Of a stretch of 64,000 nt of DNA, positions 1 through 64,000 are shown one piece after another. Each line of letters opens with the position of its first letter. The stretch's first letter is position 1. This DNA is from Streptomyces sp. Je 1-332 (GTDB lineage Bacteria; Actinomycetota; Actinomycetes; Streptomycetales; Streptomycetaceae). The DNA lies in contig NZ_CP160402.1 in NCBI RefSeq assembly GCF_040730185.1, positions 3,968,001-4,032,000 of the forward strand, written 5' to 3'. The position numbers and the translations under genes were made by a program. Below the pieces are notes generated by a model. It saw only the letters and a program-made list of their open reading frames with translations. It was not told the origin of the DNA and did no database searches.

Positions 1-1106
1 GAGAGATCAGTGCTCTGATACGAGAGCGGCAGTCGGGACCCCGGGCCGTCGGCGGCCCCACCACCGCACCCCTCGTCGAGCCGGGCGAGCAGCAGGAGAT
101 CCTCCACGAGCCCGGTCATCCGCTGGGCCTCGGACTCGATCCGGCCGAGCGCGTGGCGCGTGTCGGGGCCGGTCGACTCCCGCCCCCTGCGGGTGAGTTC
201 GGCGTATCCGCGGATCGACGCCAGTGGCGTACGCAGCTCATGGCTGGCGTCCGCGACGAACTGACGTACCCGCGTCTCGCTCTCCTGGCGCGCGTGCAGC
301 GCGGAGTGCACATGGTCGAGCATGCGGTTGAGCGCGGCGCCCACCTGCCCGACCTCGGTGTTCGACCCGGCGTCCGGAACGCGTTCGTAGAGCGTCACTT
401 CGCCGCTGTGCAGAGGGAGTTCGGAGACCCGGGTCGCGGTCGCCGCGACCCGGCGCAGCGGGCGAAGCGCGACACCGACCATGGCGGCACCGGCGAGCGA
501 GGCGGCGACCAGGCCCGCGGCGGTGACGCTGACCTCGACGATGATCAGCGTGTTGAGGGTGTTCTGCACCTTGGCGGTGGGGATGCCGACGAGGAAGTCG
601 CCGTGCGGACCGGTCGTGTACTCGACGCGGTACGCGCCAAGGCCCGGGATGTCGACGTTGTGGGCGTGCCCGTCACGCGGGACCGAGCCGAGCGCGGCGG
701 ACTGCCCCGCGTCGAGCTGCTCGGTCCGCGGCGCCACGTCGCCGCTGTCGCTGTCCTTGCTGACCAGTGCCTGGCCCACGGAACCGTCGTCCTCGACGAC
801 GGCGCCTATGGTGCCGATCTCCTGCGGTCCCTTGGAAACGAAGCGCAGCGGATCATCCGAGCCCTCGGACAAGCCACGAGGAACACCCTCGCCCCCACCC
901 TCACCCTCTCCCTCACCGGGCTTGAGCATCGGCCCCGACGCGCGCATGGCCACGGCGCCGAGCGAGCCGTCCAGCTGTTCGTACAGATGGGAACGCAGCG
1001 CGATGGTCGTCACCGTGCCGATCACCGCGCAGACGACGGCGATCAGCGCCACCGCGGAGACGACGAGCCGCGCCCGCAGCGACCGCGGCTGCGACCGCCG
1101 GTTCAC
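1..1106 (-). CDS. Sensor histidine kinase of a two-component system (C-terminal part beyond the window)
   Basis: The frame is open to the window edge, so about 368 N-terminal residues are visible and the ATP-binding domain is missing. A basic start precedes a first membrane helix (residues 11-30). An extracellular segment with a Gly-Glu repeat follows, then a second helix (about 186-212), a HAMP linker, and a dimerisation domain with the phospho-acceptor motif SHELRTPL (His about 289). The GTG start at 1106 is the first possible one after an in-frame stop. It lies 27 bp after the response-regulator stop, so the two genes form one operon. The short gap carries a 9-bp direct repeat (TCACCGCTT). 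The kinase should autophosphorylate and pass phosphate to the upstream-encoded regulator. Its signal is unknown. Confidence 0.9.
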   Translation of the reverse strand, partial: MNRRSQPRSLRARLVVSAVALIAVVCAVIGTVTTIALRSHLYEQLDGSLGAVAMRASGPMLKPGEGEGEGGGEGVPRGLSEGSDDPLRFVSKGPQEIGTIGAVVEDDGSVGQALVSKDSDSGDVAPRTEQLDAGQSAALGSVPRDGHAHNVDIPGLGAYRVEYTTGPHGDFLVGIPTAKVQNTLNTLIIVEVSVTAAGLVAASLAGAAMVGVALRPLRRVAATATRVSELPLHSGEVTLYERVPDAGSNTEVGQVGAALNRMLDHVHSALHARQESETRVRQFVADASHELRTPLASIRGYAELTRRGRESTGPDTRHALGRIESEAQRMTGLVEDLLLLARLDEGCGGGAADGPGSRLPLSYQSTDL

Positions 1107-1133
1107 AGCTTCACCGCTTCACCGCTTCACCAC

Positions 1134-1895
1134 TCATGAGGCGGCGGCCACCTCGACCGCCGGGGCGGCCTTGATCAGATACCCGGCGCCGCGGCGGGTG
1201 TGGATCATCGGCTCACGCCCGGCGTCGATCTTCCTTCGCAGATACGAGATGTAGAGCTCGACGACGTTGGCCTGGCCCCCGAAGTCGTAGTTCCACACGC
1301 GGTCGAGGATCTGCGCCTTGCTGAGCACGCGCCGCGGATTGCGCATCAGAAAGCGCAGCAGCTCGAACTCGGTGGCGGTGAGGTGGATGGAGTCCCCGCC
1401 CCGCGTCACCTCGTGGCTGTCCTCGTCGAGGGTCAGGTCCCCCACGGCGAGAACCGACTCACTGCGCCGGTCGGCGGCCCCCGCCCGACGGATGAGCCCG
1501 CGAAGCCGCGCCACGACTTCCTCCAGGCTGAAGGGCTTGGTGACGTAGTCGTCGCCCCCGGCGGTGAGCCCGGCGATCCGGTCCTCGACGGCGTCCTTGG
1601 CCGTCAGGAACAGCACCGGCACGTCGGGCAGCTCACGCCGCAGCCGCCCGAGGACGGCGAGGCCGTCCATGTCGGGCAGCATCATGTCGAGCACGACGGC
1701 ATCGGGCCGGAAGGAACGGGCGGCACGCACCGCGCCGGCACCGTCCCCGGCGCTGCGGATCTGCCAGCCCTCGTAGCGCAGGGCCATGGAGAGCAGCTCG
1801 GTCAACGACACCTCGTCATCGACAACAAGCACGCGAACGGGACTCCCGTCCGCCCTGAGCAGTTCGGTACGCCCCTGGGGCGAGGTCGTAGTCAT
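1134..1895 (-). CDS. OmpR/PhoB-family response regulator
   Basis: This 253-residue protein has a complete receiver domain (residues 20-135). Its acidic pocket is VVDDE (Asp26, Asp27), the phosphorylation site is Asp70 in VLDMMLPDMDG, the switch Thr is 98 in LTAKD, and the conserved Lys is 120 in TKPF. A winged-helix DNA-binding domain (about 150-245) ends in the usual hairpin. It is the first gene of an operon with the sensor kinase. Phosphorylation by that kinase should control DNA binding. The target genes cannot be told from sequence. The promoter region is unusually G-rich (see 1961-2004). Confidence 0.95.
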   Translation of the reverse strand: MTTTSPQGRTELLRADGSPVRVLVVDDEVSLTELLSMALRYEGWQIRSAGDGAGAVRAARSFRPDAVVLDMMLPDMDGLAVLGRLRRELPDVPVLFLTAKDAVEDRIAGLTAGGDDYVTKPFSLEEVVARLRGLIRRAGAADRRSESVLAVGDLTLDEDSHEVTRGGDSIHLTATEFELLRFLMRNPRRVLSKAQILDRVWNYDFGGQANVVELYISYLRRKIDAGREPMIHTRRGAGYLIKAAPAVEVAAAS

Positions 1896-1960
1896 GCCAC
1901 AGAGCCTGCGGGGCGGCCCTGAGAGGGGTCTTGCGGGAACCTGTGAATTCCCTGAGAAAC

Positions 1961-2004
1961 GGGGGTGGGGTGCCGGGGCTCTTGGGGGGCTCCTGGGGGG
2001 TGGG
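1961..2004 (+). other. G-rich tract, possible G-quadruplex, upstream of the response regulator
   Basis: Six runs of three or more G on the + strand are separated by loops of 1-5 bases. The tract lies in the 198-bp gap between the response regulator (start 1895) and the GntR-type gene (stop 2094), that is, in the likely promoter/leader of the two-component operon on the opposite strand. The tract is seen directly; a regulatory role is inference. Confidence 0.4.
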
Positions 2005-2093
2005 TTGCTCCGCTGGGGTCGGGTGCTCCGCCTGGGCTGGGCTGCTGCCGGGCCTGGGATGTCGCCGCGGTTTTTAGCCGCCCGGGCCTTGAG

Positions 2094-2582
2094 CTACTGG
2101 CTAGGCTCCTCGGTCCGCTCGGCGACGAACGAGCCGAGGCCGACCTCGGCACGCACGAGCCCCTCGTTCTTGAGGTGGGCAAGCACCTTCTGAGCCGTGG
2201 ATGTCGCGATCTCGAACTCGGCGGACAGTTCCAGTGTGGACGGCACTCGCGCCCCCACGGGATAGCTGCCGTCGGCGATACGCGCGGTGATGGTTGCGGC
2301 GACCTGGCGCCAGACAGGCTGGGTGTCCTCGCCCTCAGCGAGTCCCTCTGACCGGGAAGCAGGGGAGACGAAAGAGCCGAGACCCGGCTCGGTGTAGGTC
2401 AGCCCTTTTGCGCGTAGGCCCGTGAGCGCTTTGTGCGCGGTCGCATGGGCGATGCCGAACTCGGCAATGAGTTGCACGACGGACGGCACACGGCTGCGCG
2501 GGGGATACGTGCCGTCCGCAATCCGGTTTTGGATCACCTCGGCCACTTGGCGCCAGCGAGCCTTGTCTGGGGCGAATTCCAT
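2094..2582 (-). CDS. Regulator with two tandem GntR-type winged helix-turn-helix domains
   Basis: This 162-residue protein is almost entirely two homologous halves. Residues 8-75 and 87-152 each read as a GntR DNA-binding domain (VWRQVAATITARIADGSYP in the second copy, and a wing ending GLGSFV in both). There is no room for an effector domain. I chose the ATG at 2582 because the longer frame runs antisense through the next gene. It is divergent from two small coupled genes starting at 2751, which it may control. A single polypeptide with two DNA-binding domains could bind a tandem or long operator. The operator is not identified. Confidence 0.8.
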   Translation of the reverse strand: MEFAPDKARWRQVAEVIQNRIADGTYPPRSRVPSVVQLIAEFGIAHATAHKALTGLRAKGLTYTEPGLGSFVSPASRSEGLAEGEDTQPVWRQVAATITARIADGSYPVGARVPSTLELSAEFEIATSTAQKVLAHLKNEGLVRAEVGLGSFVAERTEEPSQ

Positions 2583-2687
2583 CACCACGCCATGATGGGC
2601 ATGCCATGCACTCCAGTGCGATTCATGGGATTGCTCAGTTAGCCCTAGCATGCTCGGTGAACCTTCGATACCGTGACGAAAGCAAAG

Positions 2688-2717
2688 ACCCCCGCGACGG
2701 GCGCAACCGTCCGGGGG
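2688..2717 (+). terminator. GC-rich hairpin in the leader of the small-gene pair
   Basis: Left arm 2689-2700 and right arm 2707-2717 pair with one bulge and a 6-base loop. No T-run follows. It lies between the divergent GntR-type gene and the ATG at 2751 (RBS AAGGAG at 2737-2742). It could be an attenuator, an operator, or a terminator of upstream read-through. Confidence 0.4.
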
Positions 2718-2750
2718 CGTGGCCATCAGCCATAGCAAGGAGCTGACGAC

Positions 2751-3044
2751 ATGCCCGACCTTATCCGCCGCCTCACCGCTTGGGTGAGACTCCTCCTGAT
2801 CCCCCGCCCAGTACCCACGGCAACCACCCCCGTACCGCCAGCGCAACCGAACCCCGAACCGGCAGCCCCCCGCAGCCGCTACGGCCTCGACGCCCTGCTC
2901 CGCCTGGCCGGTGAGGCGACCCGCCTCGTACGCCCCTACCTCACCGCCCACGAACAGCACAGCCGCCTCCGCGAACTGGTCCTGGCCACCTTCGGGTTGG
3001 ACACCCCGGGCCCGTACTGGATCCACGGCGTGGAGGTCGCCTGA
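2751..3044 (+). CDS. Small protein of unknown function, coupled to the next gene
   Basis: This is a 97-residue protein with an excellent RBS (AAGGAG, 8 bases before ATG). A hydrophobic-basic N-terminus (residues 5-17) is followed by a Pro-rich linker (about 19-40) and a helical C-terminal half ending WIHGVEVA. I recognise no domain. The stop codon overlaps the next start (TGATG), so the two are translated together. Its position divergent from the double-GntR regulator suggests a small regulated unit. Membrane association of the N-terminus is possible but the segment is short. Confidence 0.7.
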   Translation: MPDLIRRLTAWVRLLLIPRPVPTATTPVPPAQPNPEPAAPRSRYGLDALLRLAGEATRLVRPYLTAHEQHSRLRELVLATFGLDTPGPYWIHGVEVA

Positions 3045-3328
3045 TGACTGCCGACGACGACCTCTTCAGCCCCGCCCGCCTGCTTCCCTGGCCGGGCCCC
3101 GAGGGCAAGCCCTGCTACCTGATCGGCGACGCCACGGGCCCCGTGTCCCGGGTGGCCGACGCCATGGAGTCCGTCCAGCTCGGCATGGGCGGCGAGCTGC
3201 TCACGTACGCGCGCGGCATGCTCGCCGACGCTCCCGAGGGCGAACTCCGTTACCTGGCCGAGCGGTTGGCCGAAGCGCTGCAGGACGCGCTGCGGGTGGC
3301 GGAGAGCAGAGGGCTCAGGCTGCGCTGA
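3044..3328 (+). CDS. Small acidic protein of unknown function
   Basis: This 94-residue protein starts within the stop of the previous gene (TGATG). It is acidic at the N-terminus, with a Trp-Pro-rich segment (residues 15-18) and then amphipathic helices in the second half. There is no signal peptide or membrane segment, and I do not recognise the family. Tight coupling suggests it works with the 97-residue partner. Confidence 0.7.
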   Translation: MTADDDLFSPARLLPWPGPEGKPCYLIGDATGPVSRVADAMESVQLGMGGELLTYARGMLADAPEGELRYLAERLAEALQDALRVAESRGLRLR

Positions 3329-3443
3329 GCAGCTCCGATGCAGGAAAGTCCCACGAACGCACGCGAAAAGCGGCGGACGAGTGGGATTTTCTTGCAGTCG
3401 ACTTGACCGGCCGCCCGAGCGCCCCGCGTGAGAGCATCCGTTC

Positions 3444-3731
3444 ATGAGCAGCGACCTGGAAGTGAGTGCTCTGGCGATCAACGTCACGATCCCTGAGGCG
3501 CTCCGCTGGACGGACACTCGTCGTGACGTCGAGTTCCAACTGACCACAGTCACCATCCGACTTCTCCCGGACGGCCACCTGGCAGCGAAGGCGTACGGCC
3601 GACCAGTAGCCGGTGGTCGGGGCGGTTACGTGTCGTTCCCCGTACCCGACGAACCAGAACTGGCAGCTCTGATCGCCGAGGCGGCCGGCCGCGCCGGAAC
3701 CCTGTGGTCCGCCCACCGCGGCCTCGGCTGA
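3444..3731 (+). CDS. Small protein of unknown function
   Basis: A 95-residue protein, beta-rich in the middle, with a hydrophobic-charged alternation (VEFQLTTVTIRLLPDG) and a helical end. A distinct upstream gap of 115 bp separates it from the coupled pair, so it probably has its own promoter. Codon use is typical of the neighbours. I recognise no domain, signal or membrane segment. Confidence 0.6.
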   Translation: MSSDLEVSALAINVTIPEALRWTDTRRDVEFQLTTVTIRLLPDGHLAAKAYGRPVAGGRGGYVSFPVPDEPELAALIAEAAGRAGTLWSAHRGLG

Positions 3732-3884
3732 GGCGAGTTCGGACACGGAGCGCGAGTTCGTCGGTCCGTGGCGGCCGATGGGCGAGACGTCCGTAACTCG
3801 GGCGGCACCGGCGGCTGTTCGAGGGTGTGAGCCGTCGATCCAGGCCGGCGAGCGGTGGCGGAGGATTCCGCAGGAGTCGGGCGC

Positions 3885-4757
3885 TCAGAACAGACCCCCC
3901 TGGGCCACAGGAACCTCCCGTACGGGAACAGTCGTACGCCCCTCCCCCTTCACCCCCTCCCCCTTCGCCCCCTCAAGCCGCCACCCCCGCAGCAGCCTGC
4001 TGTCCAGCACGATGAGGCGGCCGGTGTCGGCCAGGCAGATGTCCGGACCGGCCACCGCCAACAGATCCCCCCGCACCACCCCGCCGTCCACCAGCTCGGT
4101 GACCGCGAAGGCGCCGTTGCCCGCGAGGCGTTCGAGGCCGAACGTCTCCCCGTGGTCCACGACCCCGAGGGACAGCCGCTCCAGCGATTCGGGCCAGCCT
4201 TCGAGCCCGAGGGCGAAGCCGTGCGTCCGCTCCAACTCACGCCGCCGCTCCTCCGCCTCCGGCAGCGCCGCCCTGACGGCCCGCTTCCTCGCGTACGAGA
4301 TCCGGTCAGGCACCCCGAGCGCGACCCGCAACAGCTCCTCGGCCCGCCGCGCGGCCATCAAGGGGCCCCGCCCCAGCCAGACGTAGGCCACGGCCCCTTG
4401 TTCGAGGAGGCGGGCGGGGCCTCGTTCCTCGCGGGTGAGGCCCACCTTCACAAGGCCCGGCCCGAACCACGCGAGGTAGACGCGGTAGGTCCGGGGATCG
4501 TCGGCGATGGTGTCGGCGGCCACCGAGTGCGCACGGTCCAGCCGCGCGCACTCGGCGCACCGGGCCTGCGTCCCCCGCCCCGGCACGGCAGCGGCCACCG
4601 GACAGGGATTGCCCCGCGCCCCCACGCACTCCCGCCGCCCGACGGCCCGGAAACCCAGCCGCCGCCCCACGACCAGCGGGCTGACGTCCCCCCGCTCCCA
4701 CACGAGGGCGGGCCGCTCCGCATCCGCCCAGCTCAACCCCGCGATACGCCACTCCAT
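3885..4757 (-). CDS. DUF2797-family protein with a zinc-binding Cys set and GIY-YIG-like segment
   Basis: This 290-residue protein starts at MEWRIAGLSW; the longer frame extends into repetitive non-coding DNA. A Cys set of the form C-x6-C and C-x2-C (about residues 60-87) looks like a zinc site. Next comes YRVYLAWFGPGLVKVGLT, then a conserved Arg and Glu. Spacing and residues resemble the core of GIY-YIG nucleases of the T5orf172 type. The C-terminal third is beta-rich. The overall layout is that of DUF2797 proteins, whose function is not established. The nuclease resemblance is my inference. Confidence 0.75.
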   Translation of the reverse strand: MEWRIAGLSWADAERPALVWERGDVSPLVVGRRLGFRAVGRRECVGARGNPCPVAAAVPGRGTQARCAECARLDRAHSVAADTIADDPRTYRVYLAWFGPGLVKVGLTREERGPARLLEQGAVAYVWLGRGPLMAARRAEELLRVALGVPDRISYARKRAVRAALPEAEERRRELERTHGFALGLEGWPESLERLSLGVVDHGETFGLERLAGNGAFAVTELVDGGVVRGDLLAVAGPDICLADTGRLIVLDSRLLRGWRLEGAKGEGVKGEGRTTVPVREVPVAQGGLF

Positions 4758-4786
4758 GGCCCCAGTCTCGCGTAACCCGGCCCCCC

Positions 4787-4871
4787 GGCCGACCGGCATC
4801 GTCACGACTCCACGGCCTCCGGGCCGACCGGCATCGTCACGACCCCACGACCTCCGGGCCGACCGGCACCG
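4787..4871. repeat. 35-bp tandem repeat, about 2.4 copies
   Basis: Units are at 4787-4821, 4822-4856 and a partial third from 4857. The first two differ at two positions. They lie immediately upstream of the DUF2797 gene (start 4757), within a 353-bp gap that otherwise shows no gene. Repeated promoter elements or a simple expansion are both possible. Confidence 0.8.
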
Positions 4872-5110
4872 CAGAGCCGCCAAAGCTCCCCCTTGCCCTT
4901 CCCAGCCCGGCCCCCTCCTCTGCGCCTCTGGTGCCGAGCGCGTGCCTGCCGCGCCCCGCCAAGTGACGCTTCCGGGAGCCCTGTTCGCGTGGCCAGCGCC
5001 CCGGCCCACGGGAGGCGTATCCGGCGGAGACCCCCGGGGCAACGCCCCCACGGGAACGCCCCCGCGGCAACGCCCACCCCGGAAGCAGCCTGCGAGCTAG
5101 GATCCAAAGC

Positions 5111-6055
5111 ATGGCTCTGACCATGAACGACGTCGAGCGGTTCGAGGCCGCCAGGCCGCGCCTGGAGGCCATCGCCTACCGCCTCCTCGGCTCCGCGAGC
5201 GACTCCGAGGACGCCGTCCAGGACACCTTCCTGCGCTGGCAGGCCGCCGACGTCGAGCGCATCGAGGTCCCCGAGGCCTGGCTGACGAAGGTCCTCACCA
5301 ACCTCTGCCTCAACCAGCTCACTTCGGCCCGCGCCCGCCGCGAGACCTACGTGGGCCAGTGGCTGCCCGAGCCCCTGCTCGCCGGGGACCCGATGCTCGG
5401 CCCCGCCGACACCGCCGAGCAGCGCGAATCCGTCTCGTACGCCGTGCTCACCCTCATGGAGCGCCTCTCGCCCAACGAACGAGTGGTGTACGTGCTGCGG
5501 GAGGCCTTCGGTCACTCCCACCGGGAAATCGCCGAGATGCTCGACATCACCGAGGCGTCGGGCCAGCAGATCTTCCACCGCGCCAAGAAGCACGTCGCGG
5601 ACGGCAAGGCCCGCACGGAGATCGACGAGGCCACGGCCCAGCGGATCGTCGAGGAGTTCCTCGCGGCCGCCACCAGCGGCAGGACCGAGCCGCTCGTGCG
5701 GCTGCTCACGCAGGACGCCATCTCCATCGGCGACGGCGGCGGCAAGGTCCCCGCGCGCGCCAAGGCGTTCGAGGGCGCTGTCGCGGTCGCGACGTTCATG
5801 CGGGGCCTGTTCAGGCCCAGCGAGGCCAAGCGCGCGTACGTCGGCGGCTCCCCGGACGTCTGGGCCACGACCGCGAACGGCGGCCCCGCCGTGGTGGTGG
5901 CCGTCGAGGGCCGGGTCGTCGGCGTCATGTGCCTGGAGATCACCACCGACGGCATCGTCGCGTTCCGCAATCAGGTCAACCCCGACAAGCTCGAACGCGC
6001 GACCCAGCAGTGGGCGGCGACGGACCACGGGGACCCCCTGCTCAAAGCCTTCTGA
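5111..6055 (+). CDS. sigJ: ECF41-family RNA polymerase sigma factor (SigJ type) with C-terminal SnoaL-like domain
   Basis: This 314-residue protein has sigma region 2 (about 10-80), region 4 (about 115-170, helix-turn-helix REIAEMLDITEASGQQIFHR), and a C-terminal SnoaL-like extension. It carries the three ECF41 hallmarks: WLPEP in the linker, DGGGK, and NPDKL near the end. In ECF41 factors the extension contacts the core sigma and tunes activity in place of a separate anti-sigma factor. These factors usually sit beside one oxidoreductase, epimerase or carboxymuconolactone decarboxylase gene that they transcribe. Here a flavin oxidoreductase starts 121 bp downstream and fits that pattern. Confidence 0.93.
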   Translation: MALTMNDVERFEAARPRLEAIAYRLLGSASDSEDAVQDTFLRWQAADVERIEVPEAWLTKVLTNLCLNQLTSARARRETYVGQWLPEPLLAGDPMLGPADTAEQRESVSYAVLTLMERLSPNERVVYVLREAFGHSHREIAEMLDITEASGQQIFHRAKKHVADGKARTEIDEATAQRIVEEFLAAATSGRTEPLVRLLTQDAISIGDGGGKVPARAKAFEGAVAVATFMRGLFRPSEAKRAYVGGSPDVWATTANGGPAVVVAVEGRVVGVMCLEITTDGIVAFRNQVNPDKLERATQQWAATDHGDPLLKAF

Positions 6056-6105
6056 CACCCCTCCGCACGCCCTTCAAGGGTGTGAGCTGCTTCACACCAC
6101 GCACC

Positions 6106-6132
6106 TGTCAGGAATCGCCGGGCTGTCCGGTT
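6106..6132 (+). promoter_or_regulatory. Possible ECF41-type promoter of the oxidoreductase gene
   Basis: TGTCA at 6106-6110 resembles the -35 element reported for ECF41 promoters. The -10 position (about 6127-6132) is only a weak match to CGTC. It lies 45-70 bp before the oxidoreductase start. Confidence 0.3.
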
Positions 6133-6176
6133 CAAGAGGCGAAACCCGCTGAAGAGCTGATGACAGGAGCAGGAAA

Positions 6177-7415
6177 ATGCAGCAGCACCGCATCGTCGTC
6201 ATCGGAGCCGGTTACACCGGAGCCATCGCCGCCGGGCGTCTCGCCAAGCGGCTGCGCCGCGAGGACGTCGCCATCACTCTCGTCAACCCCGAGCCCGACT
6301 TCGTCGAGCGCGTCCGGATGCACCAGCTGACGGCCGGCCAGGAGCTCACGCCCCGGCCCTTCAGCGAGATGTTCGCGGACACCGGCGTCGAACTGAAGCT
6401 CGCCAAGGTCACCAAGGTCGACGTCGACCGCAAGACCGTCTCCGTCGCCCCCGTCAGCGGTACGCAGGGCGCCGAGGAACTGGCGTACGACACCCTCGTG
6501 TACGCCCTCGGCAGCGGCTGGAACGCCCAGGGCGTCCCCGGCACCGCCGAGCACGCCCACGAGATCGCGAGCCGCCCCGGAGCGCTCCGGCTGCGCGAGC
6601 GCCTGGCCGGCCTGGGCGCCGGAGAGACCGTGGTCGTCGTCGGCGGCGGCCTCACCGGCCTGGAGGCCGCGACCGAGATCGCCGAGGCACGCCCGGACCT
6701 CGACGTCGCCATCGCCGCACGCGGCGGACTCGGCGACTGGCTCTCGCCCAAGGGCCGCGGCCACGTGCGGCAGGTCTTCGCCGCTCTCGGCATCACCGCG
6801 CACGAGCAGACGGCCGTCACCGGCGTACGGGCCGACCACGTCACCACCGCCGACGGCACCTCCATCCCGGCCGCGGTCACCCTGTGGACCACCGGCTTCG
6901 CGGTCCACCCGATCGCGGAGGCCACCGGCCTGGACGTCACCGACAGCGGCCAGATCGTGGTCGACAGGACCATGCGCTCGGTCTCGCACCCGGACGTGTA
7001 CGCGGTCGGCGACGCGGCCATGGCGATGGGCCCCGGCGACAAGCCGCTGCGGATGTCGTGCGCCACCGGCACCCCGATGGCATGGCAGGCCGCCGACGCC
7101 ATCGCGGCCCGCCTGACCGGCGGAAAGATCCCGAAGACGCCGATGCGCTACTTCAACCAGTGCATCTCCCTCGGCCGCAGGAACGGCCTGATCCAGTACG
7201 TCACCGCCGACGACCGCGCGGTCAAGGCGGCCCTGACCGGACGCTTCGCCGCCGTCTACAAGGAACTGGTCTGCAAGGGCGCGGCCTGGGGCGTCGCCCA
7301 CCCGCTGCTCGGAATGCCGGCCAGGCCCCGCCCCGTCGTACGGGAGCCGGAGAACATCGTCACCCGGCCACAGACGGCTCCGACGGACGAGACGACCGTC
7401 GAGGCCTCGGCCTGA
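6177..7415 (+). CDS. FAD/NAD(P)-dependent oxidoreductase, type II NADH dehydrogenase-like
   Basis: This 412-residue protein has an N-terminal FAD-binding Rossmann motif (GAGYTGAIAAGRLA, about 8-21). A second dinucleotide motif (VVVGGGLTGLEAATE, about 157) should bind NAD(P)H. The second FAD contact is VYAVGDAA near residue 280. The layout is that of two-dinucleotide-binding-domain flavoproteins such as NDH-2. There is no CxxC redox pair and no clear C-terminal membrane anchor, so a quinone acceptor is not certain. The ATG has RBS-like AGGAG about 8-12 bases upstream. It is probably the target of the adjacent ECF41 sigma factor. Confidence 0.88.
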   Translation: MQQHRIVVIGAGYTGAIAAGRLAKRLRREDVAITLVNPEPDFVERVRMHQLTAGQELTPRPFSEMFADTGVELKLAKVTKVDVDRKTVSVAPVSGTQGAEELAYDTLVYALGSGWNAQGVPGTAEHAHEIASRPGALRLRERLAGLGAGETVVVVGGGLTGLEAATEIAEARPDLDVAIAARGGLGDWLSPKGRGHVRQVFAALGITAHEQTAVTGVRADHVTTADGTSIPAAVTLWTTGFAVHPIAEATGLDVTDSGQIVVDRTMRSVSHPDVYAVGDAAMAMGPGDKPLRMSCATGTPMAWQAADAIAARLTGGKIPKTPMRYFNQCISLGRRNGLIQYVTADDRAVKAALTGRFAAVYKELVCKGAAWGVAHPLLGMPARPRPVVREPENIVTRPQTAPTDETTVEASA

Positions 7416-7444
7416 CCCGCCCCACCCGCCTGGCCCGCCTGGCC

Positions 7445-8225
7445 CTACTCGTCGCGCGTCGTTGCCGCACCCTCGGCAGGGCGTCGGGGAGGGGACGCGG
7501 GTCGCGGCGGCGGCAGAGGTGGTTCGGGGAGGCTGCCGGTCGCGACGACGTGGCGCGCGACGTCGGTGAGCAGGAGGCGATGGTGGCGGGCGTGACCGCG
7601 CATGGCGGTGAAGGCGTCGCCCGGAGATGTTGCGCCGGGCGGCGAGGAAGCCTTTGGCCTGCTCGATGACGATGCGGCTGTGCAGGGCGGCGCTGAGCTG
7701 TTCGTTGACGGTTTCGGTGCGTCGCAGGGAACGGGCGTGGAGCAGGCCGATCGTGGCCGCGTCGGCGAAGGCCTGGGCCATGGCGAGGTCGTCGGCCGGC
7801 AGCGGACTGTCCGTGCCGCGCAGGAGCAGCAGGCTGCCGATGGTCTCCTCGCGCAGTCGCATGGGGACGGCACTGGCGTAGGTGTAACCGGCCTCGCGGG
7901 CCAGCCTGCTGAAATCCTGCCAGGTGACCCGGGGGTGGGAGAGATCACCGGGGCTGACGGCGGCGGAGCCCTCGTAGGCGTCCAGGGCCGGGCCACCGGT
8001 CAGCGCCAGCTCGAGCACCTTGAGCAGGGCGGGGCTGGGGTCGCAGGGGGCGGGGCTGTAGAGCTGCGGGCCCGGGTAGGCGAGCAGGACCGCCGCGTCG
8101 GCCACGGCGAAGATGTCGCGGCAGCGGACGGTCAGTTGCTGGAGGAAGTCGATGACATCGAAGTCCGCGACCAGGGTGTCGGCCAGTTCTACAAAGGTCT
8201 CGGCGATCTTTCGTTCTCGGCTCAT
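7445..8225 (-). pseudogene. GAF-ANTAR regulator, reading frame broken inside the ANTAR domain
   Basis: The first 200 residues from ATG 8225 are a GAF domain, leading into the ANTAR start (VIEQAKGFLAARRNIS). The frame then reads into unrelated residues. The correct continuation (DAFTAMRGHARHH, then a conserved TDVARHVV) lies in another frame and ends at 7445. The break is at about 7621-7625, in a C/G run. A 2-base loss would restore the family spacing (S-P-x-D-A-F). ANTAR proteins bind RNA hairpins and prevent termination. It is either a sequencing error or a recently inactivated gene. A second GAF-ANTAR gene follows upstream. Confidence 0.85.
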
Positions 8226-8280
8226 GCCTCAACTCCTCGGCGCGAAGGCACCCTCCAAGGGGCGGCGCCTGACGGCAGGT

Positions 8281-8991
8281 TCACGATGGCAGGTCCCGGA
8301 GAATCTCGCGGGCGGCTTCGGTCAGGGGGCGACCGGACGCGAAGGCCCGGGCCCGCATACGGACCAGCGCCTCCTCCACCGGCACACCGAGCTGACAGCT
8401 GAGGACGCCCGTGGCCTGATGCACTTCGGCCCAGTGCAGATCGACCACGCCGGCGCCACCGGACTCATCGCGCCCATCGTGGCCGTCGTGCCCATCGTGG
8501 AAGGTCTCCTCGCCCGGCTGCCAGGCCAGCAGACGTCCTGCCAGCGCGTCGGCCACGCGCAGCCCGTCCGCCGCCTGCCCCGTGGTCAGCGGCCCCGGGC
8601 CCTTGCGGTAACCGGTCAGCGACCCGAACCGCGCCGCTCCCGTCCTGACCGGCCAGACGAACACCGCGGCGACGCCCATGGCCTGGGCCTCGGCGGCGAA
8701 CTGCGGCCACCGCTCACTCGCGTACGCGCCGACGTCCGGCACCTGACAGGGCACCGCACTGAAGTCCGCCGTCACCCCGGGCCCCTGCCCCAAGGTGAAC
8801 TGCGCGTCTTCCAGCCGCGCGCTGGTCTCGTCGCTGAACCAGACCAGCTCCGCCCCCCAGCGCAGGGAGACGGCGATCCCGTCCAACCCGAGCGCTCGCG
8901 CGCACCGCACCGCCCACACACGGTGCTCCCCAGGCTCCACGGCCCTCTCAAGACCGACGAGCAATTCCTTCACAGACACCCGGTACTCCAT
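8281..8991 (-). CDS. GAF-ANTAR domain protein, predicted RNA-binding antiterminator
   Basis: This 236-residue protein starts at MEYRVSVKE. A GAF-like sensor domain covers about 10-150. A His-Asp-Gly repeat linker (about 160-170) follows, then an ANTAR three-helix domain (about 180-230, with HQATGVLSCQLG and AREIL at the end). ANTAR domains bind paired hairpins in target transcripts. There is no membrane segment, so the signal is cytoplasmic. It is upstream of, and in the same orientation as, the frame-broken paralogue (55 bp apart), probably one operon. The start could lie further upstream, but the extra residues look non-coding. Confidence 0.8.
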   Translation of the reverse strand: MEYRVSVKELLVGLERAVEPGEHRVWAVRCARALGLDGIAVSLRWGAELVWFSDETSARLEDAQFTLGQGPGVTADFSAVPCQVPDVGAYASERWPQFAAEAQAMGVAAVFVWPVRTGAARFGSLTGYRKGPGPLTTGQAADGLRVADALAGRLLAWQPGEETFHDGHDGHDGRDESGGAGVVDLHWAEVHQATGVLSCQLGVPVEEALVRMRARAFASGRPLTEAAREILRDLPS

Positions 8992-9147
8992 CGCCGAGCC
9001 CCCGCCCCCGAAGACGGACAGCTCTCGAAAGACGGCCACGTTCCGTATCGAAAAGGCTACGCTCCACCCTCTGCGACGCGCCCCGCCTTCCCACGGAACA
9101 ACCCCCACGGGACCACGAAACCGCCAGGCCAAACGCCCGGCCGAACG

Positions 9148-9183
9148 CCAGAGGCCCCGTGGATCTCTCCACGGGGCCTCTGG
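9148..9183 (-). terminator. Original chromosomal terminator downstream of the tRNA-Arg 3' end
   Basis: Perfect 16-bp arms at 9148-9163 and 9168-9183 with a 4-base loop lie just beyond the tRNA-Arg 3' fragment (9191-9232), on its downstream side. The upper stem (AGAGGCCCC) is shared with a hairpin at the other end of the integrated element. Confidence 0.8.
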
Positions 9184-9188
9184 ACTGC

Positions 9189-9232
9189 TGTGCACTCGGC
9201 AGGATTCGAACCTGCAACCTTCTGATCCGTAG
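9189..9232. other. Left attachment site (tRNA-Arg 3' fragment)
   Basis: The 44 bases are identical to 21121-21164. Bases 9191-9232 are the 3' end of tRNA-Arg from the anticodon loop to the discriminator base. On the left they continue into chromosome (and the original terminator), on the right into the element. Confidence 0.92.
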
Positions 9233-9314
9233 CTCTAAGTAGAACGGTCAGTGACGGCTATACAGGCCGCACTTCGGGTCTACGAGTGCGCTACGGGACG
9301 GGTCCGGTTGCTGT

Positions 9315-9340
9315 GGTTGCTGTACTTCGCTGCTGTACGG
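9315..9340. repeat. 26-bp direct repeat near the left att site (possible arm site)
   Basis: Exact copy of 21050-21075, in the same orientation, 83 bp inside the left att core. It contains two GCTGTAC motifs. A further partial copy precedes it (9305-9314). It is a candidate arm-type site for integrase or Xis. Confidence 0.75.
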
Positions 9341-9343
9341 CTC

Positions 9344-9916
9344 CTAGCGCAGAGGCGAATCGAGCTTGACCTTCGGCATCACCGCGTCGGGGAGCATCCG
9401 GTCGAGCTTCACCTTCGGCATCACCATGTCGGCGAGCATCCGGTCGAGCTTCACCTTCGGCATCACCATGTCGGCGAGCATCCGGTCGAGCTTCACCTTC
9501 GGCATCACCATGTCGGCGAGCATCCGGTCGAGCTTCACCTTCGGCATCACCATGTCGGCGAGCATCCGGTCGAGCTTCACCTTCGGCATCACCATGTCGG
9601 CGAGCATCCGGTCGAGCTTCACCTTCGGCATCACCGCGTCGGCGAGCATCCGGTCGAGCTTCACCTTCGGCATCACCGCGTCGGCGAGCATCCGGTCGAG
9701 CTTCACCTTCGGCATCACCATGTCGGCGAGCATCCGGTCGAGCTTGACCCTGGACATCGCCACATTGGCCACGAGCTGGTTGTGGCTGGTTGGGGCGCAA
9801 TCCGAGTCATAGGCCGGCGTCGTCAAACGCGCCAACGCTTCGCTGTACGGGATGCACTCGCAGCGGGCTAGCCGACGGGCCTTCTGCTTCAGGGAGTTGT
9901 TGCCCTGCTTGGGCAT
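9344..9916 (-). CDS. Repeat protein of nine or more 14-residue units, function unknown
   Basis: This 190-residue protein starts at MPKQGNNSLK with a good RBS (GGAAG, 6 bases before ATG). A basic N-terminal region (residues 8-31, ARRLARCECIPYSEALARL) resembles a short Tyr/Ala-Leu motif seen at the start of other actinobacterial mobile-element proteins. A linker follows, then about ten copies of the unit MPKVKLDRMLADMV. Only Met/Ala alternation (DMV or DAV) and one Ala to Pro change vary. The 14-residue period is two heptads, with hydrophobic positions suited to helical packing and one Pro per repeat. The opposite-strand frames through the repeats lack a plausible N-terminus. The function is unknown. 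Confidence 0.65.
   Translation of the reverse strand: MPKQGNNSLKQKARRLARCECIPYSEALARLTTPAYDSDCAPTSHNQLVANVAMSRVKLDRMLADMVMPKVKLDRMLADAVMPKVKLDRMLADAVMPKVKLDRMLADMVMPKVKLDRMLADMVMPKVKLDRMLADMVMPKVKLDRMLADMVMPKVKLDRMLADMVMPKVKLDRMLPDAVMPKVKLDSPLR
9361..9780. repeat. 42-bp tandem repeat (9 near-perfect copies plus 1 degenerate)
   Basis: Units begin at 9361, 9403, 9445, 9487, 9529, 9571, 9613, 9655 and 9697. A tenth, diverged unit is 9739-9780. Differences fall almost entirely at one two-base position (ATG/GCG) and at the outermost units. The unit keeps reading frame (14 codons). The copies are contiguous, with no spacers. Near-identity points to recent expansion or homogenisation. Confidence 0.95.
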
Positions 9917-10105
9917 AGCTCTTCCAAACCTCAGCAAGCCCCACGTACTCGCCGGATCGAGGCTGATGCCTGGGGCGAGAAGTTGAGCGTGGGCCCCGAG
10001 GGCCTTGACCGTCAGTGCTGCTTGCGACGTGGGCGCATGCTGCTGCGGATCGGCGTACACGACTTGCCGTGACATTTACGGTACAGGATTGAGCTTTGTG
10101 GGAGT

Positions 10106-10212
10106 AGTGGGTCCCGAGAGGTCTAAAAGTCCTGTCGGTCAATCCACACCATGCTCGATCTTGAAAACCATCCTGGCGAGAGTCACCGTGGGTTCAAGTC
10201 CCACACCCACCG
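10106..10212 (+). pseudogene. tRNA-Ser(UGA) remnant: 3' half plus a degenerate 5' segment
   Basis: Bases 10159-10212 align without gaps to the 54-base 3' part of the intact tRNA-Ser at 39216-39300, with 46 identities. They run from the anticodon loop (TCTTGAAAACC) to the discriminator. The variable arm has changed but can still pair (TGGC/GTCA), and the T-arm and acceptor strand are perfect, so it derives from another real tRNA-Ser. A segment resembling the acceptor and D-arm lies at 10106-10129, but the anticodon stem is broken and the distance is wrong. The span equals a typical integrase attachment core, so it may be an att relic. Confidence 0.75.
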
Positions 10213-10650
10213 CACAGCTTTAAGACCCCTGACCAGGAACATCGGTCGGGGGCCCTTCATCATGCTCGCTCGGGACCCAACTTCCGCAGGCGCTACCGCG
10301 TGGTGGACAACGTCGTCGTGCTGACGGGGCACACCGAGTACTACGCGGAGATGCGATACGGCGCGCGCGGTGAGATCGATGCCTTCATGTCTGTCCACTA
10401 CTTGCTCGTTGCCTACGCCCATGTAGTGGTCGCTGCTCTGCAAGGACTGCATCCCGCTTCGAGGCGAGACGCTGGCGACAGCGCCCTAAGTCGCCTTCGC
10501 GGAGGTCGCCTTGACCCTGACAGGCACGTGTTGTCAGCGCCTACCTATATGCTTTTGCCGTCGACTTCCGGTCCACCACGAACTTCGGCCCTCGGCGCCG
10601 AAGACCCCACGCACGCCAGGGGTTTAGCACTACCGGACTGGAAGTGTGAC

Positions 10651-10791
10651 ATGGCAGATCTGCGAAAGCCGGACGATCCAGAAGAGTCGGAGCGCGACCC
10701 GAAACGCGGCCCCACGAAGGCCGAGATTCTAGTCGTAGTGCTCTCCGCGATCACGGCACTCGCAGGCTGTGTGGAGCAGCTGGCGCGATAG
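10651..10791 (+). CDS. Possible small membrane protein
   Basis: This is a 46-residue frame beginning MADLRKPDDPEESERDPKRG, with a charged N-terminal half and then a hydrophobic segment (about 25-41, ILVVVLSAITALAGC). GGAAG lies 6 bases before the ATG. The same frame is open upstream to 10300, where RRRYRVVDNVVVLTG and EMRYGARGEIDAFMS look protein-like. The feature may therefore be the tail of a longer or decayed gene. I do not recognise it. Confidence 0.35.
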   Translation: MADLRKPDDPEESERDPKRGPTKAEILVVVLSAITALAGCVEQLAR

Positions 10792-10839
10792 TGCGCCAAA
10801 CGTAGATCGGTACGCCGGACGATGTGGCAGGGCCAAGCA

Positions 10840-10878
10840 GAGCGGGCCCGGCCGTTAGGTAGTCGGCCGGACCCGCTC
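10840..10878. other. Hairpin with 15-bp arms, one mismatch
   Basis: Arms 10840-10854 and 10864-10878 have a 9-base loop. It is followed within 20 bp by a second hairpin. A terminator pair for the leftward genes or part of an origin are both possible. Confidence 0.7.
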
Positions 10879-10894
10879 AACGACTCCACGCTTC

Positions 10895-10930
10895 GGCCCG
10901 GTTCTGGTGGTCAGAGACCAGAGCCGGGCC
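10895..10930. other. Hairpin with 14-bp arms, one mismatch
   Basis: Arms are 10895-10908 and 10917-10930. No T-run follows on either strand, which is common in Streptomyces terminators but equally fits an origin structure. Confidence 0.65.
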
Positions 10931-11033
10931 ACTCTGCTTGGAGCCCGCTTGTGATCAGTGCTATGCCACGTTTCTACTGTGGAAGTAGCAGCGGAGGATT
11001 TACCTCGCTGTACTAATACCCAGACTATAGCCG

Positions 11034-11083
11034 CTGGCCCCCACTGGTCCTAGCTGGTCCTCACTGGTCTTCACTGGTATCGA
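11034..11083. repeat. Five CTGG-centred repeats at exact 10-bp spacing
   Basis: CTGG occurs at 11034, 11044, 11054, 11064 and 11074, mostly as (C)ACTGGTC. One helical turn between units puts them on one face of the DNA. A further CTGGTC lies at about 11097. Clustered short direct repeats are the known form of TraB-recognition sites in Streptomyces conjugative plasmids, though those use a different 8-mer. Confidence 0.75.
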
Positions 11084-11140
11084 AGCGACGGGGAGACCTG
11101 GTCAGACGCTACGCACGGCGAGAGAGAAACTAAATAAAGC

Positions 11141-11153
11141 GACCAGGTCGCTA
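11141..11153. promoter_or_regulatory. Perfect 13-bp palindrome GCGACCAGGTCGC
   Basis: Six-bp arms surround a central A. The ACC/GGT half-sites echo the GGTC of the neighbouring phased repeats. It could be an operator or part of the same nucleoprotein site. Confidence 0.55.
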
Positions 11154-11298
11154 GTCGGAACGAAACGTACATTTCCCCCTCGTTGGGTCATGAGCCGTGT
11201 TGACACAGTTTGGGATCAAGGGCTCTCCCTCCACTCCTTGGCTGGCCATGGTTCGCAGAGATGAACGCGGTCGGTGGAGCGGCTTTGGGCGGGAGCTG

Positions 11299-11409
11299 CT
11301 TTGGGGCGAGTGATCATGGCCCCTTAAGCTTCCGGCGAGTCGGGCAGTCTGTGGACCTGCCCGTTAAAGCACGACGTTGGGGCCATGATCTTCGAGGCTC
11401 GCCCCAAAG
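11299..11409. repeat. Large nested inverted repeat in non-coding DNA
   Basis: The left outer arm 11299-11323 pairs with 11379-11409: 12 bp, then a 6-base bulge in the right arm, then 12-13 bp. The loop holds a second perfect hairpin (11341-11347 with 11357-11363). It could form a long cruciform or a structured RNA. It is a candidate single-strand or double-strand origin for the RepSA-type initiator, or a regulatory RNA. Confidence 0.75.
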
Positions 11410-12040
11410 TGGCTGCGTAAAGCCGTGGAGCCGACCGCCCCAGCCACGGGGCAACGGCCCAGGTAGTGGGTTTGCCCGCCGGGTACCGCCGCCGCGATCC
11501 GGCCTTATCGGTAACACAAAGCTCTCTGTGGCCTGCTGTGCGGCAATCCCCTGTGCCCCTGTGGCTCCGTGCTTGGTTTTGGCCGCTGCCGGGGCGACGG
11601 ACGGACGGCGCGCGCAGCTGGTGGCGTAGACATGGAAGCGGCGGGCGGCGGCCGGCCGGCGCCCCCGCGCTGTGCGCGGCCCCTCGGTCCTTGGATCGAT
11701 CCCGACTTCGGTGGGTGGCGCGTGCCTGGTGGTCTTAATGGGGGTGTTCTTCGGCGTGCGCTTCTCGGGCCTACGGATGCTGCTGGTTCTTCTTCCCTCC
11801 CTAGGTCGGATCGCGGCGGCGGTACCCGGCGGGCTTCTCCCGCGTCACCAGGGACGGAAGATCCAGGCCAGGGGTGGTTGAAGCTCGCGGCTGACTCTGG
11901 CGGCCGCGAGCGCAGCGAGCCTTGATGAAGTAGGGAAACTCTGTCCGCGTGCTCCTCATCGGCCCTGTCCGAATGTCAACCCAGACGGCTACGCTGGTGC
12001 GGTCCAGTCATCCAGAGGGGTCTGAGGAGTTGCTGCCTGA

Positions 12041-12832
12041 ATGGGGCCGAAGTCGGCGCGGGCGTACCGCACGATTCGCGAGTGGGTTGCGTCGGGGAAG
12101 TACCCGCCCGGTGCGAAGTTGCCCTCTGAGCGCACTCTTGAGAAGGAACTGGAGATCGGGCGGACACAGCTCCGCGTCGTGCTGGCGAAGCTCGTAGCTG
12201 AGGGCGTGCTGGAGTCACACGTTCGTAGCTCGTACCGCGTTCCTGTTCGTGCCGTGAGTGTCGAACGCCCTGAGGGCCTCGAATCCTGGCAGATCCACGG
12301 TGAGCGCACGGTCTACGACAACCGATGGGTGAAGCTGGACCTCGTGGACGTCGAGCCACCTGGCGTTGAGCGCTTCGAGCATCACGTAGTGCGACTGCAC
12401 CATGTAGCGATCTCTGCCGTGATCGATGACCAGGACCGCGTCCTCATGCTCTGGCGCTATCGCTTCGTGCCGGACAAGTGGGGTTGGGAGTTGCCTGGCG
12501 GCATCGTGGACGATGGCGAGGAACCGCACGCGACCGCACTTCGCGAGTTCGAGGAAGAGACGGGCTGGCGTCCGAAGTCCCTGGACCACGTGGTCACCTA
12601 TCAGCCCATGGTGGGCATGGTCGACTCACCGCATGAGATCTACGTCGGCCGGGGAGCCACACACGTCGGTGATCCCACGGATATCGAGGAAGCGGGACAC
12701 GTCGCCTGGGTGCCGCTCTCGGACGTTCCAGGCCTGATGGCTCGGGACGAGCTGATGGGCTCGGGCACGCTGGTGGCTCTGCTCCACGTCCTGGCCTCAC
12801 GTGCTGGTGGACCGTCTACAGCCTCTGTGTAA
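12041..12832 (+). CDS. GntR helix-turn-helix fused to a Nudix hydrolase
   Basis: This is a 263-residue protein. Residues 1-70 are a GntR winged helix (SGKYPPGAKLPSERTLEKEL) and residues 110-245 a Nudix domain. The Nudix box is complete: Gly-x5-Glu-x7-Arg-Glu-x2-Glu-Glu-x-Gly (GEEPHATALREFEEETGW). In pSAM2, transfer immunity depends on Pif, a Nudix-motif protein, and KorSA is a separate GntR repressor. This protein joins both features. It may therefore be a regulator, an immunity factor, or a Nudix-sensing repressor. The gene converges on and overlaps the XRE gene by 17 bp. The RBS is weak. Confidence 0.88.
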   Translation: MGPKSARAYRTIREWVASGKYPPGAKLPSERTLEKELEIGRTQLRVVLAKLVAEGVLESHVRSSYRVPVRAVSVERPEGLESWQIHGERTVYDNRWVKLDLVDVEPPGVERFEHHVVRLHHVAISAVIDDQDRVLMLWRYRFVPDKWGWELPGGIVDDGEEPHATALREFEEETGWRPKSLDHVVTYQPMVGMVDSPHEIYVGRGATHVGDPTDIEEAGHVAWVPLSDVPGLMARDELMGSGTLVALLHVLASRAGGPSTASV

Positions 12833-13949
12833 GTTGCTCGATTCGTCGGCGGTGTCGAACCGACCCCGTGCGGTTCGCCAGCAATCGAGCTTGCTGTAGA
12901 TGCTCCCGAGCCTGACTGAACTCCCCGCGGGCAAGGTGCGCCTGCGCAAGATCGCACCGCATTCCGGATGTCGCGCGGACGAACGTCGGATCGGTCGTCC
13001 GGAGCCCGGTGTAGAGACTGTCGAGAGCGTCACCGTCACCGATCATGGCAAGCGCGTTACCTCGCCAGCGGGCAAGGTGACTGCTGTTCAGGAAGATGCT
13101 GAGCATGTCCGGATCGCGGTCTTCCTCTCCCGGCGGAAGGCAGGCGATGGCCCTGTCCAAAGCTCGTTTGCAGTCATCCGGCATGTTGGCCTTGGCGCAG
13201 AGTTCAGCTTCGGCAGCGAACAGCCAAGCTCGGAGGCGTGGTGAGGTTCGCTCCCTGCCTAGGCGCTGAGCTTCCCGAACCAGTTGGACCGCCATCTCAG
13301 GACGGCCGCCATCGTTCAGCACATACGCTTGCTCAGCAGTGGCGTGAGCCAGATACATCGGTTCTTCGGCTTCCTGCGCTGCGCGCTTTCCTAACTCGTA
13401 GTTTCGCCAGGCCCGTTCGACTGACCCGGCACTGAGGGCCTGCCAGGCTGCCAAAGTTGCGGCGCCGGCGAGTGCTCGCGCTACAGGACGGCGGGCATCA
13501 GGCAACACGGCGAAGGTCAGGGCATCTTCAAGCGCCGTTAGATGACCGGTCATTTGGTCAACGAGCTTCGCCGCGCCCATCTGACGATCGAGGGTGCGCA
13601 GAACCTCAGTTTGATCCATGAACGTCGTCACCATGGAGGTACTGACGCTCCGAGCGGAGTCGATCCGACTCATCAGCTCGGCGTATCCGCCGGCCTCGGC
13701 AACGGGAGCAATCCCGTCGTTGGTGGCGAACAGCTCCGCATCGGTGACTCCGAAGAGTGGGCGCAGGATGTGGGCGTATCGCTCGCTGATCTGGCGCTTT
13801 CCGTTCTCCCACTCGGAGACGTAGACGCGCAGGCTCGCCGTTGACGCCACATCGAGCACGTGCTGATGCGCGAATAACTCGACCTCACGGATCAGTCGAT
13901 CTTGTGACCAGCCTCGTGCTTTTCGGATCTCGCGTAGCCGGTTGGACAC
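12816..13949 (-). CDS. XRE-family regulator with TPR-like C-terminal domain
   Basis: This is a 377-residue protein. The GTG at 13949 (RBS GAGGGCGG) begins VSNRLREIRKARGWSQDRL, a Cro/CI-type helix-turn-helix (to about residue 75). The rest is alpha-helical with tetratricopeptide-like periodicity (about 120-370). Such XRE-TPR proteins are common regulators in Streptomyces elements. It is divergent from the pra-tra operon, and the 335-bp gap holds several palindromes, so it probably controls that operon and itself. A longer upstream start is possible but would read through the operators. Confidence 0.85.
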   Translation of the reverse strand: MSNRLREIRKARGWSQDRLIREVELFAHQHVLDVASTASLRVYVSEWENGKRQISERYAHILRPLFGVTDAELFATNDGIAPVAEAGGYAELMSRIDSARSVSTSMVTTFMDQTEVLRTLDRQMGAAKLVDQMTGHLTALEDALTFAVLPDARRPVARALAGAATLAAWQALSAGSVERAWRNYELGKRAAQEAEEPMYLAHATAEQAYVLNDGGRPEMAVQLVREAQRLGRERTSPRLRAWLFAAEAELCAKANMPDDCKRALDRAIACLPPGEEDRDPDMLSIFLNSSHLARWRGNALAMIGDGDALDSLYTGLRTTDPTFVRATSGMRCDLAQAHLARGEFSQAREHLQQARLLANRTGSVRHRRRIEQLTQRL

Positions 13950-13978
13950 CTGTACCGCCCTCGACTTGGCGCCGCCAC

Positions 13979-14045
13979 CTGTTAACAGAAGCATGCCGCA
14001 CATCAGTGCAGGTCGGCAGCGGGTTAACAGCATCCGCGTTAACCC
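13979..14045. promoter_or_regulatory. GTTAAC palindromes in the divergent promoter region
   Basis: CTGTTAACAG at 13979-13988 is a perfect palindrome. GGGTTAAC (14021-14028) and GTTAACCC (14038-14045) form an inverted pair 9 bp apart. They lie next to the XRE start (13949) and are likely operator sites for an element regulator, probably autoregulation. Confidence 0.55.
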
Positions 14046-14128
14046 CTGTTGGCTACCGGCAAGTTGAGGATCGCGGTTCTCTTGAGGTGTCGCTAGAAGA
14101 CGAGTTGGAAGTCGGACAGTGGCAAGCG

Positions 14129-14172
14129 TTGACATCTGGTGCGCACCAGATGCAATCTGTTGGTGCGCACCA
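14129..14172 (+). promoter_or_regulatory. Promoter of the transfer operon overlapped by two palindromic operators
   Basis: TTGACA (14129-14134) lies 18 bp before CAATCT (14153-14158). A perfect 20-bp palindrome (14133-14152) fills the spacer. A second TGGTGCGCACCA palindrome (14161-14172) begins 2 bp after the -10, with centres 24 bp apart. A repressor bound here would block polymerase. The repressor could be the XRE-TPR or the GntR-Nudix protein. Confidence 0.7.
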
Positions 14173-14287
14173 GTTTGGAACGCAAGAGCCCTGTGGAGCT
14201 GTCTCAAGCTTCGCGACACACCGCAGGAGCGGCGCCCTACCGCCAAGCAGCCCGCCGCTCCCGCCCCTCAATCAAGGGAGTTCCATG

Positions 14288-14647
14288 ATGCAGCAGATCC
14301 CCGTAGACACCGTCGGCGCGACCCTGATGGTCGCTCAGCCTCCCCAGCCGAAGTACGCGAACCAGAAGACGCAGGAGCGTGCGGCCGACCGGCAGACCGG
14401 CGAGTTCCTGATGACCCTGGACGTGCTGTTCGTGATGAACGGCAATGCGGAGGTCGTCAAGGTCACCGTCGGTGAGTCCGCCATCTCTGGTGAGCTGACG
14501 ATGGGTACGCCGGTCGCCCTCACCGGGCTGATCGCTCGGCCGTGGGAGAACGAGTTCAACGGCCAGAAGCGGCACGGCATCAGCTTCCGTGCGGTCGCGG
14601 TCACGGCACAGACCGTCGGGGCGCCCAAGAGCGTGAAGGCGGCCTGA
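14288..14647 (+). CDS. Pra-like small protein, first gene of the replication-transfer operon
   Basis: This is a 119-residue protein, predicted beta-rich, with no membrane segment (ERAADRQTGEFLMTLDV, later PWENEFNG and GISFRAVAV). In position and pattern it resembles the small activator (Pra-type) proteins that precede tra genes in pSAM2-like elements. That assignment is tentative. Two adjacent ATGs exist (14285, 14288); GGGAG at 14276-14280 gives better spacing to the second. It is followed after 2 bp by the FtsK-like gene and lies under the operator-controlled promoter. Confidence 0.7.
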   Translation: MQQIPVDTVGATLMVAQPPQPKYANQKTQERAADRQTGEFLMTLDVLFVMNGNAEVVKVTVGESAISGELTMGTPVALTGLIARPWENEFNGQKRHGISFRAVAVTAQTVGAPKSVKAA

Positions 14648-14649
14648 TC

Positions 14650-16005
14650 ATGACGTGGTTAACGATCGCGCTCGTGGTCGTTGCCGGGCTGGCGCTGCTG
14701 CTTCGGTGGCGCCGCCCCGCCTGGTACTGGATGACCTTCGGCATCCTCTTCGCCACGATCAAGATCCGCATCCGGTACGCGTCCGTGATGGACGCCTGTG
14801 ACCTGACCGAGCCGGCCTCACGGTGGCGGCTGGCGATGGCCCGCATGTTCAACTGGCAGACGCCTCGCCAACGCGTTCCGCGCCTGCTGTGGATCAAGCC
14901 GACACGGACCGGTCTGCGGTTGCGGATTCGGATGCTGCCGGGCCAGGACGCCTTCGACTACTCGGCCGCGGTCGACCGGCTGCGGCACGCCTTCGGCGTC
15001 CACCAGGTCACCTCACGCGAGATCAAACCCGGCGTCATGGAGATCGCCACGACCGGCTATGACGTGCTGCGGCTGGTGCAGATGCCGGCCAAGACCGACC
15101 GCCGTGAACTGCGGGTGCCGGTGGCGCTGTGTGAGGACGGCTCGGTCCACTACCGCGACTACAAACAGGTGCCGCACTCAGTCACCCTCGGGGCGGTCGG
15201 CTCGGGCAAGTCCGTCACCCAACGCAAGGTCATCAAGGAACTCGCCCCGCAGCACGTCGCGTTGGTCGGCATCGACTGCAAGCAAGGCGTCGAGATCGCC
15301 CCGCTCGCCCGCCGGTTCACCGCACTGGCCGACAACCCGGACGATGCGGCCGATCTCCTGGAAGCCCTCGTCTCCCGCATGGATGCGATCTACCAGGTCA
15401 TCCGCCGCGAGCAACGGATCAGTGCGGACACCCCGGACGGTGAGATCACCGCGAACATCTGGGGCCTCCCCGAGAAGCTGCGGCCGGTACCGGTGGTGGT
15501 CACGATTGACGAGATCGCCGAACTCGCGCTGTTCACCACGACCGCGGAGAAGAAGCGTCGTGAGCGCATCATCGTCGCCCTGGTACGCCTGGCCCAGCTC
15601 GGCCGCGCAGCCGGCATCTTCCTCGACATCTACGGACAGCGCTTTGGCTCCGAACTCGGCGACGGCATCACCATGCTCCGCGCCCAGCTCACCGGCCGGA
15701 TGGCACACCGCGTCAACGACGAATCTTCGGCCAAGATGGCCTTCGGGGACGTCTCCCCGCACGCGGTGTTCGCCGCCACACAGATCTCCAACGATCGCCC
15801 CGGCATGGCCGTGATCGGCCACTCCAACGGCGAGTGGACACGCATCCGCACCCCGCACACCTCGATGCGCGAAGCCGTGAGCGCCTGCAACAAGCACGCC
15901 GCTCTCACGCCAGAGATCCCGGAACTGGCCCGCTTCAAGCCGGTCATGGATCTCGACTCTCTCAAGGCGCCCGCGACCCTCGAACCTGTCGCCGAAGCCG
16001 CCTGA
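14650..16005 (+). CDS. FtsK/SpoIIIE-family DNA translocase, TraB/TraSA-like conjugal transfer protein
   Basis: This is a 451-residue protein. One or two N-terminal membrane helices (residues 3-20 and about 26-40) precede a motor domain with Walker A GAVGSGKS (about 185) and Walker B VVVTIDEIAEL (about 290). Streptomyces conjugation needs a single protein of this type, a hexameric pump that moves double-stranded DNA between hyphae after binding short clt repeats. It is much smaller than chromosomal FtsK, as expected for AICE versions. The start follows the previous stop by 2 bp. The clt partner may be the phased repeats at 11034-11083. Confidence 0.92.
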   Translation: MTWLTIALVVVAGLALLLRWRRPAWYWMTFGILFATIKIRIRYASVMDACDLTEPASRWRLAMARMFNWQTPRQRVPRLLWIKPTRTGLRLRIRMLPGQDAFDYSAAVDRLRHAFGVHQVTSREIKPGVMEIATTGYDVLRLVQMPAKTDRRELRVPVALCEDGSVHYRDYKQVPHSVTLGAVGSGKSVTQRKVIKELAPQHVALVGIDCKQGVEIAPLARRFTALADNPDDAADLLEALVSRMDAIYQVIRREQRISADTPDGEITANIWGLPEKLRPVPVVVTIDEIAELALFTTTAEKKRRERIIVALVRLAQLGRAAGIFLDIYGQRFGSELGDGITMLRAQLTGRMAHRVNDESSAKMAFGDVSPHAVFAATQISNDRPGMAVIGHSNGEWTRIRTPHTSMREAVSACNKHAALTPEIPELARFKPVMDLDSLKAPATLEPVAEAA

Positions 16006-16091
16006 TCCTCCCCCTCGCTCCACCGGTCGGCACGACCGTCTCGCGCCAAGCCCCTACCCCCTCCATGCCTGATCACAGAGAGGAAACCGTC

Positions 16092-16259
16092 ATGAGGTTG
16101 CCGCGCAGGAAGCACAAGACCGAGGTCTACGACGCCGGCTTCGGCTACTACAACTTCCAGTGCTCGTGCGGTGTCACCGGCCGCGCGATCACGCACCGGG
16201 AAGAGATCGTCACCAAGGCCCGCCTGCACGTCGAAGGCGCCGCACGCCAGAAGCGGTGA
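16092..16259 (+). CDS. Small Cys-containing mobile-element protein
   Basis: This is a 55-residue basic protein with a CSC motif and aromatic residues (GFGYYNFQCSCGVTGR). RBS AGAGAGGAAA precedes the ATG. Similar short proteins sit between tra and spd genes of AICEs and are often annotated as mobile-element transfer proteins; their role is unknown. The next gene starts 5 bp later. Confidence 0.65.
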   Translation: MRLPRRKHKTEVYDAGFGYYNFQCSCGVTGRAITHREEIVTKARLHVEGAARQKR

Positions 16260-16264
16260 CGGCG

Positions 16265-16438
16265 ATGGCCCGCAAGAAACCCCCGGCTCGCCCGCCTGCC
16301 TCCCAGCCGTGCAAGCCGTGCGAGGGCACCGGCGAAGTCCCCGTCAAGGTTCGGGTCGGCCGCCAGCAACGTGTCGTCGGCCAACAGACCGGCATCTGCC
16401 TCGGCTGCTTCGGCACCGGCCAAGCCCTCACCGACTGA
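16265..16438 (+). CDS. Small protein with two CxxCxGxG zinc-ribbon motifs
   Basis: This is a 57-residue protein with CKPCEGTG and CLGCFGTG, the paired knuckles of a DnaJ-type zinc ribbon, separated by about 22 residues. The N-terminus is basic and Pro-rich. It is encoded 5 bp after the previous small gene. A paralogue with the same layout is at 18029-18223 in this operon. Zinc binding is a confident inference; the partner is unknown. Confidence 0.7.
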   Translation: MARKKPPARPPASQPCKPCEGTGEVPVKVRVGRQQRVVGQQTGICLGCFGTGQALTD

Positions 16439-16510
16439 AAACGCCGGGGCTGGGCGGCCGGACTCGATCCCCGCCCCGCCCCGGCCCAACCCTGAAGGAG
16501 GTGAAGCGAC

Positions 16511-17170
16511 ATGAACACTCCGATCCGCCCGGACGCTGTGCTCGTACAGGCCGTGATCGCCGGAGCACTGTCCTTCGCCCACCTGCACGACCTCGCCGCT
16601 GCTGCCGGTCAGACCGGCTGGAAAGCCTGGGCCTACCCCGTCTCCGTCGACCTGCTGCTCGTCGCCGCCTGGCGCCGGCTGCGCAGTGACGGACCCTCGC
16701 GGCTGGCCTGGTGCTGGTTCCTGGTCGCCTTGGTCGCCTCGCTCGGCGCCAACGTCGCCACCGCCGGCTTCCTGGACCTGGCCCACCCTCCGGGCTGGCT
16801 TCGCTTCGGCGTGGCCGGATGGCCCGCGCTGGCATTCCTGGGCGGCACCCTCCTCGCCCACAGCCCCGCACCGCCCCCGGCGGCTGTCGACCGCACTCCG
16901 GACCCGGAGCCCGAGCCGATCGCCGTGACCCGTGAGCGCGAACCGGCCCCGGAGCCCGAAGTACTCCCGGCTGCGGAACCTGCCGCAGCTCTGCCGGAAG
17001 CAGCTCCCGCGCCCGCCGTGGAAGCCCCGCCCGCACTGGTAGCGCATGCCCGCCGGCTTGCCGACGACCACCAGGCCCGCACCGGCAGCCCGATCGACCT
17101 CGACACCCTGCGCGCCCGCCTCGGCGTCCCCGCCCCGATGGCCGACGCGATCGCAGCCCAACTCACCTGA
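16511..17170 (+). CDS. DUF2637 membrane protein (spread-type)
   Basis: This is a 219-residue protein. Four hydrophobic helices lie in residues 10-118, followed by a Pro/Glu-rich linker (about 120-175) and a short C-terminal helical domain. The strong RBS GGAGGTG is 7 bases before the ATG. The family is regular in AICEs and is linked to intramycelial plasmid spread (Spd proteins). It probably sits in the hyphal membrane and helps move the element through septa. Confidence 0.8.
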   Translation: MNTPIRPDAVLVQAVIAGALSFAHLHDLAAAAGQTGWKAWAYPVSVDLLLVAAWRRLRSDGPSRLAWCWFLVALVASLGANVATAGFLDLAHPPGWLRFGVAGWPALAFLGGTLLAHSPAPPPAAVDRTPDPEPEPIAVTREREPAPEPEVLPAAEPAAALPEAAPAPAVEAPPALVAHARRLADDHQARTGSPIDLDTLRARLGVPAPMADAIAAQLT

Positions 17171-17191
17171 TCCAGAAGGGAAGACCACGTC

Positions 17192-17386
17192 ATGCCGCAC
17201 GGATTCCTGTTCCAGCGCCTCATGGCCTACGGCCCCGTAGAGATCGGACGCGGCCTTGGCCGGGACGGCGACAAGGCGTACATCGCCTCCTGCACCTCTG
17301 ATCGGTGCGGCTGGTCGGCGGACTTCGTCACCTACTCCGCCGTGTGCATGGCCGCCAAGGGCCACCGCTGCCGCATCAAGAACTGA
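17192..17386 (+). CDS. Mobile-element transfer-type small Cys protein
   Basis: This is a 64-residue protein with four Cys (SCTSDRCGW, then two near the C-terminus), which may bind zinc. It begins MPHGFLFQRLM. Proteins of this size and pattern are regular in AICE spread operons and are of unknown biochemical role. The gene lies 21 bp after the DUF2637 stop. Confidence 0.65.
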   Translation: MPHGFLFQRLMAYGPVEIGRGLGRDGDKAYIASCTSDRCGWSADFVTYSAVCMAAKGHRCRIKN

Positions 17387-17415
17387 CCCGCCGCACAGAC
17401 AAGGGAGACCCGGTC

Positions 17416-17571
17416 ATGTCCGTCCCGCTCTGGTTCGCTCTCGCGATCATCGGCTACCTCGGCATCAAGCTCGCCCGCCCGCCGCTCTGGCTCGTCATGG
17501 TCCTGCTCCTCGGCGGCTACCTCCTCGCCGACAGCCTGCTCGCCCCCGCCATCGATCCCACCATCAAGTAA
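17416..17571 (+). CDS. Small membrane protein of the spread operon
   Basis: This is a 51-residue, almost entirely hydrophobic protein with two predicted helices (about 3-20 and 24-42) and a short polar tail. RBS AAGGGAG precedes the ATG. Position and size match the small Spd-type membrane proteins of Streptomyces plasmids. Confidence 0.65.
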   Translation: MSVPLWFALAIIGYLGIKLARPPLWLVMVLLLGGYLLADSLLAPAIDPTIK

Positions 17572-17597
17572 CCCGCCCCGGAAGGGAGATCCACCTC

Positions 17598-17936
17598 ATG
17601 TTCCAGCCCCGCGTACCGGTCAACGAGACCCCCACCGGAGAGATCATCCCGGTCATCACCACCCTCGGCGCCACCTTCCCGCAGCACCACATCAGTGCCC
17701 CGTGCGCCTGCGCCCAACACACTCCCGCCCCGCAGACGACCGCCGCCCGGCCGGCCGTACAGCTCACCCCCGGCGCCCTGGCGACCGTGGTCGTCGGCGG
17801 CACCGTGGCCGTTCTCGTGGTCGGCGCAGTGCTGGTCTCCATGCTCCTGGCGGTCGCCATCACCGCCGGTGCGCTCGCCATCGTCGCGCTCGTCATCCGC
17901 TCGCTCGTAAACAGCGAGCCCAAGCGCACCCGTTGA
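17598..17936 (+). CDS. SpdB-like membrane protein
   Basis: This is a 112-residue protein. The N-terminal 55 residues are polar with a CAC motif, then there are two closely packed hydrophobic helices (about 58-102) and a basic tail. RBS GAAGGGAG precedes the ATG. By position it is a spread protein. Helix content supports membrane location; the specific role is inferred from context. Confidence 0.65.
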   Translation: MFQPRVPVNETPTGEIIPVITTLGATFPQHHISAPCACAQHTPAPQTTAARPAVQLTPGALATVVVGGTVAVLVVGAVLVSMLLAVAITAGALAIVALVIRSLVNSEPKRTR

Positions 17937-18028
17937 CCGGCCCCGGAGCGGCCTCAACCACCAAGTCCAGTCCGCTCCGGTGCCGCGCCTCCCGCCCGAA
18001 CCAAGCGATCCGGAAGGAAGACAGCATC

Positions 18029-18223
18029 ATGACCCAGCCCACCCCTGCCCTGGCCCGCGTCTGCAGGCACTGCGACGGCTTCGGCTCCGTCAAGGTCACC
18101 CTGGGTGGCCGTGACCGGCACGGCCACCTGCGCACCATCACCGCCCACTGCAAGGCGTGCCACGGCACCGGCACCACCCGTGGCCGCCGCTTCGACTCGG
18201 CGACGTGGGAGGTGGCCGCGTGA
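18029..18223 (+). CDS. Second small CxxCxGxG zinc-ribbon protein
   Basis: This is a 64-residue protein with CRHCDGFG and CKACHGTG spaced like the motifs in the 57-residue protein at 16265. RBS CGGAAGGAAG precedes the ATG. Its stop overlaps the GTG start of the replication initiator, so the two are coupled and may act together. Confidence 0.7.
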   Translation: MTQPTPALARVCRHCDGFGSVKVTLGGRDRHGHLRTITAHCKACHGTGTTRGRRFDSATWEVAA

Positions 18224-19620
18224 GCGACACCGCCACCTTGGCGGGCCTGGATAGGGCCACCCTCGGCGACATGCTGAAGGTGGCCGGCTCCGACCGCTTC
18301 GATCGCTGGCAGGACCAGATCAAACGAACTGGCGGCTGCGCCGATCCGATCCACCTCACCGGCTGGTCCATCACCAAAGACCGCACCACCGGCGAAACTC
18401 TGCGCCACTACTCGACCGACACCGAACCCGGCGGCCGACTGCGCATCGCGTGCGGCAACCGCCGTGCTTCCCGCTGCCCGGCCTGCGCCTGGACCTACGC
18501 CGGCGACACCTACCACCTCATCCGTGCCGGACTCGTCGGCGATACCCGGCACGAGATCCCCGCCACCATCCGTCACCGCCCCCGCGTCTTTGCCACCCTC
18601 ACCGCACCCTCGTTCGGAGCCGTCCACAACCAGCCGACTCACGGAGCCTGCCGCTGCGGCACCGCCCACCGCGACGACGACCCGAAGCTCGGCACACCGC
18701 TCGACCCCTGCGCGTACGACTACGCCGGCGCTGTGCTCTTCAACAACCACGCCGGAGACCTGTGGCACCGTTTCGTCAACCGGCTGCGCCGCGAGATCGC
18801 CGCCCAAGTCGGCATCAAACAGAAAACGTTCAAGGAGACTGCCCGCCTCTCCTACGGCAAGGTCGCCGAATTCCAGAAGCGCGGAGCCGTCCACTTCCAC
18901 GCCGTGATCCGCATCGACGGAGCGGACGGGCCCGACACCCCACCCCCGGCCTGGGCGACCACTGAACTCCTCACACAAGCCATCCACACCGCCGCGACGC
19001 ACCCCTACGTCACCGTGTCCGTCCCGCCCTCCCCGGACGCCGGATATCTGTACGGCTGGCAACTGCGCTGGGGTCGACAACTGGATGTGCGGCCGATCAA
19101 GGCGTTCGGAGACGGCTCTGAGATCACCGAACAGGCCGTGGCCTCCTACGTCGCCAAGTACGCCACCAAAGCAGCCGAGAACACCGGCACCGTGGACCGG
19201 CGCATCGGCAACCGCGAAGCCGCAAACCTCCTCGGCCTGCCCGAGCATCCCCGTCGGCTCATCGAAGCCTGCTTCGACCTCGCCCCCCTCTATCCCGAAC
19301 GGCGCCTGATCGCCTGGGCCCACATGCTCGGCTTCCGCGGCCACTTCAGCTCCAAGTCCCGCCGCTACTCCACCACCCTCGGCACCCTGCGACAGATCAG
19401 GGCCGATTACCGAGCCGCCCAAGAACGCGAAGCTCTCGGCCTCGACGGCCACGAACCCGACACCGTGCTCGTCCTCGCCTCCTGGCAGTACGCCGGCCAC
19501 GGCCACACCCCCGGCGAATCCGCCCTCGCCGCCTCCATCGCCCGAGATCTCCAGCTCAACCGCGAAACCGCACGCGAAGCCCTACAAGACCAACCCGTCC
19601 CGGAAGGAGCCGCAGCATGA
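18220..19620 (+). CDS. repSA: Rolling-circle replication initiator, RepSA-like HUH endonuclease
   Basis: This is a 466-residue protein. The GTG at 18220 overlaps the previous stop (GTGA). A Cys-rich region (about residues 85-175) resembles zinc knuckles. The metal-binding HUH motif is GAVHFHAV (about 225) and the catalytic Tyr region is ASYVAKYATK (about 310), the expected spacing for a Rep nuclease. Its length is close to the pSAM2 RepSA size. It should nick a double-strand origin on the excised circle. Overlap with xis downstream is 4 bp. Confidence 0.9.
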   Translation: MSDTATLAGLDRATLGDMLKVAGSDRFDRWQDQIKRTGGCADPIHLTGWSITKDRTTGETLRHYSTDTEPGGRLRIACGNRRASRCPACAWTYAGDTYHLIRAGLVGDTRHEIPATIRHRPRVFATLTAPSFGAVHNQPTHGACRCGTAHRDDDPKLGTPLDPCAYDYAGAVLFNNHAGDLWHRFVNRLRREIAAQVGIKQKTFKETARLSYGKVAEFQKRGAVHFHAVIRIDGADGPDTPPPAWATTELLTQAIHTAATHPYVTVSVPPSPDAGYLYGWQLRWGRQLDVRPIKAFGDGSEITEQAVASYVAKYATKAAENTGTVDRRIGNREAANLLGLPEHPRRLIEACFDLAPLYPERRLIAWAHMLGFRGHFSSKSRRYSTTLGTLRQIRADYRAAQEREALGLDGHEPDTVLVLASWQYAGHGHTPGESALAASIARDLQLNRETAREALQDQPVPEGAAA

Positions 19621-19823
19621 CGACGACAGTGATCCAACCGAAGTGGCACACGACCAGGGAGGTCGCCGCGATGCTCGGCTACGGCCTCTCCAAGACCAAG
19701 ATGCTGGTACTCACCGGCGAGATCCGTTCCATCAAGGATGGGGGGAGCCGTCGCATCCTTCCCCGCTACGTGGACGAGTACGTCGAGCGTCGCGCCCGCC
19801 TGGCTGAGGAGGAAGCAGCGTGA
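19617..19823 (+). CDS. xis: Excisionase (Xis), MerR-like winged helix
   Basis: This is a 68-residue protein with a single helix-turn-helix of the excisionase type (TTREVAAMLGYGLSKTKMLV) and a basic wing (GGSRRILPRYVDEYV). It is coupled to rep upstream (ATGA) and to int downstream (GTGA), the usual repSA-xis-int order. It directs integrase toward excision. Confidence 0.9.
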   Translation: MTTTVIQPKWHTTREVAAMLGYGLSKTKMLVLTGEIRSIKDGGSRRILPRYVDEYVERRARLAEEEAA

Positions 19824-21046
19824 GCGGCAAGCGAGGCAACGGCGAAGGCTCCATCTACCCGTACAAGAACGGCTACGCGGCCTACGTCTGGGTGACCAAG
19901 CCGGACGGCACACGCGCCCGGAAGTACGTCTACGGCAAGACTCGCGAGGAGACGCACGAGAAGTGGCTCAACCTCCACGCAGAAGCGAAGAAGGGACCCG
20001 TCGCCACTCGGCATCGCACAGTGTCCGTCTTCCTCACGTACTGGCTCGACTCGATCGTTAAGCCGAACCTCGCCCCGTTGTCGTACGTGTCGTACGAGGG
20101 CTGCGTGCGCCTCTACATCGCTCCCTACCTCGGGGCGAAGCGGCTGGATCGGCTGTCCGTCCGGGACGTACGTGAGTGGCTGACCAAGCTGGCGACGGTC
20201 TGCCAGTGCTGTGCTCAGGGCAAGGATGCGAAGCGCGCACCGGCACGCCGGAAGTGTTGCGCGGTCGGGGACTGCTGCGAGGCGTACCCGTCCCGCCGGG
20301 TCATCCAGGCGTCCCGCGATGCCCTGCGGGCTGCCCTGACGCATGCCGTCTCCGAAGAGGAGATCAGTAGGAACGTCGCTTCCCTGGTGAGGGTGCCCAA
20401 GCCGCGGCGCCGCCGGATCAAGCCGTGGTCGGTCGCCGAAGCCGGCCAGTTCCTCACCGACGCTGCCGCTCGGGATGATCACCTGTTCGCCGCGTGGATG
20501 CTGGTTCTCTGCCTTGGTCTGCGCCGCGGTGAGGTCCTGGGCCTGACGTGGAAGTCCGTCGATTTCGATGCTGGCGAGTTGTACGTGGATCACCAGATCC
20601 AGCGCGCCGGCCGCCAGATCCTGCACCGGGAGACCAAGACCGAGGACTCGGACGACTTCTTGCCCCTGCCCGCGCTCTGCCTCAAGGCTCTGCGGATGCG
20701 TGGGGGCCAGCAAGCCGGGGACCGTAGCGCTGCCGGTGACGCCTGGCAGGACAAGCACGGTCTGATCTTCACCACGAAGTACGGGACCCCGATCGAGCCG
20801 GGCAACATGACCCGGATGTTCGCTCTGCGGGCTCGGCGCGCCGGTCTCCGTGTGATCCCGCTGCGGAACACTCGGCACACGTGCAGCTCGCTCCTGGTGG
20901 CCCTGAAGGTGCATCCGAAAGTGGCGCAGCGCATCCTTCGGCACTCGCAGATCGCCATGACGATGGAGGTCTACGCGGAAGCGAGCGAGGAAGAAGTGCG
21001 CTCGGCACTCGACCAGCTGTCCGGCGCGATGGACGCCACCGGCTGA
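19820..21046 (+). CDS. int: Tyrosine site-specific integrase
   Basis: This is a 408-residue protein. An N-terminal arm-binding domain (about 1-60) and a SAM-like core-binding domain (about 65-190) precede the catalytic domain. The core-binding region carries a Cys-rich insert (CQCCAQGKD, then CCAVGDCC) typical of this Streptomyces family. Catalytic residues are Arg in LGLRRGEVLGL, Arg in NTRHTC, His in LRHSQI, and the nucleophilic Tyr in MEVYAEA. The first His of the usual HxxR box is replaced, as in related AICE integrases. The GTG start is coupled to xis. It ends 75 bp from the att site it uses. Confidence 0.95.
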   Translation: MSGKRGNGEGSIYPYKNGYAAYVWVTKPDGTRARKYVYGKTREETHEKWLNLHAEAKKGPVATRHRTVSVFLTYWLDSIVKPNLAPLSYVSYEGCVRLYIAPYLGAKRLDRLSVRDVREWLTKLATVCQCCAQGKDAKRAPARRKCCAVGDCCEAYPSRRVIQASRDALRAALTHAVSEEEISRNVASLVRVPKPRRRRIKPWSVAEAGQFLTDAAARDDHLFAAWMLVLCLGLRRGEVLGLTWKSVDFDAGELYVDHQIQRAGRQILHRETKTEDSDDFLPLPALCLKALRMRGGQQAGDRSAAGDAWQDKHGLIFTTKYGTPIEPGNMTRMFALRARRAGLRVIPLRNTRHTCSSLLVALKVHPKVAQRILRHSQIAMTMEVYAEASEEEVRSALDQLSGAMDATG

Positions 21047-21049
21047 GGC

Positions 21050-21075
21050 GGTTGCTGTACTTCGCTGCTGTACGG
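21050..21075. repeat. 26-bp direct repeat near the right att site (possible arm site)
   Basis: Exact copy of 9315-9340, in the same orientation, starting 4 bp after the int stop and ending 45 bp before the att core. Two GCTGTAC motifs lie 15 bp apart. Confidence 0.75.
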
Positions 21076-21083
21076 GCAACGCA

Positions 21084-21114
21084 AGAGGCCCCCGGATGAT
21101 CTCCGGGGGCCTCT
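21084..21114 (-). terminator. Element-borne terminator for the reconstituted tRNA-Arg
   Basis: Perfect 13-bp arms (21084-21096, 21102-21114) around a 5-base loop, directly downstream of tRNA-Arg on its strand. It has the same GAGGCCCC upper stem as the displaced chromosomal terminator at 9148-9183 but a different lower stem and loop. Confidence 0.8.
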
Positions 21115-21120
21115 CACCTG

Positions 21121-21164
21121 TGTGCACTCGGCAGGATTCGAACCTGCAACCTTCTGATCCGTAG
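21121..21164. other. Right attachment site (within intact tRNA-Arg)
   Basis: The 44 bases are identical to 9189-9232. Divergence begins at base 21165, inside the anticodon stem. The right side supplies the tRNA 5' half from the chromosome, and the element supplies the 3' half. Confidence 0.92.
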
Positions 21165-21195
21165 TCAGATGCTCTATCCGTTAAGCTACGAGTGC
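21123..21195 (-). tRNA. tRNA-Arg (anticodon ACG)
   Basis: Seventy-three bases fold as a cloverleaf. The acceptor strands GCACTCG/CGAGTGC pair, the anticodon loop is CTACGGA with ACG, and the T-loop is GGTTCGAATCC. CCA is not encoded. The gene is intact because the element restores its 3' end. Confidence 0.95.
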
Positions 21196-21343
21196 TTGTT
21201 TTTTCTTTTGTTTGCCTTCGCTCCCCGGCCTTTCGGCCCGTTCGCGGCGACAGGAAGAACATTACATGACCGCCGCCGCCATGTGAAATCCGTTTGCCAC
21301 ACCGCTTGCGACCTGCGAAAACGCGCTTCTCGGCGGCGAAACG

Positions 21344-21378
21344 CCCGAAGCCCCGGTCCAGTGGACCGGGGCTTCGGG
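21344..21378 (-). terminator. Terminator downstream of tRNA-Ser(GCU)
   Basis: Perfect 17-bp arms (21344-21360, 21362-21378) with a minimal loop, lying 10 bp beyond the tRNA-Ser 3' end. It separates tRNA-Ser from tRNA-Arg transcription. Confidence 0.85.
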
Positions 21379-21387
21379 ATCTTGCAG

Positions 21388-21478
21388 CGGAGGCGGAGGG
21401 ATTTGAACCCTCGATGGGATTTAAGTCCCAAACCGCATTAGCAGTGCGGCGCCATAGACCGGACTAGGCGACGCCTCC
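21388..21478 (-). tRNA. tRNA-Ser (anticodon GCU)
   Basis: Ninety-one bases with the long variable arm of a class II tRNA. The acceptor GGAGGCG pairs with CGCCTCC, and the anticodon loop is CTGCTAA. Confidence 0.93.
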
Positions 21479-21707
21479 AGCTTGCACACCTGCGCGAACG
21501 CGAGGGGTGCGTGCAGATGATGACACAGCCGGGCGGCGTGTCACCAATCGCGGCTTCCACGGTACTAGTCGGGCGGCCCGCAGAGCAAAGCGTCTTTCCG
21601 CGCCCGCAACGTCACGGCGTCAACGGCGTTAGACGCGGCAGAGCCGTACGTGTCCCGCGTACCCGGCCGGACGCCCCGGCCGGTTCCCGCACCCAGTGGA
21701 GCCCGTC

Positions 21708-22151
21708 ATGCTGCGCCGTCTCGTCCTCACCGCCGCCGCCTCCGTCGCCGCGCTGTCCGTCGCACCCGTCGTCGCCCACGCCGACATGGGCCCCCTTCCC
21801 CTGCCGACGCCGGTGACCGATTCGACCCCCGACCGGCTCACCGTGAAGGTCACCGACGCCGGGGAGGGCCTGGACGGGACGTTCGAGCTGGAGTGTCACC
21901 CGGCGGGCGGCACGCACCCGCGGGCGCAGGACGCGTGCGCGCGGCTCGACGAGGGCACCTGGGGCAGGGACACGTTCGCGCCCACGCCCGCCGACACGAA
22001 CTGCACCATGCAGTACGGCGGCCCCGCCACCGCGCACATCACCGGAACGTGGCACGGCCGGCCCGTCGACGCGACGTACAACCGCAGCAACGGATGCGAG
22101 ATCTCCCGGTGGAACAAGCTCGTCCCGGTACTGCCCGAGACCCGCGCCTGA
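21708..22151 (+). CDS. Secreted subtilisin-inhibitor-like (SSI family) protein
   Basis: This is a 147-residue protein. It has a signal peptide (residues 1-25, ending VAHA) and a mature region with the SSI pattern: C-x2-AGGTHP-x5-AC (about 64-78), C-T-M-x-Y-G (about 103), G-x-W-x-G, and N-x-C near 129. The four Cys should make two disulfides. These proteins inhibit extracellular subtilisin-like proteases in Streptomyces. The start is the ATG of MLRRLVL; an ATG 4 codons upstream is possible. The specificity loop cannot be assigned with certainty. Confidence 0.85.
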   Translation: MLRRLVLTAAASVAALSVAPVVAHADMGPLPLPTPVTDSTPDRLTVKVTDAGEGLDGTFELECHPAGGTHPRAQDACARLDEGTWGRDTFAPTPADTNCTMQYGGPATAHITGTWHGRPVDATYNRSNGCEISRWNKLVPVLPETRA

Positions 22152-22204
22152 GTCCGGACGTTTCCGGTGCTCGGCTCCGGACGTTGCCCGGGCTCGGCTC
22201 CGGG

Positions 22205-22285
22205 CGACCCCGCTGCTTGGCTCCGGACGATCGACCCCGCTGCTTGGCTCCGGACGATCGACCCCGGTGCTTGGCTCCTGACGAT
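22205..22285. repeat. 27-bp tandem repeat, three copies plus degenerate flanks
   Basis: Units are 22205-22231, 22232-22258 and 22259-22285; the third has two changes. Partial copies of the CTCGGCTCCGGACG core precede them from 22170. They fill the gap between the SSI gene and the PAS protein (22152-22542), which shows no gene. Confidence 0.85.
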
Positions 22286-22542
22286 CGATCCCAGCGCTCC
22301 GGGCGATCCGTTTCGGCCACTTCCGGGTGGGTTTCCGGCCATGGTCGTATCCGGTCGGCCGCCACCTCCTCGTGACCAGGCGGTACGGAAGCCTCACATC
22401 TTCTGCGTGCGACCTCCCTCTCATCCGGCATCGCGCGCACAACCACGCCCCGTAGACTCCCTCTCGTGACACGCTGCGGGCCGCGGGGCAAGATGGCCTG
22501 GGCGAGTCGGCAAGCAGCAGTAACCAGGGAGGAAGCGTCGTC

Positions 22543-25500
22543 GTGAGCAGCAGGCCATCCCGAGGCGCTGCTCGCCTCGCAGCCATACTCGACGCGCTGC
22601 CGGACGCGTTGGTCCTCGTGAACGCGAACGGGACCGTCGTGAACGCGAACGCGATCGCGCTGGAGGCGTTCGAGACGCCCGGCACCGCCCTCGTGGGCCG
22701 CGGGCTCCTCGATCTGTTGCCGGAGTTCGACTCCCGGCTCATTCCCGGATCGATGCGCAGGCCCGACTCCATCGACGAGCGCGGACGTACGAAGCCGACG
22801 CGGATGACCGCGCGCCGTACGGACGGCAGCGAGTTCCCCGTCGAGGTCACCAGCTCGAACCTCGAGGACATCCGGGACGCGTACGACAATTACGGCTACA
22901 CCGGTGACGAGTTGCTCATGCTCGTCGTACGCGACCTTTCGGGCGCGGTGGACACCGAGGCCGAACTCGCGCGCTCCCAGCGGCAGACCGAGATGATCCT
23001 GCGCGCCGCCGCGGAGGGTGTCGTCGGGACCGACACCGAGGGGCGGGTCGTTCTCGTCAACCCCGCCGCCGCGCAGATACTGGGCTTCAGGGCCAGCGAC
23101 CTCGGCGGGCAGGAGCTGCACAACCTGGTGCTCCACTCCCGCGCCGACGGCGAGCCCTTCCCCTACGAGGAGTCCCCGCTCGCGGACACGCTCCGCTCCG
23201 GGCGCAAGCACCGGGTGCGCGGGCAGGTCCTGTGGTCCAAGAGCGGCGACCGGGTCGCGGTCGACCTGACGACGGCGCCGGTCCGGGACGGGGACCAGCT
23301 CGTCGGCGCGGTCATGACGTTCACCGACCGGCGGCCCTACGACGCGCTGGCCGAGGAGCACGAGGCCGCGATCGCTGCGCACGCGGAGGAGATGAAGGCC
23401 GCCACGGAGCGGCGCACGGAGGAGCTGCGGGCGGCCACCGAGCGGCACGCGGCGGAGCTGGCGGCCGCCGCCGAGCAGCGCGCCGAGGAGATCGCAGCCG
23501 AGCAGGAGCGGTACGCGGCGCTCGCGGAGCGCGAGAAGGACCGGTTCGAGGAACTCTCCGAGCGCGAGAAGGAGCGGTACGACGCTCTGGCCGCGCGGCA
23601 CGAGCAGTTGCTCGCCGTGCTCGGTTCGTCGCTGCGGGGTCCGCTCGACGAGCTGCGGCGCGAGCTGTCGGCTCTCGCGGCGGACGACGCGGGGCAGTTG
23701 TGGCCCGAGGCGAATCAGGTCCTTCACCACCTTTCCGCCGGTTACGCGCGCATCACGACGCTCGTCGACAACGTCCTGGGCTTCCAGCTCCTCGACTCGG
23801 GTGCGGATCAGCTGTCGTGCGTGAAGGTGATGCTGGACGCCGTCGTCGCGAACGGTGTCGAGGGCGCGGTCGAGCTGATCGGGCCCGGACGCGCGCAGTT
23901 CGCGGTGCACGCGCCGCCGATCGAGGTCGAGGTGGACCCGGGGCGGCTCGCCACGGCGCTCGCCCACCTGGTCGCCGACGTGGCGGGCATCGACGCCACG
24001 GGCAACGCACGCGCCGGTACGGGCCCTTCGGCCATGGTCGCCCCCGGTGGGTACGTGGATTCGACCGTCGTCGTGGCCGCGGCCCAGCGCGGCGAGGTCG
24101 TCCGCATCGAGGTGCGGGGTCCGTACGCCGGGGGAGACCCGGTGCACGAACCGATCGTCCGGGGCATCGTGCGAGCGCACGGCGGTGTGCTGCAGACGCA
24201 TGAGGTGCCGGGGATGAGCGGCAATGCGTACGTTCTCGAAGTGCCGATCGGTGCGGGGGGCGGGGCGGTTTCCGCGGCCCCCGAAGCGCCGGCCGGCTCT
24301 GTCGGCTCAGTCCCCTCCGTCGGCTCTTCGGTCGTGGTGCCCGCGCAGGCTTCGCCCGCTACGGGTGGCGGTCGGCGGCGGGCCCGGCGGGCTGCGGGGC
24401 CCTCGGTCGACTCGTTCTTGGAGAGTTCGGTCCCCGACGGCGGCGCTTCGGGGGGCGGGACTTCGGGGGGTGCTGCCGGTACCGAGGACGCTCCCGTCGG
24501 GACCTCACCCAGCGGTACGGGTCGACGGCGTGGGCGGCGTGCGGCGGAGGCCGACGCGGCGCAGGCAGCGGAGGCACGGGCTGCTGAGGCGGGGGCCGCT
24601 GCCGAGGCGGCGGCCGGGGCCGGGGCCGGGGCGCAGCCTGCTTCGGAGGCGTCTGCGGGGGGCGAGGGTTCTGCACCGTCACGGGCTTCCGGTGGTACGG
24701 GGCGGCGGCGTGGGCGGCCGAGTCCTGCGGAGGGCCTGGCGAGCTCCGTAAGTTCTATGGGTTCCGTGGGCTCTGTGGGCTCTGTGGGTTCCGTGGTGAC
24801 GGCTGCCGAGCATGCGGCCGGGTCAGCGGCGCTGGGGGAGACGGTGCCGCCGCAGGGCGTGCCGGTTCCCGCGGGGGCGGTGGCTCCTGCCGCTTCCGGG
24901 CAGCGGGCTCGACGGAACGACGAGCAGTTGGCGTTGCCGCCCGCTCTGCCTTCGGGCGGTGGCGGGCAGGAGGGTGCTGCCGCCGGGGGTTCCGGGGTCG
25001 GGACGGCTGTGGCTGTCGCCGGGCCGGGTGCTGCCGCCGGTGAGGCGGGCGAGGCCTCGCCACGTCCGACGGGACGGCGTCGCCGTGCGCTGGCTGCCGC
25101 CAAGGAGCGGGCAGCTGCCGAGGAGGCTCCCAGCGGGCGCGTCTTCGCGCTGCCGCCCGCGTCCGCGGACCAGGACGACACGGGGCAGCACGAAGCGGCT
25201 CTGCACCACCCGGCCGACGACCACACCCCGCCCCAGCCCCATCCCGCCGACGCGCCGACGGGGCGCCGCCGGTCGCGCGGGGGACAGGGGCAGGCGTCTG
25301 GGCAGGAGTTGGGTCAGGGCGGCCAGGCGTGGGGTCAGGGGCAGGGCCGGACGCCGGTGGCGGGCCAGGGCCAAGGCCAGGCGTTGGGCGAGGGGCAGGC
25401 ATCCGTGCCCGGCCAGCTGCCGGGTCAGGGGCAGGGCCAGGCGTCCGCGCCTGCGTCTGGCCAACTGCCGGGCCGAGGCCAGGGCCAGGCGGCGGGCCAA

Positions 25501-27384
25501 GGCCAGCTGCCGGGTCAGAGTCAGGGCCAAGCGCCCGCGCCCGGCCAGCTGCCGGACCAGGGACAGGGCCAGGCGGTGGGCCAGGGCCGACTGCCGAGGC
25601 AGGGCCAGGGCCAGGCATCAGGGCCTGGGCCAGCGTTTGGGCCGGGGCAGGCTCCGGGTCAGGCACCCGCCTCGCAGGGGGTGCCAAACGCGCCGGGGGC
25701 GCCCGCAGCTCCGGGAGCACCCGCCGGCCCGGGAGCACCCGCCGGCCCGGGAGCGCCCGCCGGCCCGGGAGCACCCGCATCGCCGGGAGCGCCCACCACT
25801 CCGGGGGTTCCCGCAGCTCCGGGAGCACCCGCCGGCCCGGAAGCGCCAACCGCTCCCGCTTCTGCCGCCGCTGCGTCCCCCGCAGCCGCCGGTGCGGCGG
25901 GGGAGGCGCAGGGGGGCCCGGACGCCGGTGTTCCCTCGCAGCCCACCACGTACGCCGAAGGCACTCCGGCGCGCGGCGTCCACACACCCGGCAGGGGCGT
26001 CGCGCTGCCGCCCGAGCGCGGGGCCCAGGGGCGGGCCGCGCAGCCGTTGCCCGCCGAGGCCGCGCCCGGTGACCCCAACTCGACGCAGGGGCGCGCGATC
26101 AGCGTGCGCACGCTCGGGCAGGGCGTACCGTTCGGCCAGCAGATCGCCGAGCAGCAGAAGCAGCGCCGGCTCGGGCAGCAGCAGGGCCAGACCCCGGCGG
26201 CGGCACCGCAGGCTCCCCCGGCCCAGACGCCGCCCGCCAAGCCCCAGCCCTCCGCGCCCTCCGCGCCCACCCCGGACGCTCCGCAGCGGCCCACCGCAGG
26301 ACCGCTCCCGGAGCAGGCGCCGACGCAGCCCGCGGCTCCGGGTCAGTCGCAGTCCCACACACTCGGCGGCTCCCCCGGCGGCTCTCTCGGCGGCTCCGTC
26401 GGAGGCTCGGGACGTCGCCGCAGGCTGTCCACTCCCCCCGCCCCCGCGGGCGACGACCGCCCCGAGGCCGCCGCGCGCCCGCACCCCCCGGCGCAGGGTC
26501 ACCCGCAGTCCCGCATCGGGTCCGCCACGGAGGGCACGGGCCGCTCGTACGCGATAGGCGCACCGGACGAGGACGCCGACGAGGGCCCGGAGCCGTTGGA
26601 CGGTCCCGGCGGCGCCGTCGAGGTCGCCAACCGGCCCCAGCCGCAGCCCATGGACGACGAACTGCCGCCCGAGCCGCTGGACAATCCGCGCCGCCTGCTC
26701 GTCTGGCCCGCGCCCGACGTCACCACCCAGCAGGCGCTGAGCGACCGCGGCTACCGCCCCGTCATCGTGAACTCCCGCGAGGAGGTCGACGCCCAGATCG
26801 CCGCGTTCCCCGCGGCCCTGTTCGTGGACCCGCTGACCGGACCGATCACGCGTACGGCGCTGCAGTCGCTGCGCACGGCCGCCGTGGCCGCCGAGGTCCC
26901 CGTACTCGTCACGGCGGGACTCGGCCAGGCGACACGCGAGGCGGCGTACGGCGCCGACCCCGCCGTACTCCTGAAGGCGCTCGCGCCCCGCGACAGCGAG
27001 CAGCACCCGCCGCGCGTCCTGCTCATCGAGGAGCACGAGGAGATCGCGCTCGCCCTGACCGCGACGCTGGAACGGCGCGGCATGCAGGTGGCGCGAGCCG
27101 AGAGCGACGCGGACGCGGTGACGCTCGCGGCGCAGATGCGGCCGAACCTGGTGGTGATGGACCTGATGCAGGTACGTCGCCGCAGGGCCGGGATCATCGA
27201 CTGGCTGCGCGCGAACGGCCAGTTGAACCGCACCCCGCTCGTCGTCTACACCGCCGCCGTCGACCAGACGGAGCTGCCGCGCCTCGCGGCGGGGGAGACG
27301 GTGCTGTTCCTCGCGGAGCGGTCGACGAGCACCGAGGTGCAGGGCCGCATCGTGGACCTGCTGGCGAAGATCGGCACGAACTAG
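22543..27384 (+). CDS. Giant PAS-domain protein, pseudo-histidine-kinase with C-terminal receiver-like domains
   Basis: This is a 1613-residue protein. It has PAS1 (about 8-125), PAS2 (about 145-265), a coiled coil rich in Glu/Arg (270-355), and kinase-like DHp and ATPase regions (360-570). A low-complexity stretch of about 800 residues follows, with Gln-Gly (909-1042) and collagen-like Pro-Gly-Ala repeats (about 1045-1110). Two receiver-like domains (1382-1613) end it. The phospho-acceptor His is replaced (GSSLRGPL where SHELRTPL is usual) and the ATP-site Asn box is lost. The last receiver keeps the Asp (VVMDLM), but the acidic pair is Glu-Glu and the Lys is missing. It therefore probably acts as a scaffold or sensor. 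The GTG/ATG alternative start does not change the domains. Confidence 0.88.
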   Translation: MSSRPSRGAARLAAILDALPDALVLVNANGTVVNANAIALEAFETPGTALVGRGLLDLLPEFDSRLIPGSMRRPDSIDERGRTKPTRMTARRTDGSEFPVEVTSSNLEDIRDAYDNYGYTGDELLMLVVRDLSGAVDTEAELARSQRQTEMILRAAAEGVVGTDTEGRVVLVNPAAAQILGFRASDLGGQELHNLVLHSRADGEPFPYEESPLADTLRSGRKHRVRGQVLWSKSGDRVAVDLTTAPVRDGDQLVGAVMTFTDRRPYDALAEEHEAAIAAHAEEMKAATERRTEELRAATERHAAELAAAAEQRAEEIAAEQERYAALAEREKDRFEELSEREKERYDALAARHEQLLAVLGSSLRGPLDELRRELSALAADDAGQLWPEANQVLHHLSAGYARITTLVDNVLGFQLLDSGADQLSCVKVMLDAVVANGVEGAVELIGPGRAQFAVHAPPIEVEVDPGRLATALAHLVADVAGIDATGNARAGTGPSAMVAPGGYVDSTVVVAAAQRGEVVRIEVRGPYAGGDPVHEPIVRGIVRAHGGVLQTHEVPGMSGNAYVLEVPIGAGGGAVSAAPEAPAGSVGSVPSVGSSVVVPAQASPATGGGRRRARRAAGPSVDSFLESSVPDGGASGGGTSGGAAGTEDAPVGTSPSGTGRRRGRRAAEADAAQAAEARAAEAGAAAEAAAGAGAGAQPASEASAGGEGSAPSRASGGTGRRRGRPSPAEGLASSVSSMGSVGSVGSVGSVVTAAEHAAGSAALGETVPPQGVPVPAGAVAPAASGQRARRNDEQLALPPALPSGGGGQEGAAAGGSGVGTAVAVAGPGAAAGEAGEASPRPTGRRRRALAAAKERAAAEEAPSGRVFALPPASADQDDTGQHEAALHHPADDHTPPQPHPADAPTGRRRSRGGQGQASGQELGQGGQAWGQGQGRTPVAGQGQGQALGEGQASVPGQLPGQGQGQASAPASGQLPGRGQGQAAGQGQLPGQSQGQAPAPGQLPDQGQGQAVGQGRLPRQGQGQASGPGPAFGPGQAPGQAPASQGVPNAPGAPAAPGAPAGPGAPAGPGAPAGPGAPASPGAPTTPGVPAAPGAPAGPEAPTAPASAAAASPAAAGAAGEAQGGPDAGVPSQPTTYAEGTPARGVHTPGRGVALPPERGAQGRAAQPLPAEAAPGDPNSTQGRAISVRTLGQGVPFGQQIAEQQKQRRLGQQQGQTPAAAPQAPPAQTPPAKPQPSAPSAPTPDAPQRPTAGPLPEQAPTQPAAPGQSQSHTLGGSPGGSLGGSVGGSGRRRRLSTPPAPAGDDRPEAAARPHPPAQGHPQSRIGSATEGTGRSYAIGAPDEDADEGPEPLDGPGGAVEVANRPQPQPMDDELPPEPLDNPRRLLVWPAPDVTTQQALSDRGYRPVIVNSREEVDAQIAAFPAALFVDPLTGPITRTALQSLRTAAVAAEVPVLVTAGLGQATREAAYGADPAVLLKALAPRDSEQHPPRVLLIEEHEEIALALTATLERRGMQVARAESDADAVTLAAQMRPNLVVMDLMQVRRRRAGIIDWLRANGQLNRTPLVVYTAAVDQTELPRLAAGETVLFLAERSTSTEVQGRIVDLLAKIGTN

Positions 27385-27403
27385 CCGGCCTCCAGAGCCC
27401 TCA

Positions 27404-27445
27404 GCGCGTGGCGCCGCTCCCCACGGGGGGAGCGGCGCCACGCGC
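27404..27445. terminator. Bidirectional terminator
   Basis: Perfect 19-bp arms (27404-27422, 27427-27445) with a 4-base loop between the convergent PAS and acyl-CoA ligase genes. Confidence 0.9.
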
Positions 27446-27456
27446 ACGTCGTCAGG

Positions 27457-29106
27457 TCAGAGCTTCGTGACGTCCAGCTCCCCGTCCGCGTACTGCCTGC
27501 GCAGCACCTTCTTGTCGAACTTGCCGACGCTCGTCTTGGGCACGGCGGGCACGATCGCCCAGCGCTCGGGCAGCTGCCACTTGGCGATGGTGCCCGTGAG
27601 GAAGTCGCGCAGGGCGGCGTAGTCGAGGCTCGCGCCCTCCTTCAACACGACGGTGGCGAGCGGGCGTTCGCCCCACTTCTCGTCGGGGACGGCGACGACC
27701 GCCGCCTCCGCGACGTCCGGGTGGGCCATGATCGCGTTCTCCAGCTCGACGCTGGAGATCCACTCGCCGCCCGACTTGATGACGTCCTTCGCGCGGTCGG
27801 TGAGCGTCAGGAAGCCGTCGGAGCTGATCACGCCGACATCACCGGTCTTCAGCCAGCCGTCCGCGCTGAACTTGTCCTCGGGCTTCAGCTCTTCGCCGCC
27901 CGCGCCGCCGTAGTACGCGCCCGCGATCCACGGCCCGCGCACCTCCAGCTCGCCCGCGGACTCGCCGTCCCACGGCAGGTACTCGCCGCCGGGGCCGACC
28001 AGGCGCGCCTCGACACCGGTGGGGAAGCGGCCCTGGGTGAGGCGGTAGGCGAACTCGTCATCGGTGCCGAGAGCCTTGGCCGGCGGCCGGGCGACCGTGC
28101 CGAGCGGGGAGGTCTCCGTCATGCCCCAGGCGTGGCAGACGCGCATGCCCAGCTTGTCGAACGCCTCCATCAGCGAGGGCGGGCAGGCCGAGCCGCCGAT
28201 GGTGACCTGGCCGAGCGAACTGACGTCACGCGGCTTCGCGGAGAGCTCGGCCAGCAGCCCCTGCCAGATGGTGGGGACGGCGGCCGCGTGGGTGGGCCGC
28301 TCCGTCTCGATCATCTCGGCGAGCGGTGCGGGCTGCAGGAAACGGTCCGGCATCAACATGTTCACGCCCGTCATGAACGTGGCGTGCGGCAGACCCCAGG
28401 CGTTCACGTGGAACTGCGGGACGACCACGAGGGAGGTGTCCGCGTCCGTCAGGCCCATGGACTCGCTCATGTTGACCTGCATCGAGTGCAGGTAGATGGA
28501 GCGGTGGGAGTAGACGACGCCCTTGGGGTCGCCGGTGGTGCCGGAGGTGTAGCACATGGCGGCGGCCGTGCGCTCGTCGAGCTCGGGCCAGTCGTACGTC
28601 GTGGGCTTGGCGCCGATCAGGTCCTCGTACTCGTGCACCCGCGCCTGGATCCCGGCCAGCGGCGAACGGTCGCCGGGGCCCGAGACCACCAGGTGCTCGA
28701 CGGTCGGCAGCTGCGGAAGCAGGGGCGCGAGCAGGGGGATGAGAGAGCCGTTGACGATGACGACGCGGTCGGCCGCGTGGTTCACGATCCAGGTCAACTG
28801 GTCGGCGGGCAGCCGGAGATTGAGGGTGTGCAGGACGGCGCCCATACAGGGGACCGCGAAGTAGGCCTCTACGTGTTCTGCGTTGTTCCACATGAAGGTG
28901 GCCACGCGCTCGTCGCCGTCGACCCCGAGGTCATCGCGCAGGGCGTGGGCCAGCTGGGCCGAGCGTTCGCCGATCTCACGGAAGCTGCGGCGCTGCGGGG
29001 CGGCCTCACCGGTCCATGTGGTGACCTGCGACGACCCGTGCACGGTCGTCCCGTGCCGGAGGATGCGGGTGACGGTCAGTGGTACGTCCTGCATCGTGCT
29101 CAGCAC
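27457..29106 (-). CDS. Fatty-acyl-CoA ligase (AMP-forming, FadD-like)
   Basis: This is a 549-residue protein of the ANL superfamily. Its AMP-binding P-loop is [18 protein letters not shown] (about 190-207), with a later [10 protein letters not shown] motif and TGDVG (about 420). The C-terminal catalytic Lys lies in [10 protein letters not shown]. It activates a medium- or long-chain acid to acyl-CoA through an acyl-AMP. I chose the GTG at 29106 because GGAGG is 5 bases upstream; the internal ATG at 29094 has no RBS. It could supply acyl-CoA to the acyl-CoA dehydrogenase operon at 31-36 kb. Confidence 0.93.
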
Positions 29107-29340
29107 GGCGTCCTCCCGATGGGCGCGCGGCATTCATCCGGGGCGGCTCCCGAATGACCTACCTGGCAGTAGGGCTCGCCAGATTCTTGCCGCATACCGC
29201 ACGGTATGTCACTAGTCAGGGAGAAGAAAGGTCCGGCACTGGCAGTGCGGCCGGCAGTGCGGAGGAGCGGCGGGGCACGGCGGGGCACGGCCGAGGAACG
29301 GCGGGGGACCCCCGAAGGCCCGGCGGCGGAACCGCGGTGA

Positions 29341-29904
29341 TCACCGGACCGGCGTGAGCTCCGGGTCCTCGCGCAGCTTGCCGAGGGCACGCGACACCGC
29401 GCTCTTGACGGTGCCGATGGAGACCCCGAGCACCTCGGCCGTCTGCGCCTCGCTGAGATCCTCGTAGTACCGCAGGACTACCATCGCCCGCTGCCGCGCG
29501 GGCAGCTTCATGATCGCGCGCCACATCGCGTCCCTGAGCACCTGCTGCTCGGCCGGGTCCGCGACCGGCGCCACGTCGGGCTCGGGCAGGTCGTCGCACG
29601 CGAACTCGTCGACCTTGCGCTTGCGCCACTGCGAGGTCCGGGTGTTCAGCAGGGCCCGGCGCACATAGCCGTCGAGCGCGCGATGGTCCTGGATCCGGTC
29701 CCAGGCGACGTAGGTCTTGGTGAGGGCGGTCTGCAGCAGATCCTCGGCATCGCAGGGGTTCGCGGTCAGCGAGCGCGCGGTGCGCAGCAACACGGGCTGA
29801 CGCGCCCGGACGTACGACGCGAACGACGGATACGCCGAAGAACCCGCTGTCCGCGTCGCGGCCTTCGATGCGCTGGTGCACATGGGCACCATGGATACGG
29901 TCAT
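29341..29904 (-). CDS. SigE-family ECF RNA polymerase sigma factor
   Basis: This is a 187-residue protein. Region 2 (about 30-95, with DAEDLLQTALTKTYVAWDRI) and region 4 (about 125-180, helix-turn-helix AEVLGVSIGTVKSAVSRAL) fit the actinobacterial SigE subgroup. No adjacent anti-sigma gene is seen. The N-terminal 25 residues look extraneous, so the true start may be later (for example ATG at codon 6 or 8). Its targets are unknown. Confidence 0.9.
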   Translation of the reverse strand: MTVSMVPMCTSASKAATRTAGSSAYPSFASYVRARQPVLLRTARSLTANPCDAEDLLQTALTKTYVAWDRIQDHRALDGYVRRALLNTRTSQWRKRKVDEFACDDLPEPDVAPVADPAEQQVLRDAMWRAIMKLPARQRAMVVLRYYEDLSEAQTAEVLGVSIGTVKSAVSRALGKLREDPELTPVR

Positions 29905-30121
29905 GGCTCCACGCTAGAAGCGCCCCCTACTTCAGCGGATCGGCCGCAGGTCCCGAAGCGGTGTCCGCCTCAGGTTGTACGCGGGGTGGTAGCCCCACCT
30001 CCTGAAGGTGGAGGAGGTGGAGCACACCCCTGAGGGTTCATCCCTGACAGGACGGCGAGTTGGTGGGCGGGGGAGGACGCCGGGAGGATGGAGATGGTGG
30101 CTGGAGGGGCCCGCCCCCGGG

Positions 30122-31009
30122 CTAGCTGACCTTGGCCACCGGCGCGTGCACGAGGTTCCGGTCGATCTTGAGCGTACGCCCGCCGTGCCGCTCCTTCACG
30201 TTCCCCGCGTACTGGTGAATGCGCCGCTCGGGGCGCCACGCGTCGCTCTTCAGCACCGGCTCGTTGTACAGGTTCGCCCGCTTGTGCCAGCGCGCGAACC
30301 ACATCACCGACGGCAGATCCCGCACCCCCGCCCGCCGCGCCGTCTCCATGTGCCGTACCCCGTAGTTCGCACTGCTGTAGAACCCCGGGATGTAACCGAA
30401 CCTGCGCACCTCACGGTTCCAGGCCCGCACGAAGGCCAGGGTGCCGTGCGCGCACTCCTTCTGCCGGTAGGTGTACGCCTCCATGTCCAGGTAGAGCGGG
30501 CTGAACCGCCCCATCCCGAGCGCCTTGGCCTTCGTTACCGCGTCACGTCCCTCCTGGGTTCCCTGCCGCACGGGGTACCGCCCCATGCGGACGTGCTTCT
30601 TGTGCTTCGCGATGACGCAGGGCGACTGCGACCCGACGTACACCGGCAGCACCTTCCACCCCTGCCCCCGCACCGCGCGCATCCAACCGCGGGTCAGCTG
30701 CGGTTGGCGCTTGCACGCCCGGCCGCGGCCCCCGTAGTAGATGCCCACCGCCCCGTAGGAGGAGGCCTTCCAGCGGCGCATCGTGTCGGCGGACGGTGCG
30801 AGGCAGGTGTCGAACGCCCGGCCGCGGAAGGTCGACACGCCGGCCGGCCAGCCGCTCGCACGGCTCCCCGCACCGGTACCGGCACCCGCACCGGCCGCAC
30901 GGCCGTCGGCCTCGGCTCTGCTCACGGCGCCGGTCGGCGTCACGCCCATGGCCAGGGCGGTGAAGGCGACGGCGAGGACAAGTCCCATCATCAGTTTTCG
31001 GCAGCACAT
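30122..31009 (-). CDS. Secreted DUF1906 glycoside-hydrolase-like protein
   Basis: This is a 295-residue protein. Signal peptide residues 1-28, a Gly/Ala-rich linker, then a TIM-barrel-like domain from about residue 60 (FDTCLAPSADTMRRW, YGAVGIYYGG, PLYLDMEAYTY, GFYSSANYG). The order and the Asp-x-Glu on a strand match DUF1906, related to family 25 lysozymes. It is probably exported and acts on cell wall or polysaccharide; catalysis is not proven. The 217 bp between its stop and the sigma-factor start hold a small inverted repeat (29995-30020). Confidence 0.85.
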   Translation of the reverse strand: MCCRKLMMGLVLAVAFTALAMGVTPTGAVSRAEADGRAAGAGAGTGAGSRASGWPAGVSTFRGRAFDTCLAPSADTMRRWKASSYGAVGIYYGGRGRACKRQPQLTRGWMRAVRGQGWKVLPVYVGSQSPCVIAKHKKHVRMGRYPVRQGTQEGRDAVTKAKALGMGRFSPLYLDMEAYTYRQKECAHGTLAFVRAWNREVRRFGYIPGFYSSANYGVRHMETARRAGVRDLPSVMWFARWHKRANLYNEPVLKSDAWRPERRIHQYAGNVKERHGGRTLKIDRNLVHAPVAKVS

Positions 31010-31061
31010 ACGCCGAGTGAACGGCCCAGATCCTCCGCAGCCCCCGTGACACGCGCCGCGT

Positions 31062-32228
31062 TCAGCCGTCCGCCGCCAGAATCAACCCCGATGTGGGGAC
31101 ACCGGTGCCAGCGGTGACCAGCGTGCGCGCCGCGCCGGGTATCTGGTTCACGGAGGTGCCGCGCACCTGCCGGACCGCCTCCGCTATGCCGTTCATCCCG
31201 TGCAGATACGCCTCCCCGAGCTGACCTCCGTGTGTGTTCAACGGCAGCATCTCCCCGGCCACGAAATCCGCCGCCTCCCCCGGCCCGCAGAAACCGAACT
31301 CCTCCAACTGCATCAGGACGAACGGCGTGAAGTGGTCGTAGAGAATGCCGACGTCGATGTCGCCCGGCGTGAGACCGGAGCTGCGCCACAACTGCCTGGC
31401 CACCACACTCATTTCCGGCAGCCCGCTCAGGTCGTCGCGGTAGAAGCTGGTCATCTGCTCCTGTGCCCGGCCCGACCCCTGGGCCGCAGCCGTGATCACT
31501 GCCGCCGGCTTCGGCAGATCCCTGGCCCGCTCCACGCTCGTCACGACGATCGCCTGTCCGCCGTCGGTCTCCTGGCAGCAGTCCAGGAGCCGCAGCGGCT
31601 CGACGATCCAGCGCGACGCGGCGTGCTCGGCGAGCGTGATCGGCTTCCCGTGGAAATAGGCCGCGGGGTTGGTCGCCGCGTACTTCCGGTCGGTGACCGC
31701 CACATGGCCGAAGGCATCGGGTGTGAGGCCGTACGTGTGCAGATAGCGCTGGGCCGCCATCGCCACCCACGAAGCGGGGGTCAGCAACCCGAACGGCAGG
31801 GACCAGCCGAGCGCCGCGCCCTCCGCCGACGGCTCCCGATGCTGCACACCCGAACCGAACCGGCGCCCCGAGCGTTCGTTGAACGCGCGATAGCAGACGA
31901 CGACTTCGGCCACCCCGCTCGCCACCGCGAGCGCCGCCTGCTGGACCGTCGCACAGGCCGCGCCTCCCCCGTAGTGGACGCGCGAGAAGAACGACAGCTC
32001 CCCCATCCCGGCCGCCTGCGCGACAGTGATCTCCGGGTTCGTGTCCATGGTGAACGTGACCATGCCGTCGACATCGGCCGGGCTCAGCCCGGCGTCGTCG
32101 AGCGCCAGGCCCACCGCCTCCACCGCGAGCCTGAGCTCACTGCGCCCCGAGTCCTTGGAGAACTCGGTGGCCCCGATCCCGACGACAGCGGCCTTCCCGC
32201 CGAGCCGGTCACGCGTGCGTACGCTCAT
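31062..32228 (-). CDS. Thiolase-fold lipid-transfer protein, Ltp2-like aldolase
   Basis: This is a 388-residue protein with the two-halved thiolase fold (AAVVGIGATEFSKDSG at the start, NTHGGQLGEAYLHGM near the end). It resembles SCP-x/Ltp thiolases. In steroid catabolism, Ltp2 with a DUF35 partner performs the retro-aldol step that releases propionyl-CoA. A DUF35 protein is encoded two genes upstream in the same operon, which supports this over a simple thiolase. The start overlaps the MaoC stop (ATGA). It is the last gene of the five-gene operon. Confidence 0.88.
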   Translation of the reverse strand: MSVRTRDRLGGKAAVVGIGATEFSKDSGRSELRLAVEAVGLALDDAGLSPADVDGMVTFTMDTNPEITVAQAAGMGELSFFSRVHYGGGAACATVQQAALAVASGVAEVVVCYRAFNERSGRRFGSGVQHREPSAEGAALGWSLPFGLLTPASWVAMAAQRYLHTYGLTPDAFGHVAVTDRKYAATNPAAYFHGKPITLAEHAASRWIVEPLRLLDCCQETDGGQAIVVTSVERARDLPKPAAVITAAAQGSGRAQEQMTSFYRDDLSGLPEMSVVARQLWRSSGLTPGDIDVGILYDHFTPFVLMQLEEFGFCGPGEAADFVAGEMLPLNTHGGQLGEAYLHGMNGIAEAVRQVRGTSVNQIPGAARTLVTAGTGVPTSGLILAADG

Positions 32229-32794
32229 GCCGCACCCCCTGCCGCGGGCCCGCCGACGACCGGCTCACCGGCAGTCGGCTCACCGGGGGCCGGCCCGCCT
32301 GGCGCTGCCCCACCCGAGGTGGTCCCGCCCCGGGCCACCCCGCCCGGGACCGTGACCGTGACCGTGCCGGTGACGTGCTTGCCGATGCCGTTGGCCCCGA
32401 CCACCTTGACCGTGGCCGTATCGCCCTCGACCTGCTCCACGGAACCGGTCAGGACCATCGTGTCCCCGGGATAGTTGGGCGCACCCAGCCGGATCGCCAC
32501 CTTGCGCAGGATCGCCCCGGAACCGAAGTGGTCCGTGATGTACCGGCCGACCAGGCCGTTCGTGGTCAGGATGTTCATGAAGATGTCGGGGGAGCCCTTC
32601 TCCTTGGCCACCGCCGCGTCGTGATGCACGTCCTGGTAGTCCCGGGACGCGATCGCACCGGAGACGATCAGTGTCCGGGTGACCGGGATGGTGAGCTCCG
32701 GCAGCTCGTCACCCACCCGCACGCCATCCCCTCCTCCGGCATACGACCTCCCCCTCACGCCGTCTCCTCCCACAGCGCCCCGTCCCCCCGTCAT
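32225..32794 (-). CDS. MaoC-like hydratase (ChsH1-like)
   Basis: This is a 189-residue protein with a single hot-dog domain (about 25-150) containing ASRDYQDVHHD, where the Asp-x-x-x-His pair is the hydratase catalytic site. The C-terminal 40 residues are a Gly/Pro/Ala low-complexity tail. In the mycobacterial igr operon, ChsH1 pairs with the MaoC-DUF35 protein ChsH2 to hydrate the side-chain enoyl-CoA. Both overlaps (ATGA) indicate coupling to its neighbours. The first 20 residues may not be translated. Confidence 0.85.
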   Translation of the reverse strand: MTGGRGAVGGDGVRGRSYAGGGDGVRVGDELPELTIPVTRTLIVSGAIASRDYQDVHHDAAVAKEKGSPDIFMNILTTNGLVGRYITDHFGSGAILRKVAIRLGAPNYPGDTMVLTGSVEQVEGDTATVKVVGANGIGKHVTGTVTVTVPGGVARGGTTSGGAAPGGPAPGEPTAGEPVVGGPAAGGAA

Positions 32795-33870
32795 GCCTCC
32801 CCCTCCTGCGCGCTCCGGGCGATCAAGTCGCCCATTTCCTCCAGGACTTCGCTACCGCACCCCAAGTACGCGTCCAGCTGCCGCCCCCACAGGAAGTGCC
32901 GGTGCACGGGGTGGTCGAGGTCCGCCCCCATGCCGCCGTGCAGATGCTGGCCCGCGTGCACGACGCGCTTACCGCCCTCCGATGCCCACCACGCGGCGGT
33001 CAACGCATGCGTGCCGTACGGCAGACCGGCGTCGCGCCGCCAGGCCGCCTCGTACGCCGTGACCCGTATCGCCTCGGTGTCCATATGGGCGTCGGCCGCC
33101 CGGAGTTGCACCCCCTGCTTGGCCGCGAGCGGACGCCCGAACTGCTCCCGCTCGTTCGTGTACGCCACCGCGCGGGCCAACGACCCTGCGCACACCCCGG
33201 CCTGCAACCCCGCGAAGGCAGTCCGCGCGTCGGCCAGGACATCCTCGTACGCCCCCTCTCCTCCGATCCGCTCCCCGGGAGTCCCGTCCAGGACCAACCG
33301 CCCCGCCGCCCAAGGCGCGGTCAGATCCACGGGCTCGGTCTCCGCTTCGGCCACCCGCACTCTCCAGAGGCTGTGGCCGCCCCGCGGCGCCGGGTCGCGC
33401 ACCGCCACCAGTACCTCCGTGGCATCCCGCAGCCACGGCACCCATGGCACGACCCCGGTCAGTTCCGCGGCGGACTCACCGCCCGGCGCCGCGTCCACGG
33501 AGGCCACCACTCCGCCCCGCGCCGGGAACGCCCCCGTCGCGATCGCCGTACCGTCCCGGAGACCCGGCAGCAGCCGCCCCCGCTGCTCCTCCGTGCCGTG
33601 TGCCGCCACCGCGAGCAGACCGAAGACACAGGTAGCCGCGAACGGCACCTGCGCCGTCGTCCTCCCCTGCTCCTCCAGCAGCAGCACGAGGCCGAGCAAC
33701 CCGACGTCCTCCACCGCACCCGGAAGCCCCGCCGCGCACAACGCTTTCCACAGCTCGGCGTCCGACCCTGTCCCCGCCGCCGCGAGCCGCTCGGGCGTGG
33801 CCAGGTCCCCGAAGATCTCTCGGGCGAGGCCCTGGGCTGCGGCCTGCTCCTCCGTGGGCGTGAAGTCCAT
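32791..33870 (-). CDS. Acyl-CoA dehydrogenase, short subunit (FadE28/ChsE1-like)
   Basis: This is a 359-residue protein, shorter than the usual 380-400. The N-terminal helical domain begins MDFTPTEEQAAAQGLA, and the C-terminal domain has REQFGRPLAAKQGVQ and HLHGGMGADLDHPVHR. Short partners of this kind form alpha2-beta2 dehydrogenases with a full-length subunit in steroid side-chain oxidation. The full-length subunit is encoded first in this operon. Whether this chain keeps its own catalytic Glu needs an alignment. One base separates it from the upstream stop. Confidence 0.85.
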   Translation of the reverse strand: MDFTPTEEQAAAQGLAREIFGDLATPERLAAAGTGSDAELWKALCAAGLPGAVEDVGLLGLVLLLEEQGRTTAQVPFAATCVFGLLAVAAHGTEEQRGRLLPGLRDGTAIATGAFPARGGVVASVDAAPGGESAAELTGVVPWVPWLRDATEVLVAVRDPAPRGGHSLWRVRVAEAETEPVDLTAPWAAGRLVLDGTPGERIGGEGAYEDVLADARTAFAGLQAGVCAGSLARAVAYTNEREQFGRPLAAKQGVQLRAADAHMDTEAIRVTAYEAAWRRDAGLPYGTHALTAAWWASEGGKRVVHAGQHLHGGMGADLDHPVHRHFLWGRQLDAYLGCGSEVLEEMGDLIARSAQEGEA

Positions 33871-33871
33871 G

Positions 33872-34780
33872 TCAGACCCCGCCCCCCGCCATGCTCTCGA
33901 CGGCCCGGAAGACCGGGAGCACCAACTCCGGCTCCACCTCCTGGAATTCGAGCCGCACCGGCTGCCCGATCCGCATCTTGTCGCTGGGCACCCCCACCAC
34001 GTTGCTGACCATGCGCACGCCCTCCGCCAGATCGATGAGCCCGACGGCGTACGGGGGATCGAAGGCGGGGAAGGGCGGGTGGTGCATGACGACGTACGAG
34101 TAGACCGTGCCCTCGCCGCTCGCCTCGACCGTGTCCCACACGAGCGATCCGCAGGAGTTGCAGCCGGGCAGCCAGGGGAAGCGCAGTGCCCGGCAGCCGC
34201 CGCAGCGCTGGATCAGGAGCCGGTGGCGGGCCACACCGTCCCAGAACCCGGCGTTGTCCCGGTTGATCACGGGGCGAGGCCGCTTGCCCTGGGGCCTGCG
34301 CTGCCCGGGTGCGTACTTGAGGATCCGGAAGCGGTGCGTCCCCGCCGGCTCGCCGCCCGCTCTGACGTCCATCCGCGTCGTGACGAAGTGACCCGTGCCC
34401 AGCTTGGTCGTCTTGCGCTCCGACACCGACTCGATGACCGCGTCGAAGGTGATCTCGTCCCCCGGCCGCAGCGCCCGCAGATACTCCTGCTCGCAGTCCG
34501 TGGCCACGACGGAGGTGTACCCCGCGCCGTCCAGGAGCGCGAACAACTCGTCGTAGGCCGCCGAACGCCCCTGGTGCCCGGAGAGTCCGCCCATCGTCCA
34601 GGCCTGGAGCATGGTCGGCGGGGCGATCGGATCCGGCCCGGCATAGGCGGAGTTCGTGTCGCCCATCGCCTCGCACCAGTGCCGGATCATCGGTTCGTTG
34701 ACCGGGTCCTTGCCCGCGCCGGACGTGGCTGCCGCCCGCCCCTCGAACGCCTTCAACGTCTCGTACGAAAGATCGGTCAC
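33872..34780 (-). CDS. Fused MaoC-like dehydratase and DUF35 OB-fold protein (ChsH2-like)
   Basis: This is a 302-residue protein. The N-terminal hot-dog (FAS1-like dehydratase) domain covers about 1-155. It is followed by a DUF35 module: zinc ribbon CGGC and CNSC (about 178-195), then an OB fold to the end. This fusion is the ChsH2 architecture, in which the hot-dog half pairs with ChsH1 and the DUF35 half with Ltp2. Both partners are encoded just downstream. The GTG start overlaps the preceding stop (GTGA). Confidence 0.88.
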   Translation of the reverse strand: MTDLSYETLKAFEGRAAATSGAGKDPVNEPMIRHWCEAMGDTNSAYAGPDPIAPPTMLQAWTMGGLSGHQGRSAAYDELFALLDGAGYTSVVATDCEQEYLRALRPGDEITFDAVIESVSERKTTKLGTGHFVTTRMDVRAGGEPAGTHRFRILKYAPGQRRPQGKRPRPVINRDNAGFWDGVARHRLLIQRCGGCRALRFPWLPGCNSCGSLVWDTVEASGEGTVYSYVVMHHPPFPAFDPPYAVGLIDLAEGVRMVSNVVGVPSDKMRIGQPVRLEFQEVEPELVLPVFRAVESMAGGGV

Positions 34781-35979
34781 CGCCGCCCCCTCCGCATCCC
34801 GAGGCGCATCGTCGCCACGATCTCCCGCTGCACCTCGCTCACCCCGCCCCCGAACGTATTGATCTGCGCCGCCCTGTTCATCCGCTCCAACTCCCCCTCA
34901 GCGGCCGTCCCGAGCGTCAGGGATCCGGTTGAACCGGCCCGGACCAGACCCGTCTCGCCCGTGACTTCCTGACATATTCGGTACACCTCCACCGCCGATT
35001 CGGTTCCCACGAATTTCACGCCGCTCGCGTCTCCCGGCGCCAGTGCACCCGCCCCGACGTCCCCCACCAAACGCCAGTTGAGCAGGCGCGTTGCCGCCAG
35101 CCGGGCCTGCGCTTCGGCCAGCCTGGATCGGACCCACGGGGCGTCAATCCGGCGTTCGCCCGTCACCGGATCGGGTGTGCGGGCGAAGGTGAGGACCGCG
35201 GAGTAGAAATCCTCGGCCTGCATGCCGATCGCCGCGAGCGCCACCCGCTCGTGGTTGAGCTGGTTGGTGATGAGCCCCCAGCCGCCGTTCTCCTCGCCGA
35301 CGAGGTTCGTGGCGGGCACGCGGATCCCGTCGTAGTACGTCGCCGTCGTCGTCAGGCCACCCACCGTCTCGATCGGCGTCCACGAGAAGCCGGGCGCGTC
35401 GGTCGGCACGAGAATGATCGAGATGCCCTCGTGCTTGGGCGCTTCGGGGTCGGTGCGGCAGGCCAGCCAGATCCAGTCGGCGTTCTGGGCGTTCGACGTG
35501 AAGATCTTCTGCCCGTCGATGACCCACGCTCCCCCGGGCGTACCGGCGGGCCCCTCGATCTCGCGCACCGCCCGCGTCCGCAGCGAGGCCAGGTCCGTCC
35601 CCGCGGACGGCTCGCTGTACCCGATCGCGAAGACGAGGTCACCGCTGAGAATGCGCGGCAGAAAGGTGGTCTTCTGCGCCTCTGTGCCGTACTTCATCAG
35701 GGTCGGCCCGACGGTGTTCAGGGTGACCATGGATACGGGCGCGCCCGCGCGGTAGGCCTCGTCGAAGAAGACGAACTGCTCGTCGGGCCCGCGCCCCTGC
35801 CCGCCGTACTCGACCGGCCAGCCGAGGCCGAGCAGTCCGTCGGCCCCGATGCGCCGCAGCAGTCGGCGCTGGCCCTCCGGATCGTCCCCGCCGGGCGGCC
35901 CCTCCGGCATCAGGTCCCGGAAGTAGTCGCGCAGTTCGGCCCGCAGCTGCTGTTGGCGTTCGGTGGGGGCGAGGTGCAC
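34777..35979 (-). CDS. Acyl-CoA dehydrogenase (FadE29/ChsE2-like), first gene of the operon
   Basis: This is a 400-residue, full-length acyl-CoA dehydrogenase. It has GLGWPVEYGGQG in the N-terminal domain and AIGYSEPSAGTDLASL and WVIDGQKIFTSNA in the FAD/beta domain. The GTG start has RBS AAGGAGAGG. It should oxidise an acyl-CoA with FAD and electron-transfer flavoprotein, probably with the short subunit encoded two genes later. The promoter region holds a TetR-type operator (36034-36056). Confidence 0.9.
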   Translation of the reverse strand: MHLAPTERQQQLRAELRDYFRDLMPEGPPGGDDPEGQRRLLRRIGADGLLGLGWPVEYGGQGRGPDEQFVFFDEAYRAGAPVSMVTLNTVGPTLMKYGTEAQKTTFLPRILSGDLVFAIGYSEPSAGTDLASLRTRAVREIEGPAGTPGGAWVIDGQKIFTSNAQNADWIWLACRTDPEAPKHEGISIILVPTDAPGFSWTPIETVGGLTTTATYYDGIRVPATNLVGEENGGWGLITNQLNHERVALAAIGMQAEDFYSAVLTFARTPDPVTGERRIDAPWVRSRLAEAQARLAATRLLNWRLVGDVGAGALAPGDASGVKFVGTESAVEVYRICQEVTGETGLVRAGSTGSLTLGTAAEGELERMNRAAQINTFGGGVSEVQREIVATMRLGMRRGRR

Positions 35980-36033
35980 GGCGGCGGCCTCTCCTTCGCG
36001 TAAGGGCGTCGCACCGACAGTGATTCCTGACTT

Positions 36034-36056
36034 GTTTCTGACTGTCCGTCAGAAAC
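36034..36056. promoter_or_regulatory. Perfect 9-bp inverted repeat, probable TetR-family operator
   Basis: GTTTCTGAC (36034-36042) and GTCAGAAAC (36048-36056) are separated by 5 bp, 55-77 bp upstream of the acyl-CoA dehydrogenase start. Size and symmetry fit TetR-family operators that control acyl-CoA genes. The regulator is not in the window. Confidence 0.65.
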
Positions 36057-36082
36057 TGCTGCGGTGTCAAGAGATCTCCCTG

Positions 36083-36140
36083 GACGCGGGAGCCGGACGC
36101 GGGAGCCGGACGCGCCGGACGCGGGAGCCGGACGCGCCGG
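36083..36140. repeat. 13-bp GACGCGGGAGCCG repeats with 9-bp variants
   Basis: Full units are at 36083, 36096 and 36118, with GACGCGCCG variants at 36109 and 36131. They lie between the operator of the dehydrogenase operon and the terminators of the small secreted protein. Confidence 0.75.
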
Positions 36141-36165
36141 TCGCGACCCCGGAGCAGGAACACGC

Positions 36166-36197
36166 CTGCGCGGCGGTGCAGTTGCACCGCCGCGCAG
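36166..36197. terminator. Inverted repeat with 15-bp perfect arms
   Basis: Arms 36166-36180 and 36183-36197, essentially loopless. It is the second hairpin downstream of the secreted-protein gene and may also block transcription entering the dehydrogenase operon. Confidence 0.7.
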
Positions 36198-36223
36198 AAC
36201 GTCACACACCCCATCTGAGAAGC

Positions 36224-36243
36224 CCCCGGGAGCTGTCCCGGGG
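36224..36243 (-). terminator. Terminator of the small secreted-protein gene
   Basis: The stem CCCCGGGA/TCCCGGGG has a 4-base loop and lies 11 bp after the stop at 36254. Confidence 0.75.
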
Positions 36244-36253
36244 AGCCGTCACC

Positions 36254-36565
36254 TCACCAGAGGTGGGTGAAGTTGACGGCGATGTTCTCGTTCGACTGGT
36301 CGATCGCCGTGAACGCCGAGCCGTTCACCTGGGCGGTGTTGTTCTGGTTCGAGGCGCCGGAGCCGACGGCCTGCTGCTGCGACGTGGACGAGTTGCCGCT
36401 GTTGTTGCCGCCGACGCCGCTGCCGTTGACAGTCGCCACGCCCGCATTCGATCCGTCGTTCGCGAAGGCGCCGTTGTCAGCCGTCGCGACACCCGAGAAG
36501 AGTGCGGCAGCCAGGGGCAGGGCCGCGGCTGCAGCGATGACGCGGGCGGTACGGATGCTTGCCAT
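36254..36565 (-). CDS. Small secreted Asn/Gly/Ser-rich protein
   Basis: This is a 103-residue protein. Signal peptide residues 1-29 end at VATA. The mature part is rich in Asn, Gly, Ser and Gln (GVGGNNSGNSS, SNQNNTAQVNG) with no Cys. I chose ATG 36565 because it begins the basic signal sequence. The composition resembles small surface or spore-coat proteins of Streptomyces, such as rodlins, but I see no diagnostic motif. The function is unknown. Confidence 0.75.
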   Translation of the reverse strand: MASIRTARVIAAAAALPLAAALFSGVATADNGAFANDGSNAGVATVNGSGVGGNNSGNSSTSQQQAVGSGASNQNNTAQVNGSAFTAIDQSNENIAVNFTHLW

Positions 36566-36936
36566 GTCAATTCCTCCGTTACGGGGGTACGCACCGGCGA
36601 TACGCCGGACGTACCTGAAGTTCCGCTTGCTCCAAGGCGGTTGGCCGACCGCCTTGTGGGTTCTGCTCGACGTCGCGAGTCCAGAGTTGCCCACCGAATC
36701 CCCGGCGAACCACCCCGGAAGCCCCGATTCCCCCGCAAGCGTGAGTACAAGTCGATAAACATGCTTCGTCCCACCAAAGCCCCAGTTCAGACCCCAGGAC
36801 CCGCCCCAAACCCATGCGCCGCACGCGCTGAAGCGTTCCGCCACCTCATGAAGATCGGCGCCCGCGTCCGCGTGTCATCGGCGTGCCGCACCCTCCCCCT
36901 CTTCCCTTCCTCGAACACTTGTACGAAAATGAATCC
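36566..36936. other. Divergent promoter region with two inverted repeats
   Basis: No gene is seen. CAAGGCGGT/ACCGCCTTG arms lie at 36633-36641 and 36648-36656. An imperfect inverted repeat (about 36586-36615) lies just upstream of the secreted-protein start. Either could be an operator for the divergent genes. Confidence 0.5.
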
Positions 36937-37809
36937 ATGGCCACCATCGACCGCCATGCCACCGCACTCGTACTCGCCCACGCTCTGTCCGCCGCCGAGC
37001 GCGGCCTCGCCGTCATCCCGCTCTCCCGCGCCAAACTTCCGGCGCTCCGCTCCCCTCATCACGAGCAGCCCGAACCGTCCCCCTGCCACGGCGAATGCGG
37101 CCGCCCCGGACACGGCGTCTACGACGCGTCGACCGACCCCCGGCGCATCCGCGAGCTCTTCGCCGCCGCCCCCTGGGCCACCGGTTACGGCATCGCCTGC
37201 GGGCTGCCCCCGCACCATCTGATCGGCATCGACCTGGACACCAAGTCCGGTACGGACGCTCCGGCGGCCCTGCGCGAACTGGCGCTGCGCCACCTCTTCA
37301 CGATCCCGGCCACGGTCGTCGTGGCGACCCCGAGCGGCGGCCGTCACATCTGGCTCGCCGGCCCGCCCGACGCCGTCGTCCCCAACTCCGCGGGGCGCCT
37401 GGCCCCGGGCATCGACATCAGGGGCGCGGGCGGCTATCTCGTCGGCCCCGGCTCGCGCACCGAGCACGGCGTCTACAGCGCCGTGCCCGGCACCGCCCAT
37501 CTCCCGCCTGCGAGCTGCCCGACCGCACTGCTGCGCCTGCTCACGCCGCCGCCCCGCGCCCACCACCCGACGCTCCCGCAGATGCCCGCCCCGGTCCAAC
37601 GAGGTCAGGGCCTGGTCCAGTTCGTACTCGCCGCGCACGAGGGCCAGCGCAACACCCGCCTGTTCTGGGCCGCCTGCCGCGCCTACGAGAACGGCATCGG
37701 CGAGACCCTGGCCGATGAACTCGCCGCTGCCGCGCTACGGGTCGGCCTCACGGAACGCGAGGCCCGCTCGACGATCGCGTCGGCGGCTCGGCTGACGGGG
37801 CACGCGTAA
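36937..37809 (+). CDS. Bifunctional DNA primase/polymerase-like (Prim-Pol) protein
   Basis: This is a 290-residue protein. The archaeo-eukaryotic primase fold has the metal site IGIDLDTKSG (about 91-100, Asp-x-Asp) and SGGRHIWL (about 125), with GIDIRGAGGYLVGPGS following. There is no helicase domain. Such stand-alone proteins are common on Streptomyces chromosomes as well as plasmids. Here there is no integrase or repeat around it. Its role in priming or repair is not established. Confidence 0.85.
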   Translation: MATIDRHATALVLAHALSAAERGLAVIPLSRAKLPALRSPHHEQPEPSPCHGECGRPGHGVYDASTDPRRIRELFAAAPWATGYGIACGLPPHHLIGIDLDTKSGTDAPAALRELALRHLFTIPATVVVATPSGGRHIWLAGPPDAVVPNSAGRLAPGIDIRGAGGYLVGPGSRTEHGVYSAVPGTAHLPPASCPTALLRLLTPPPRAHHPTLPQMPAPVQRGQGLVQFVLAAHEGQRNTRLFWAACRAYENGIGETLADELAAAALRVGLTEREARSTIASAARLTGHA

Positions 37810-37830
37810 CGGGAAGCCCAAGAGCGCACG

Positions 37831-37864
37831 GTAAGGGGCGTCCGCTATGGCGGACGCCCCTTAC
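37831..37864. terminator. Bidirectional terminator between convergent genes
   Basis: Perfect 15-bp arms (37831-37845, 37850-37864) with loop TATG. The arms begin GTAAGGGGCG, as does the hairpin at 38773. Confidence 0.9.
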
Positions 37865-37906
37865 CACTGGCTGTGACGGCTACCGTGCCGACCAGCCGAA
37901 CCTCGC

Positions 37907-38629
37907 CTATCCGAGCATCGAACGCACGGCCGCACGGTCGATGTTCGTCAGGGCGCGGACCAGCTTCGGGGTGAGGAAGACGATGGCGAGGCCGATCAGG
38001 GACGCCCCCGCGATCTGCACCGGCGACTCCAGGTAGAACTCGTGGCGCTCGCCGCCCGAGGTGTAGTCGAACACCCGGTAGCCGGGCCAGTCGAGGTAGC
38101 GCGGGAACACCCAGGAGTACACGGGAAGGAGCGCGGCGACCCAGCCGGTGACCAGGAACGTCACGCTGAGGACGAAGGACGCGACCCGCGAGGGGAACAT
38201 CACGAACTGGAAGAGCAGCGCCTTCCAGCCCGCACCGTCCGAGAGCCGAGCCCGCATCCTTTCCCAGGCCCCCGCGTCCCGCCGCGTCGCCAGAGCACCG
38301 GGCCCGGCGACCTCCCATCCCAGCAACGCCCGCGCCCGCCCCCGCTCGGCGGCACCGAGCCCCCGCGCCCCGGCCAACGCGGCCGCGAGGACCGGCAGTC
38401 CGAGCACGGTGACGAACAGGCCCATGCCGAGCGAGAACATCGTCACGGCGAAGGTGAAGCCCACGATGGCGATGGGCAGCGACGTCAGCGTGTAGCCGAT
38501 CTCCCGGTACGTGGAGGCGGCGAACGGCGCCCGCCAGAAGCCCGGGGATCCCGCGGAGCGCCCGCCCGGGGCCCGCTCGGAGGAGGAAGCGGTGGGAGCG
38601 GCTGCGTACGGCAGTGCGCTGGTGCTCAT
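37907..38629 (-). CDS. Membrane protein with putative sensor domain
   Basis: This is a 240-residue protein. An N-terminal Ser/Ala linker precedes four hydrophobic helices: about 45-65, 68-90, then about 150-175 and 208-228. The pattern matches the putative sensor domain usually found N-terminal to histidine kinases in Streptomyces. No kinase follows it here, so it is a stand-alone membrane protein of unknown signal or role. Confidence 0.75.
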   Translation of the reverse strand: MSTSALPYAAAPTASSSERAPGGRSAGSPGFWRAPFAASTYREIGYTLTSLPIAIVGFTFAVTMFSLGMGLFVTVLGLPVLAAALAGARGLGAAERGRARALLGWEVAGPGALATRRDAGAWERMRARLSDGAGWKALLFQFVMFPSRVASFVLSVTFLVTGWVAALLPVYSWVFPRYLDWPGYRVFDYTSGGERHEFYLESPVQIAGASLIGLAIVFLTPKLVRALTNIDRAAVRSMLG

Positions 38630-38772
38630 GACGGGCCTCGAATCTTCGCGGTGGGGACGTGCCGGGGACGTGCCGTGCTGACGTCCTCCACGTTCGCGAA
38701 TCCGAGCGGCCCGGAACATACGGCGACCCGCCCTCTCCGGGGTGTTGCTGGCACCACCCCAGCAGAGGACGA

Positions 38773-38807
38773 GTAAGGGGCGCCTCTCAGTGAGAGGCGC
38801 CCCTTAC
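38773..38807 (-). terminator. Strong terminator hairpin
   Basis: Perfect 17-bp arms (38773-38789, 38791-38807), 12 bp beyond the stop of the small secreted peptide gene at 38820. Confidence 0.88.
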
Positions 38808-38819
38808 GACCCGCAGACC

Positions 38820-39044
38820 TCAGCCGTCGAGGCCGAAGCCGTGGAGGGCGGTTCCGTCCCGGTGACCACCGTCGGCCTGGCCGTAGTAGGTGATCCCGTA
38901 GGGGCCGCCCAGGTTGCCGGCGACCTGGCCCGCGTAGCGGCCCTCGCTGTGGGTGGTGCTGGGGTCGTCGGCGACGGCGGTGCCGGCGGCCAGGAACCCG
39001 GCCACGGTGGCCACGGCGAGAACGGATGCGATGCGCTTCAACAC
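38820..39044 (-). CDS. Small secreted peptide
   Basis: This is a 74-residue protein from a GTG with RBS AAGGAG (VLKRIASVLAVATV). The signal peptide is about 24 residues, cleaved after GTAVA. The mature peptide of about 50 residues is Gly-rich with GGPYGITYYGQADGGH and no Cys. I recognise no family. A longer start upstream is possible but has no RBS. Confidence 0.7.
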   Translation of the reverse strand: MLKRIASVLAVATVAGFLAAGTAVADDPSTTHSEGRYAGQVAGNLGGPYGITYYGQADGGHRDGTALHGFGLDG

Positions 39045-39215
39045 GAGTTTCTCCTTGGAGACGAATCCAGTGATCTTGTAGAACAACACCGCACTCGTCT
39101 CCCACCTCCTCCTAGGCTCGCCGCACAGCGTCCACGTGGAGTATCGGGTTCATCCAGGGGCCTGAAACGCGAGAGCCCCCGACCGATTCAGCTGGTCAGA
39201 GGCTCTCAATCACTG

Positions 39216-39300
39216 CGGTGGGTGTGGGATTTGAACCCACGGAGGCTTGCGCCTCGACGGTTTTCAAGACCGTTCCCTTAGGCCGCTCGGGCAACCCACC
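39216..39300 (-). tRNA. tRNA-Ser (anticodon UGA)
   Basis: Eighty-five bases. The acceptor GGTGGGT pairs with ACCCACC, the anticodon loop is CTTGAAA, and the variable arm is GAGGC-GCAA-GCCTC. It is the intact counterpart of the tRNA-Ser fragment inside the AICE (10159-10212). Confidence 0.95.
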
Positions 39301-39342
39301 CCGCACCGCCGTTCAGGGCGGTGCGGGGACAAGAGTAGCGGG

Positions 39343-40812
39343 TCAGCTCTCGCCCTTGCGCTGGCCCAGGACCACGTCGACCGTGTGCTCCTTGCCGTCG
39401 CGCTTGTAGGTGATCTCGACGGTGTCGCCCGGCTTGTGGGTCCAGATCTGGCCGATCAGGGTCGGGCCGCTGTCGATCACCGTGTCGTCCAGCTTCGTGA
39501 TGACGTCGCCGGGCTTGAGGCCCGCCTTGTCCGCCGGGCCGTTCGGAGTGACCGCCTGCGAACCGCTCGCGCCTTCCTGGGAGATCGTGGCGCCGCCCGT
39601 GTTCTCCTGCAGGGCGACCGACGCACCGATCACGGGGTAGACGGCCTGGCCGTTCTTGATGAGCTGCTGAGCGACGTACTTGGCCTGGTTGACCGGGATG
39701 GCGAAGCCCAGGCCGATGGAGCCGGACTGGCCGCCACCGCCGAGGCCGCCGCCGCTCTCCGCGGGCTTGATGGCGGAGTTGATGCCGATGACGGCGCCGC
39801 CCGCGTCCAGCAGCGGGCCGCCGGAGTTGCCCGGGTTGATGGAGGCGTCGGTCTGCAGTGCGCTCATGTACGAGCTCTTGCTGCTCGCGCCGTCGCTGGA
39901 GGTCACCGGCCGGTCCTTGGCACTGATGATGCCGGTGGTGACCGTGTTCGAGAGGCCGAAGGGGGCACCGATGGCGATCGTCGAGTCGCCGACGGCCACC
40001 TTGTCGGAGTTGCCGAGGGGGATCGGCTTCAGGTTCGAGGGCGGGTTCTTGAGCTTGAGCACCGCGACGTCGTAACCCTCGGCGCGGCCGACCACCTCGG
40101 CGTCGTACTTCTTGCCGTCCGAGAACGTCACCGCGAGCTTTCCGCCGTCCGCCGCGGAGGCCACGACGTGGTTGTTCGTGAGGATGTGGCCCTGAGTGTC
40201 GTAGACGAAGCCGGTGCCCGTGCCGCCCTCGCCGTTCCCGCCCTGGGCCTCTACGGTGACGACGCTGGGCAGCGCCTTGTTCGCGATGTCGGCGACCGTG
40301 CCGGGGTCGCGCTTGAGGTCGGCCGGGGTGTTCGACGCCGACACCGTGGTCGAGCCCGTGCTGTTGTCGTTCCGGTCGGCAGCCCAGAAGCCGATGCCGC
40401 CGCCGACACCGCCCGCGACCAGCGCGGCCACGAGCACCGCGGCGATCAGGCCACCGCGACGGCCGGCGGGCTTGGGCCCTTCCGGGTGCTGCGCCGCATA
40501 CGACGCGCCCCACCCGGAGCCGGAGCCGCCGCCCTGGGCGTACGAGGGAACGGCGGGCGGCGGCGGAGGCGGCCAGGCGCCGGCACCGGAAGCGTGCGGG
40601 GCGGCGTACTGGGGCGCGCCCGCAGTGGCACCGGCGTGTGTGGGAGCCTCGTGCGCCGCCGGTTCGTGGGCGGACGCGGCGGAAGCCGGCGCCGCGGGGG
40701 CGGGCCCGGCGGCGGGGGTCGCGGGGTCGGCGGAAGCAGCGGGAGATTCCACCGGCACAGGAGGCGCTGACGGGGCCGGGGGTACCTCGTTGCCCTCGTT
40801 CTCGGTGTTCAC
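39343..40812 (-). CDS. HtrA/DegP-type membrane-anchored serine protease with PDZ domain
   Basis: This is a 489-residue protein starting at GTG 40812 with GGAG upstream. A Pro/Ala-rich cytoplasmic region (1-115) and one membrane helix (about 120-142, LIAAVLVAALVAGG) precede a trypsin-like domain. The catalytic triad is His in NNHVVAS, Asp in YDVAVLKL and Ser in NPGNSGGPLLD. A C-terminal PDZ domain (about 395-485, NGPADKAGLKPGDVITKL) follows. It should degrade damaged proteins outside the membrane. The tRNA-Ser gene follows within 50 bp. Confidence 0.93.
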   Translation of the reverse strand: MNTENEGNEVPPAPSAPPVPVESPAASADPATPAAGPAPAAPASAASAHEPAAHEAPTHAGATAGAPQYAAPHASGAGAWPPPPPPAVPSYAQGGGSGSGWGASYAAQHPEGPKPAGRRGGLIAAVLVAALVAGGVGGGIGFWAADRNDNSTGSTTVSASNTPADLKRDPGTVADIANKALPSVVTVEAQGGNGEGGTGTGFVYDTQGHILTNNHVVASAADGGKLAVTFSDGKKYDAEVVGRAEGYDVAVLKLKNPPSNLKPIPLGNSDKVAVGDSTIAIGAPFGLSNTVTTGIISAKDRPVTSSDGASSKSSYMSALQTDASINPGNSGGPLLDAGGAVIGINSAIKPAESGGGLGGGGQSGSIGLGFAIPVNQAKYVAQQLIKNGQAVYPVIGASVALQENTGGATISQEGASGSQAVTPNGPADKAGLKPGDVITKLDDTVIDSGPTLIGQIWTHKPGDTVEITYKRDGKEHTVDVVLGQRKGES

Positions 40813-40996
40813 AGCTCTTCTCCTCGGTCCACGCTGTCGTTCTCGGTCACGGCCTGGCTGTGCCCAACTGTGCATGTGTCTGCAGTCAGCTTTTCCCATG
40901 GGCTGTCAGGGCACCATAAGCCGATCCTGTGTATCCGGCTTTGTGTGCGACACCTTGGGCAAGCCTTCGAGTACCCCGTGATGGCACCATGACGCG

Positions 40997-41809
40997 GTGA
41001 CCCTCGCACGACAGCAGCAGATCCAGGTCGTCGCCCACCGCGGAGCCTCCGAAGACGCCCCCGAGCACACACTGGCCGCGTACAAGAAAGCGGTCGAGGA
41101 CGGTGCCGACGCTCTCGAATGCGATGTGCGCCTCACGGCGGACGGGCACCTCGTCTGTGTCCATGACCGTCGTGTGAACCGGACGTCGAACGGCCGGGGA
41201 GCCGTCTCGGCCCTGGAGCTCGCCGATCTCGCGACGCTCGACTTCGGCTCCTGGAAGAGCAACCACGGCGAGGCCGACGAAGGCCCCGACTGGGCGGACA
41301 CCTCCGTCCTCACCCTGGAGCGGCTCCTCGAGCTGGTCGCCGACAGCAACGCCTCGGGGCGCGACGTCCAGCTGGCCATCGAGACCAAGCACCCCACACG
41401 CTGGGCCGGTCAGGTCGAGGAAAGGCTGCTCCTTCTACTGAAGCGCTTCGGTTTGGATTCCCCTCCCGTCGACGGCCCCTCTCCCGTACGCGTCATGAGC
41501 TTCTCGGCGCGCTCCCTGCACCGCGTGCGGGCCGCGTCCCCCACCCTGCCGACGGTCTATCTGATGCAGTTCGTCTCGCCCCGCCACCGTGACGGCCGAC
41601 TGCCCGAAGGCGTGCGGATCGCGGGCCCCGGCATGCGGATCGTCCGCAACCACCCCGCCTACGTGGCCAGACTCAAACGCGCGGGTCACCAGGTGCACGT
41701 GTGGACCGTGAACGAACCCGAGGACGTGGAGCTCTGCGCCGAACTCGGCGTCGACGCCATCATCACCAATCGCCCCAAGCAGGTGCTGTCCCAGTTGGGC
41801 CGTCGCTAA
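40997..41809 (+). CDS. Glycerophosphodiester phosphodiesterase
   Basis: This is a 270-residue TIM-barrel protein. HRGASEDAPEHT (His14), the metal site LECDVRLTADGHLVCVHD (Glu and Asp), and a later ETKHP are the GDPD catalytic features. There is no signal peptide, so it is cytoplasmic. It hydrolyses glycerophosphodiesters to glycerol-3-phosphate and an alcohol. It is divergent from htrA. GTG start; the RBS is poor. Confidence 0.93.
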   Translation: MTLARQQQIQVVAHRGASEDAPEHTLAAYKKAVEDGADALECDVRLTADGHLVCVHDRRVNRTSNGRGAVSALELADLATLDFGSWKSNHGEADEGPDWADTSVLTLERLLELVADSNASGRDVQLAIETKHPTRWAGQVEERLLLLLKRFGLDSPPVDGPSPVRVMSFSARSLHRVRAASPTLPTVYLMQFVSPRHRDGRLPEGVRIAGPGMRIVRNHPAYVARLKRAGHQVHVWTVNEPEDVELCAELGVDAIITNRPKQVLSQLGRR

Positions 41810-41958
41810 CCGCGATCCCGTCCGTTACAGGGTGTGCACCGGCGCGTTCGGTCCGTATTCGATCGTTACGAGTGCGTCACCGCACAAGGATTGGCCGGTT
41901 TCCGGTCCAGTCCATTGGGGCATTCACACCGTGGCGTGGGGCGAAGGAGGTCTCGGGG

Positions 41959-42489
41959 GTGGCGTTGGTGGTGGCACGGGAGGTGCCCGCGTCGTCGAGT
42001 ATGGCCGTACCCCATGGCCCGGCGGGCGTGGGAGAAGCAAGGCACCGTATGCGCGAGCAACTGCGCGGGAACGGGGTGCCGGAATCGGTCGTCGACGATG
42101 CCGTACTGATCCTTTCGGAATTGCTCAGCAACGCCTGCCGGCATGGCAGGCCGCTGGGCGAGGGAATGGTCGGCGACGGTGATGTCCGGGCCGCATGGCG
42201 CGTGGACGCGACCGGCAGGCTGACGGTCGAGGTGACGGACGGCGGTGGCCCGACCCGCCCCGTTCCGGCCACGCCCTCGGTCACCGCGCACGGCGGGCGC
42301 GGGCTCAACATCATCACGGCTCTCGCCGAGACGTGGGGCGTGCGTGACGACACCCACGGCGAGGTCACGGTGTGGGTCGTCGTTCATGCCGGGCACTGTC
42401 ACGAGGACTTCGCTACGCGCGTCGCGGCCCCCGCGGGCTCCGCGATTCCGGACCTCGCGTACGCGGACCCTTTCGACGACCGCGACTGA
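41959..42489 (+). CDS. HATPase-domain protein, RsbW-type anti-sigma-like regulator
   Basis: This is a 176-residue protein. The GTG at 41959 has AAGGAGG 8 bases upstream. The GHKL ATPase motifs are ELLSNACRHGRP (N box), VTDGGGP (G1) and GGRGLNII (G2), with no dimerisation domain. Such stand-alone ATPases act as anti-sigma kinases or partners of PP2C phosphatases. A GAF-PP2C phosphatase is encoded at 45.8 kb, but a partnership is only inference. Confidence 0.85.
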   Translation: MALVVAREVPASSSMAVPHGPAGVGEARHRMREQLRGNGVPESVVDDAVLILSELLSNACRHGRPLGEGMVGDGDVRAAWRVDATGRLTVEVTDGGGPTRPVPATPSVTAHGGRGLNIITALAETWGVRDDTHGEVTVWVVVHAGHCHEDFATRVAAPAGSAIPDLAYADPFDDRD

Positions 42490-42688
42490 CACGGTGGTTC
42501 GGACCGTGACTGAGACGACGGATCCCGGGACCACGGTGGCTGACGAGTCCGGTGACACGTCCCGCTGACGAGTCCCGCTGACTCAGGCTGAATCCCGTCG
42601 CCCTCCGGGTGAGCGGCTAGGCTCGCGCCCGTACGCCCAAGACGTACGAAGAGCCACGCTGTAAAGCCGCATCCGGGAGACACCCAAG

Positions 42689-43654
42689 ATGGCCAAGAAG
42701 CGCCCTCAGACCAAGGGCAAGCAGCCGCAGCTGACGGACGGGCAGGTCCCTGTCGTCGGCGCCCGCGAACCCTGCCCCTGCGGTTCGGGCCGCCGTTACA
42801 AGGCCTGCCACGGCCGGGCCGCCGCGCACGCGGTGACCGAGCTCGTGCAGCGCCCCTTCGAAGGCCTGCCCGGCGAGGGCGACTGGGTGGCGCTGCGCGA
42901 GCTCGTCCCGGCCGCGACCGTCGAACTGCCCCTCAAGGACGGGCTGCCCGACGGCGTGCCCTCCGTCTCCCTGGCGACCGTCCTGCCGATGGCCTGGCCC
43001 GCGCTGCGCCGCGACGACGGCTCGGTCCTCCTCGGCCTGCAGAACGACACCGCGTCCGGCGACATCAGCCGCGACCTCGCCGACACCCTCCAGCGCGCCC
43101 TGACCGCCGAGCCCGGCTCCCCGGTCCAGGCCCGCCGCGCCCCCGCCGACGGGCCGCGCCTGCAGGATCTCCTCGACCCCGAGGGCCCATTCGAGCCGGT
43201 CGTGCACGCGGGCTTCGAGTTCTGGGTCCCGGACTCGGAGAACGCGTCGACGGAGGTCTCCGCCTCCCTGGAGCGGGCGAACGCCGCCGCCATCCCCACC
43301 GTGAAGCTCTCCGGCGTCGACTCCGCGTACTGGTGCGAGACTCCGGAGAAGAACCACCTGCGCTGGGTCATGCCGCACCCCGAGGAGCAGCTCCTGGACG
43401 CGCTCGCCCGGCTGCACGCGGCCGGTACGTCGAGCCTCGGCGACGGCACCCGTCTGGTCGGGTCCTTCCGGGCGCACGGCCTGACGGTCCCGGTGTGGGA
43501 CCTGCCGAGCGGCATGGGCGCCGAGGACATCGAGAAGCCCGCCGCGGAGTTCGCCGACCGGCTCGCGAAGGCGCTGGGCAGCGACGCCCCGCTCACGCCG
43601 GAGGAGCGCCGGGCGCGCGGCGGTCTCACCAACCGCCAGGTGACGCTGAGCTGA
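42689..43654 (+). CDS. DUF5926-family protein with SEC-C zinc motif
   Basis: This is a 321-residue protein. A Lys-rich N-terminus is followed by the SEC-C motif PCPCGSGRRYKACHG (about 28-43), a zinc-binding module shared with SecA. The remaining 270 residues are a mixed alpha/beta domain with no motif I recognise. Codon use and conserved spacing mark a real housekeeping-type gene. The role is unknown; SEC-C suggests contact with ribosome or translocation components. Confidence 0.8.
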   Translation: MAKKRPQTKGKQPQLTDGQVPVVGAREPCPCGSGRRYKACHGRAAAHAVTELVQRPFEGLPGEGDWVALRELVPAATVELPLKDGLPDGVPSVSLATVLPMAWPALRRDDGSVLLGLQNDTASGDISRDLADTLQRALTAEPGSPVQARRAPADGPRLQDLLDPEGPFEPVVHAGFEFWVPDSENASTEVSASLERANAAAIPTVKLSGVDSAYWCETPEKNHLRWVMPHPEEQLLDALARLHAAGTSSLGDGTRLVGSFRAHGLTVPVWDLPSGMGAEDIEKPAAEFADRLAKALGSDAPLTPEERRARGGLTNRQVTLS

Positions 43655-43778
43655 CCCACCAGTCAGTCTGTTGGTACGGGTGACTCCCGTCACAACTCCC
43701 CGTCACCGCAGGTAAATCCCTGTCTGGATATCCGAGATCGAATTTGCCCAGAGCAGATCTCTTGTTACCGTTCAGGTA

Positions 43779-43818
43779 GCCCGGTTGCTGGTGCATCCCC
43801 CGTCGCCAGCAACCGGGC
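43779..43818. terminator. Terminator between convergent genes
   Basis: Perfect 13-bp arms (43779-43791, 43806-43818) with a 14-base loop lie between the DUF5926 gene and the convergent secreted-protein gene. Confidence 0.75.
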
Positions 43819-43858
43819 GCTTTCATGTCCGGCCCGCAGTCAGGCCCGACCCGCTGGC

Positions 43859-44515
43859 TCAACTGGCCTCCGGCCGCGCGGAATTGCTCCCGGAGCGCAG
43901 GAGCAGCGGTCCGCCGCTCCCGTCCGCGAACTCCACCACCGCCGCATACTCCTCGGCATTCCCGGCCGTACGCTCCCGAGGTGTATCGCAGGCCCCCGGT
44001 TCGTCAGCGGCGCCGACCTCGCAGTGCATCTGGACGGTGCGTCCGCCCGGCCCCATAACGGTCAGTACGGCGCTCAGCTCATCACCGGTCGTGTTGCGGT
44101 AGTACGTGCGCCCCCAGGTGTCGTGCCCCTGGGTCAGGACACACGTCTGGGCTTCGATGCCCTTGGGGGAGGTGAGTTCGGGGCCGCACTGTGCGGCGTT
44201 GTCGAGGCCGAGCCCCTTGAGCAGCGAGGCGTCGTCCGCGGCCCGGCTGCTCGAAGACCGGCCATCCGAGGGTCGCTCGCCGGAAGACGCGCCCTCCGTA
44301 GAGGGCCGTTTCGAAGTCGGCCTCTCCGTGGAGGGCTGTTTCGCGTCGGAATCCGGTACCGCCCCCGATGCCGCGTCCGCCGGCCGCTCCGGCGGCCCGG
44401 CTTCGGGGCCGCCGTCGCCCACCGGCCCCGCGGACGCGCCGGCGAGCGGCAGGAGAACCGTAATGGCCACGACGCCCATGAGCGCGATCAGGCGGGGGTT
44501 CATGGGGCCTGACAC
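43859..44515 (-). CDS. Secreted protein of unknown function with Ser/Pro/Glu-rich linker
   Basis: This is a 218-residue protein. Signal peptide residues 1-30 are followed by a disordered linker rich in Pro, Ser and Asp (30-95), then a compact domain with four Cys (CGPEL, TCVLTQGHDTWGRTYY, MHCEVG, ACDTPRE) likely forming two disulfides. I do not recognise the domain. The start could be the internal ATG of MNPRLIALM. Confidence 0.75.
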   Translation of the reverse strand: MSGPMNPRLIALMGVVAITVLLPLAGASAGPVGDGGPEAGPPERPADAASGAVPDSDAKQPSTERPTSKRPSTEGASSGERPSDGRSSSSRAADDASLLKGLGLDNAAQCGPELTSPKGIEAQTCVLTQGHDTWGRTYYRNTTGDELSAVLTVMGPGGRTVQMHCEVGAADEPGACDTPRERTAGNAEEYAAVVEFADGSGGPLLLRSGSNSARPEAS

Positions 44516-44560
44516 TAACGAGGTTTGCCGGGCGCCCGGCTCGCCGCGCGCCCATTTCCC

Positions 44561-45238
44561 CTACAACTCGGGTGCGCTCACACCCGTACGAGTGAGGGCG
44601 TCGACCACCGCGTCCACCACGGCCTCGACATCGGGCACCCACGGCGCCGCCGAGCCGGGCAGCGGAGCCCGCTCCCAGCGCACCGGTCCCTGCCCCGTCC
44701 CGGAGGGCGGCAGCGCGAGATAGCCACCCTCTCCGTGGAAGCGCAGCGAGCCCGGCACGTAGTCCTTGGCGTACAGCAGTTCGCCCAACTGCTCCATGGA
44801 GTACGGCGCTACGAGCAGGAAGAGGCGGGCGGGGGTCGCCACGACGGGGCCGAGCCTGATGCCCATCTCGTCGAGTGCGGCCAGGGCGCGCGCTCCCGCG
44901 ACCGCGGGCAGGCTGACGGCGCACGGAGCGCCGACGCCGGTGGCGAGCACGATGGGGGCGTCCGGGCGGTTCGTCCACCACCAGCGCACCATGCGCTCGT
45001 CGGTCGTCGCGGTCAGCAGACCGGGGTCGAGGGGGTGGGCTCCAGGCACTGTGCAGTCGGGGTCGGGGCAGGCGCAGCGGGTGCCGTCTCGCCGGTCGAG
45101 TCCGACGCCCGGGACCACGGGCCACTTCCATGCCGTGGCAAAGGTCAGGGCCGCGCCGATCAGACCAGGACTCTGGTCAGACTTCCTGCCGGTGAGCCTG
45201 GACAGGAGCCTGCGTCGCCTTCCGAGGATCTCGCGCAT
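44561..45238 (-). CDS. Degenerate primase/polymerase-like protein
   Basis: This is a 225-residue protein starting MREILGRRRR, a basic N-terminus. The pattern follows Streptomyces Prim-Pol-like proteins: ALTFATAWKWPVVPG, CACPDPDCTVPGAHP with Cys-Cys-His, then the primase fold. However, the Asp-x-Asp site reads CAVSLPA and the usual His segment is absent, so polymerase activity is unlikely. It may be a structural or regulatory relative. The function is unknown. Confidence 0.7.
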   Translation of the reverse strand: MREILGRRRRLLSRLTGRKSDQSPGLIGAALTFATAWKWPVVPGVGLDRRDGTRCACPDPDCTVPGAHPLDPGLLTATTDERMVRWWWTNRPDAPIVLATGVGAPCAVSLPAVAGARALAALDEMGIRLGPVVATPARLFLLVAPYSMEQLGELLYAKDYVPGSLRFHGEGGYLALPPSGTGQGPVRWERAPLPGSAAPWVPDVEAVVDAVVDALTRTGVSAPEL

Positions 45239-45777
45239 GAGCGCTCGTTCCTTTCCGTTTACACGCCGAGGAACACGGCGGGCCACATCGACACCATGTG
45301 TGGATCACTTCGCTGTGCGTAGAACTGGCGCATCACACCCCAGCCTGCGGCATGGGGAACCCCTAAGGGCCGAGCGTTAGCGTGGCGTGGGGTGGCGGTG
45401 CCTGGCGTTTGCTGTCCCGCGTACTTCTTCGCCGCCTCCCCCACGGGAGGATGGGGCACGGTCGTCGTGAGTTAAGACGCCCAGGTCCGTCGCCAGGTTC
45501 CGGGCGGATCTCAACTGCCCCTGGTCATCACCGAGTACGTACCCATCACGGCCGCTGTGACGCGCCTCCCGTGCCTGAGGGCCCGGGAGTGCCCCTTGTT
45601 GAACAATCCCAGTCGATCGCAATAGGCCGTCACCTCAGGCACTTTTGAGCCAAGTTACCAAGATCGCGAAACGCCACAGAATTCCCATGGACACCAGGAA
45701 TCCCAGCTGGACAATGCTGGACATCCCCTAACCAGTGCGTGTAGATGTGGAGAACATTGCTAGCGGCGCAGAATGAC
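45239..45777. other. Divergent intergenic region of 539 bp
   Basis: I see no gene. It holds a short palindrome TTGTTGAACAA (about 45597) and several GC-rich stretches, but no repeat array. It presumably carries the promoters of the two divergent flanking genes. Confidence 0.5.
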
Positions 45778-47208
45778 ATGGGGGTTTGCGATGCTATTGA
45801 GCAATACGCACCGGCCGGAAAGCCGTCAGCCATGAACGCTCCGCACCTCCCGAAAGTGGCCGGAATCGATTCAACTGTTCCGCCACAAGACCACACTGTC
45901 GCGCCCGTCCCACAGGCCCAGGGCGCACCGGCCCTCATGATCCAGGACCGGCTCGCGGGCTGGATCTCCGATCTGACCACCCTGCAGGAGCTCACCGAGC
46001 GCCTCGCCCGCACGGCCGCCCTCGACGAAGCACTGCACGAACTGCTGCGCGCCGGAGCCGCCCTCGTCGGGGCGCGCCGCGGCCTGCTCGTCCTGGAGCC
46101 CTCCGACGGGCTCGGCCCCGACACCACCGTCGGCCTCGGCCTGACCCGCGCCGACCTCGGCCACATCGAGACGGTCCCCCGCGCCGCCACCGCCTTCGGG
46201 CGGCTCCTCGACGCACCGCCCGCACCCCCGGGCGCGGAGACCGGCATCGTCAACGCCGATCTGCTCGCCGACAGCACCCTCGACCCCCGGCACCGCGAGG
46301 TGGCCGCCCGGCTCGGCTACGCCGCGAGCTACGCCCTTCCCCTGTCCACCGAGGCGGGCCGGATCGGCGCCGCCGTCTGGCTGTACGACGAGCCCGCGGA
46401 GCCCGGCGAGCGACAGCGCCACCTCGTCGGCCTCTACGCGCGTCAGGCCGCCGAGCATCTGGCGCGTCTGACCGAACTGGACCGCGCCCGTACGACGGAG
46501 GTCACCCTGCGCGAAGAGCTGCTGCCCTCACGCCTGCCGCGGGTCGCCGGGGTGCGGCTCGCCGCGCGGCACCGCACCTCGGCGCTCGGAGGCGGTGACT
46601 GGTTCGACGCGCTGCCGCTGCCGGACGCCGCGCTCGGCCTCGCGGTCGGGTCCGTCACCGGGTCCGGGCCGAGCGCCGTCGCCGCGATGGGGCGCCTGCG
46701 GGCCTCCTTGCGGGCGTACGCCGTGATGGAGGGCGAGGACCCCGTCGCCGTACTGTCCGATCTGGAGCTGTTGCTGCGGCTCACCGAGCCCGCGCGGTCG
46801 GCCACCGCCCTCTTCGCGTACTGCGAACCGGCGCTGCGCAAGATCGTCCTTGCGGGAGCGGGTCACAGCCCGCCCCTGGTGATCGGGGAGCGGCGCACGG
46901 AGTTCGTGGAGACCTCGCTCTCGGCGCCGCTGGGCATGCTCGCCTGCTGGGAGGCGCCGAGCGTGGAGTTCCAGACGCAGCCGGGAGAAACGGTGCTTCT
47001 CTATACGGACGGGCTGCTGCACCGCACCGGGGACGCCATGGACCGCGCCTTCGCGCGGCTGCACTCGGCGGCGGCGAGCGTGCCGAAGCCGGTGCGCGAG
47101 GACCCGGACGCGCTGGTCGATCACGTCCTGCGGGCGGTGCTGCCGGACGGGCTCGACTCGGTCGCCAGCGACGAGGACGTGGTACTCCTTGCGGCCCGTT
47201 TCGAGTGA
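45778..47208 (+). CDS. GAF-domain PP2C (SpoIIE-type) phosphatase
   Basis: This is a 476-residue protein. The N-terminal 55 residues are a polar Pro-rich tail. A GAF domain follows (about 70-225), then a SpoIIE-type Ser/Thr phosphatase (about 245-475) with GGDWFDALPL (metal Asp), AGHSPPLVIG, ETVLLYTDGLLHR and SDEDVVLLAARF. These enzymes dephosphorylate anti-anti-sigma factors. The ATG at 45778 (MGVCDAIEQY) is chosen, though its RBS is weak; an upstream ATG at 45745 is open in frame. Confidence 0.88.
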   Translation: MGVCDAIEQYAPAGKPSAMNAPHLPKVAGIDSTVPPQDHTVAPVPQAQGAPALMIQDRLAGWISDLTTLQELTERLARTAALDEALHELLRAGAALVGARRGLLVLEPSDGLGPDTTVGLGLTRADLGHIETVPRAATAFGRLLDAPPAPPGAETGIVNADLLADSTLDPRHREVAARLGYAASYALPLSTEAGRIGAAVWLYDEPAEPGERQRHLVGLYARQAAEHLARLTELDRARTTEVTLREELLPSRLPRVAGVRLAARHRTSALGGGDWFDALPLPDAALGLAVGSVTGSGPSAVAAMGRLRASLRAYAVMEGEDPVAVLSDLELLLRLTEPARSATALFAYCEPALRKIVLAGAGHSPPLVIGERRTEFVETSLSAPLGMLACWEAPSVEFQTQPGETVLLYTDGLLHRTGDAMDRAFARLHSAAASVPKPVREDPDALVDHVLRAVLPDGLDSVASDEDVVLLAARFE

Positions 47209-47307
47209 CCCCCGCAATACGGCATGTAATGGGCCTTCCGGCTCTGGGCCCCCTTCCGTACGCCCGTACGATGGAGGGGGCCCAGTGTCGTACATAGGAG
47301 GCAGATC

Positions 47308-48804
47308 GTGTCGGAGGAGCTCAATCCGGAGAACCCGGAGACCCCGGAAGACCTGGAGATCGAGTCCGAGGAAGAGCCGATCAAGCAGCGCAAGAACGGC
47401 CTGTACCCGGGAGTCTCCGACGAGCTCGCCGAGAACATGAAGTCCGGCTGGGCCGACACGGAGCTGCACGACCTGCAGCCGATCGCCCAGGCCGAGCACA
47501 CCGCCGCCCGCCGTGCCGCGCTCTCCGCGCGCTTCCCGGGCGAGCGCCTGGTGATCCCCGCGGGCAATCTCAAGACCCGCTCGAACGACACGGAGTACGC
47601 CTTCCGCGCCTCCGTCGAGTACGCGTACCTGACCGGCAACCAGACCGAGGACGGCGTCCTCGTCCTGGAGCCGACGGACTTCGCGGACGGCACGAGCGGC
47701 CACGAGGCCACCATCTACCTGCTGCCGCGTTCCAACCGTGAGAACGGCGAGTTCTGGCTGGACGGCCAGGGCGAGCTGTGGGTCGGCCGCAGGCACTCCC
47801 TCACCGAGGCCGGGACGCTGTACGGCATCCCGGCGTCCGACGTGCGCGAGCTGCCCGAACAGCTGCGCGAGGCAACCGGCTCCGTCCGGGTCGTCCGTGG
47901 CTACGACGCGGGCATCGAGGCCGCGCTGACCGACAAGGTCACCGCCGAGCGCGACGAGGAGCTGCGCGTCTTCCTCTCCGAGGCCCGTCTGGTCAAGGAC
48001 GAGTTCGAGGTCGGCGAGCTGCAGAAGGCGTGCGACTCGACGGCCCGTGGCTTCGAGGACGTCGTGCGCGTCCTCGACAAGGCCGAGGCGACCAGCGAGC
48101 GCTACATCGAAGGCACGTTCTTCCTGCGCGCCCGCGTCGACGGCAACGACATCGGCTACGGCTCGATCTGCGCCGCGGGCCCGCACGCCACGACGCTGCA
48201 CTGGGTGCGCAACGACGGCGCCGTGCGCGCCGGGGAGCTGCTGCTGCTCGACGCCGGTGTGGAGACGCACACGTACTACACCGCCGACGTGACGCGCACG
48301 CTGCCGATCAACGGCCGTTTCGACGCGCTGCAGCGCAAGATCTACGACGCCGTGTACGAGGCCCAGGAGGCCGGCATCGCGGCGGTCAAGCCGGGCGCCA
48401 AGTTCCGCGACTTCCACGACGCCGCACAGCGTGTCCTCGCCGAGAAGCTCGTCGAGTGGGGCCTGGTCGAGGGCCCGGTCGAGCGTGTCCTGGAGCTGGG
48501 TCTCCAGCGTCGCTGGACCCTGCACGGCACCGGTCACATGCTTGGCATGGACGTCCACGACTGCGCCGCCGCGCGCCGTGAGACGTACGCCGACGGTGTC
48601 CTGGAGCCCGGCATGTGCCTGACCGTCGAGCCCGGCCTGTACTTCCAGGCGGACGACCTGACGGTGCCCGAGGAGTACCGCGGCATCGGTGTGCGGATCG
48701 AGGACGACATCCTCGTGACGGCCGACGGCAACAAGAACCTGTCGGCCGCGCTGCCGCGGCGGGCGGACGACGTCGAGGCGTGGATGGCCGAGCTCAAGGG
48801 CTGA
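47308..48804 (+). CDS. pepP: Xaa-Pro aminopeptidase (aminopeptidase P, M24B)
   Basis: This is a 498-residue protein. The GTG at 47308 has a TAGGAGG RBS. An acidic N-terminal tail and AMP-N domain (about 50-190) precede the pita-bread catalytic domain. The metal ligands are Asp in LLLLDAGVETHTYYTADVTR (two Asp), His in HGTGHMLGMDVHD, Glu in LTVEPGLYF and Glu in GVRIEDDILV. It removes N-terminal residues before Pro in the cytoplasm. Confidence 0.95.
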   Translation: MSEELNPENPETPEDLEIESEEEPIKQRKNGLYPGVSDELAENMKSGWADTELHDLQPIAQAEHTAARRAALSARFPGERLVIPAGNLKTRSNDTEYAFRASVEYAYLTGNQTEDGVLVLEPTDFADGTSGHEATIYLLPRSNRENGEFWLDGQGELWVGRRHSLTEAGTLYGIPASDVRELPEQLREATGSVRVVRGYDAGIEAALTDKVTAERDEELRVFLSEARLVKDEFEVGELQKACDSTARGFEDVVRVLDKAEATSERYIEGTFFLRARVDGNDIGYGSICAAGPHATTLHWVRNDGAVRAGELLLLDAGVETHTYYTADVTRTLPINGRFDALQRKIYDAVYEAQEAGIAAVKPGAKFRDFHDAAQRVLAEKLVEWGLVEGPVERVLELGLQRRWTLHGTGHMLGMDVHDCAAARRETYADGVLEPGMCLTVEPGLYFQADDLTVPEEYRGIGVRIEDDILVTADGNKNLSAALPRRADDVEAWMAELKG

Positions 48805-48825
48805 CAGCCTTCTCCGTCCTCTTAG

Positions 48826-48856
48826 ACCGGGCCTCTTCTGTAAGAAGGGGCCCGGT
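48826..48856. terminator. Terminator between convergent genes
   Basis: Arms 48826-48833 and 48849-48856, extended by TCTT/AAGA with a small asymmetry, between the pepP and AhpD-like genes. Confidence 0.7.
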
Positions 48857-48876
48857 TTCGCGTTCTCCGGCAGGAT

Positions 48877-49416
48877 CTAGCGCTCATCCTCGCCCGCCAC
48901 CTTGGCGGTGCTCAGGGCGATGCGGTTCCAGGTGTTGATGGTGAAAATCAGGGCCAGGACGTGGGCCAGTTCCGTCTCCTCGAAGTGCGCCGCCGCGCGG
49001 GCGTAGACGTCGTCGGGGACACCACCCTGGTGGACGAGCGTGACGGCCTCGGTCAGGTCGAGGGCCGCCTGCTCCTTCTCGGTGAAGAAGTTCCTGGCCT
49101 CGCGCCATACGCCGACCATGTGCAGCCGCGCCTCGTCCTCGCCGGCCTTGCGCGCGTCGGAGGTGTGCATGTGGAGGCAGTACGCGCAGCCGTTGAGCAG
49201 CGAGGCACGGATCTGGACCAGCTCGACCAGGGCCGGGTCGAGTCCGTCGCGGGCGGCGGCGTCGAGTCCGATGACGGCCTTGAAGGCCTTGGGGGCGGCC
49301 TTGGCGAAGTTGAGGCGGGGGGTGGGGTCGAGGGTCTGCGTGGGGGTCTGTGTGGCGGTGTGAGCGGCGGTCTGTGTGGCGGTCTGTGTGGCGTTCTCGT
49401 TGTTCGTCATGACCAT
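48877..49416 (-). CDS. AhpD/carboxymuconolactone-decarboxylase-like protein
   Basis: This is a 179-residue protein. A Thr-Gln repeat tail (residues 5-30) precedes an AhpD-like helical domain with NGCAYCLHMH (about 93-102), the CxxC-x3-H redox site of alkylhydroperoxidases. It probably reduces peroxides or acts in stress defence. It is divergent from the MocR-type gene with only 41 bp between starts. MocR/PdxR regulators are often next to the gene they control, so regulation by the neighbour is likely. Confidence 0.85.
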   Translation of the reverse strand: MVMTNNENATQTATQTAAHTATQTPTQTLDPTPRLNFAKAAPKAFKAVIGLDAAARDGLDPALVELVQIRASLLNGCAYCLHMHTSDARKAGEDEARLHMVGVWREARNFFTEKEQAALDLTEAVTLVHQGGVPDDVYARAAAHFEETELAHVLALIFTINTWNRIALSTAKVAGEDER

Positions 49417-49457
49417 GAATCTACGGGTGCGATAGACCTCGGATAGGGTGCATTTCC

Positions 49458-50893
49458 ATGGTGGAATCGTGGGTCAATCTGGCCGAGCGCATCGGGAGTG
49501 ACCTGCACCTGGAGCTCTCCGGGGCGGGTGGCCGCCGCGCCGTCCTCATCCGTGCGCTGCGTGACGCCGTGCGCGAGGGGCGGCTCGCTCCGGGGACGCG
49601 GCTTCCGCCCTACCGCTCCCTCGCCGCCGACCTGGGCATCGCCCGTAACACCGTCGCCGACGCCTACGCCGAGCTGGTCGCCGAGGGCTGGCTGACCGCG
49701 CGGCAGGGCTCCGGCACCCGAGTGGCCGACCGGGCGGCGCCTCCCGCCCGCACCCGTGTCCCCAAGCGGGCACCCGCCCGGCCCACGACGCCCGCCCCGC
49801 CCGCGTACGACCTGCGTCAGGGACAGCCGGACGCGGCGTCCTTCCCGCGCACCGCCTGGCTCGCCGCGGCCAAACGTGCCCTCAACTCCGCGCCGAACGA
49901 GGCCTTCGGGCCCGGGGACCCGCGAGGGCGCGTCGAGCTGCGCAGGGCGCTCGCCGGGTGCCTGGGGCGTGCGCGCGGGTGCGCGCCGATCCGGAGCGGA
50001 TCGTGGTGTGCTCCGGGTTCGCGCACGCCCTGCGGCTGCTGTACGGCAGCGGGGGAGGCGGGATGCTGCGAGGGCCCCTGTCCGTGGAGTCGTACGGGCT
50101 CGGTTTCCATCGGTCGATCCTCGCGACCGCGGGCGTACGGACGGTCCCGCTCGGCCTCGACGAAAAGGGCGCCCGGATCGAGGAGTTGACCGACAGTCAG
50201 CGAACCCGCGGTGTACTGCTCACGCCCGCACACCAGTTCCCGACCGGCGGCCCCCTGCACCCGACCCGACGTGCGGCGGTGGTCGACTGGGCGCGCACCC
50301 GCGGCGGCCTCGTCCTGGAGGACGACTACGACGGCGAGTTCCGCTACGACCGGGAGCCGGTGGGTGCCGTGCAGGGCTTGGATCCCGAACGCGTCATCTA
50401 CATGGGCTCGGTCAGCAAGAGCCTCTCTCCGGGGGTGCGCCTGGGGTGGCTTGTTCTGCCCGAACACCTCATCGACGGGGTCCTCGCGGCGAAGGGCGAA
50501 CGGGAGGCATGGGCGAGCGTCATCGACCAGCTCACGCTGGCCGAGCTGATCGAGTCGGGCCACTACGACCGGCACGTCCGCCGGATGCGTCAGCGCTACC
50601 GCCGACGCCGCGACCAGCTCGTCGCGGCCCTCGCCACGCACGCCCCGCACATCAGCCCGACCGGTGTGGCCGCGGGCCTGCACGCCGTCCTGCGGCTGCC
50701 GCCCGGCACCGAACAGTCCACCGCCAAGGCCGCCGCCTGGCAGGGCCTGGCGGTGGAGGGCCTGGCCGATTTCCGCCACCCGGAGGCCACCATGCCCGCG
50801 CCCGACGGCCTGGTCGTCGGTTACTCCACGCCCCCGGAGCATGCCTATGGAGGGGCGCTGGAGGCCCTGTGCAGGGCGCTGCCGCCCGGGTGA
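49458..50893 (+). pseudogene. MocR/PdxR-type regulator (GntR-aminotransferase fusion), frame broken near 49979
   Basis: The first frame encodes a GntR helix-turn-helix (residues 20-85, PYRSLAADLGIARNTVADAY) and the start of an aminotransferase fold to about residue 173 (ALAGCLGRARG). The continuation, VRADPERIVVCSGFAHALRL, lies in the next frame and runs to 50893. It includes the PLP Lys region MGSVSKSLSPGVRLGW. One G missing in a G run (49977-49979) explains the break and would restore RGVRADPER. The corrected protein is about 478 residues. Assembly error or recent mutation. Confidence 0.88.
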
Positions 50894-50947
50894 GCCCAGG
50901 GGGCTCCCGGCCTTGGGCTCAGGGGCTCCCGGCGGCCACAAGGGCTC

Positions 50948-51394
50948 TCAGGCGGACACGAGCGGCGCGTCCTCGCGCCACTTGAGGATCTTGTCGAAGC
51001 TGATCACCGCGCCGCCCCTGCCCCCGGGCCGCTGCCCGAAGTGCACATGATCGGCGAGCTCATGGATGAGATACAGCCCGCGCCCGTGCTCGGCGGAGTC
51101 GGATGCGGGCGTCGCGACAGGGACGAAACCCGGGCCGGAGTCGGCCACTTCGATGCGGCACTTCTCGCCGTCCAGGTACGCCGTCACCCGATAGGCACCG
51201 GCCGCGCCCTCGGGGGGCACCGCCGCGCCACCGTGCTCCACCGCGTTGGCACAGGCCTCGCTGAGGGCCACCGACAGGTCGTACGAGACGTCGGGATCCA
51301 CCCCCGCGGTCTCCATCGTGCCCATCAGCAATCGGCGTGCCAGCGGGACGCTCGCAGCTTCGCGCCGCAAATGGAGTGACCACCACATGCTCAT
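50948..51394 (-). CDS. HATPase-domain protein, anti-sigma-like regulator
   Basis: This is a 148-residue protein starting MSMWWSLHLRR with a GGAGG RBS. GHKL motifs: ALSEACANAVEHG (N box), VADSGPGF (G1), EHGRGLYLIHELAD (G2). It has no phospho-acceptor domain. It is like the serine-kinase anti-sigma proteins abundant in Streptomyces, and no sigma or anti-anti-sigma gene is adjacent. Confidence 0.85.
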   Translation of the reverse strand: MSMWWSLHLRREAASVPLARRLLMGTMETAGVDPDVSYDLSVALSEACANAVEHGGAAVPPEGAAGAYRVTAYLDGEKCRIEVADSGPGFVPVATPASDSAEHGRGLYLIHELADHVHFGQRPGGRGGAVISFDKILKWREDAPLVSA

Positions 51395-51663
51395 GCTCCA
51401 GCCTCCTGGCCGCGGCTCGACATACCGATACGTATTGCCGCAAGCGCCCGTGTATAAGCGCGCAGTTGACGTGATGCCGCCCATACGGCGGACGCGCGGA
51501 CGGCTCGGGAGGGTGTAGACATGCCGCTCACAAGCCACTTTCAAGCCTGCCGAAAGGCACCCATTCGGTGCCGAAGGGCCTCGAACGGCGCTCAAGGGCA
51601 TCCATGGGAGCTTGCGGACCTGCCGTATGCGGCGGGTAAGCCCAGTGCAATGATGTTCCGGCC

Positions 51664-52494
51664 ATGACTGCCCCCCACCAGCGCGAAGCGCGCACCGGAG
51701 TCGACCTCCGGCTGCTGAGAGCCGCGGTGTTCGCCGTGCTCTGCGTCGTGCTGTCCGCCGGGGGCCATGTGCTCGCTTCCTGCGCCGCCGTCCCGCTGTG
51801 GACGCTGGGCGTCGGGTTCCTCGCCGTTTTCGCCGTCGCGGCGCCGCTCGCCGGGCGTGAGCGCTCGCTGCCGGGCATCGCCGCCGCGCTCGCTGCCGGG
51901 CAGGTGGGCCTGCACGCGCTCTTCGGAGTCGGCCAGCACGGCGGCATGGCCGGCACGGCGGTGACATCCGCCGAGCCCTCCCTGGTGGAGCGGGCAGCGC
52001 GCCTGGTGTGCGGGGCCGGCACCGCCAACCTCAGCCCCGCCCAGGCCCACCGGATCCTGACCACGGCGGGCGTGGAGCCGGGCGGCGGGGCCACGAGCCA
52101 CGCCGTGCACCACAGCGCCCCGGCCGCGGCATCGGACACGGCGATGGACTCGATGTCGCTGCTGCCGTCGCTCCCGATGCTCCTGGGGCACGTTCTCGCC
52201 GCCGTCGCCGCCGGATGGCTGCTGCGCCGCGGTGACATCGCGCTGCTCCGACTCGTGCGGCTCTCGGCGCACGGGGCGTATGGAGTCGCCGAGGGGGCGC
52301 TCGTCCGTTCGCTGCGCGGCGCACTCGCTCTCGTACGCGCCCTTCGCGCCGGGCTGCCCGGGGCGCCCGGCGCGGATCTGCGCGCACCCCGTACTGCGTT
52401 CTTCGGACCACCGAAGCCGCACACGACCGCGCTCCAGCACTCGGTGATCAGGCGCGGCCCGCCGGCGAGCGCCGCACTCGCACTCGCTGCCTGA
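51664..52494 (+). CDS. Membrane protein of unknown function beside the copper genes
   Basis: This is a 276-residue protein. Helices lie at about 18-37, 42-62 and 70-90, a His/Ser/Gly-rich loop follows (about 90-155), then a helix at about 168-185 and a basic C-terminal region. The loop has several His and Met residues, which could bind copper. It lies 164 bp upstream of ycnI in the same direction. I do not recognise the family. Confidence 0.75.
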   Translation: MTAPHQREARTGVDLRLLRAAVFAVLCVVLSAGGHVLASCAAVPLWTLGVGFLAVFAVAAPLAGRERSLPGIAAALAAGQVGLHALFGVGQHGGMAGTAVTSAEPSLVERAARLVCGAGTANLSPAQAHRILTTAGVEPGGGATSHAVHHSAPAAASDTAMDSMSLLPSLPMLLGHVLAAVAAGWLLRRGDIALLRLVRLSAHGAYGVAEGALVRSLRGALALVRALRAGLPGAPGADLRAPRTAFFGPPKPHTTALQHSVIRRGPPASAALALAA

Positions 52495-52594
52495 CGCGAC
52501 GCACTCCTACCGCAGCACTACGGAGAGGTGCCTCACGGCCGGCGGCGTCCACGCGCGCGTGCCCGCCCGGTTCGTCGCCGCGCGCCCTCTCCCC

Positions 52595-52631
52595 TGATCA
52601 GCACTGCCGACCCGTTCGGCGCTGCTGATCA
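52595..52631. promoter_or_regulatory. Inverted repeat just upstream of ycnI
   Basis: Perfect 9-bp arms TGATCAGCA (52595-52603) and TGCTGATCA (52623-52631) with a 19-bp spacer, ending 12 bp before the ycnI RBS. It may be a copper-responsive operator or a 5' leader hairpin. Confidence 0.5.
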
Positions 52632-52658
52632 CCACCGCTGAAAGTGGAGTGTTCCGCC

Positions 52659-53426
52659 ATGTCTGTTCTGCCTGCGTCCGTCCTGTCCGCGCTGTCCACC
52701 GTGAAGGCCTCCCGCGTCTCCGTCGTCGGCGGCGTGGCCGCCTCCGCGGTCCTGCTGCTCTCCGTCCCCGCCTTCGCGCACGTCAGCGTCTCGGCCGAGG
52801 GCGAGGCCGCCAAGGGCGGCTACGCCACGGTCAACTTCAAGGTCCCGAACGAGATGGACGACGCCTCGACCAACAAGCTCGAGATCTCCTTCCCCGAGGA
52901 CCACCCGCTCGCCTCGGTCATGACGCAGCCCGTCCCCGGCTGGACCGCGAAGGTCACCAAGACGAAGCTCGACAAGCCGCTGGAGATGCACGGCGAGAAG
53001 ATCGACGAGGCCGTCTCCAAGGTCACCTGGACCGCCGACGGCAAGGGTGTCCAGCCGGGCTCGTTCCAGAAGTTCCCGCTCTCCATCGGCGCGCTGCCCG
53101 AGGACGCCGACGAGCTCGTCTTCAAGGCCGTCCAGACGTACGACAACAAGGAAGTCGTCCGCTGGATCGAGCCGCAGCAGAAGGGCCAGGAGGAGCCGGA
53201 GCACCCGGCTCCCGCGCTGGCGCTGACCGCCCCGTCCGAGGGCCACGGCGCCGCCGCCTCGCACGACGACGCCAAGGATGACGCGAAGTCGGGCGACAAG
53301 AGCGAGTCCGCCGCCTCCGACAGCAGTGACTCCACCGCCCGCGTCCTCGGCATCGTCGGCATCGTCGTCGGCGCCGCCGGCGTGGCGTTCGGCGTCCTCG
53401 CCGGTCGTCGGCGCGTCACCAGCTGA
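52659..53426 (+). CDS. ycnI: YcnI-family (DUF1775) copper-binding exported protein
   Basis: This is a 255-residue protein. Signal peptide residues 1-35 end PAFA, so the mature chain begins with His (HVSVSAEG), the N-terminal copper ligand of YcnI proteins. DUF1775 covers about 36-190, with a conserved Trp (WTAKVTKTKL). A His/Asp/Ser-rich linker and a C-terminal membrane helix (about 228-250) with a basic end anchor it. It is the first of five co-directional copper genes and should deliver or buffer Cu outside the cell. Confidence 0.92.
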   Translation: MSVLPASVLSALSTVKASRVSVVGGVAASAVLLLSVPAFAHVSVSAEGEAAKGGYATVNFKVPNEMDDASTNKLEISFPEDHPLASVMTQPVPGWTAKVTKTKLDKPLEMHGEKIDEAVSKVTWTADGKGVQPGSFQKFPLSIGALPEDADELVFKAVQTYDNKEVVRWIEPQQKGQEEPEHPAPALALTAPSEGHGAAASHDDAKDDAKSGDKSESAASDSSDSTARVLGIVGIVVGAAGVAFGVLAGRRRVTS

Positions 53427-53530
53427 GCCACCCTCCGGGCCGCACGCTGAGCCACCCTTCGGGGCGCACCGGTGGGCGTTTCACCCGCCCCCGGTGCGCC
53501 CGGGCCCCCTGACATCTGGGACATTTTCGT

Positions 53531-54181
53531 ATGCGCAAGAAGAAGCTGCTCGCCGCCGCCATGCTGGCCGCGGCCGCCCTCACCCTGTCCGCCTGCGGCG
53601 GCGGTGACGAGGGCAAGAAGCCCGTCGCGGACGTCTCCGTCGAGTCCAACGGCGACAAGGCCGCGACCATCCTCGACAAGCCGTTCGAGAAGCCGGACCT
53701 CGTCCTCACGGACACGCACGGCAAGAAGTACGACCTGCGCGAGCAGACCAAGGGCAAGCCGACGCTCATCTACTTCGGCTACACCAACTGCCCGGACGTC
53801 TGCCCCCTGACGATGAGCAACATCGCCGTCGCCAAGAAGCAGCTGCCCAAGGCCGAACAGGACAAGCTCCAGGTCGTCTTCGTCACCAGCGACCCCGAGC
53901 GCGACACCCCCGAAGCCCTCGGCAAGTGGCTGAAGGCCCAGGACACCGACTTCATCGGTCTGACCGGTGACTTCGACACGATCCAGGGCAGCGCACGCAC
54001 CCTCGGCATCAGCATCGAGCCCTCCAAGAAGGAGAAGGGCAAGGTCGTCTCGATGCACGGCACGCAGGTCATCGCGTTCTCGCCGAAGACCGACGCCGGG
54101 TACGTCCTCTGGGGCGAGGACGCCACGGTGGACGACTACACCAAGGACCTCCCCAAGATCATCAAGGGAGCGACCCCGTGA
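53531..54181 (+). CDS. sco: SCO1/SenC-family copper chaperone lipoprotein
   Basis: This is a 216-residue protein with lipobox LSAC (residue about 22). Its thioredoxin fold has the CxxxC copper site NCPDVCPLTMSN (about 93-104) and the distal His in SMHGTQVIAF (about 178). Sco proteins hand copper to cytochrome oxidase or, in S. lividans, to the radical oxidase GlxA. Its stop overlaps the next gene (GTGA). Confidence 0.94.
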   Translation: MRKKKLLAAAMLAAAALTLSACGGGDEGKKPVADVSVESNGDKAATILDKPFEKPDLVLTDTHGKKYDLREQTKGKPTLIYFGYTNCPDVCPLTMSNIAVAKKQLPKAEQDKLQVVFVTSDPERDTPEALGKWLKAQDTDFIGLTGDFDTIQGSARTLGISIEPSKKEKGKVVSMHGTQVIAFSPKTDAGYVLWGEDATVDDYTKDLPKIIKGATP

Positions 54182-54669
54182 ACCGCCGCACTCTCATCGG
54201 TGGCGCCATGGCGCTGACGGCCGGGCTCGCCCTGGCGGGCTGCTCTGACTCGTCCGGCGACAAGGGCGACGGCGCGGCTTCGGACAAGCCCGAGCTCAAG
54301 GTCGCCGGCGCCTTCATGCCCGAGCCCGCCATGGACACCATGGCCTCCGGGTTCTTCACCGTCACGAACAAGGGCGGGGCCGACAAGCTCACCTCGGTGA
54401 CCAGCGGGATCGCGAAGAAGGTCACGCTGCACAGCACCAAGGGCAACGCGATGAAGGAGCAGAAGTCGTTCGACGTGCCCGCGAACGGCGAGCTCGACTT
54501 CGCGCGAGGTGCCAACCACCTCATGTTCGAGGAACTCGAGCACAAGCCGAAGGAGGGCGACAAGGTCGCGGTGACGCTGCACTTCGAGAAGTCGGACCCG
54601 ATCGACATTGAGGTTCCGGTGAAGGCCGCCACGTACAACCCCAAGCCCGGCAAGCACGCGTCGCACTGA
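54178..54669 (+). CDS. ecuC: PCuAC-family periplasmic copper chaperone lipoprotein
   Basis: This is a 163-residue protein. The GTG overlaps the sco stop. Lipobox LAGC is at residue about 21. The PCuAC domain has MPEPAMDTM, TLHST, MKEQ and GANHLMFE, supplying the Met/His copper ligands. A His-Lys tail (KPGKHASH) may add a site. It corresponds to ECuC in the S. lividans copper operon, which loads Sco. Confidence 0.92.
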   Translation: MNRRTLIGGAMALTAGLALAGCSDSSGDKGDGAASDKPELKVAGAFMPEPAMDTMASGFFTVTNKGGADKLTSVTSGIAKKVTLHSTKGNAMKEQKSFDVPANGELDFARGANHLMFEELEHKPKEGDKVAVTLHFEKSDPIDIEVPVKAATYNPKPGKHASH

Positions 54670-54683
54670 GGGACTGATCGCTG

Positions 54684-56687
54684 ATGCAGACCATCGCTCC
54701 CCGCAGTGGAGCTCGCTCCGGGGCCTCCGGCCGCCTCGGGATAACCCCCGGCGTCGGACGGCTCCTGCTCGTCGTCGCCGTTTTCCTCGGCGCCCTGCTG
54801 GCCACGGCGGCCCCCGCCTCCGCCCATGCCGCGCTGACGGGCAGCGACCCCAAGCAGGGGGCGGTGGTCGACCAGGCTCCCGCCAGCGTGTCGCTGACCT
54901 TCTCCGAGAAGGTCGCCATGTCCGACGGCTCCGTACGGGTGCTCGACCCGGCCGGCAAGCGCGTCGACACCGGCAAGACCAGTGACCTCGGATCGAACAC
55001 GTACGGCGTGAAGCTCCACAAGGGGCTGCCCGACGGTACCTTCACCGTCGCCTACCAAGTCGTCTCCGCCGACAGCCACCCCATCTCCGGGGCCTACACC
55101 TTCTCCGTGGGCGCGCCCTCCGATACGAAGGTCGCGCTGCCGGACCAGGAGGCGGGCGGCGGGTTCGTCGGCGGCCTCTACGGCTTCGCGCGCTACCTCT
55201 CGTACGCCGGGTTCATCCTCGTGGTGGGCGGGGCCGCCTTCGTGCTCGGCTGCTGGCCGGGGGGCGCCGGCGTGCGCCCCGTGCAGCGCCTCGTGGTGTC
55301 CGGCTGGGTCACGCTCACCGCGTCCACCCTCGTGATGCTGCTGTTCCGCGCGCCCTACACCGGGTCCGGGAAGATCGCCGACGCCTTCGACATGGCCAAG
55401 CTCGGTGACGTGCTCCAGACGAAGACGGGCGCCGCGCTGGTCTCACGGCTGCTGCTCCTCGCCGCCGCCGCGCTCTTCATCGCGGTGCTCTTCGGGGCGT
55501 ACGAGAAGCGAACGGACCCCAAGGAACGCAAGGACCTCACCTTCGGGCTCGCAATCGGCGGAGGTGTCGTCGCCGTCGGGCTCGGCGCGACCTGGGCCAT
55601 GGCCGAGCACGCCTCGACCGGTATCCAGGCCGGTCTCGCGATGCCCGTGGACGTCGTGCACCTGCTCGCCGTCGCCGCCTGGCTCGGCGGGCTCGCCGCG
55701 CTCGTCGTCGCCCTGTACTTCGCGCCGGCGGTGGAGGCCGGCGCGGTGCGGCGCTTCTCGCGCGTGGCGTTCTGCAGTGTGGTCGCCCTGGCCGCGACCG
55801 GGCTGTACCAGTCGTGGCGACAGGTCGGCTCGTGGTCGGCGCTCACCGGTACGTGGTACGGACAGCTGCTCCTCATCAAGGTCGGCCTGGTGGCCGTGCT
55901 CGTCGGCATCGCCTGGATCTCCCGGCGCTGGACGGCGCGGATCACGAGCCAGGCGGGCGACATGGCGCCGGAGGCCGCGGCGGCGACCGTCGTCGAGCAG
56001 CGTGCGCAGAAGCGTGCGGGCGAGCAGGCGGACCAGCACGCGGAGAAGCGCGTCTCCGCCAAGCGCGTGGAGAAGAAGCCGGTGACGGTGCCTGCCGGTG
56101 GCGCGGGTGAGGACACCGAGCGCTCCGCCCAACTCGCCCGCCAGCAGGCCGCCATGACCACCGCCCGCGAGAAGCGGATTCGCGACGCCGACCCGAACCG
56201 GTCCGGCCTGCGGCGCTCCGTGCTGGCCGAGGCGGGCGTCGCCGTCGTCCTGCTCGCCGTCACCACGGTCCTCACCTCCACCGAGCCCGGACGCACGGAG
56301 GAGGAAGCGGCGGCTTCGCAGACGACCGCCGCGGCACAGCGGTCAGGGCCGCTCACCCTCAAGTTCCCCTTCGACACGGGCTCCGACGACGGCAAGGGCA
56401 CGCTGCAGCTCGACCTGGACCCGGGCCGCACCGGCAGCAACGAGATGCACATCTTTGTGAAGCGCCCGAACGGCAGCGCGTTCGACATCCCCGAGGTGAA
56501 GGTGTCCTTCACCCTCAAGTCGAAGGACGTCGGCCCGCTGCCGGTCGTCCCCGACCACATCGCGACCGGACACTGGAGCTCGAGCGGGGTGCAGATTCCG
56601 ATGGCAGGCAAGTGGAAGATCGCGGTGACCGTACGGACCTCGGACATCGACCAGGTGACCGTGAACAAGAACGCGCAGATCGGCTGA
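54684..56687 (+). CDS. CopC-CopD fusion copper transport protein
   Basis: This is a 667-residue protein. Its signal sequence ends ASA and the mature chain starts with His (HAALTGSDP). The CopC domain (about 48-145) has VSADSHPISG with Cu ligands. Eight or so membrane helices of CopD (about 160-420) follow, then a charged Lys/Glu/Arg loop (425-510), one more helix (about 518-535) and an extracellular YtkA-like domain (about 560-665). It probably imports or passes copper across the membrane. It starts 14 bp after ecuC. Confidence 0.92.
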   Translation: MQTIAPRSGARSGASGRLGITPGVGRLLLVVAVFLGALLATAAPASAHAALTGSDPKQGAVVDQAPASVSLTFSEKVAMSDGSVRVLDPAGKRVDTGKTSDLGSNTYGVKLHKGLPDGTFTVAYQVVSADSHPISGAYTFSVGAPSDTKVALPDQEAGGGFVGGLYGFARYLSYAGFILVVGGAAFVLGCWPGGAGVRPVQRLVVSGWVTLTASTLVMLLFRAPYTGSGKIADAFDMAKLGDVLQTKTGAALVSRLLLLAAAALFIAVLFGAYEKRTDPKERKDLTFGLAIGGGVVAVGLGATWAMAEHASTGIQAGLAMPVDVVHLLAVAAWLGGLAALVVALYFAPAVEAGAVRRFSRVAFCSVVALAATGLYQSWRQVGSWSALTGTWYGQLLLIKVGLVAVLVGIAWISRRWTARITSQAGDMAPEAAAATVVEQRAQKRAGEQADQHAEKRVSAKRVEKKPVTVPAGGAGEDTERSAQLARQQAAMTTAREKRIRDADPNRSGLRRSVLAEAGVAVVLLAVTTVLTSTEPGRTEEEAAASQTTAAAQRSGPLTLKFPFDTGSDDGKGTLQLDLDPGRTGSNEMHIFVKRPNGSAFDIPEVKVSFTLKSKDVGPLPVVPDHIATGHWSSSGVQIPMAGKWKIAVTVRTSDIDQVTVNKNAQIG

Positions 56688-56698
56688 ACGGAACCACC

Positions 56699-57931
56699 AT
56701 GGCGGACAACGGGATTTCGAGGAGGCGGCTGCTCGGCACCGCCGGCGCCACCGGTCTCGCGCTCGGCGCGGCGGGCGGTGCGGCCGGGTACGCCGCGGCT
56801 CCCTCGGACACCCCCGAGAAGGCGGCCTCGCTGGCGTCCCTTGGCGCGGACACGGTCATGTTTCACGGGAAACATCAGCCGGGCATCACCACGCCCGTCC
56901 AGTCCCGCGGCCATCTGATCGCCTTCGACCTGATGGCGGGCGCCGGACGCAAGGAAGCCGCCGCCCTGCTGCGCCGCTGGTCGGCGACGGCCGAGCGCCT
57001 GATGGCGGGCAAGGCCGCCGCGGGGGAGGACACGGATGTCGCCCGGGACGCGGGGCCCTCGTCCCTGACCGTCACGTTCGGGTTCGGCCACGGCTTCTTC
57101 GGGCGCACCGGCCTGGAGAAGCAGCGCCCTTCGGCTCTCGACCCGTTGCCGGACTTCTCGTCCGACCACCTCGACAAGGCGCGCAGCGACGGCGACCTGT
57201 GGGTGCAGATCGGTGCGAACGACCCGCTCGTCGCCTTCCACGCGCTGCGCGCGCTCCAGAAGGAGGCGGGTGACGCGGCACGGGTGCGTTGGCAGATGAA
57301 CGGCTTCAACCGCTCGCCCGGCGCGACCGCGCAGCCCATGACGACCCGCAATCTGATGGGCCAGATCGACGGCTCGAACAACCCGAAACCGTCGGATGAC
57401 GATTTCGACCGTCGGATCTACGTGCCCGCCACCGGGGACCCGTCATGGATGGCCGGCGGTTCGTACGTCGTCGTACGCCGCATCCGCATGCTCCTCGACG
57501 ACTGGGAGAAGCTCGACGTCAAAGACCAGGAGGCGGTCATCGGGCGGCACAAGTCGGACGGCTCACCGCTGACCGGCGGCACGGAGACCACCGAGCCGAA
57601 GCTGGAGAAGGCGGGCGCGGACGGCGAGTACGTCATCGCCCTCAACGCCCATGCCCGCATCACCCGGCCCGACCAGAACGGCGGCTCCGCGATGCTGCGC
57701 CGCCCGTTCTCGTACCACGACGGCTTCGACAAGGACGGGGAGCCGGACGCCGGGCTGCTCTTCGTGTGCTGGCAGGCCGACCCGCTGCGCGGCTTCGTAC
57801 CGGTGCAGCGCAAGCTCGACCGGGGCGACGCCCTGTCGAAGTTCATCCGGCACGAGGCGAGCGGTCTCTTCGCGGTGCCGGGCGGCGCCGCGAAGGGCGA
57901 GTACGTGGGGCAGCGGCTGCTGGAGGGATAG
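56699..57931 (+). CDS. dtpA: Dye-decolorizing peroxidase, Tat-exported (DtpA-like)
   Basis: This is a 410-residue protein. The twin-Arg signal SRRRLLGTAGATG (residues 7-19) directs folded, haem-loaded export. The Dyp motif GQIDGSNNP (GxxDG, about 220) gives the distal Asp, and the haem His is in NAHARITRP (about 317). It starts 11 bp after copCD. The same gene order in S. lividans links this peroxidase to copper-dependent development, which supports the operon assignment. Confidence 0.94.
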   Translation: MADNGISRRRLLGTAGATGLALGAAGGAAGYAAAPSDTPEKAASLASLGADTVMFHGKHQPGITTPVQSRGHLIAFDLMAGAGRKEAAALLRRWSATAERLMAGKAAAGEDTDVARDAGPSSLTVTFGFGHGFFGRTGLEKQRPSALDPLPDFSSDHLDKARSDGDLWVQIGANDPLVAFHALRALQKEAGDAARVRWQMNGFNRSPGATAQPMTTRNLMGQIDGSNNPKPSDDDFDRRIYVPATGDPSWMAGGSYVVVRRIRMLLDDWEKLDVKDQEAVIGRHKSDGSPLTGGTETTEPKLEKAGADGEYVIALNAHARITRPDQNGGSAMLRRPFSYHDGFDKDGEPDAGLLFVCWQADPLRGFVPVQRKLDRGDALSKFIRHEASGLFAVPGGAAKGEYVGQRLLEG

Positions 57932-58038
57932 GTGCGGGCGCCGGTCTCGTACATGCGTGTCGTACGTAGGTACGTGGGGCGGGCGCCGCTTCGTGAGACG
58001 CGTGGGCCGGGGCGCGGACAGGCCATTAGGGTGACGGT

Positions 58039-58974
58039 ATGTCGGCGATGCGCTACACCTATCTCGGCCCCGAGGGCACCTTCACCGAGGCCGCCCTCCG
58101 CACGCTCCCGGAAGCGGCCACCAGGGAGCTCATCCCGATGGTGTCCGTGCCGGCCGCGCTGGACGCGGTCCGTAACGGCGACGCGGCGGCCGCGCTGGTG
58201 CCGATCGAGAACTCCGTCGAGGGCGGCGTCACCACCACCGTCGACGAGCTCGCCAAGGGCGCGCCGCTGATGATCTACCGCGAGGTCGTCCTGCCGATCG
58301 CCTTCGCGCTGCTCGTGCGCCCCGGCACGCAGCTCAAGGACATCAAGACGGTGACCGGCCACCCGGTGGCCCAGCCCCAGGTCCGCAACTGGCTCGCCGC
58401 CAATCTGCCGGACGCCCTGTGGGAATCGGCGGCCTCGAACGCGGACGGCGCGCGCCTCGTCCAGGAGGGACGCTTCGACGCGGCCTTCGCGGGAGAGTTC
58501 GCGGCGGCGACGTACGGCCTTGAGCCGCTGGTCAGCGAGATCCACGACGCCGCGACCGCCGAGACGCGCTTCGTCCTGGTCGGCCGCCCCGCCCGCCCGG
58601 CGGCGCCGACCGGCGCGGACAAGACATCGGTGGTCATCTGGCTCGGCGACGACCACCCCGGCGCCCTGCTCGAACTGCTCCAGGAATTCGCCGTACGCGG
58701 GGTCAACCTGATGCGCATCGAGTCGCGGCCCACCGGCCAGCGCATCGGCAACTACTGCTTCTCGGTGGACGCCGAGGGCCACATCACGGACCGCCGCGTG
58801 GGCGAGGCCCTGATGGGCCTGAAGCGGATCTGTCCTCAGGTGCGCTTTCTCGGGTCGTACCCGCGGGCGGGCGTGGCACCCGCCGACGTCCGGCCGCCGC
58901 GGCCCGGGACGACCGATGGCGAGTTCCTGGCGGCGTCGGACTGGCTGACCCAGTGCCAGGACGGCCGGTTCTGA
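58039..58974 (+). CDS. pheA: Prephenate dehydratase
   Basis: This is a 311-residue protein. The dehydratase domain (about 4-185) has YLGPEGTFTEAALR, PIENSVEGGVTTTVDEL and TRFVLVGR, the last with the catalytic Thr. A C-terminal ACT domain (about 200-280) with ESRPTGQRIGNYCFSVD senses Phe for feedback inhibition. It makes phenylpyruvate from prephenate. Either ATG (58039 or 58048) is possible. Confidence 0.95.
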   Translation: MSAMRYTYLGPEGTFTEAALRTLPEAATRELIPMVSVPAALDAVRNGDAAAALVPIENSVEGGVTTTVDELAKGAPLMIYREVVLPIAFALLVRPGTQLKDIKTVTGHPVAQPQVRNWLAANLPDALWESAASNADGARLVQEGRFDAAFAGEFAAATYGLEPLVSEIHDAATAETRFVLVGRPARPAAPTGADKTSVVIWLGDDHPGALLELLQEFAVRGVNLMRIESRPTGQRIGNYCFSVDAEGHITDRRVGEALMGLKRICPQVRFLGSYPRAGVAPADVRPPRPGTTDGEFLAASDWLTQCQDGRF

Positions 58975-59018
58975 CCCGACCGCCTCGTCGGGCGAGCGGT
59001 CTTACCTGCTGATTTACG

Positions 59019-59329
59019 TTGTCCACAAAGTTATCCACAGGGGTTGTTCTCGACCTGGGGACAAGTCGACAACGAAGCATGACATGGTCGACAAATCGGT
59101 CTACAACCCACAAGTCCGTCCACAGTCGCGCACGTCACCCCTCGTCCACCCTTTTCCATTGATCAACTCTTTGGAGCGAACCATTTCCACTCGAAAGTGG
59201 GTGTGAGGGTGGTTTGGGTCGGGAATCCTTCGTCGCGCATGCGGCTTTCGGAACGATCTCTTCCGGCATCCACAGATCTTTCGCACAGCCTGTGGATAAC
59301 TTTTCGGCAGGGGACATTCCTGTGGACAA
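59019..59329. other. Cluster of DnaA boxes in the pheA-serS gap
   Basis: Close matches to the Streptomyces DnaA box: TTGTCCACA 59019-59027 (+), TTATCCACA 59031-59039 (+), CCGTCCACA 59116-59124 (+), TTATCCACA 59291-59299 (-), TTGTCCACA 59321-59329 (-). Weaker ones are TTGTCCCCA 59056-59064 (-) and GCATCCACA 59266-59274 (+). The whole gap 58975-59546 shows no gene. No dnaA or dnaN is near, so it is not oriC. It may titrate DnaA or regulate serS/pheA. Confidence 0.8.
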
Positions 59330-59546
59330 GTGCCCCTCCAAGTCCCCCTCCCCGCAAGGGGATCGGGTCAAGGGGGTGCGTCCCCTCTGCCCCTTTTCGG
59401 GGAATGAGGCCCTTTTCATTGACCCGGAAACCGAGAGCGGGCAGACCGTCCGTTTCCCAGAATTCCCATTCCGGCAAACCGGTCATAACGCTACAGACTG
59501 GAATATCGGGTCGAGAGCCGGAACCGCTCGACGGTAGCCTGGTGGG

Positions 59547-60836
59547 GTGATTGACCTTCGCCTGCTCCGTGAGGACCCCGACCGTGTTCGCGCCTCCCAG
59601 CGCGCCCGTGGAGAGGACGTCGCGCTCGTCGATGCCCTGCTCTCCGCCGACGAGCGGCGCAGGTCGTCCGGGCTCCGCTTCGACGAGCTCCGCTCCGAGC
59701 AGAAGGCGCTCGGCAAGCTCATCCCCAAGGCCTCGGGTGACGAGAAGGCCGAACTCCTGAAGAAGGCCGGCGAGCTCTCCGCCGCCGTCAAGGCGGCCAA
59801 CGCCGCTCAGGACGAGGCCGACGAGGAGACCAAGCGCCTCCTCGGCCAGCTGGGCAACCTCGTGCACCCGGACGTCCCGGTCGGCGGCGAGGAGGACTTC
59901 GTCGTCCTCGACACGATCGGCACCCCGCGCGACTTCGCGGCCGAGGGCTTCGAGCCCAAGGACCACCTGGAGCTCGGCGAGACGCTGGGCGCCATCGACG
60001 TCGAGCGCGGCGCGAAGGTCTCGGGATCGCGCTTCTACTACCTCACGGGTGTCGGCGCGCTGCTCGAACTGGCCCTGGTGAACGCAGCGATCGCGCAGGC
60101 CACGGAGGCCGGCTTCATCCCGATGCTGACGCCCGCCCTGGTGCGTCCGCGCGCCATGGAGGGCACGGGCTTCCTCGGCCAGGCCGCCGAGAACGTCTAC
60201 CACCTGGAGAAGGACGACTACTACCTGGTCGGCACCTCCGAGGTCGCGCTCGCCGGTTACCACATGGACGAGATCATCGACGCCGACAAGCTGCCCCTGC
60301 GGTACGCGGGCTTCTCGCCCTGCTTCCGCCGCGAGGCAGGCACGTACGGCAAGGACACCCGCGGCATCTTCCGCGTGCACCAGTTCGACAAGGTCGAGAT
60401 GTTCTCGTACGTCGACCCGGCGGACGCCGAGAACGAGCACAAGCGGCTCCTGGAGTGGGAGAAGCAGTGGCTGACCGGCCTCGGCCTGCCCTTCCAGGTG
60501 ATCGACGTGGCGACGGGTGACCTGGGCTCGTCGGCGTCGCGGAAGTTCGACTGCGAGGCGTGGATCCCGACGCAGGGCAAGTACCGCGAGCTGACCTCCG
60601 CGTCGAACTGCGACACCTTCCAGTCGCGCCGTCTGTCGATCCGGATGCGCGACGAGAGCGACGGCAAGAAGGTGACGCAGCCGCTCGCGACGCTGAACGG
60701 CACGCTCTGCGCCGTCCCGCGCACGATCGTCGCCCTCCTGGAGAACCACCAGCAGGCCGACGGTTCCGTGTGGGTGCCCGAGGTCCTGCGTCCGTACCTG
60801 GGGGGACGAGAGATCCTGGAGCCCATCAACAAGTGA
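59547..60836 (+). CDS. serS: Seryl-tRNA synthetase
   Basis: This is a 429-residue protein. An N-terminal coiled-coil arm (about 28-105) that grips the tRNA-Ser variable arm precedes a class II catalytic core. Motif 2 lies around [20 protein letters not shown] and motif 3 around [19 protein letters not shown] start. The HAD gene overlaps its stop. Confidence 0.97.
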
Positions 60837-61657
60837 GCCACCCTGCTCCCGCCACGCCGTCCTTCCCGTACAAGCTCGTCGCGACCGACCTCGACGGAAC
60901 GCTGCTGCGCTCCGACGACACGGTCTCGGCGCGTACGCGCGACGCGCTCACCGCGGCCACCGCGGCGGGCGCCGCGCACATCATCGTCACCGGCCGTGCC
61001 GTGCCCTGGACCCGACACATCCTCGACGACCTGGGCTATGACGGCCTCGCGGTGTGCGGGCAGGGCGCGCAGGTCTACCACGCGGGCGAGCACCGGCTGC
61101 TCACCTCGGTCACGCTCGACCGGCAGCTGGCCGGCATCGCCCTCGCCAAGATAGAGGCGGAGATCGGCCCGCTGGCGCTTGCCGCGAGCCGTGACGGCCT
61201 GAACGGCGAGGTGATCGTGGGCCCTGGGTACGTGGTGCAGGACGGTCCGCTGCCCGCCGTCCCGTTCACCGATGTCGCCGAGCTGTGGGCGGCTCCGCTG
61301 AACAAGGTGTACGTGCAGCACCCGGGCCTGAGCGACGACGCGCTGGCCGCGGTGGCGCGTGAGGTGGCCGGCGGCCTGGTGGGCGTGACGATGGCCGGTG
61401 AGGGCATCGTGGAGCTTCTCCCCCTCGGCCTCTCCAAGGCGACGGGGCTGTCTCTCGCGGCCCGCCGCCTGGGCGTGAAGGCCGCGGACACGATCGCCTT
61501 CGGTGACATGCCCAACGACATCCCGATGTTCGGCTGGGCGGCTCATGGCGTGGCGATGGCCAACGCCCATGACGAGCTCAAGACGGTGGCCGACGAGGTG
61601 ACGACGTCGAACGAGGACGACGGCATCGCGGCGGTGTTGGAAAGGCTGCTCGGCTGA
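60833..61657 (+). CDS. HAD-family (Cof-type) phosphatase
   Basis: This is a 274-residue protein. The GTG overlaps the serS stop. Nucleophile motif [11 protein letters not shown] (about 19-29), motif II Thr in IIVTGR, motif III Lys in LGLSKATG, and motif [14 protein letters not shown]2-type cap lies between motifs II and III. It dephosphorylates a small phosphorylated metabolite; the substrate is unknown. Confidence 0.93.
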
Positions 61658-61980
61658 CCGTCGTGCCCGGCACCCATGACAGGGCCTGGCCGACGCACTG
61701 AGGCCGGGCACCGAAAGATTCGGCCCCGGCCCAGTGCAACGGGTGGGCGGCCCGCGCAGCGAAGTGCGCGCTCGAAGCGGCCGCCCCGGGCAACTCCCCC
61801 GTGGGCGGGGCTCTACGGAGTGAGTAACTACTCCGAAGCCTGCCGCGGGCTGCCCTGATGGGAACTCGACGGACTACTGATGGGCACGTCGGCTCCTCTC
61901 CCGGTAAGCGGGCGCCAGGGTCGTGGCGCGGTGACACAACTACTGTGCCCGCGCCACGGCTCGGCCCGCCACTGAATTAC
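61658..61980. other. Intergenic region of 323 bp between convergent genes
   Basis: No gene recognised. It contains a small inverted repeat CGGAGT/ACTCCG (61816-61835) and GC-rich hairpin-forming stretches near 61735-61795 that may end both flanking operons. Confidence 0.5.
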
Positions 61981-62700
61981 TCACTCTTCCCCGGCCAGCG
62001 TCAGCGACCGCAGCTTCTGTCCGGCATACCAGGTGGCGAGGACCGTGACGGCGACAAGGAGCACCGTGGCGACCGGCAGTCCGACGTCCGAGGTGACGAG
62101 GTCTCCGCCCGCGGTCTTCTGGGCGACGGCGAGCGACCACTGCTGGACGCTGAGCGTGCGCGCCCCGGAGACCAGCGACCCGAAGAGGGCCTCCCACACG
62201 AGGGCGTAGACGAGCCCGAAGACCACCGCGTGCCGGGTGATGGTGCCGAGCAGCAGGAAGATCGCGGCGTACGCGATGGAGGCGACCAGGGCGGCGATCG
62301 TGTACGCCACGGCGATCTGCTGGCCGTTGCCGTTCAGGATCATGCCCGCGATGAAGGTCGGGACCGCGGAGAAGGCCATGGTCACGGCGATGGCCACGGT
62401 GAGCTTGGTGATGATGATCGTGGGCCGCTTGACCGGCTTGGAGAGGAGATAGACGACGGAGCCGTCGTCGATCTCCGGGCCGATGGCTCCGGTGCCGGCG
62501 ATGACGCCGATGATCGGCACCATCGTGGCGAGCGCGAAGCCGCCGAGGAGGTCGGAGGCGACCTGGTCGTCGGCGCCGCTGAATCCGCGGACCGCCGCGG
62601 CGATGACGATCAGCAGGACGGGCAGGGCGAAGAGGATCAGGGCCCGGCGGCGGCCGAGCAGGGCCCGGTAGGTGAGCCGGGCGACAGTGGGGTCGTACAC
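61981..62700 (-). CDS. ABC-2-type transporter permease
   Basis: This is a 239-residue protein, GTG start at 62700. Six hydrophobic helices (about 22-40, 55-75, 98-120, 130-152, 158-178, 210-228) and the phrase DDGSVVYLLSKPVKR match ABC-2 permeases of the NosY/YxlG type. It forms a transporter with the ATPase just upstream and another permease. The substrate is unknown. Confidence 0.88.
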   Translation of the reverse strand: MYDPTVARLTYRALLGRRRALILFALPVLLIVIAAAVRGFSGADDQVASDLLGGFALATMVPIIGVIAGTGAIGPEIDDGSVVYLLSKPVKRPTIIITKLTVAIAVTMAFSAVPTFIAGMILNGNGQQIAVAYTIAALVASIAYAAIFLLLGTITRHAVVFGLVYALVWEALFGSLVSGARTLSVQQWSLAVAQKTAGGDLVTSDVGLPVATVLLVAVTVLATWYAGQKLRSLTLAGEE

Positions 62701-62711
62701 GATGGCTCCCT

Positions 62712-63623
62712 TCAGGCCGCGACGAGATAGGAGAAGACCGACTCGAGGGACTCGTCCGATGGCGAGACCGTGAGCAGTCGGATGTCGTGATCGCGGGCGA
62801 TGCGTGGCAACAGGGCGGTGAAGCGCCCGAAGTCGATGGCTTGGATGCGCAGGGCGCCTTCCTTGAGGTCGACTTCGATTCCTGCCGTCGACGGGTCAGC
62901 GATCAGGGCGGCGGCCAGGGCGCGGTCGTCGCTGGAACGCACGAGGTAGCGGTGCGGGCGGTCGGTCATCAGACGGCGGATCTTGCGGAAGTCGCCGCTT
63001 GCCGCGTGCCGGCCGGCCACGATCACCTCGATGTGCGAGGCCAGTTGCTCGACCTCTTCGAGGATGTGCGAGGAGAACAGGACCGTGCGGCCCTCGTCCC
63101 CCATGCGCCGCAGCAGGTCCATCAGCTGCATGCGCTGGCGGGGATCCATGCCGTTGAACGGCTCGTCGAGCAGGAGCACGGACGGTTCGTGGACGAGGGC
63201 GGACGCCATCTTCACGCGCTGGCGCATGCCCTTGCTGTACGTCGAGATCTTGCGGTCCTGTGCGTACTCCATCTCGACCGTGGCGAGGGCCTTGTGCGCC
63301 GCCCGCTCGTCCAGGCCGTGCAACTCGGCGTTGGCGACGACGAATTCGCGTCCCGTGAGGAAGTCGTACATCGCCTCGCGCTCGGGGACGATGCCGATGT
63401 CCTTGTAGATCTGTTCGTTGCGCCAGATCGGCTTGGCGTCGAGGGTGACGCTGCCGGTGGAGGGGGCGAGGAAGCCGCCCATCATGTTGATGAGGGTGGA
63501 CTTCCCCGCGCCGTTCGGGCCGAGGAGTCCGGTGACGCCGGGTCCTACGTTCATCGTGATGTCGTTGACCGCCACCACGTTGCCGAACCAGCGGGAGGTG
63601 TGGTCGATGTTGATCGTGCTCAC
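62712..63623 (-). CDS. ABC transporter ATP-binding protein
   Basis: This is a 303-residue protein. Walker A LLGPNGAGKSTL (about 33-44), signature YSKGMRQRVKMA, Walker B LLLDEPFNGMD, and the switch His in LFSSHILEE. A C-terminal extension of about 80 residues is typical of DrrA-like export ATPases. The GTG start overlaps the upstream permease stop (GTGA). Confidence 0.95.
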   Translation of the reverse strand: MSTINIDHTSRWFGNVVAVNDITMNVGPGVTGLLGPNGAGKSTLINMMGGFLAPSTGSVTLDAKPIWRNEQIYKDIGIVPEREAMYDFLTGREFVVANAELHGLDERAAHKALATVEMEYAQDRKISTYSKGMRQRVKMASALVHEPSVLLLDEPFNGMDPRQRMQLMDLLRRMGDEGRTVLFSSHILEEVEQLASHIEVIVAGRHAASGDFRKIRRLMTDRPHRYLVRSSDDRALAAALIADPSTAGIEVDLKEGALRIQAIDFGRFTALLPRIARDHDIRLLTVSPSDESLESVFSYLVAA

Positions 63624-64000
63624 AGCCCGACCTTTCGGTAGCGGCGCAGCAGGGCGCCGTAGCAGCCCGCGATGAGGGCGAGGACGACGATCACGTAGAC
63701 CACGCCTGTGCCGGACGAGGGGCCTTCCCCTCCGGGGAAGGCGGAGGTCGCGCCGAGGAAGGCGGACTGTACGCCGTCGATGAGCGTAATCGGCGAGAAG
63801 AGGCCGAGCCAGGCGATGGCGTCGGTGCTGCCCTGTTCGTAGGCGATGGCCTGGACCGTGGACACCGCTCCGTAGCTGATGGTCAGGACGGCGATGACGG
63901 CGGCGATCCCGAAGCCGCGGCGGGGTGTGACGGCCGAGACGACGAGGGCGATGCCGGAGAAGAGGAGCGAGAGCAGCGCCACGGAGACGAGGCCCTGGGC
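63620..64000 (-). CDS. ABC transporter permease (5' part beyond the window)
   Basis: About 127 C-terminal residues are visible. There are hydrophobic helices, a Gly/Ser-rich loop (EGPSSGTG) and a final helix ending RRYRKVGL. It is translationally coupled to the ATPase gene. The frame is open at the window edge, so the start is not in the window. Confidence 0.85.
   Translation of the reverse strand, partial: AQGLVSVALLSLLFSGIALVVSAVTPRRGFGIAAVIAVLTISYGAVSTVQAIAYEQGSTDAIAWLGLFSPITLIDGVQSAFLGATSAFPGGEGPSSGTGVVYVIVVLALIAGCYGALLRRYRKVGL

Follow-up and report, generated by a model that had tools for sequence, protein, structure and literature searches.

A probable relic tRNA-Ser(UGA) attachment site inside the left end of a tRNA-Arg(ACG)-integrated AICE, and its probable origin in a change of integration target

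The 3' half of a tRNA-Ser(UGA) gene is located 0.93 kb inside the left end of an AICE that is integrated in a tRNA-Arg(ACG) gene of Streptomyces sp. Je 1-332. It was examined within a 64,000-nucleotide stretch of DNA, hereafter called the window. This fragment is probably the relic attachment (att) site of a tRNA-Ser(UGA)-specific AICE, left behind when the xis-int-att module of that element was replaced by a tRNA-Arg(ACG)-specific one. Four observations form the basis of this reading, namely the likeness of the fragment to mobile att sites, its position, the presence of the same layout in other elements, and a before-and-after pair of elements from genomes G149 and G052. The pair documents such a switch, and the window element would have had the same history. 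The original prediction, a fossil tRNA-Ser attachment site in a tRNA-Arg AICE reflecting either a composite origin of the element or an earlier change of its insertion site, is thus supported by the relatives of the element.

The genome that carries the window is 8.27 Mb long and forms a single contig. An exact 44-bp direct repeat of the 3' part of tRNA-Arg(ACG), at 9189-9232 and 21121-21164, bounds an element of about 12 kb. With a tyrosine integrase, a RepSA-type initiator and an FtsK-like transfer protein between tRNA-derived direct repeats, the element 9189-21164 is a pSAM2-like AICE that would be self-transmissible, as predicted from its gene content. A GntR-NUDIX protein is also encoded between the two Arg repeats. 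The features of this host element are as follows.

9189-9232, minus strand: left att core of the AICE, 44-bp 3' part of tRNA-Arg(ACG), exact direct repeat of 21121-21164
9317-9338, plus strand: TTG repeat of the left end, presumed integrase arm site, exact copy at 21052-21073
9344-10075, minus strand: open frame of 243 aa containing tandem repeats of 42 bp, cargo located between Arg core and Ser fragment
14542-16005, plus strand: FtsK/SpoIIIE-type transfer protein, TraB-like (PF01580, 122.7 bits)
18157-19620, plus strand: RepSA replication initiator (PF20199, 493.8 bits)
19617-19823, plus strand: small frame at the xis position, assigned by eye, putative in function; a similar frame precedes int in G052
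19820-21046, plus strand: tyrosine integrase of the tRNA-Arg(ACG) type (PF00589 and PF14659 above cut-off)
21052-21073, plus strand: TTG repeat adjoining int, found beside int in 22 of 22 elements compared
21121-21195, minus strand: right att core (21121-21164) within the intact tRNA-Arg(ACG) gene (21122-21195)

The TTG repeat (TTGCTGTACTTCGCTGCTGTAC) is presumably the arm site of the integrase. Its left copy lies 85 bp inside the left core, and no third copy at up to three mismatches was found in the whole genome beyond those at the left end and beside int. Of 17 current Arg(ACG) left ends, only 2 (window, G196) carry the repeat. The 243-aa frame (9344-10075, minus strand) has no Pfam family above cut-off; over 9276-9863 its 42-bp tandem repeats gave ten in-register copies of a 210-bp reference. 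Relatives of the window integrase occur in 43 other genomes, and the backbones of relatives with different integrases diverge near the end of RepSA. A stretch of about 180 bp at 11269-11447 recurs across the genus in very many further genomes, with identities as high as 99% and often twice per genome, and makes up most of the matches listed in the search. As a universal marker for the start of the backbone it failed, being absent from most of the AICEs compared. Another shared block, seen among the compared elements, is absent from the window.

The fragment itself is best described by reference to the Ser sites of mobile elements. Those of class 1 consist of an att core, a terminator, and GTTCCCC and GGGCACG arm repeats located 150-163 bp from the crossover. 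The relevant features of the window are the following.

10107-10126, plus strand: possible remnant of a tRNA-Ser 5' half (18/20 aligned bases identical, with a gap of 2 bases)
10159-10212, plus strand: probable relic att core, 3' half of tRNA-Ser(UGA) starting at the anticodon loop (46/54 against the native gene)
10213-10270, plus strand: terminator and start of the flank as in class-1 Ser sites, the profile match stopping at 10270
39216-39300, minus strand: native intact tRNA-Ser(UGA), the comparison gene

Alignment of 10159-10212 (plus strand) with 39269-39216 (minus strand) confirmed the 46 identities in 54 gapless positions, with 8 changes, that had been reported for the local tRNA-Ser(UGA); the printed alignment covers 52 columns, the first two of the 54 positions having been supplied by eye. 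At the crossover both copies have the same 11 bases, TCTTGAAAACC. The 3' half reached a local score of 64 against a maximum of 27 among 2000 dinucleotide shuffles, which rules out a chance match, and among overlapping 90-bp tiles of the window the native tRNA-Ser alone outscored it. When the genome was searched with 10060-10270, the next best place was again the native tRNA-Ser (78% over 101 bp, E 7.9e-17), and the length of this match means that the similarity extends beyond the tRNA into the terminator. A profile built from 17 mobile relatives matched 10159-10270 with 82.9 bits (E 9.9e-25); the native tRNA-Ser with its downstream DNA scored slightly higher on the same profile (88.3 bits). 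Phage origin was rejected, no match being present in the phage collection at E 1e-5.

Like the class-1 cores, 10159-10212 starts at the anticodon loop and lacks the native D-stem, and a terminator and flank of the mobile type follow through 10270. The extent first given, from the anticodon loop to the discriminator, applies to the core, and the likeness actually continues past the tRNA and through the terminator to 10270. The adjoining DNA, which was to be compared with the ends of Ser-type elements, resembles them up to 10270, where the class-1 profile match ends, and the arm repeats are missing beyond: GTTCCCC and GGGCACG had no match in this region of the window. Since these repeats are missing, the fragment is a relic and no complete att site. 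Of the two possibilities first offered, a fossil or a second attachment site, the fossil is thus the better supported, since the fragment is no complete second attP.

The proposed search for tRNA-Ser-type elements matching the core was productive. Its best match is the junction site of a 13.5-kb circular AICE record (L009, NZ_CP108827), with 50/53 identities, about 150 bp from an annotated integrase. At the junction of this record the Ser att core occurs twice in tandem, which is either real or an effect of assembly. A crude integrase motif pattern was dropped because it missed the integrase of L009. Native tRNA-Ser genes of other species reach 49/53 over the core (5 of 14 compared) against 50/53 for the mobile copy, so the core alone decides little. 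The foreign origin that had been read from the variable arm is qualified by the same native genes: variable arms of this type are widespread in the genus, and the source organism therefore need not be distant. The flank 10213-10270 is closest to the class-1 site of G161 (49/58). Other mobile sites reach up to 76%, and the best of the 14 native genes 46/62 (74%), a comparison in which some native flanks may themselves be element DNA, because elements occupy those genes.

To place the fragment in the genus, a pattern for Ser halves lacking the native D-stem was run on 295 genomes and on a reversed control. It found at least 39 places in 34 genomes and none in the control, the 39 being a lower bound because the pattern misses both the window copy (by one base of the flank rule) and the G052 copy. 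Wide regions were taken for 34 of the 39 places (G002, G024, G030, G137 and G152 were left out) and assigned to classes by eye. A class-1 arm is present to the right of the core in 18 regions and lacking in the other 16. Two of the 18 follow a whole tRNA-Ser of their own contig (G240, G132). Seven lie inside an element or array at another tRNA (G273, G080, G087, G196, G293, G004, G104), one lies just outside a neighbouring element (G065), and for eight, some of them on short contigs, no partner was found (G285, G166, G151, G208, G237, G161, G117, G033). Among the 16 class-1 left ends away from tRNA-Ser, then, no host tRNA was found for 8, and 1 (G065) is outside an element. The halves without a class-1 arm are mostly ordinary attR ends: a whole tRNA-Ser lies upstream on the same contig, at 1 to 41 kb, in 14 of 16, and on another contig in the remaining two.

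The layout of a class-1 element is given by G149 and G196, both of which carry one in tRNA-Ser(UGA) itself, with the class-1 arm following the whole tRNA gene. Their Ser-type integrases are 85% identical and are encoded close to the attR half, which GGGCACG repeats precede by about 100 bp. Core, terminator and arm together therefore mark the left end of the element, and int stands at the right end, pointing away. The left flanks of Ser sites vary between elements. A GTCTCAATGG-like stretch is found 30-31 bp to the left of the Ser crossover in eight dissimilar flanks, mostly of class 1 (G004, G065, G080, G196, G273, G285, L061 and L065); the window lacks it.

The position of the fragment is a recurrent one. 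Eleven class-1 left ends, two of them represented by arms only, lie inside elements integrated at other tRNAs, and in all 11 (the window and 10 others) the buried end is inside the left end of its host and has the polarity of that host.

Thr hosts: G273 (class-1 left end 0.6 kb inside) and G080 (3.2 kb)
Arg(CCT) hosts: G087 (2.5 kb inside) and G104 (in an array)
Gly host: G293 (2.8 kb inside)
Arg(CCG) host: G004 (3.5 kb inside; no integrase detected in the element)
Arg(ACG) hosts: the window (0.9 kb inside), G196 (11.6 kb) and G052 (4.3 kb)
Arms only: G115 and G212

In G087 the Arg(CCT) core, a TTG repeat and the Ser site follow one another in series. G104 is a large accretion array: eight partial tRNA-Arg(CCT) 3' ends (L087, L088, L122, L123) are spread in one orientation over about 41 kb, with several integrase frames between the copies and the whole tRNA-Arg(CCT) about 12 kb past the last partial one.

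The frequency of the class-1 site was also assessed among elements with an integrase of the window type. This sample comprised 22 elements, 20 picked from the 43 genomes with a match for high identity, mostly on large contigs, together with those of the window and G196. A left end is visible in 18 of them, one of which (G138) is at another tRNA. Three of the 18 carry a Ser core, two have arms only, and 13 have no class-1 site. Among these 13, part of the profile is weakly matched in G047 (E 8.7e-5), at a different tRNA-like T arm, and G057 has an arm-like motif with three mismatches and no profile match. Being present in a minority of these AICEs, the class-1 site is sporadic baggage and no working part. 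The element of G138 (L176) is a target change within one integrase family, its integrase being 75% identical to that of the window, with the same TTG repeat and a different tRNA, by eye probably Thr(TGT).

The clearest view of how such a site becomes buried is provided by the pair G149/G052. The G149 element is located at tRNA-Ser(UGA), and that of G052, whose integrase has 88% identity to the one in the window, at tRNA-Arg(ACG). Their first common block (3271 bp, 92.5% identity) starts 4 bp before the Ser crossover and includes the att flank. An unlike middle of 2.4 kb and 6.0 kb, respectively, is followed by a second common block (6873 bp, 95.6%) that ends near the end of the RepSA-like frame (rep), and the small frame before int (xis) and int itself differ. 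The Ser site persists inside the G052 element. Relative to a G149-like ancestor, xis-int-att was replaced in G052 by another xis-int, an Arg core and 4.3 kb of left-end DNA, and this new left-end DNA was joined to the old Ser crossover. The two elements thus combine the same backbone at a former site, different xis-int-att modules, and a joint at the old crossover. The order of parts in the window is that of G052, namely Arg core, cargo, Ser core and backbone. Identity between the window backbone and G149 is 73-85% in blocks up to the end of rep, and that between the window and G052 is 80% from rep through int. No tRNA-Ser element with the window's own backbone at high identity was found, and G149/G052 represents a different lineage.

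How the exchange took place can be outlined from the two joints. A new Arg(ACG) xis-int-att module would bring with it a new left end and cargo, and if this left end were joined at the old crossover, the Ser site would stay just inside and the polarity of the element would be kept. The likely route would begin with a Ser-type circle whose own integrase inserts it at a non-tRNA site within the cargo zone of an Arg-type AICE. Recombination between the like-oriented backbones would then delete one of the two xis-int ends. Of the two joints, the one at the old crossover suggests that this end arose by site-specific recombination, and the one near the end of rep suggests recombination in the common backbone. 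Having lost its arm repeats, the copy in the window probably no longer functions as an attP. Several observations weigh against this history: the lack of a tRNA-Ser counterpart with the window's own backbone at high identity, the missing arm repeats, the slightly better profile score of the native gene, the poor separation of mobile and native copies by the core, the class-1 left ends with no host tRNA found or outside an element, the 13 AICEs of the same integrase type with no class-1 site, the presence of the TTG repeat at only 2 of 17 current left ends, and the 5'-half-like stretch at 10107-10126, which a switch scar leaves unaccounted for. The likeness of that stretch is marginally significant (0.1% of 2000 shuffles, 0/500 in a second test) and is separated from the 3' half by about 32 unrelated bases. 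Among the 36 Ser sites tested it is prominent only in the window, and weak in L012.

The main rival for the window itself, which we consider unlikely, is that no switch occurred: a Ser-type element would have entered the cargo zone of an Arg AICE whose backbone was always of the Arg type, and would then have been deleted except for its left tip. The window retains only about 112 bp of a Ser-type left end, its backbone resembles that of G149 only to 73-85% and in blocks, and the left flanks of Ser sites are unlike between elements, all of which would suit such a nested remnant. G052, however, kept far more than a tip, its Ser site, 3.3 kb and a 6.9-kb backbone being common with a tRNA-Ser element.

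A relic left by a switch is also preferred over a site that still works, either as a second attB-like landing site or as a weak attP kept for joining elements. This alternative is improbable: the 11 bases TCTTGAAAACC at the crossover are indeed unaltered, and class-1 sites recur in AICEs and linear plasmids, yet the site is absent from 13 of 18 AICEs of the same integrase type, and the window copy has 8 changes and no arm repeats. Still less credible is that the cargo includes a degenerate or atypical tRNA-Ser gene or a transcribed tRNA-like RNA. The 5'-half-like stretch upstream and the terminator downstream would fit it, but neither ARAGORN nor Rfam calls a tRNA at the fragment, which thus does not qualify as a functional tRNA-Ser gene, and 5'-half likeness is confined to the window and, weakly, L012 among the 36 Ser sites. 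Finally, an ordinary attR of an element in the local tRNA-Ser(UGA), the usual situation of halves without class-1 arms (14 of 16 with a whole tRNA-Ser upstream on the same contig), can be dismissed, because the native gene lies 29 kb away in the opposite orientation, so that the two form no attL/attR pair, and tRNA-Arg repeats bound the element in which the fragment lies.

Similar halves are found on linear plasmids. Thirteen plasmid records, all from Streptomyces, match the fragment region, 12 in addition to the circular AICE. Eight of the 12 plasmids were examined, and no Pfam-detectable tyrosine integrase was present within 13 kb of a Ser half; in five of these eight, same-strand TTG repeats (up to five mismatches) lie no more than 10 kb from a half. 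The plasmid halves look like stacked left ends of lost elements. A general reading of such halves as gene cassette arrays was set aside in favor of this one, although it may still apply to the plasmids. In L047 (NZ_CP109481, 11707-12005) a short open frame behind a TTG repeat has its TGA stop within the anticodon of a Ser half, as seen by eye, and similar left flanks occur in L066 and L057.

Burial appears to have worked in the other direction too. At 6.6 kb inside the G149 element, a GGGCACG repeat is directly followed by an Arg(ACG) crossover and a TTG repeat. This element, now at tRNA-Ser, may thus have passed through an Arg phase before. With a class-1 arm, an Arg crossover and a TTG repeat buried together in a Ser-type element, a wider proposal can be stated tentatively. 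The left ends of AICEs might be layered records, in which each change of module is joined at the former crossover and old cores and arms are ordered by age. Elements would shuttle between tRNA targets, the former integrase would make one of the two joints, and non-tRNA integration followed by backbone recombination could be a general way of changing target. Changes of chromosomal target by integrative elements are usually inferred from integrase comparisons; a scar at a regular place and with a regular polarity would reveal their direction and order from single sequences. The pair G149/G052 offers two defined and testable joints, at the end of rep and at the old crossover. Annotators should bear in mind that isolated 3' halves of tRNAs on plasmids and islands of actinomycetes may be relics of att sites and no tRNA genes.

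The literature search, which left subscription journals largely outside its scope, found no AICE described as retaining a former att site in its interior. As far as the available parts of the published articles go, integrase switching of AICEs is known, and the scar and the before-and-after pair are apparently undescribed. Elements of one family, AICE03, carry different xis/int at different sites (tRNA-Val or rlmN), and an integrase/excisionase switch has been proposed to change the AICE integration site (PMC9513070). The available text of that article describes no former att site inside AICE03, whereas the window has a relic core inside its left end, and in G149/G052 the joints themselves are located, at the old crossover and the end of rep. 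The composite Frankia AICE Fcci3390, for which the accessible text names two integrases and attL2/attR2 (PMC3218068), resembles the window in having att sites of two specificities in one element. It differs in that two integrases and both second att sites are named, whereas the window has one integrase and a single worn site. AICEs and defective AICEs are also described, in the consulted parts of both sources, as accreting at one tRNA (PMC9513070; PMC3218068), which leaves a series of tRNA 3' halves like that of G104 at tRNA-Arg(CCT). Accretion in this sense involves one specificity, whereas the relic in the window derives from a tRNA other than that of its host element. The closest counterparts are the tRNA-Ser(UGA)-type AICEs, of class 1 (G149, G196) and class 2 (L009, G247, G267). 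The window has the core in common with both classes, and with class 1 also the terminator and the start of the flank; in contrast to these elements, its copy is without arm repeats and without an integrase of its own, and lies inside a tRNA-Arg element.
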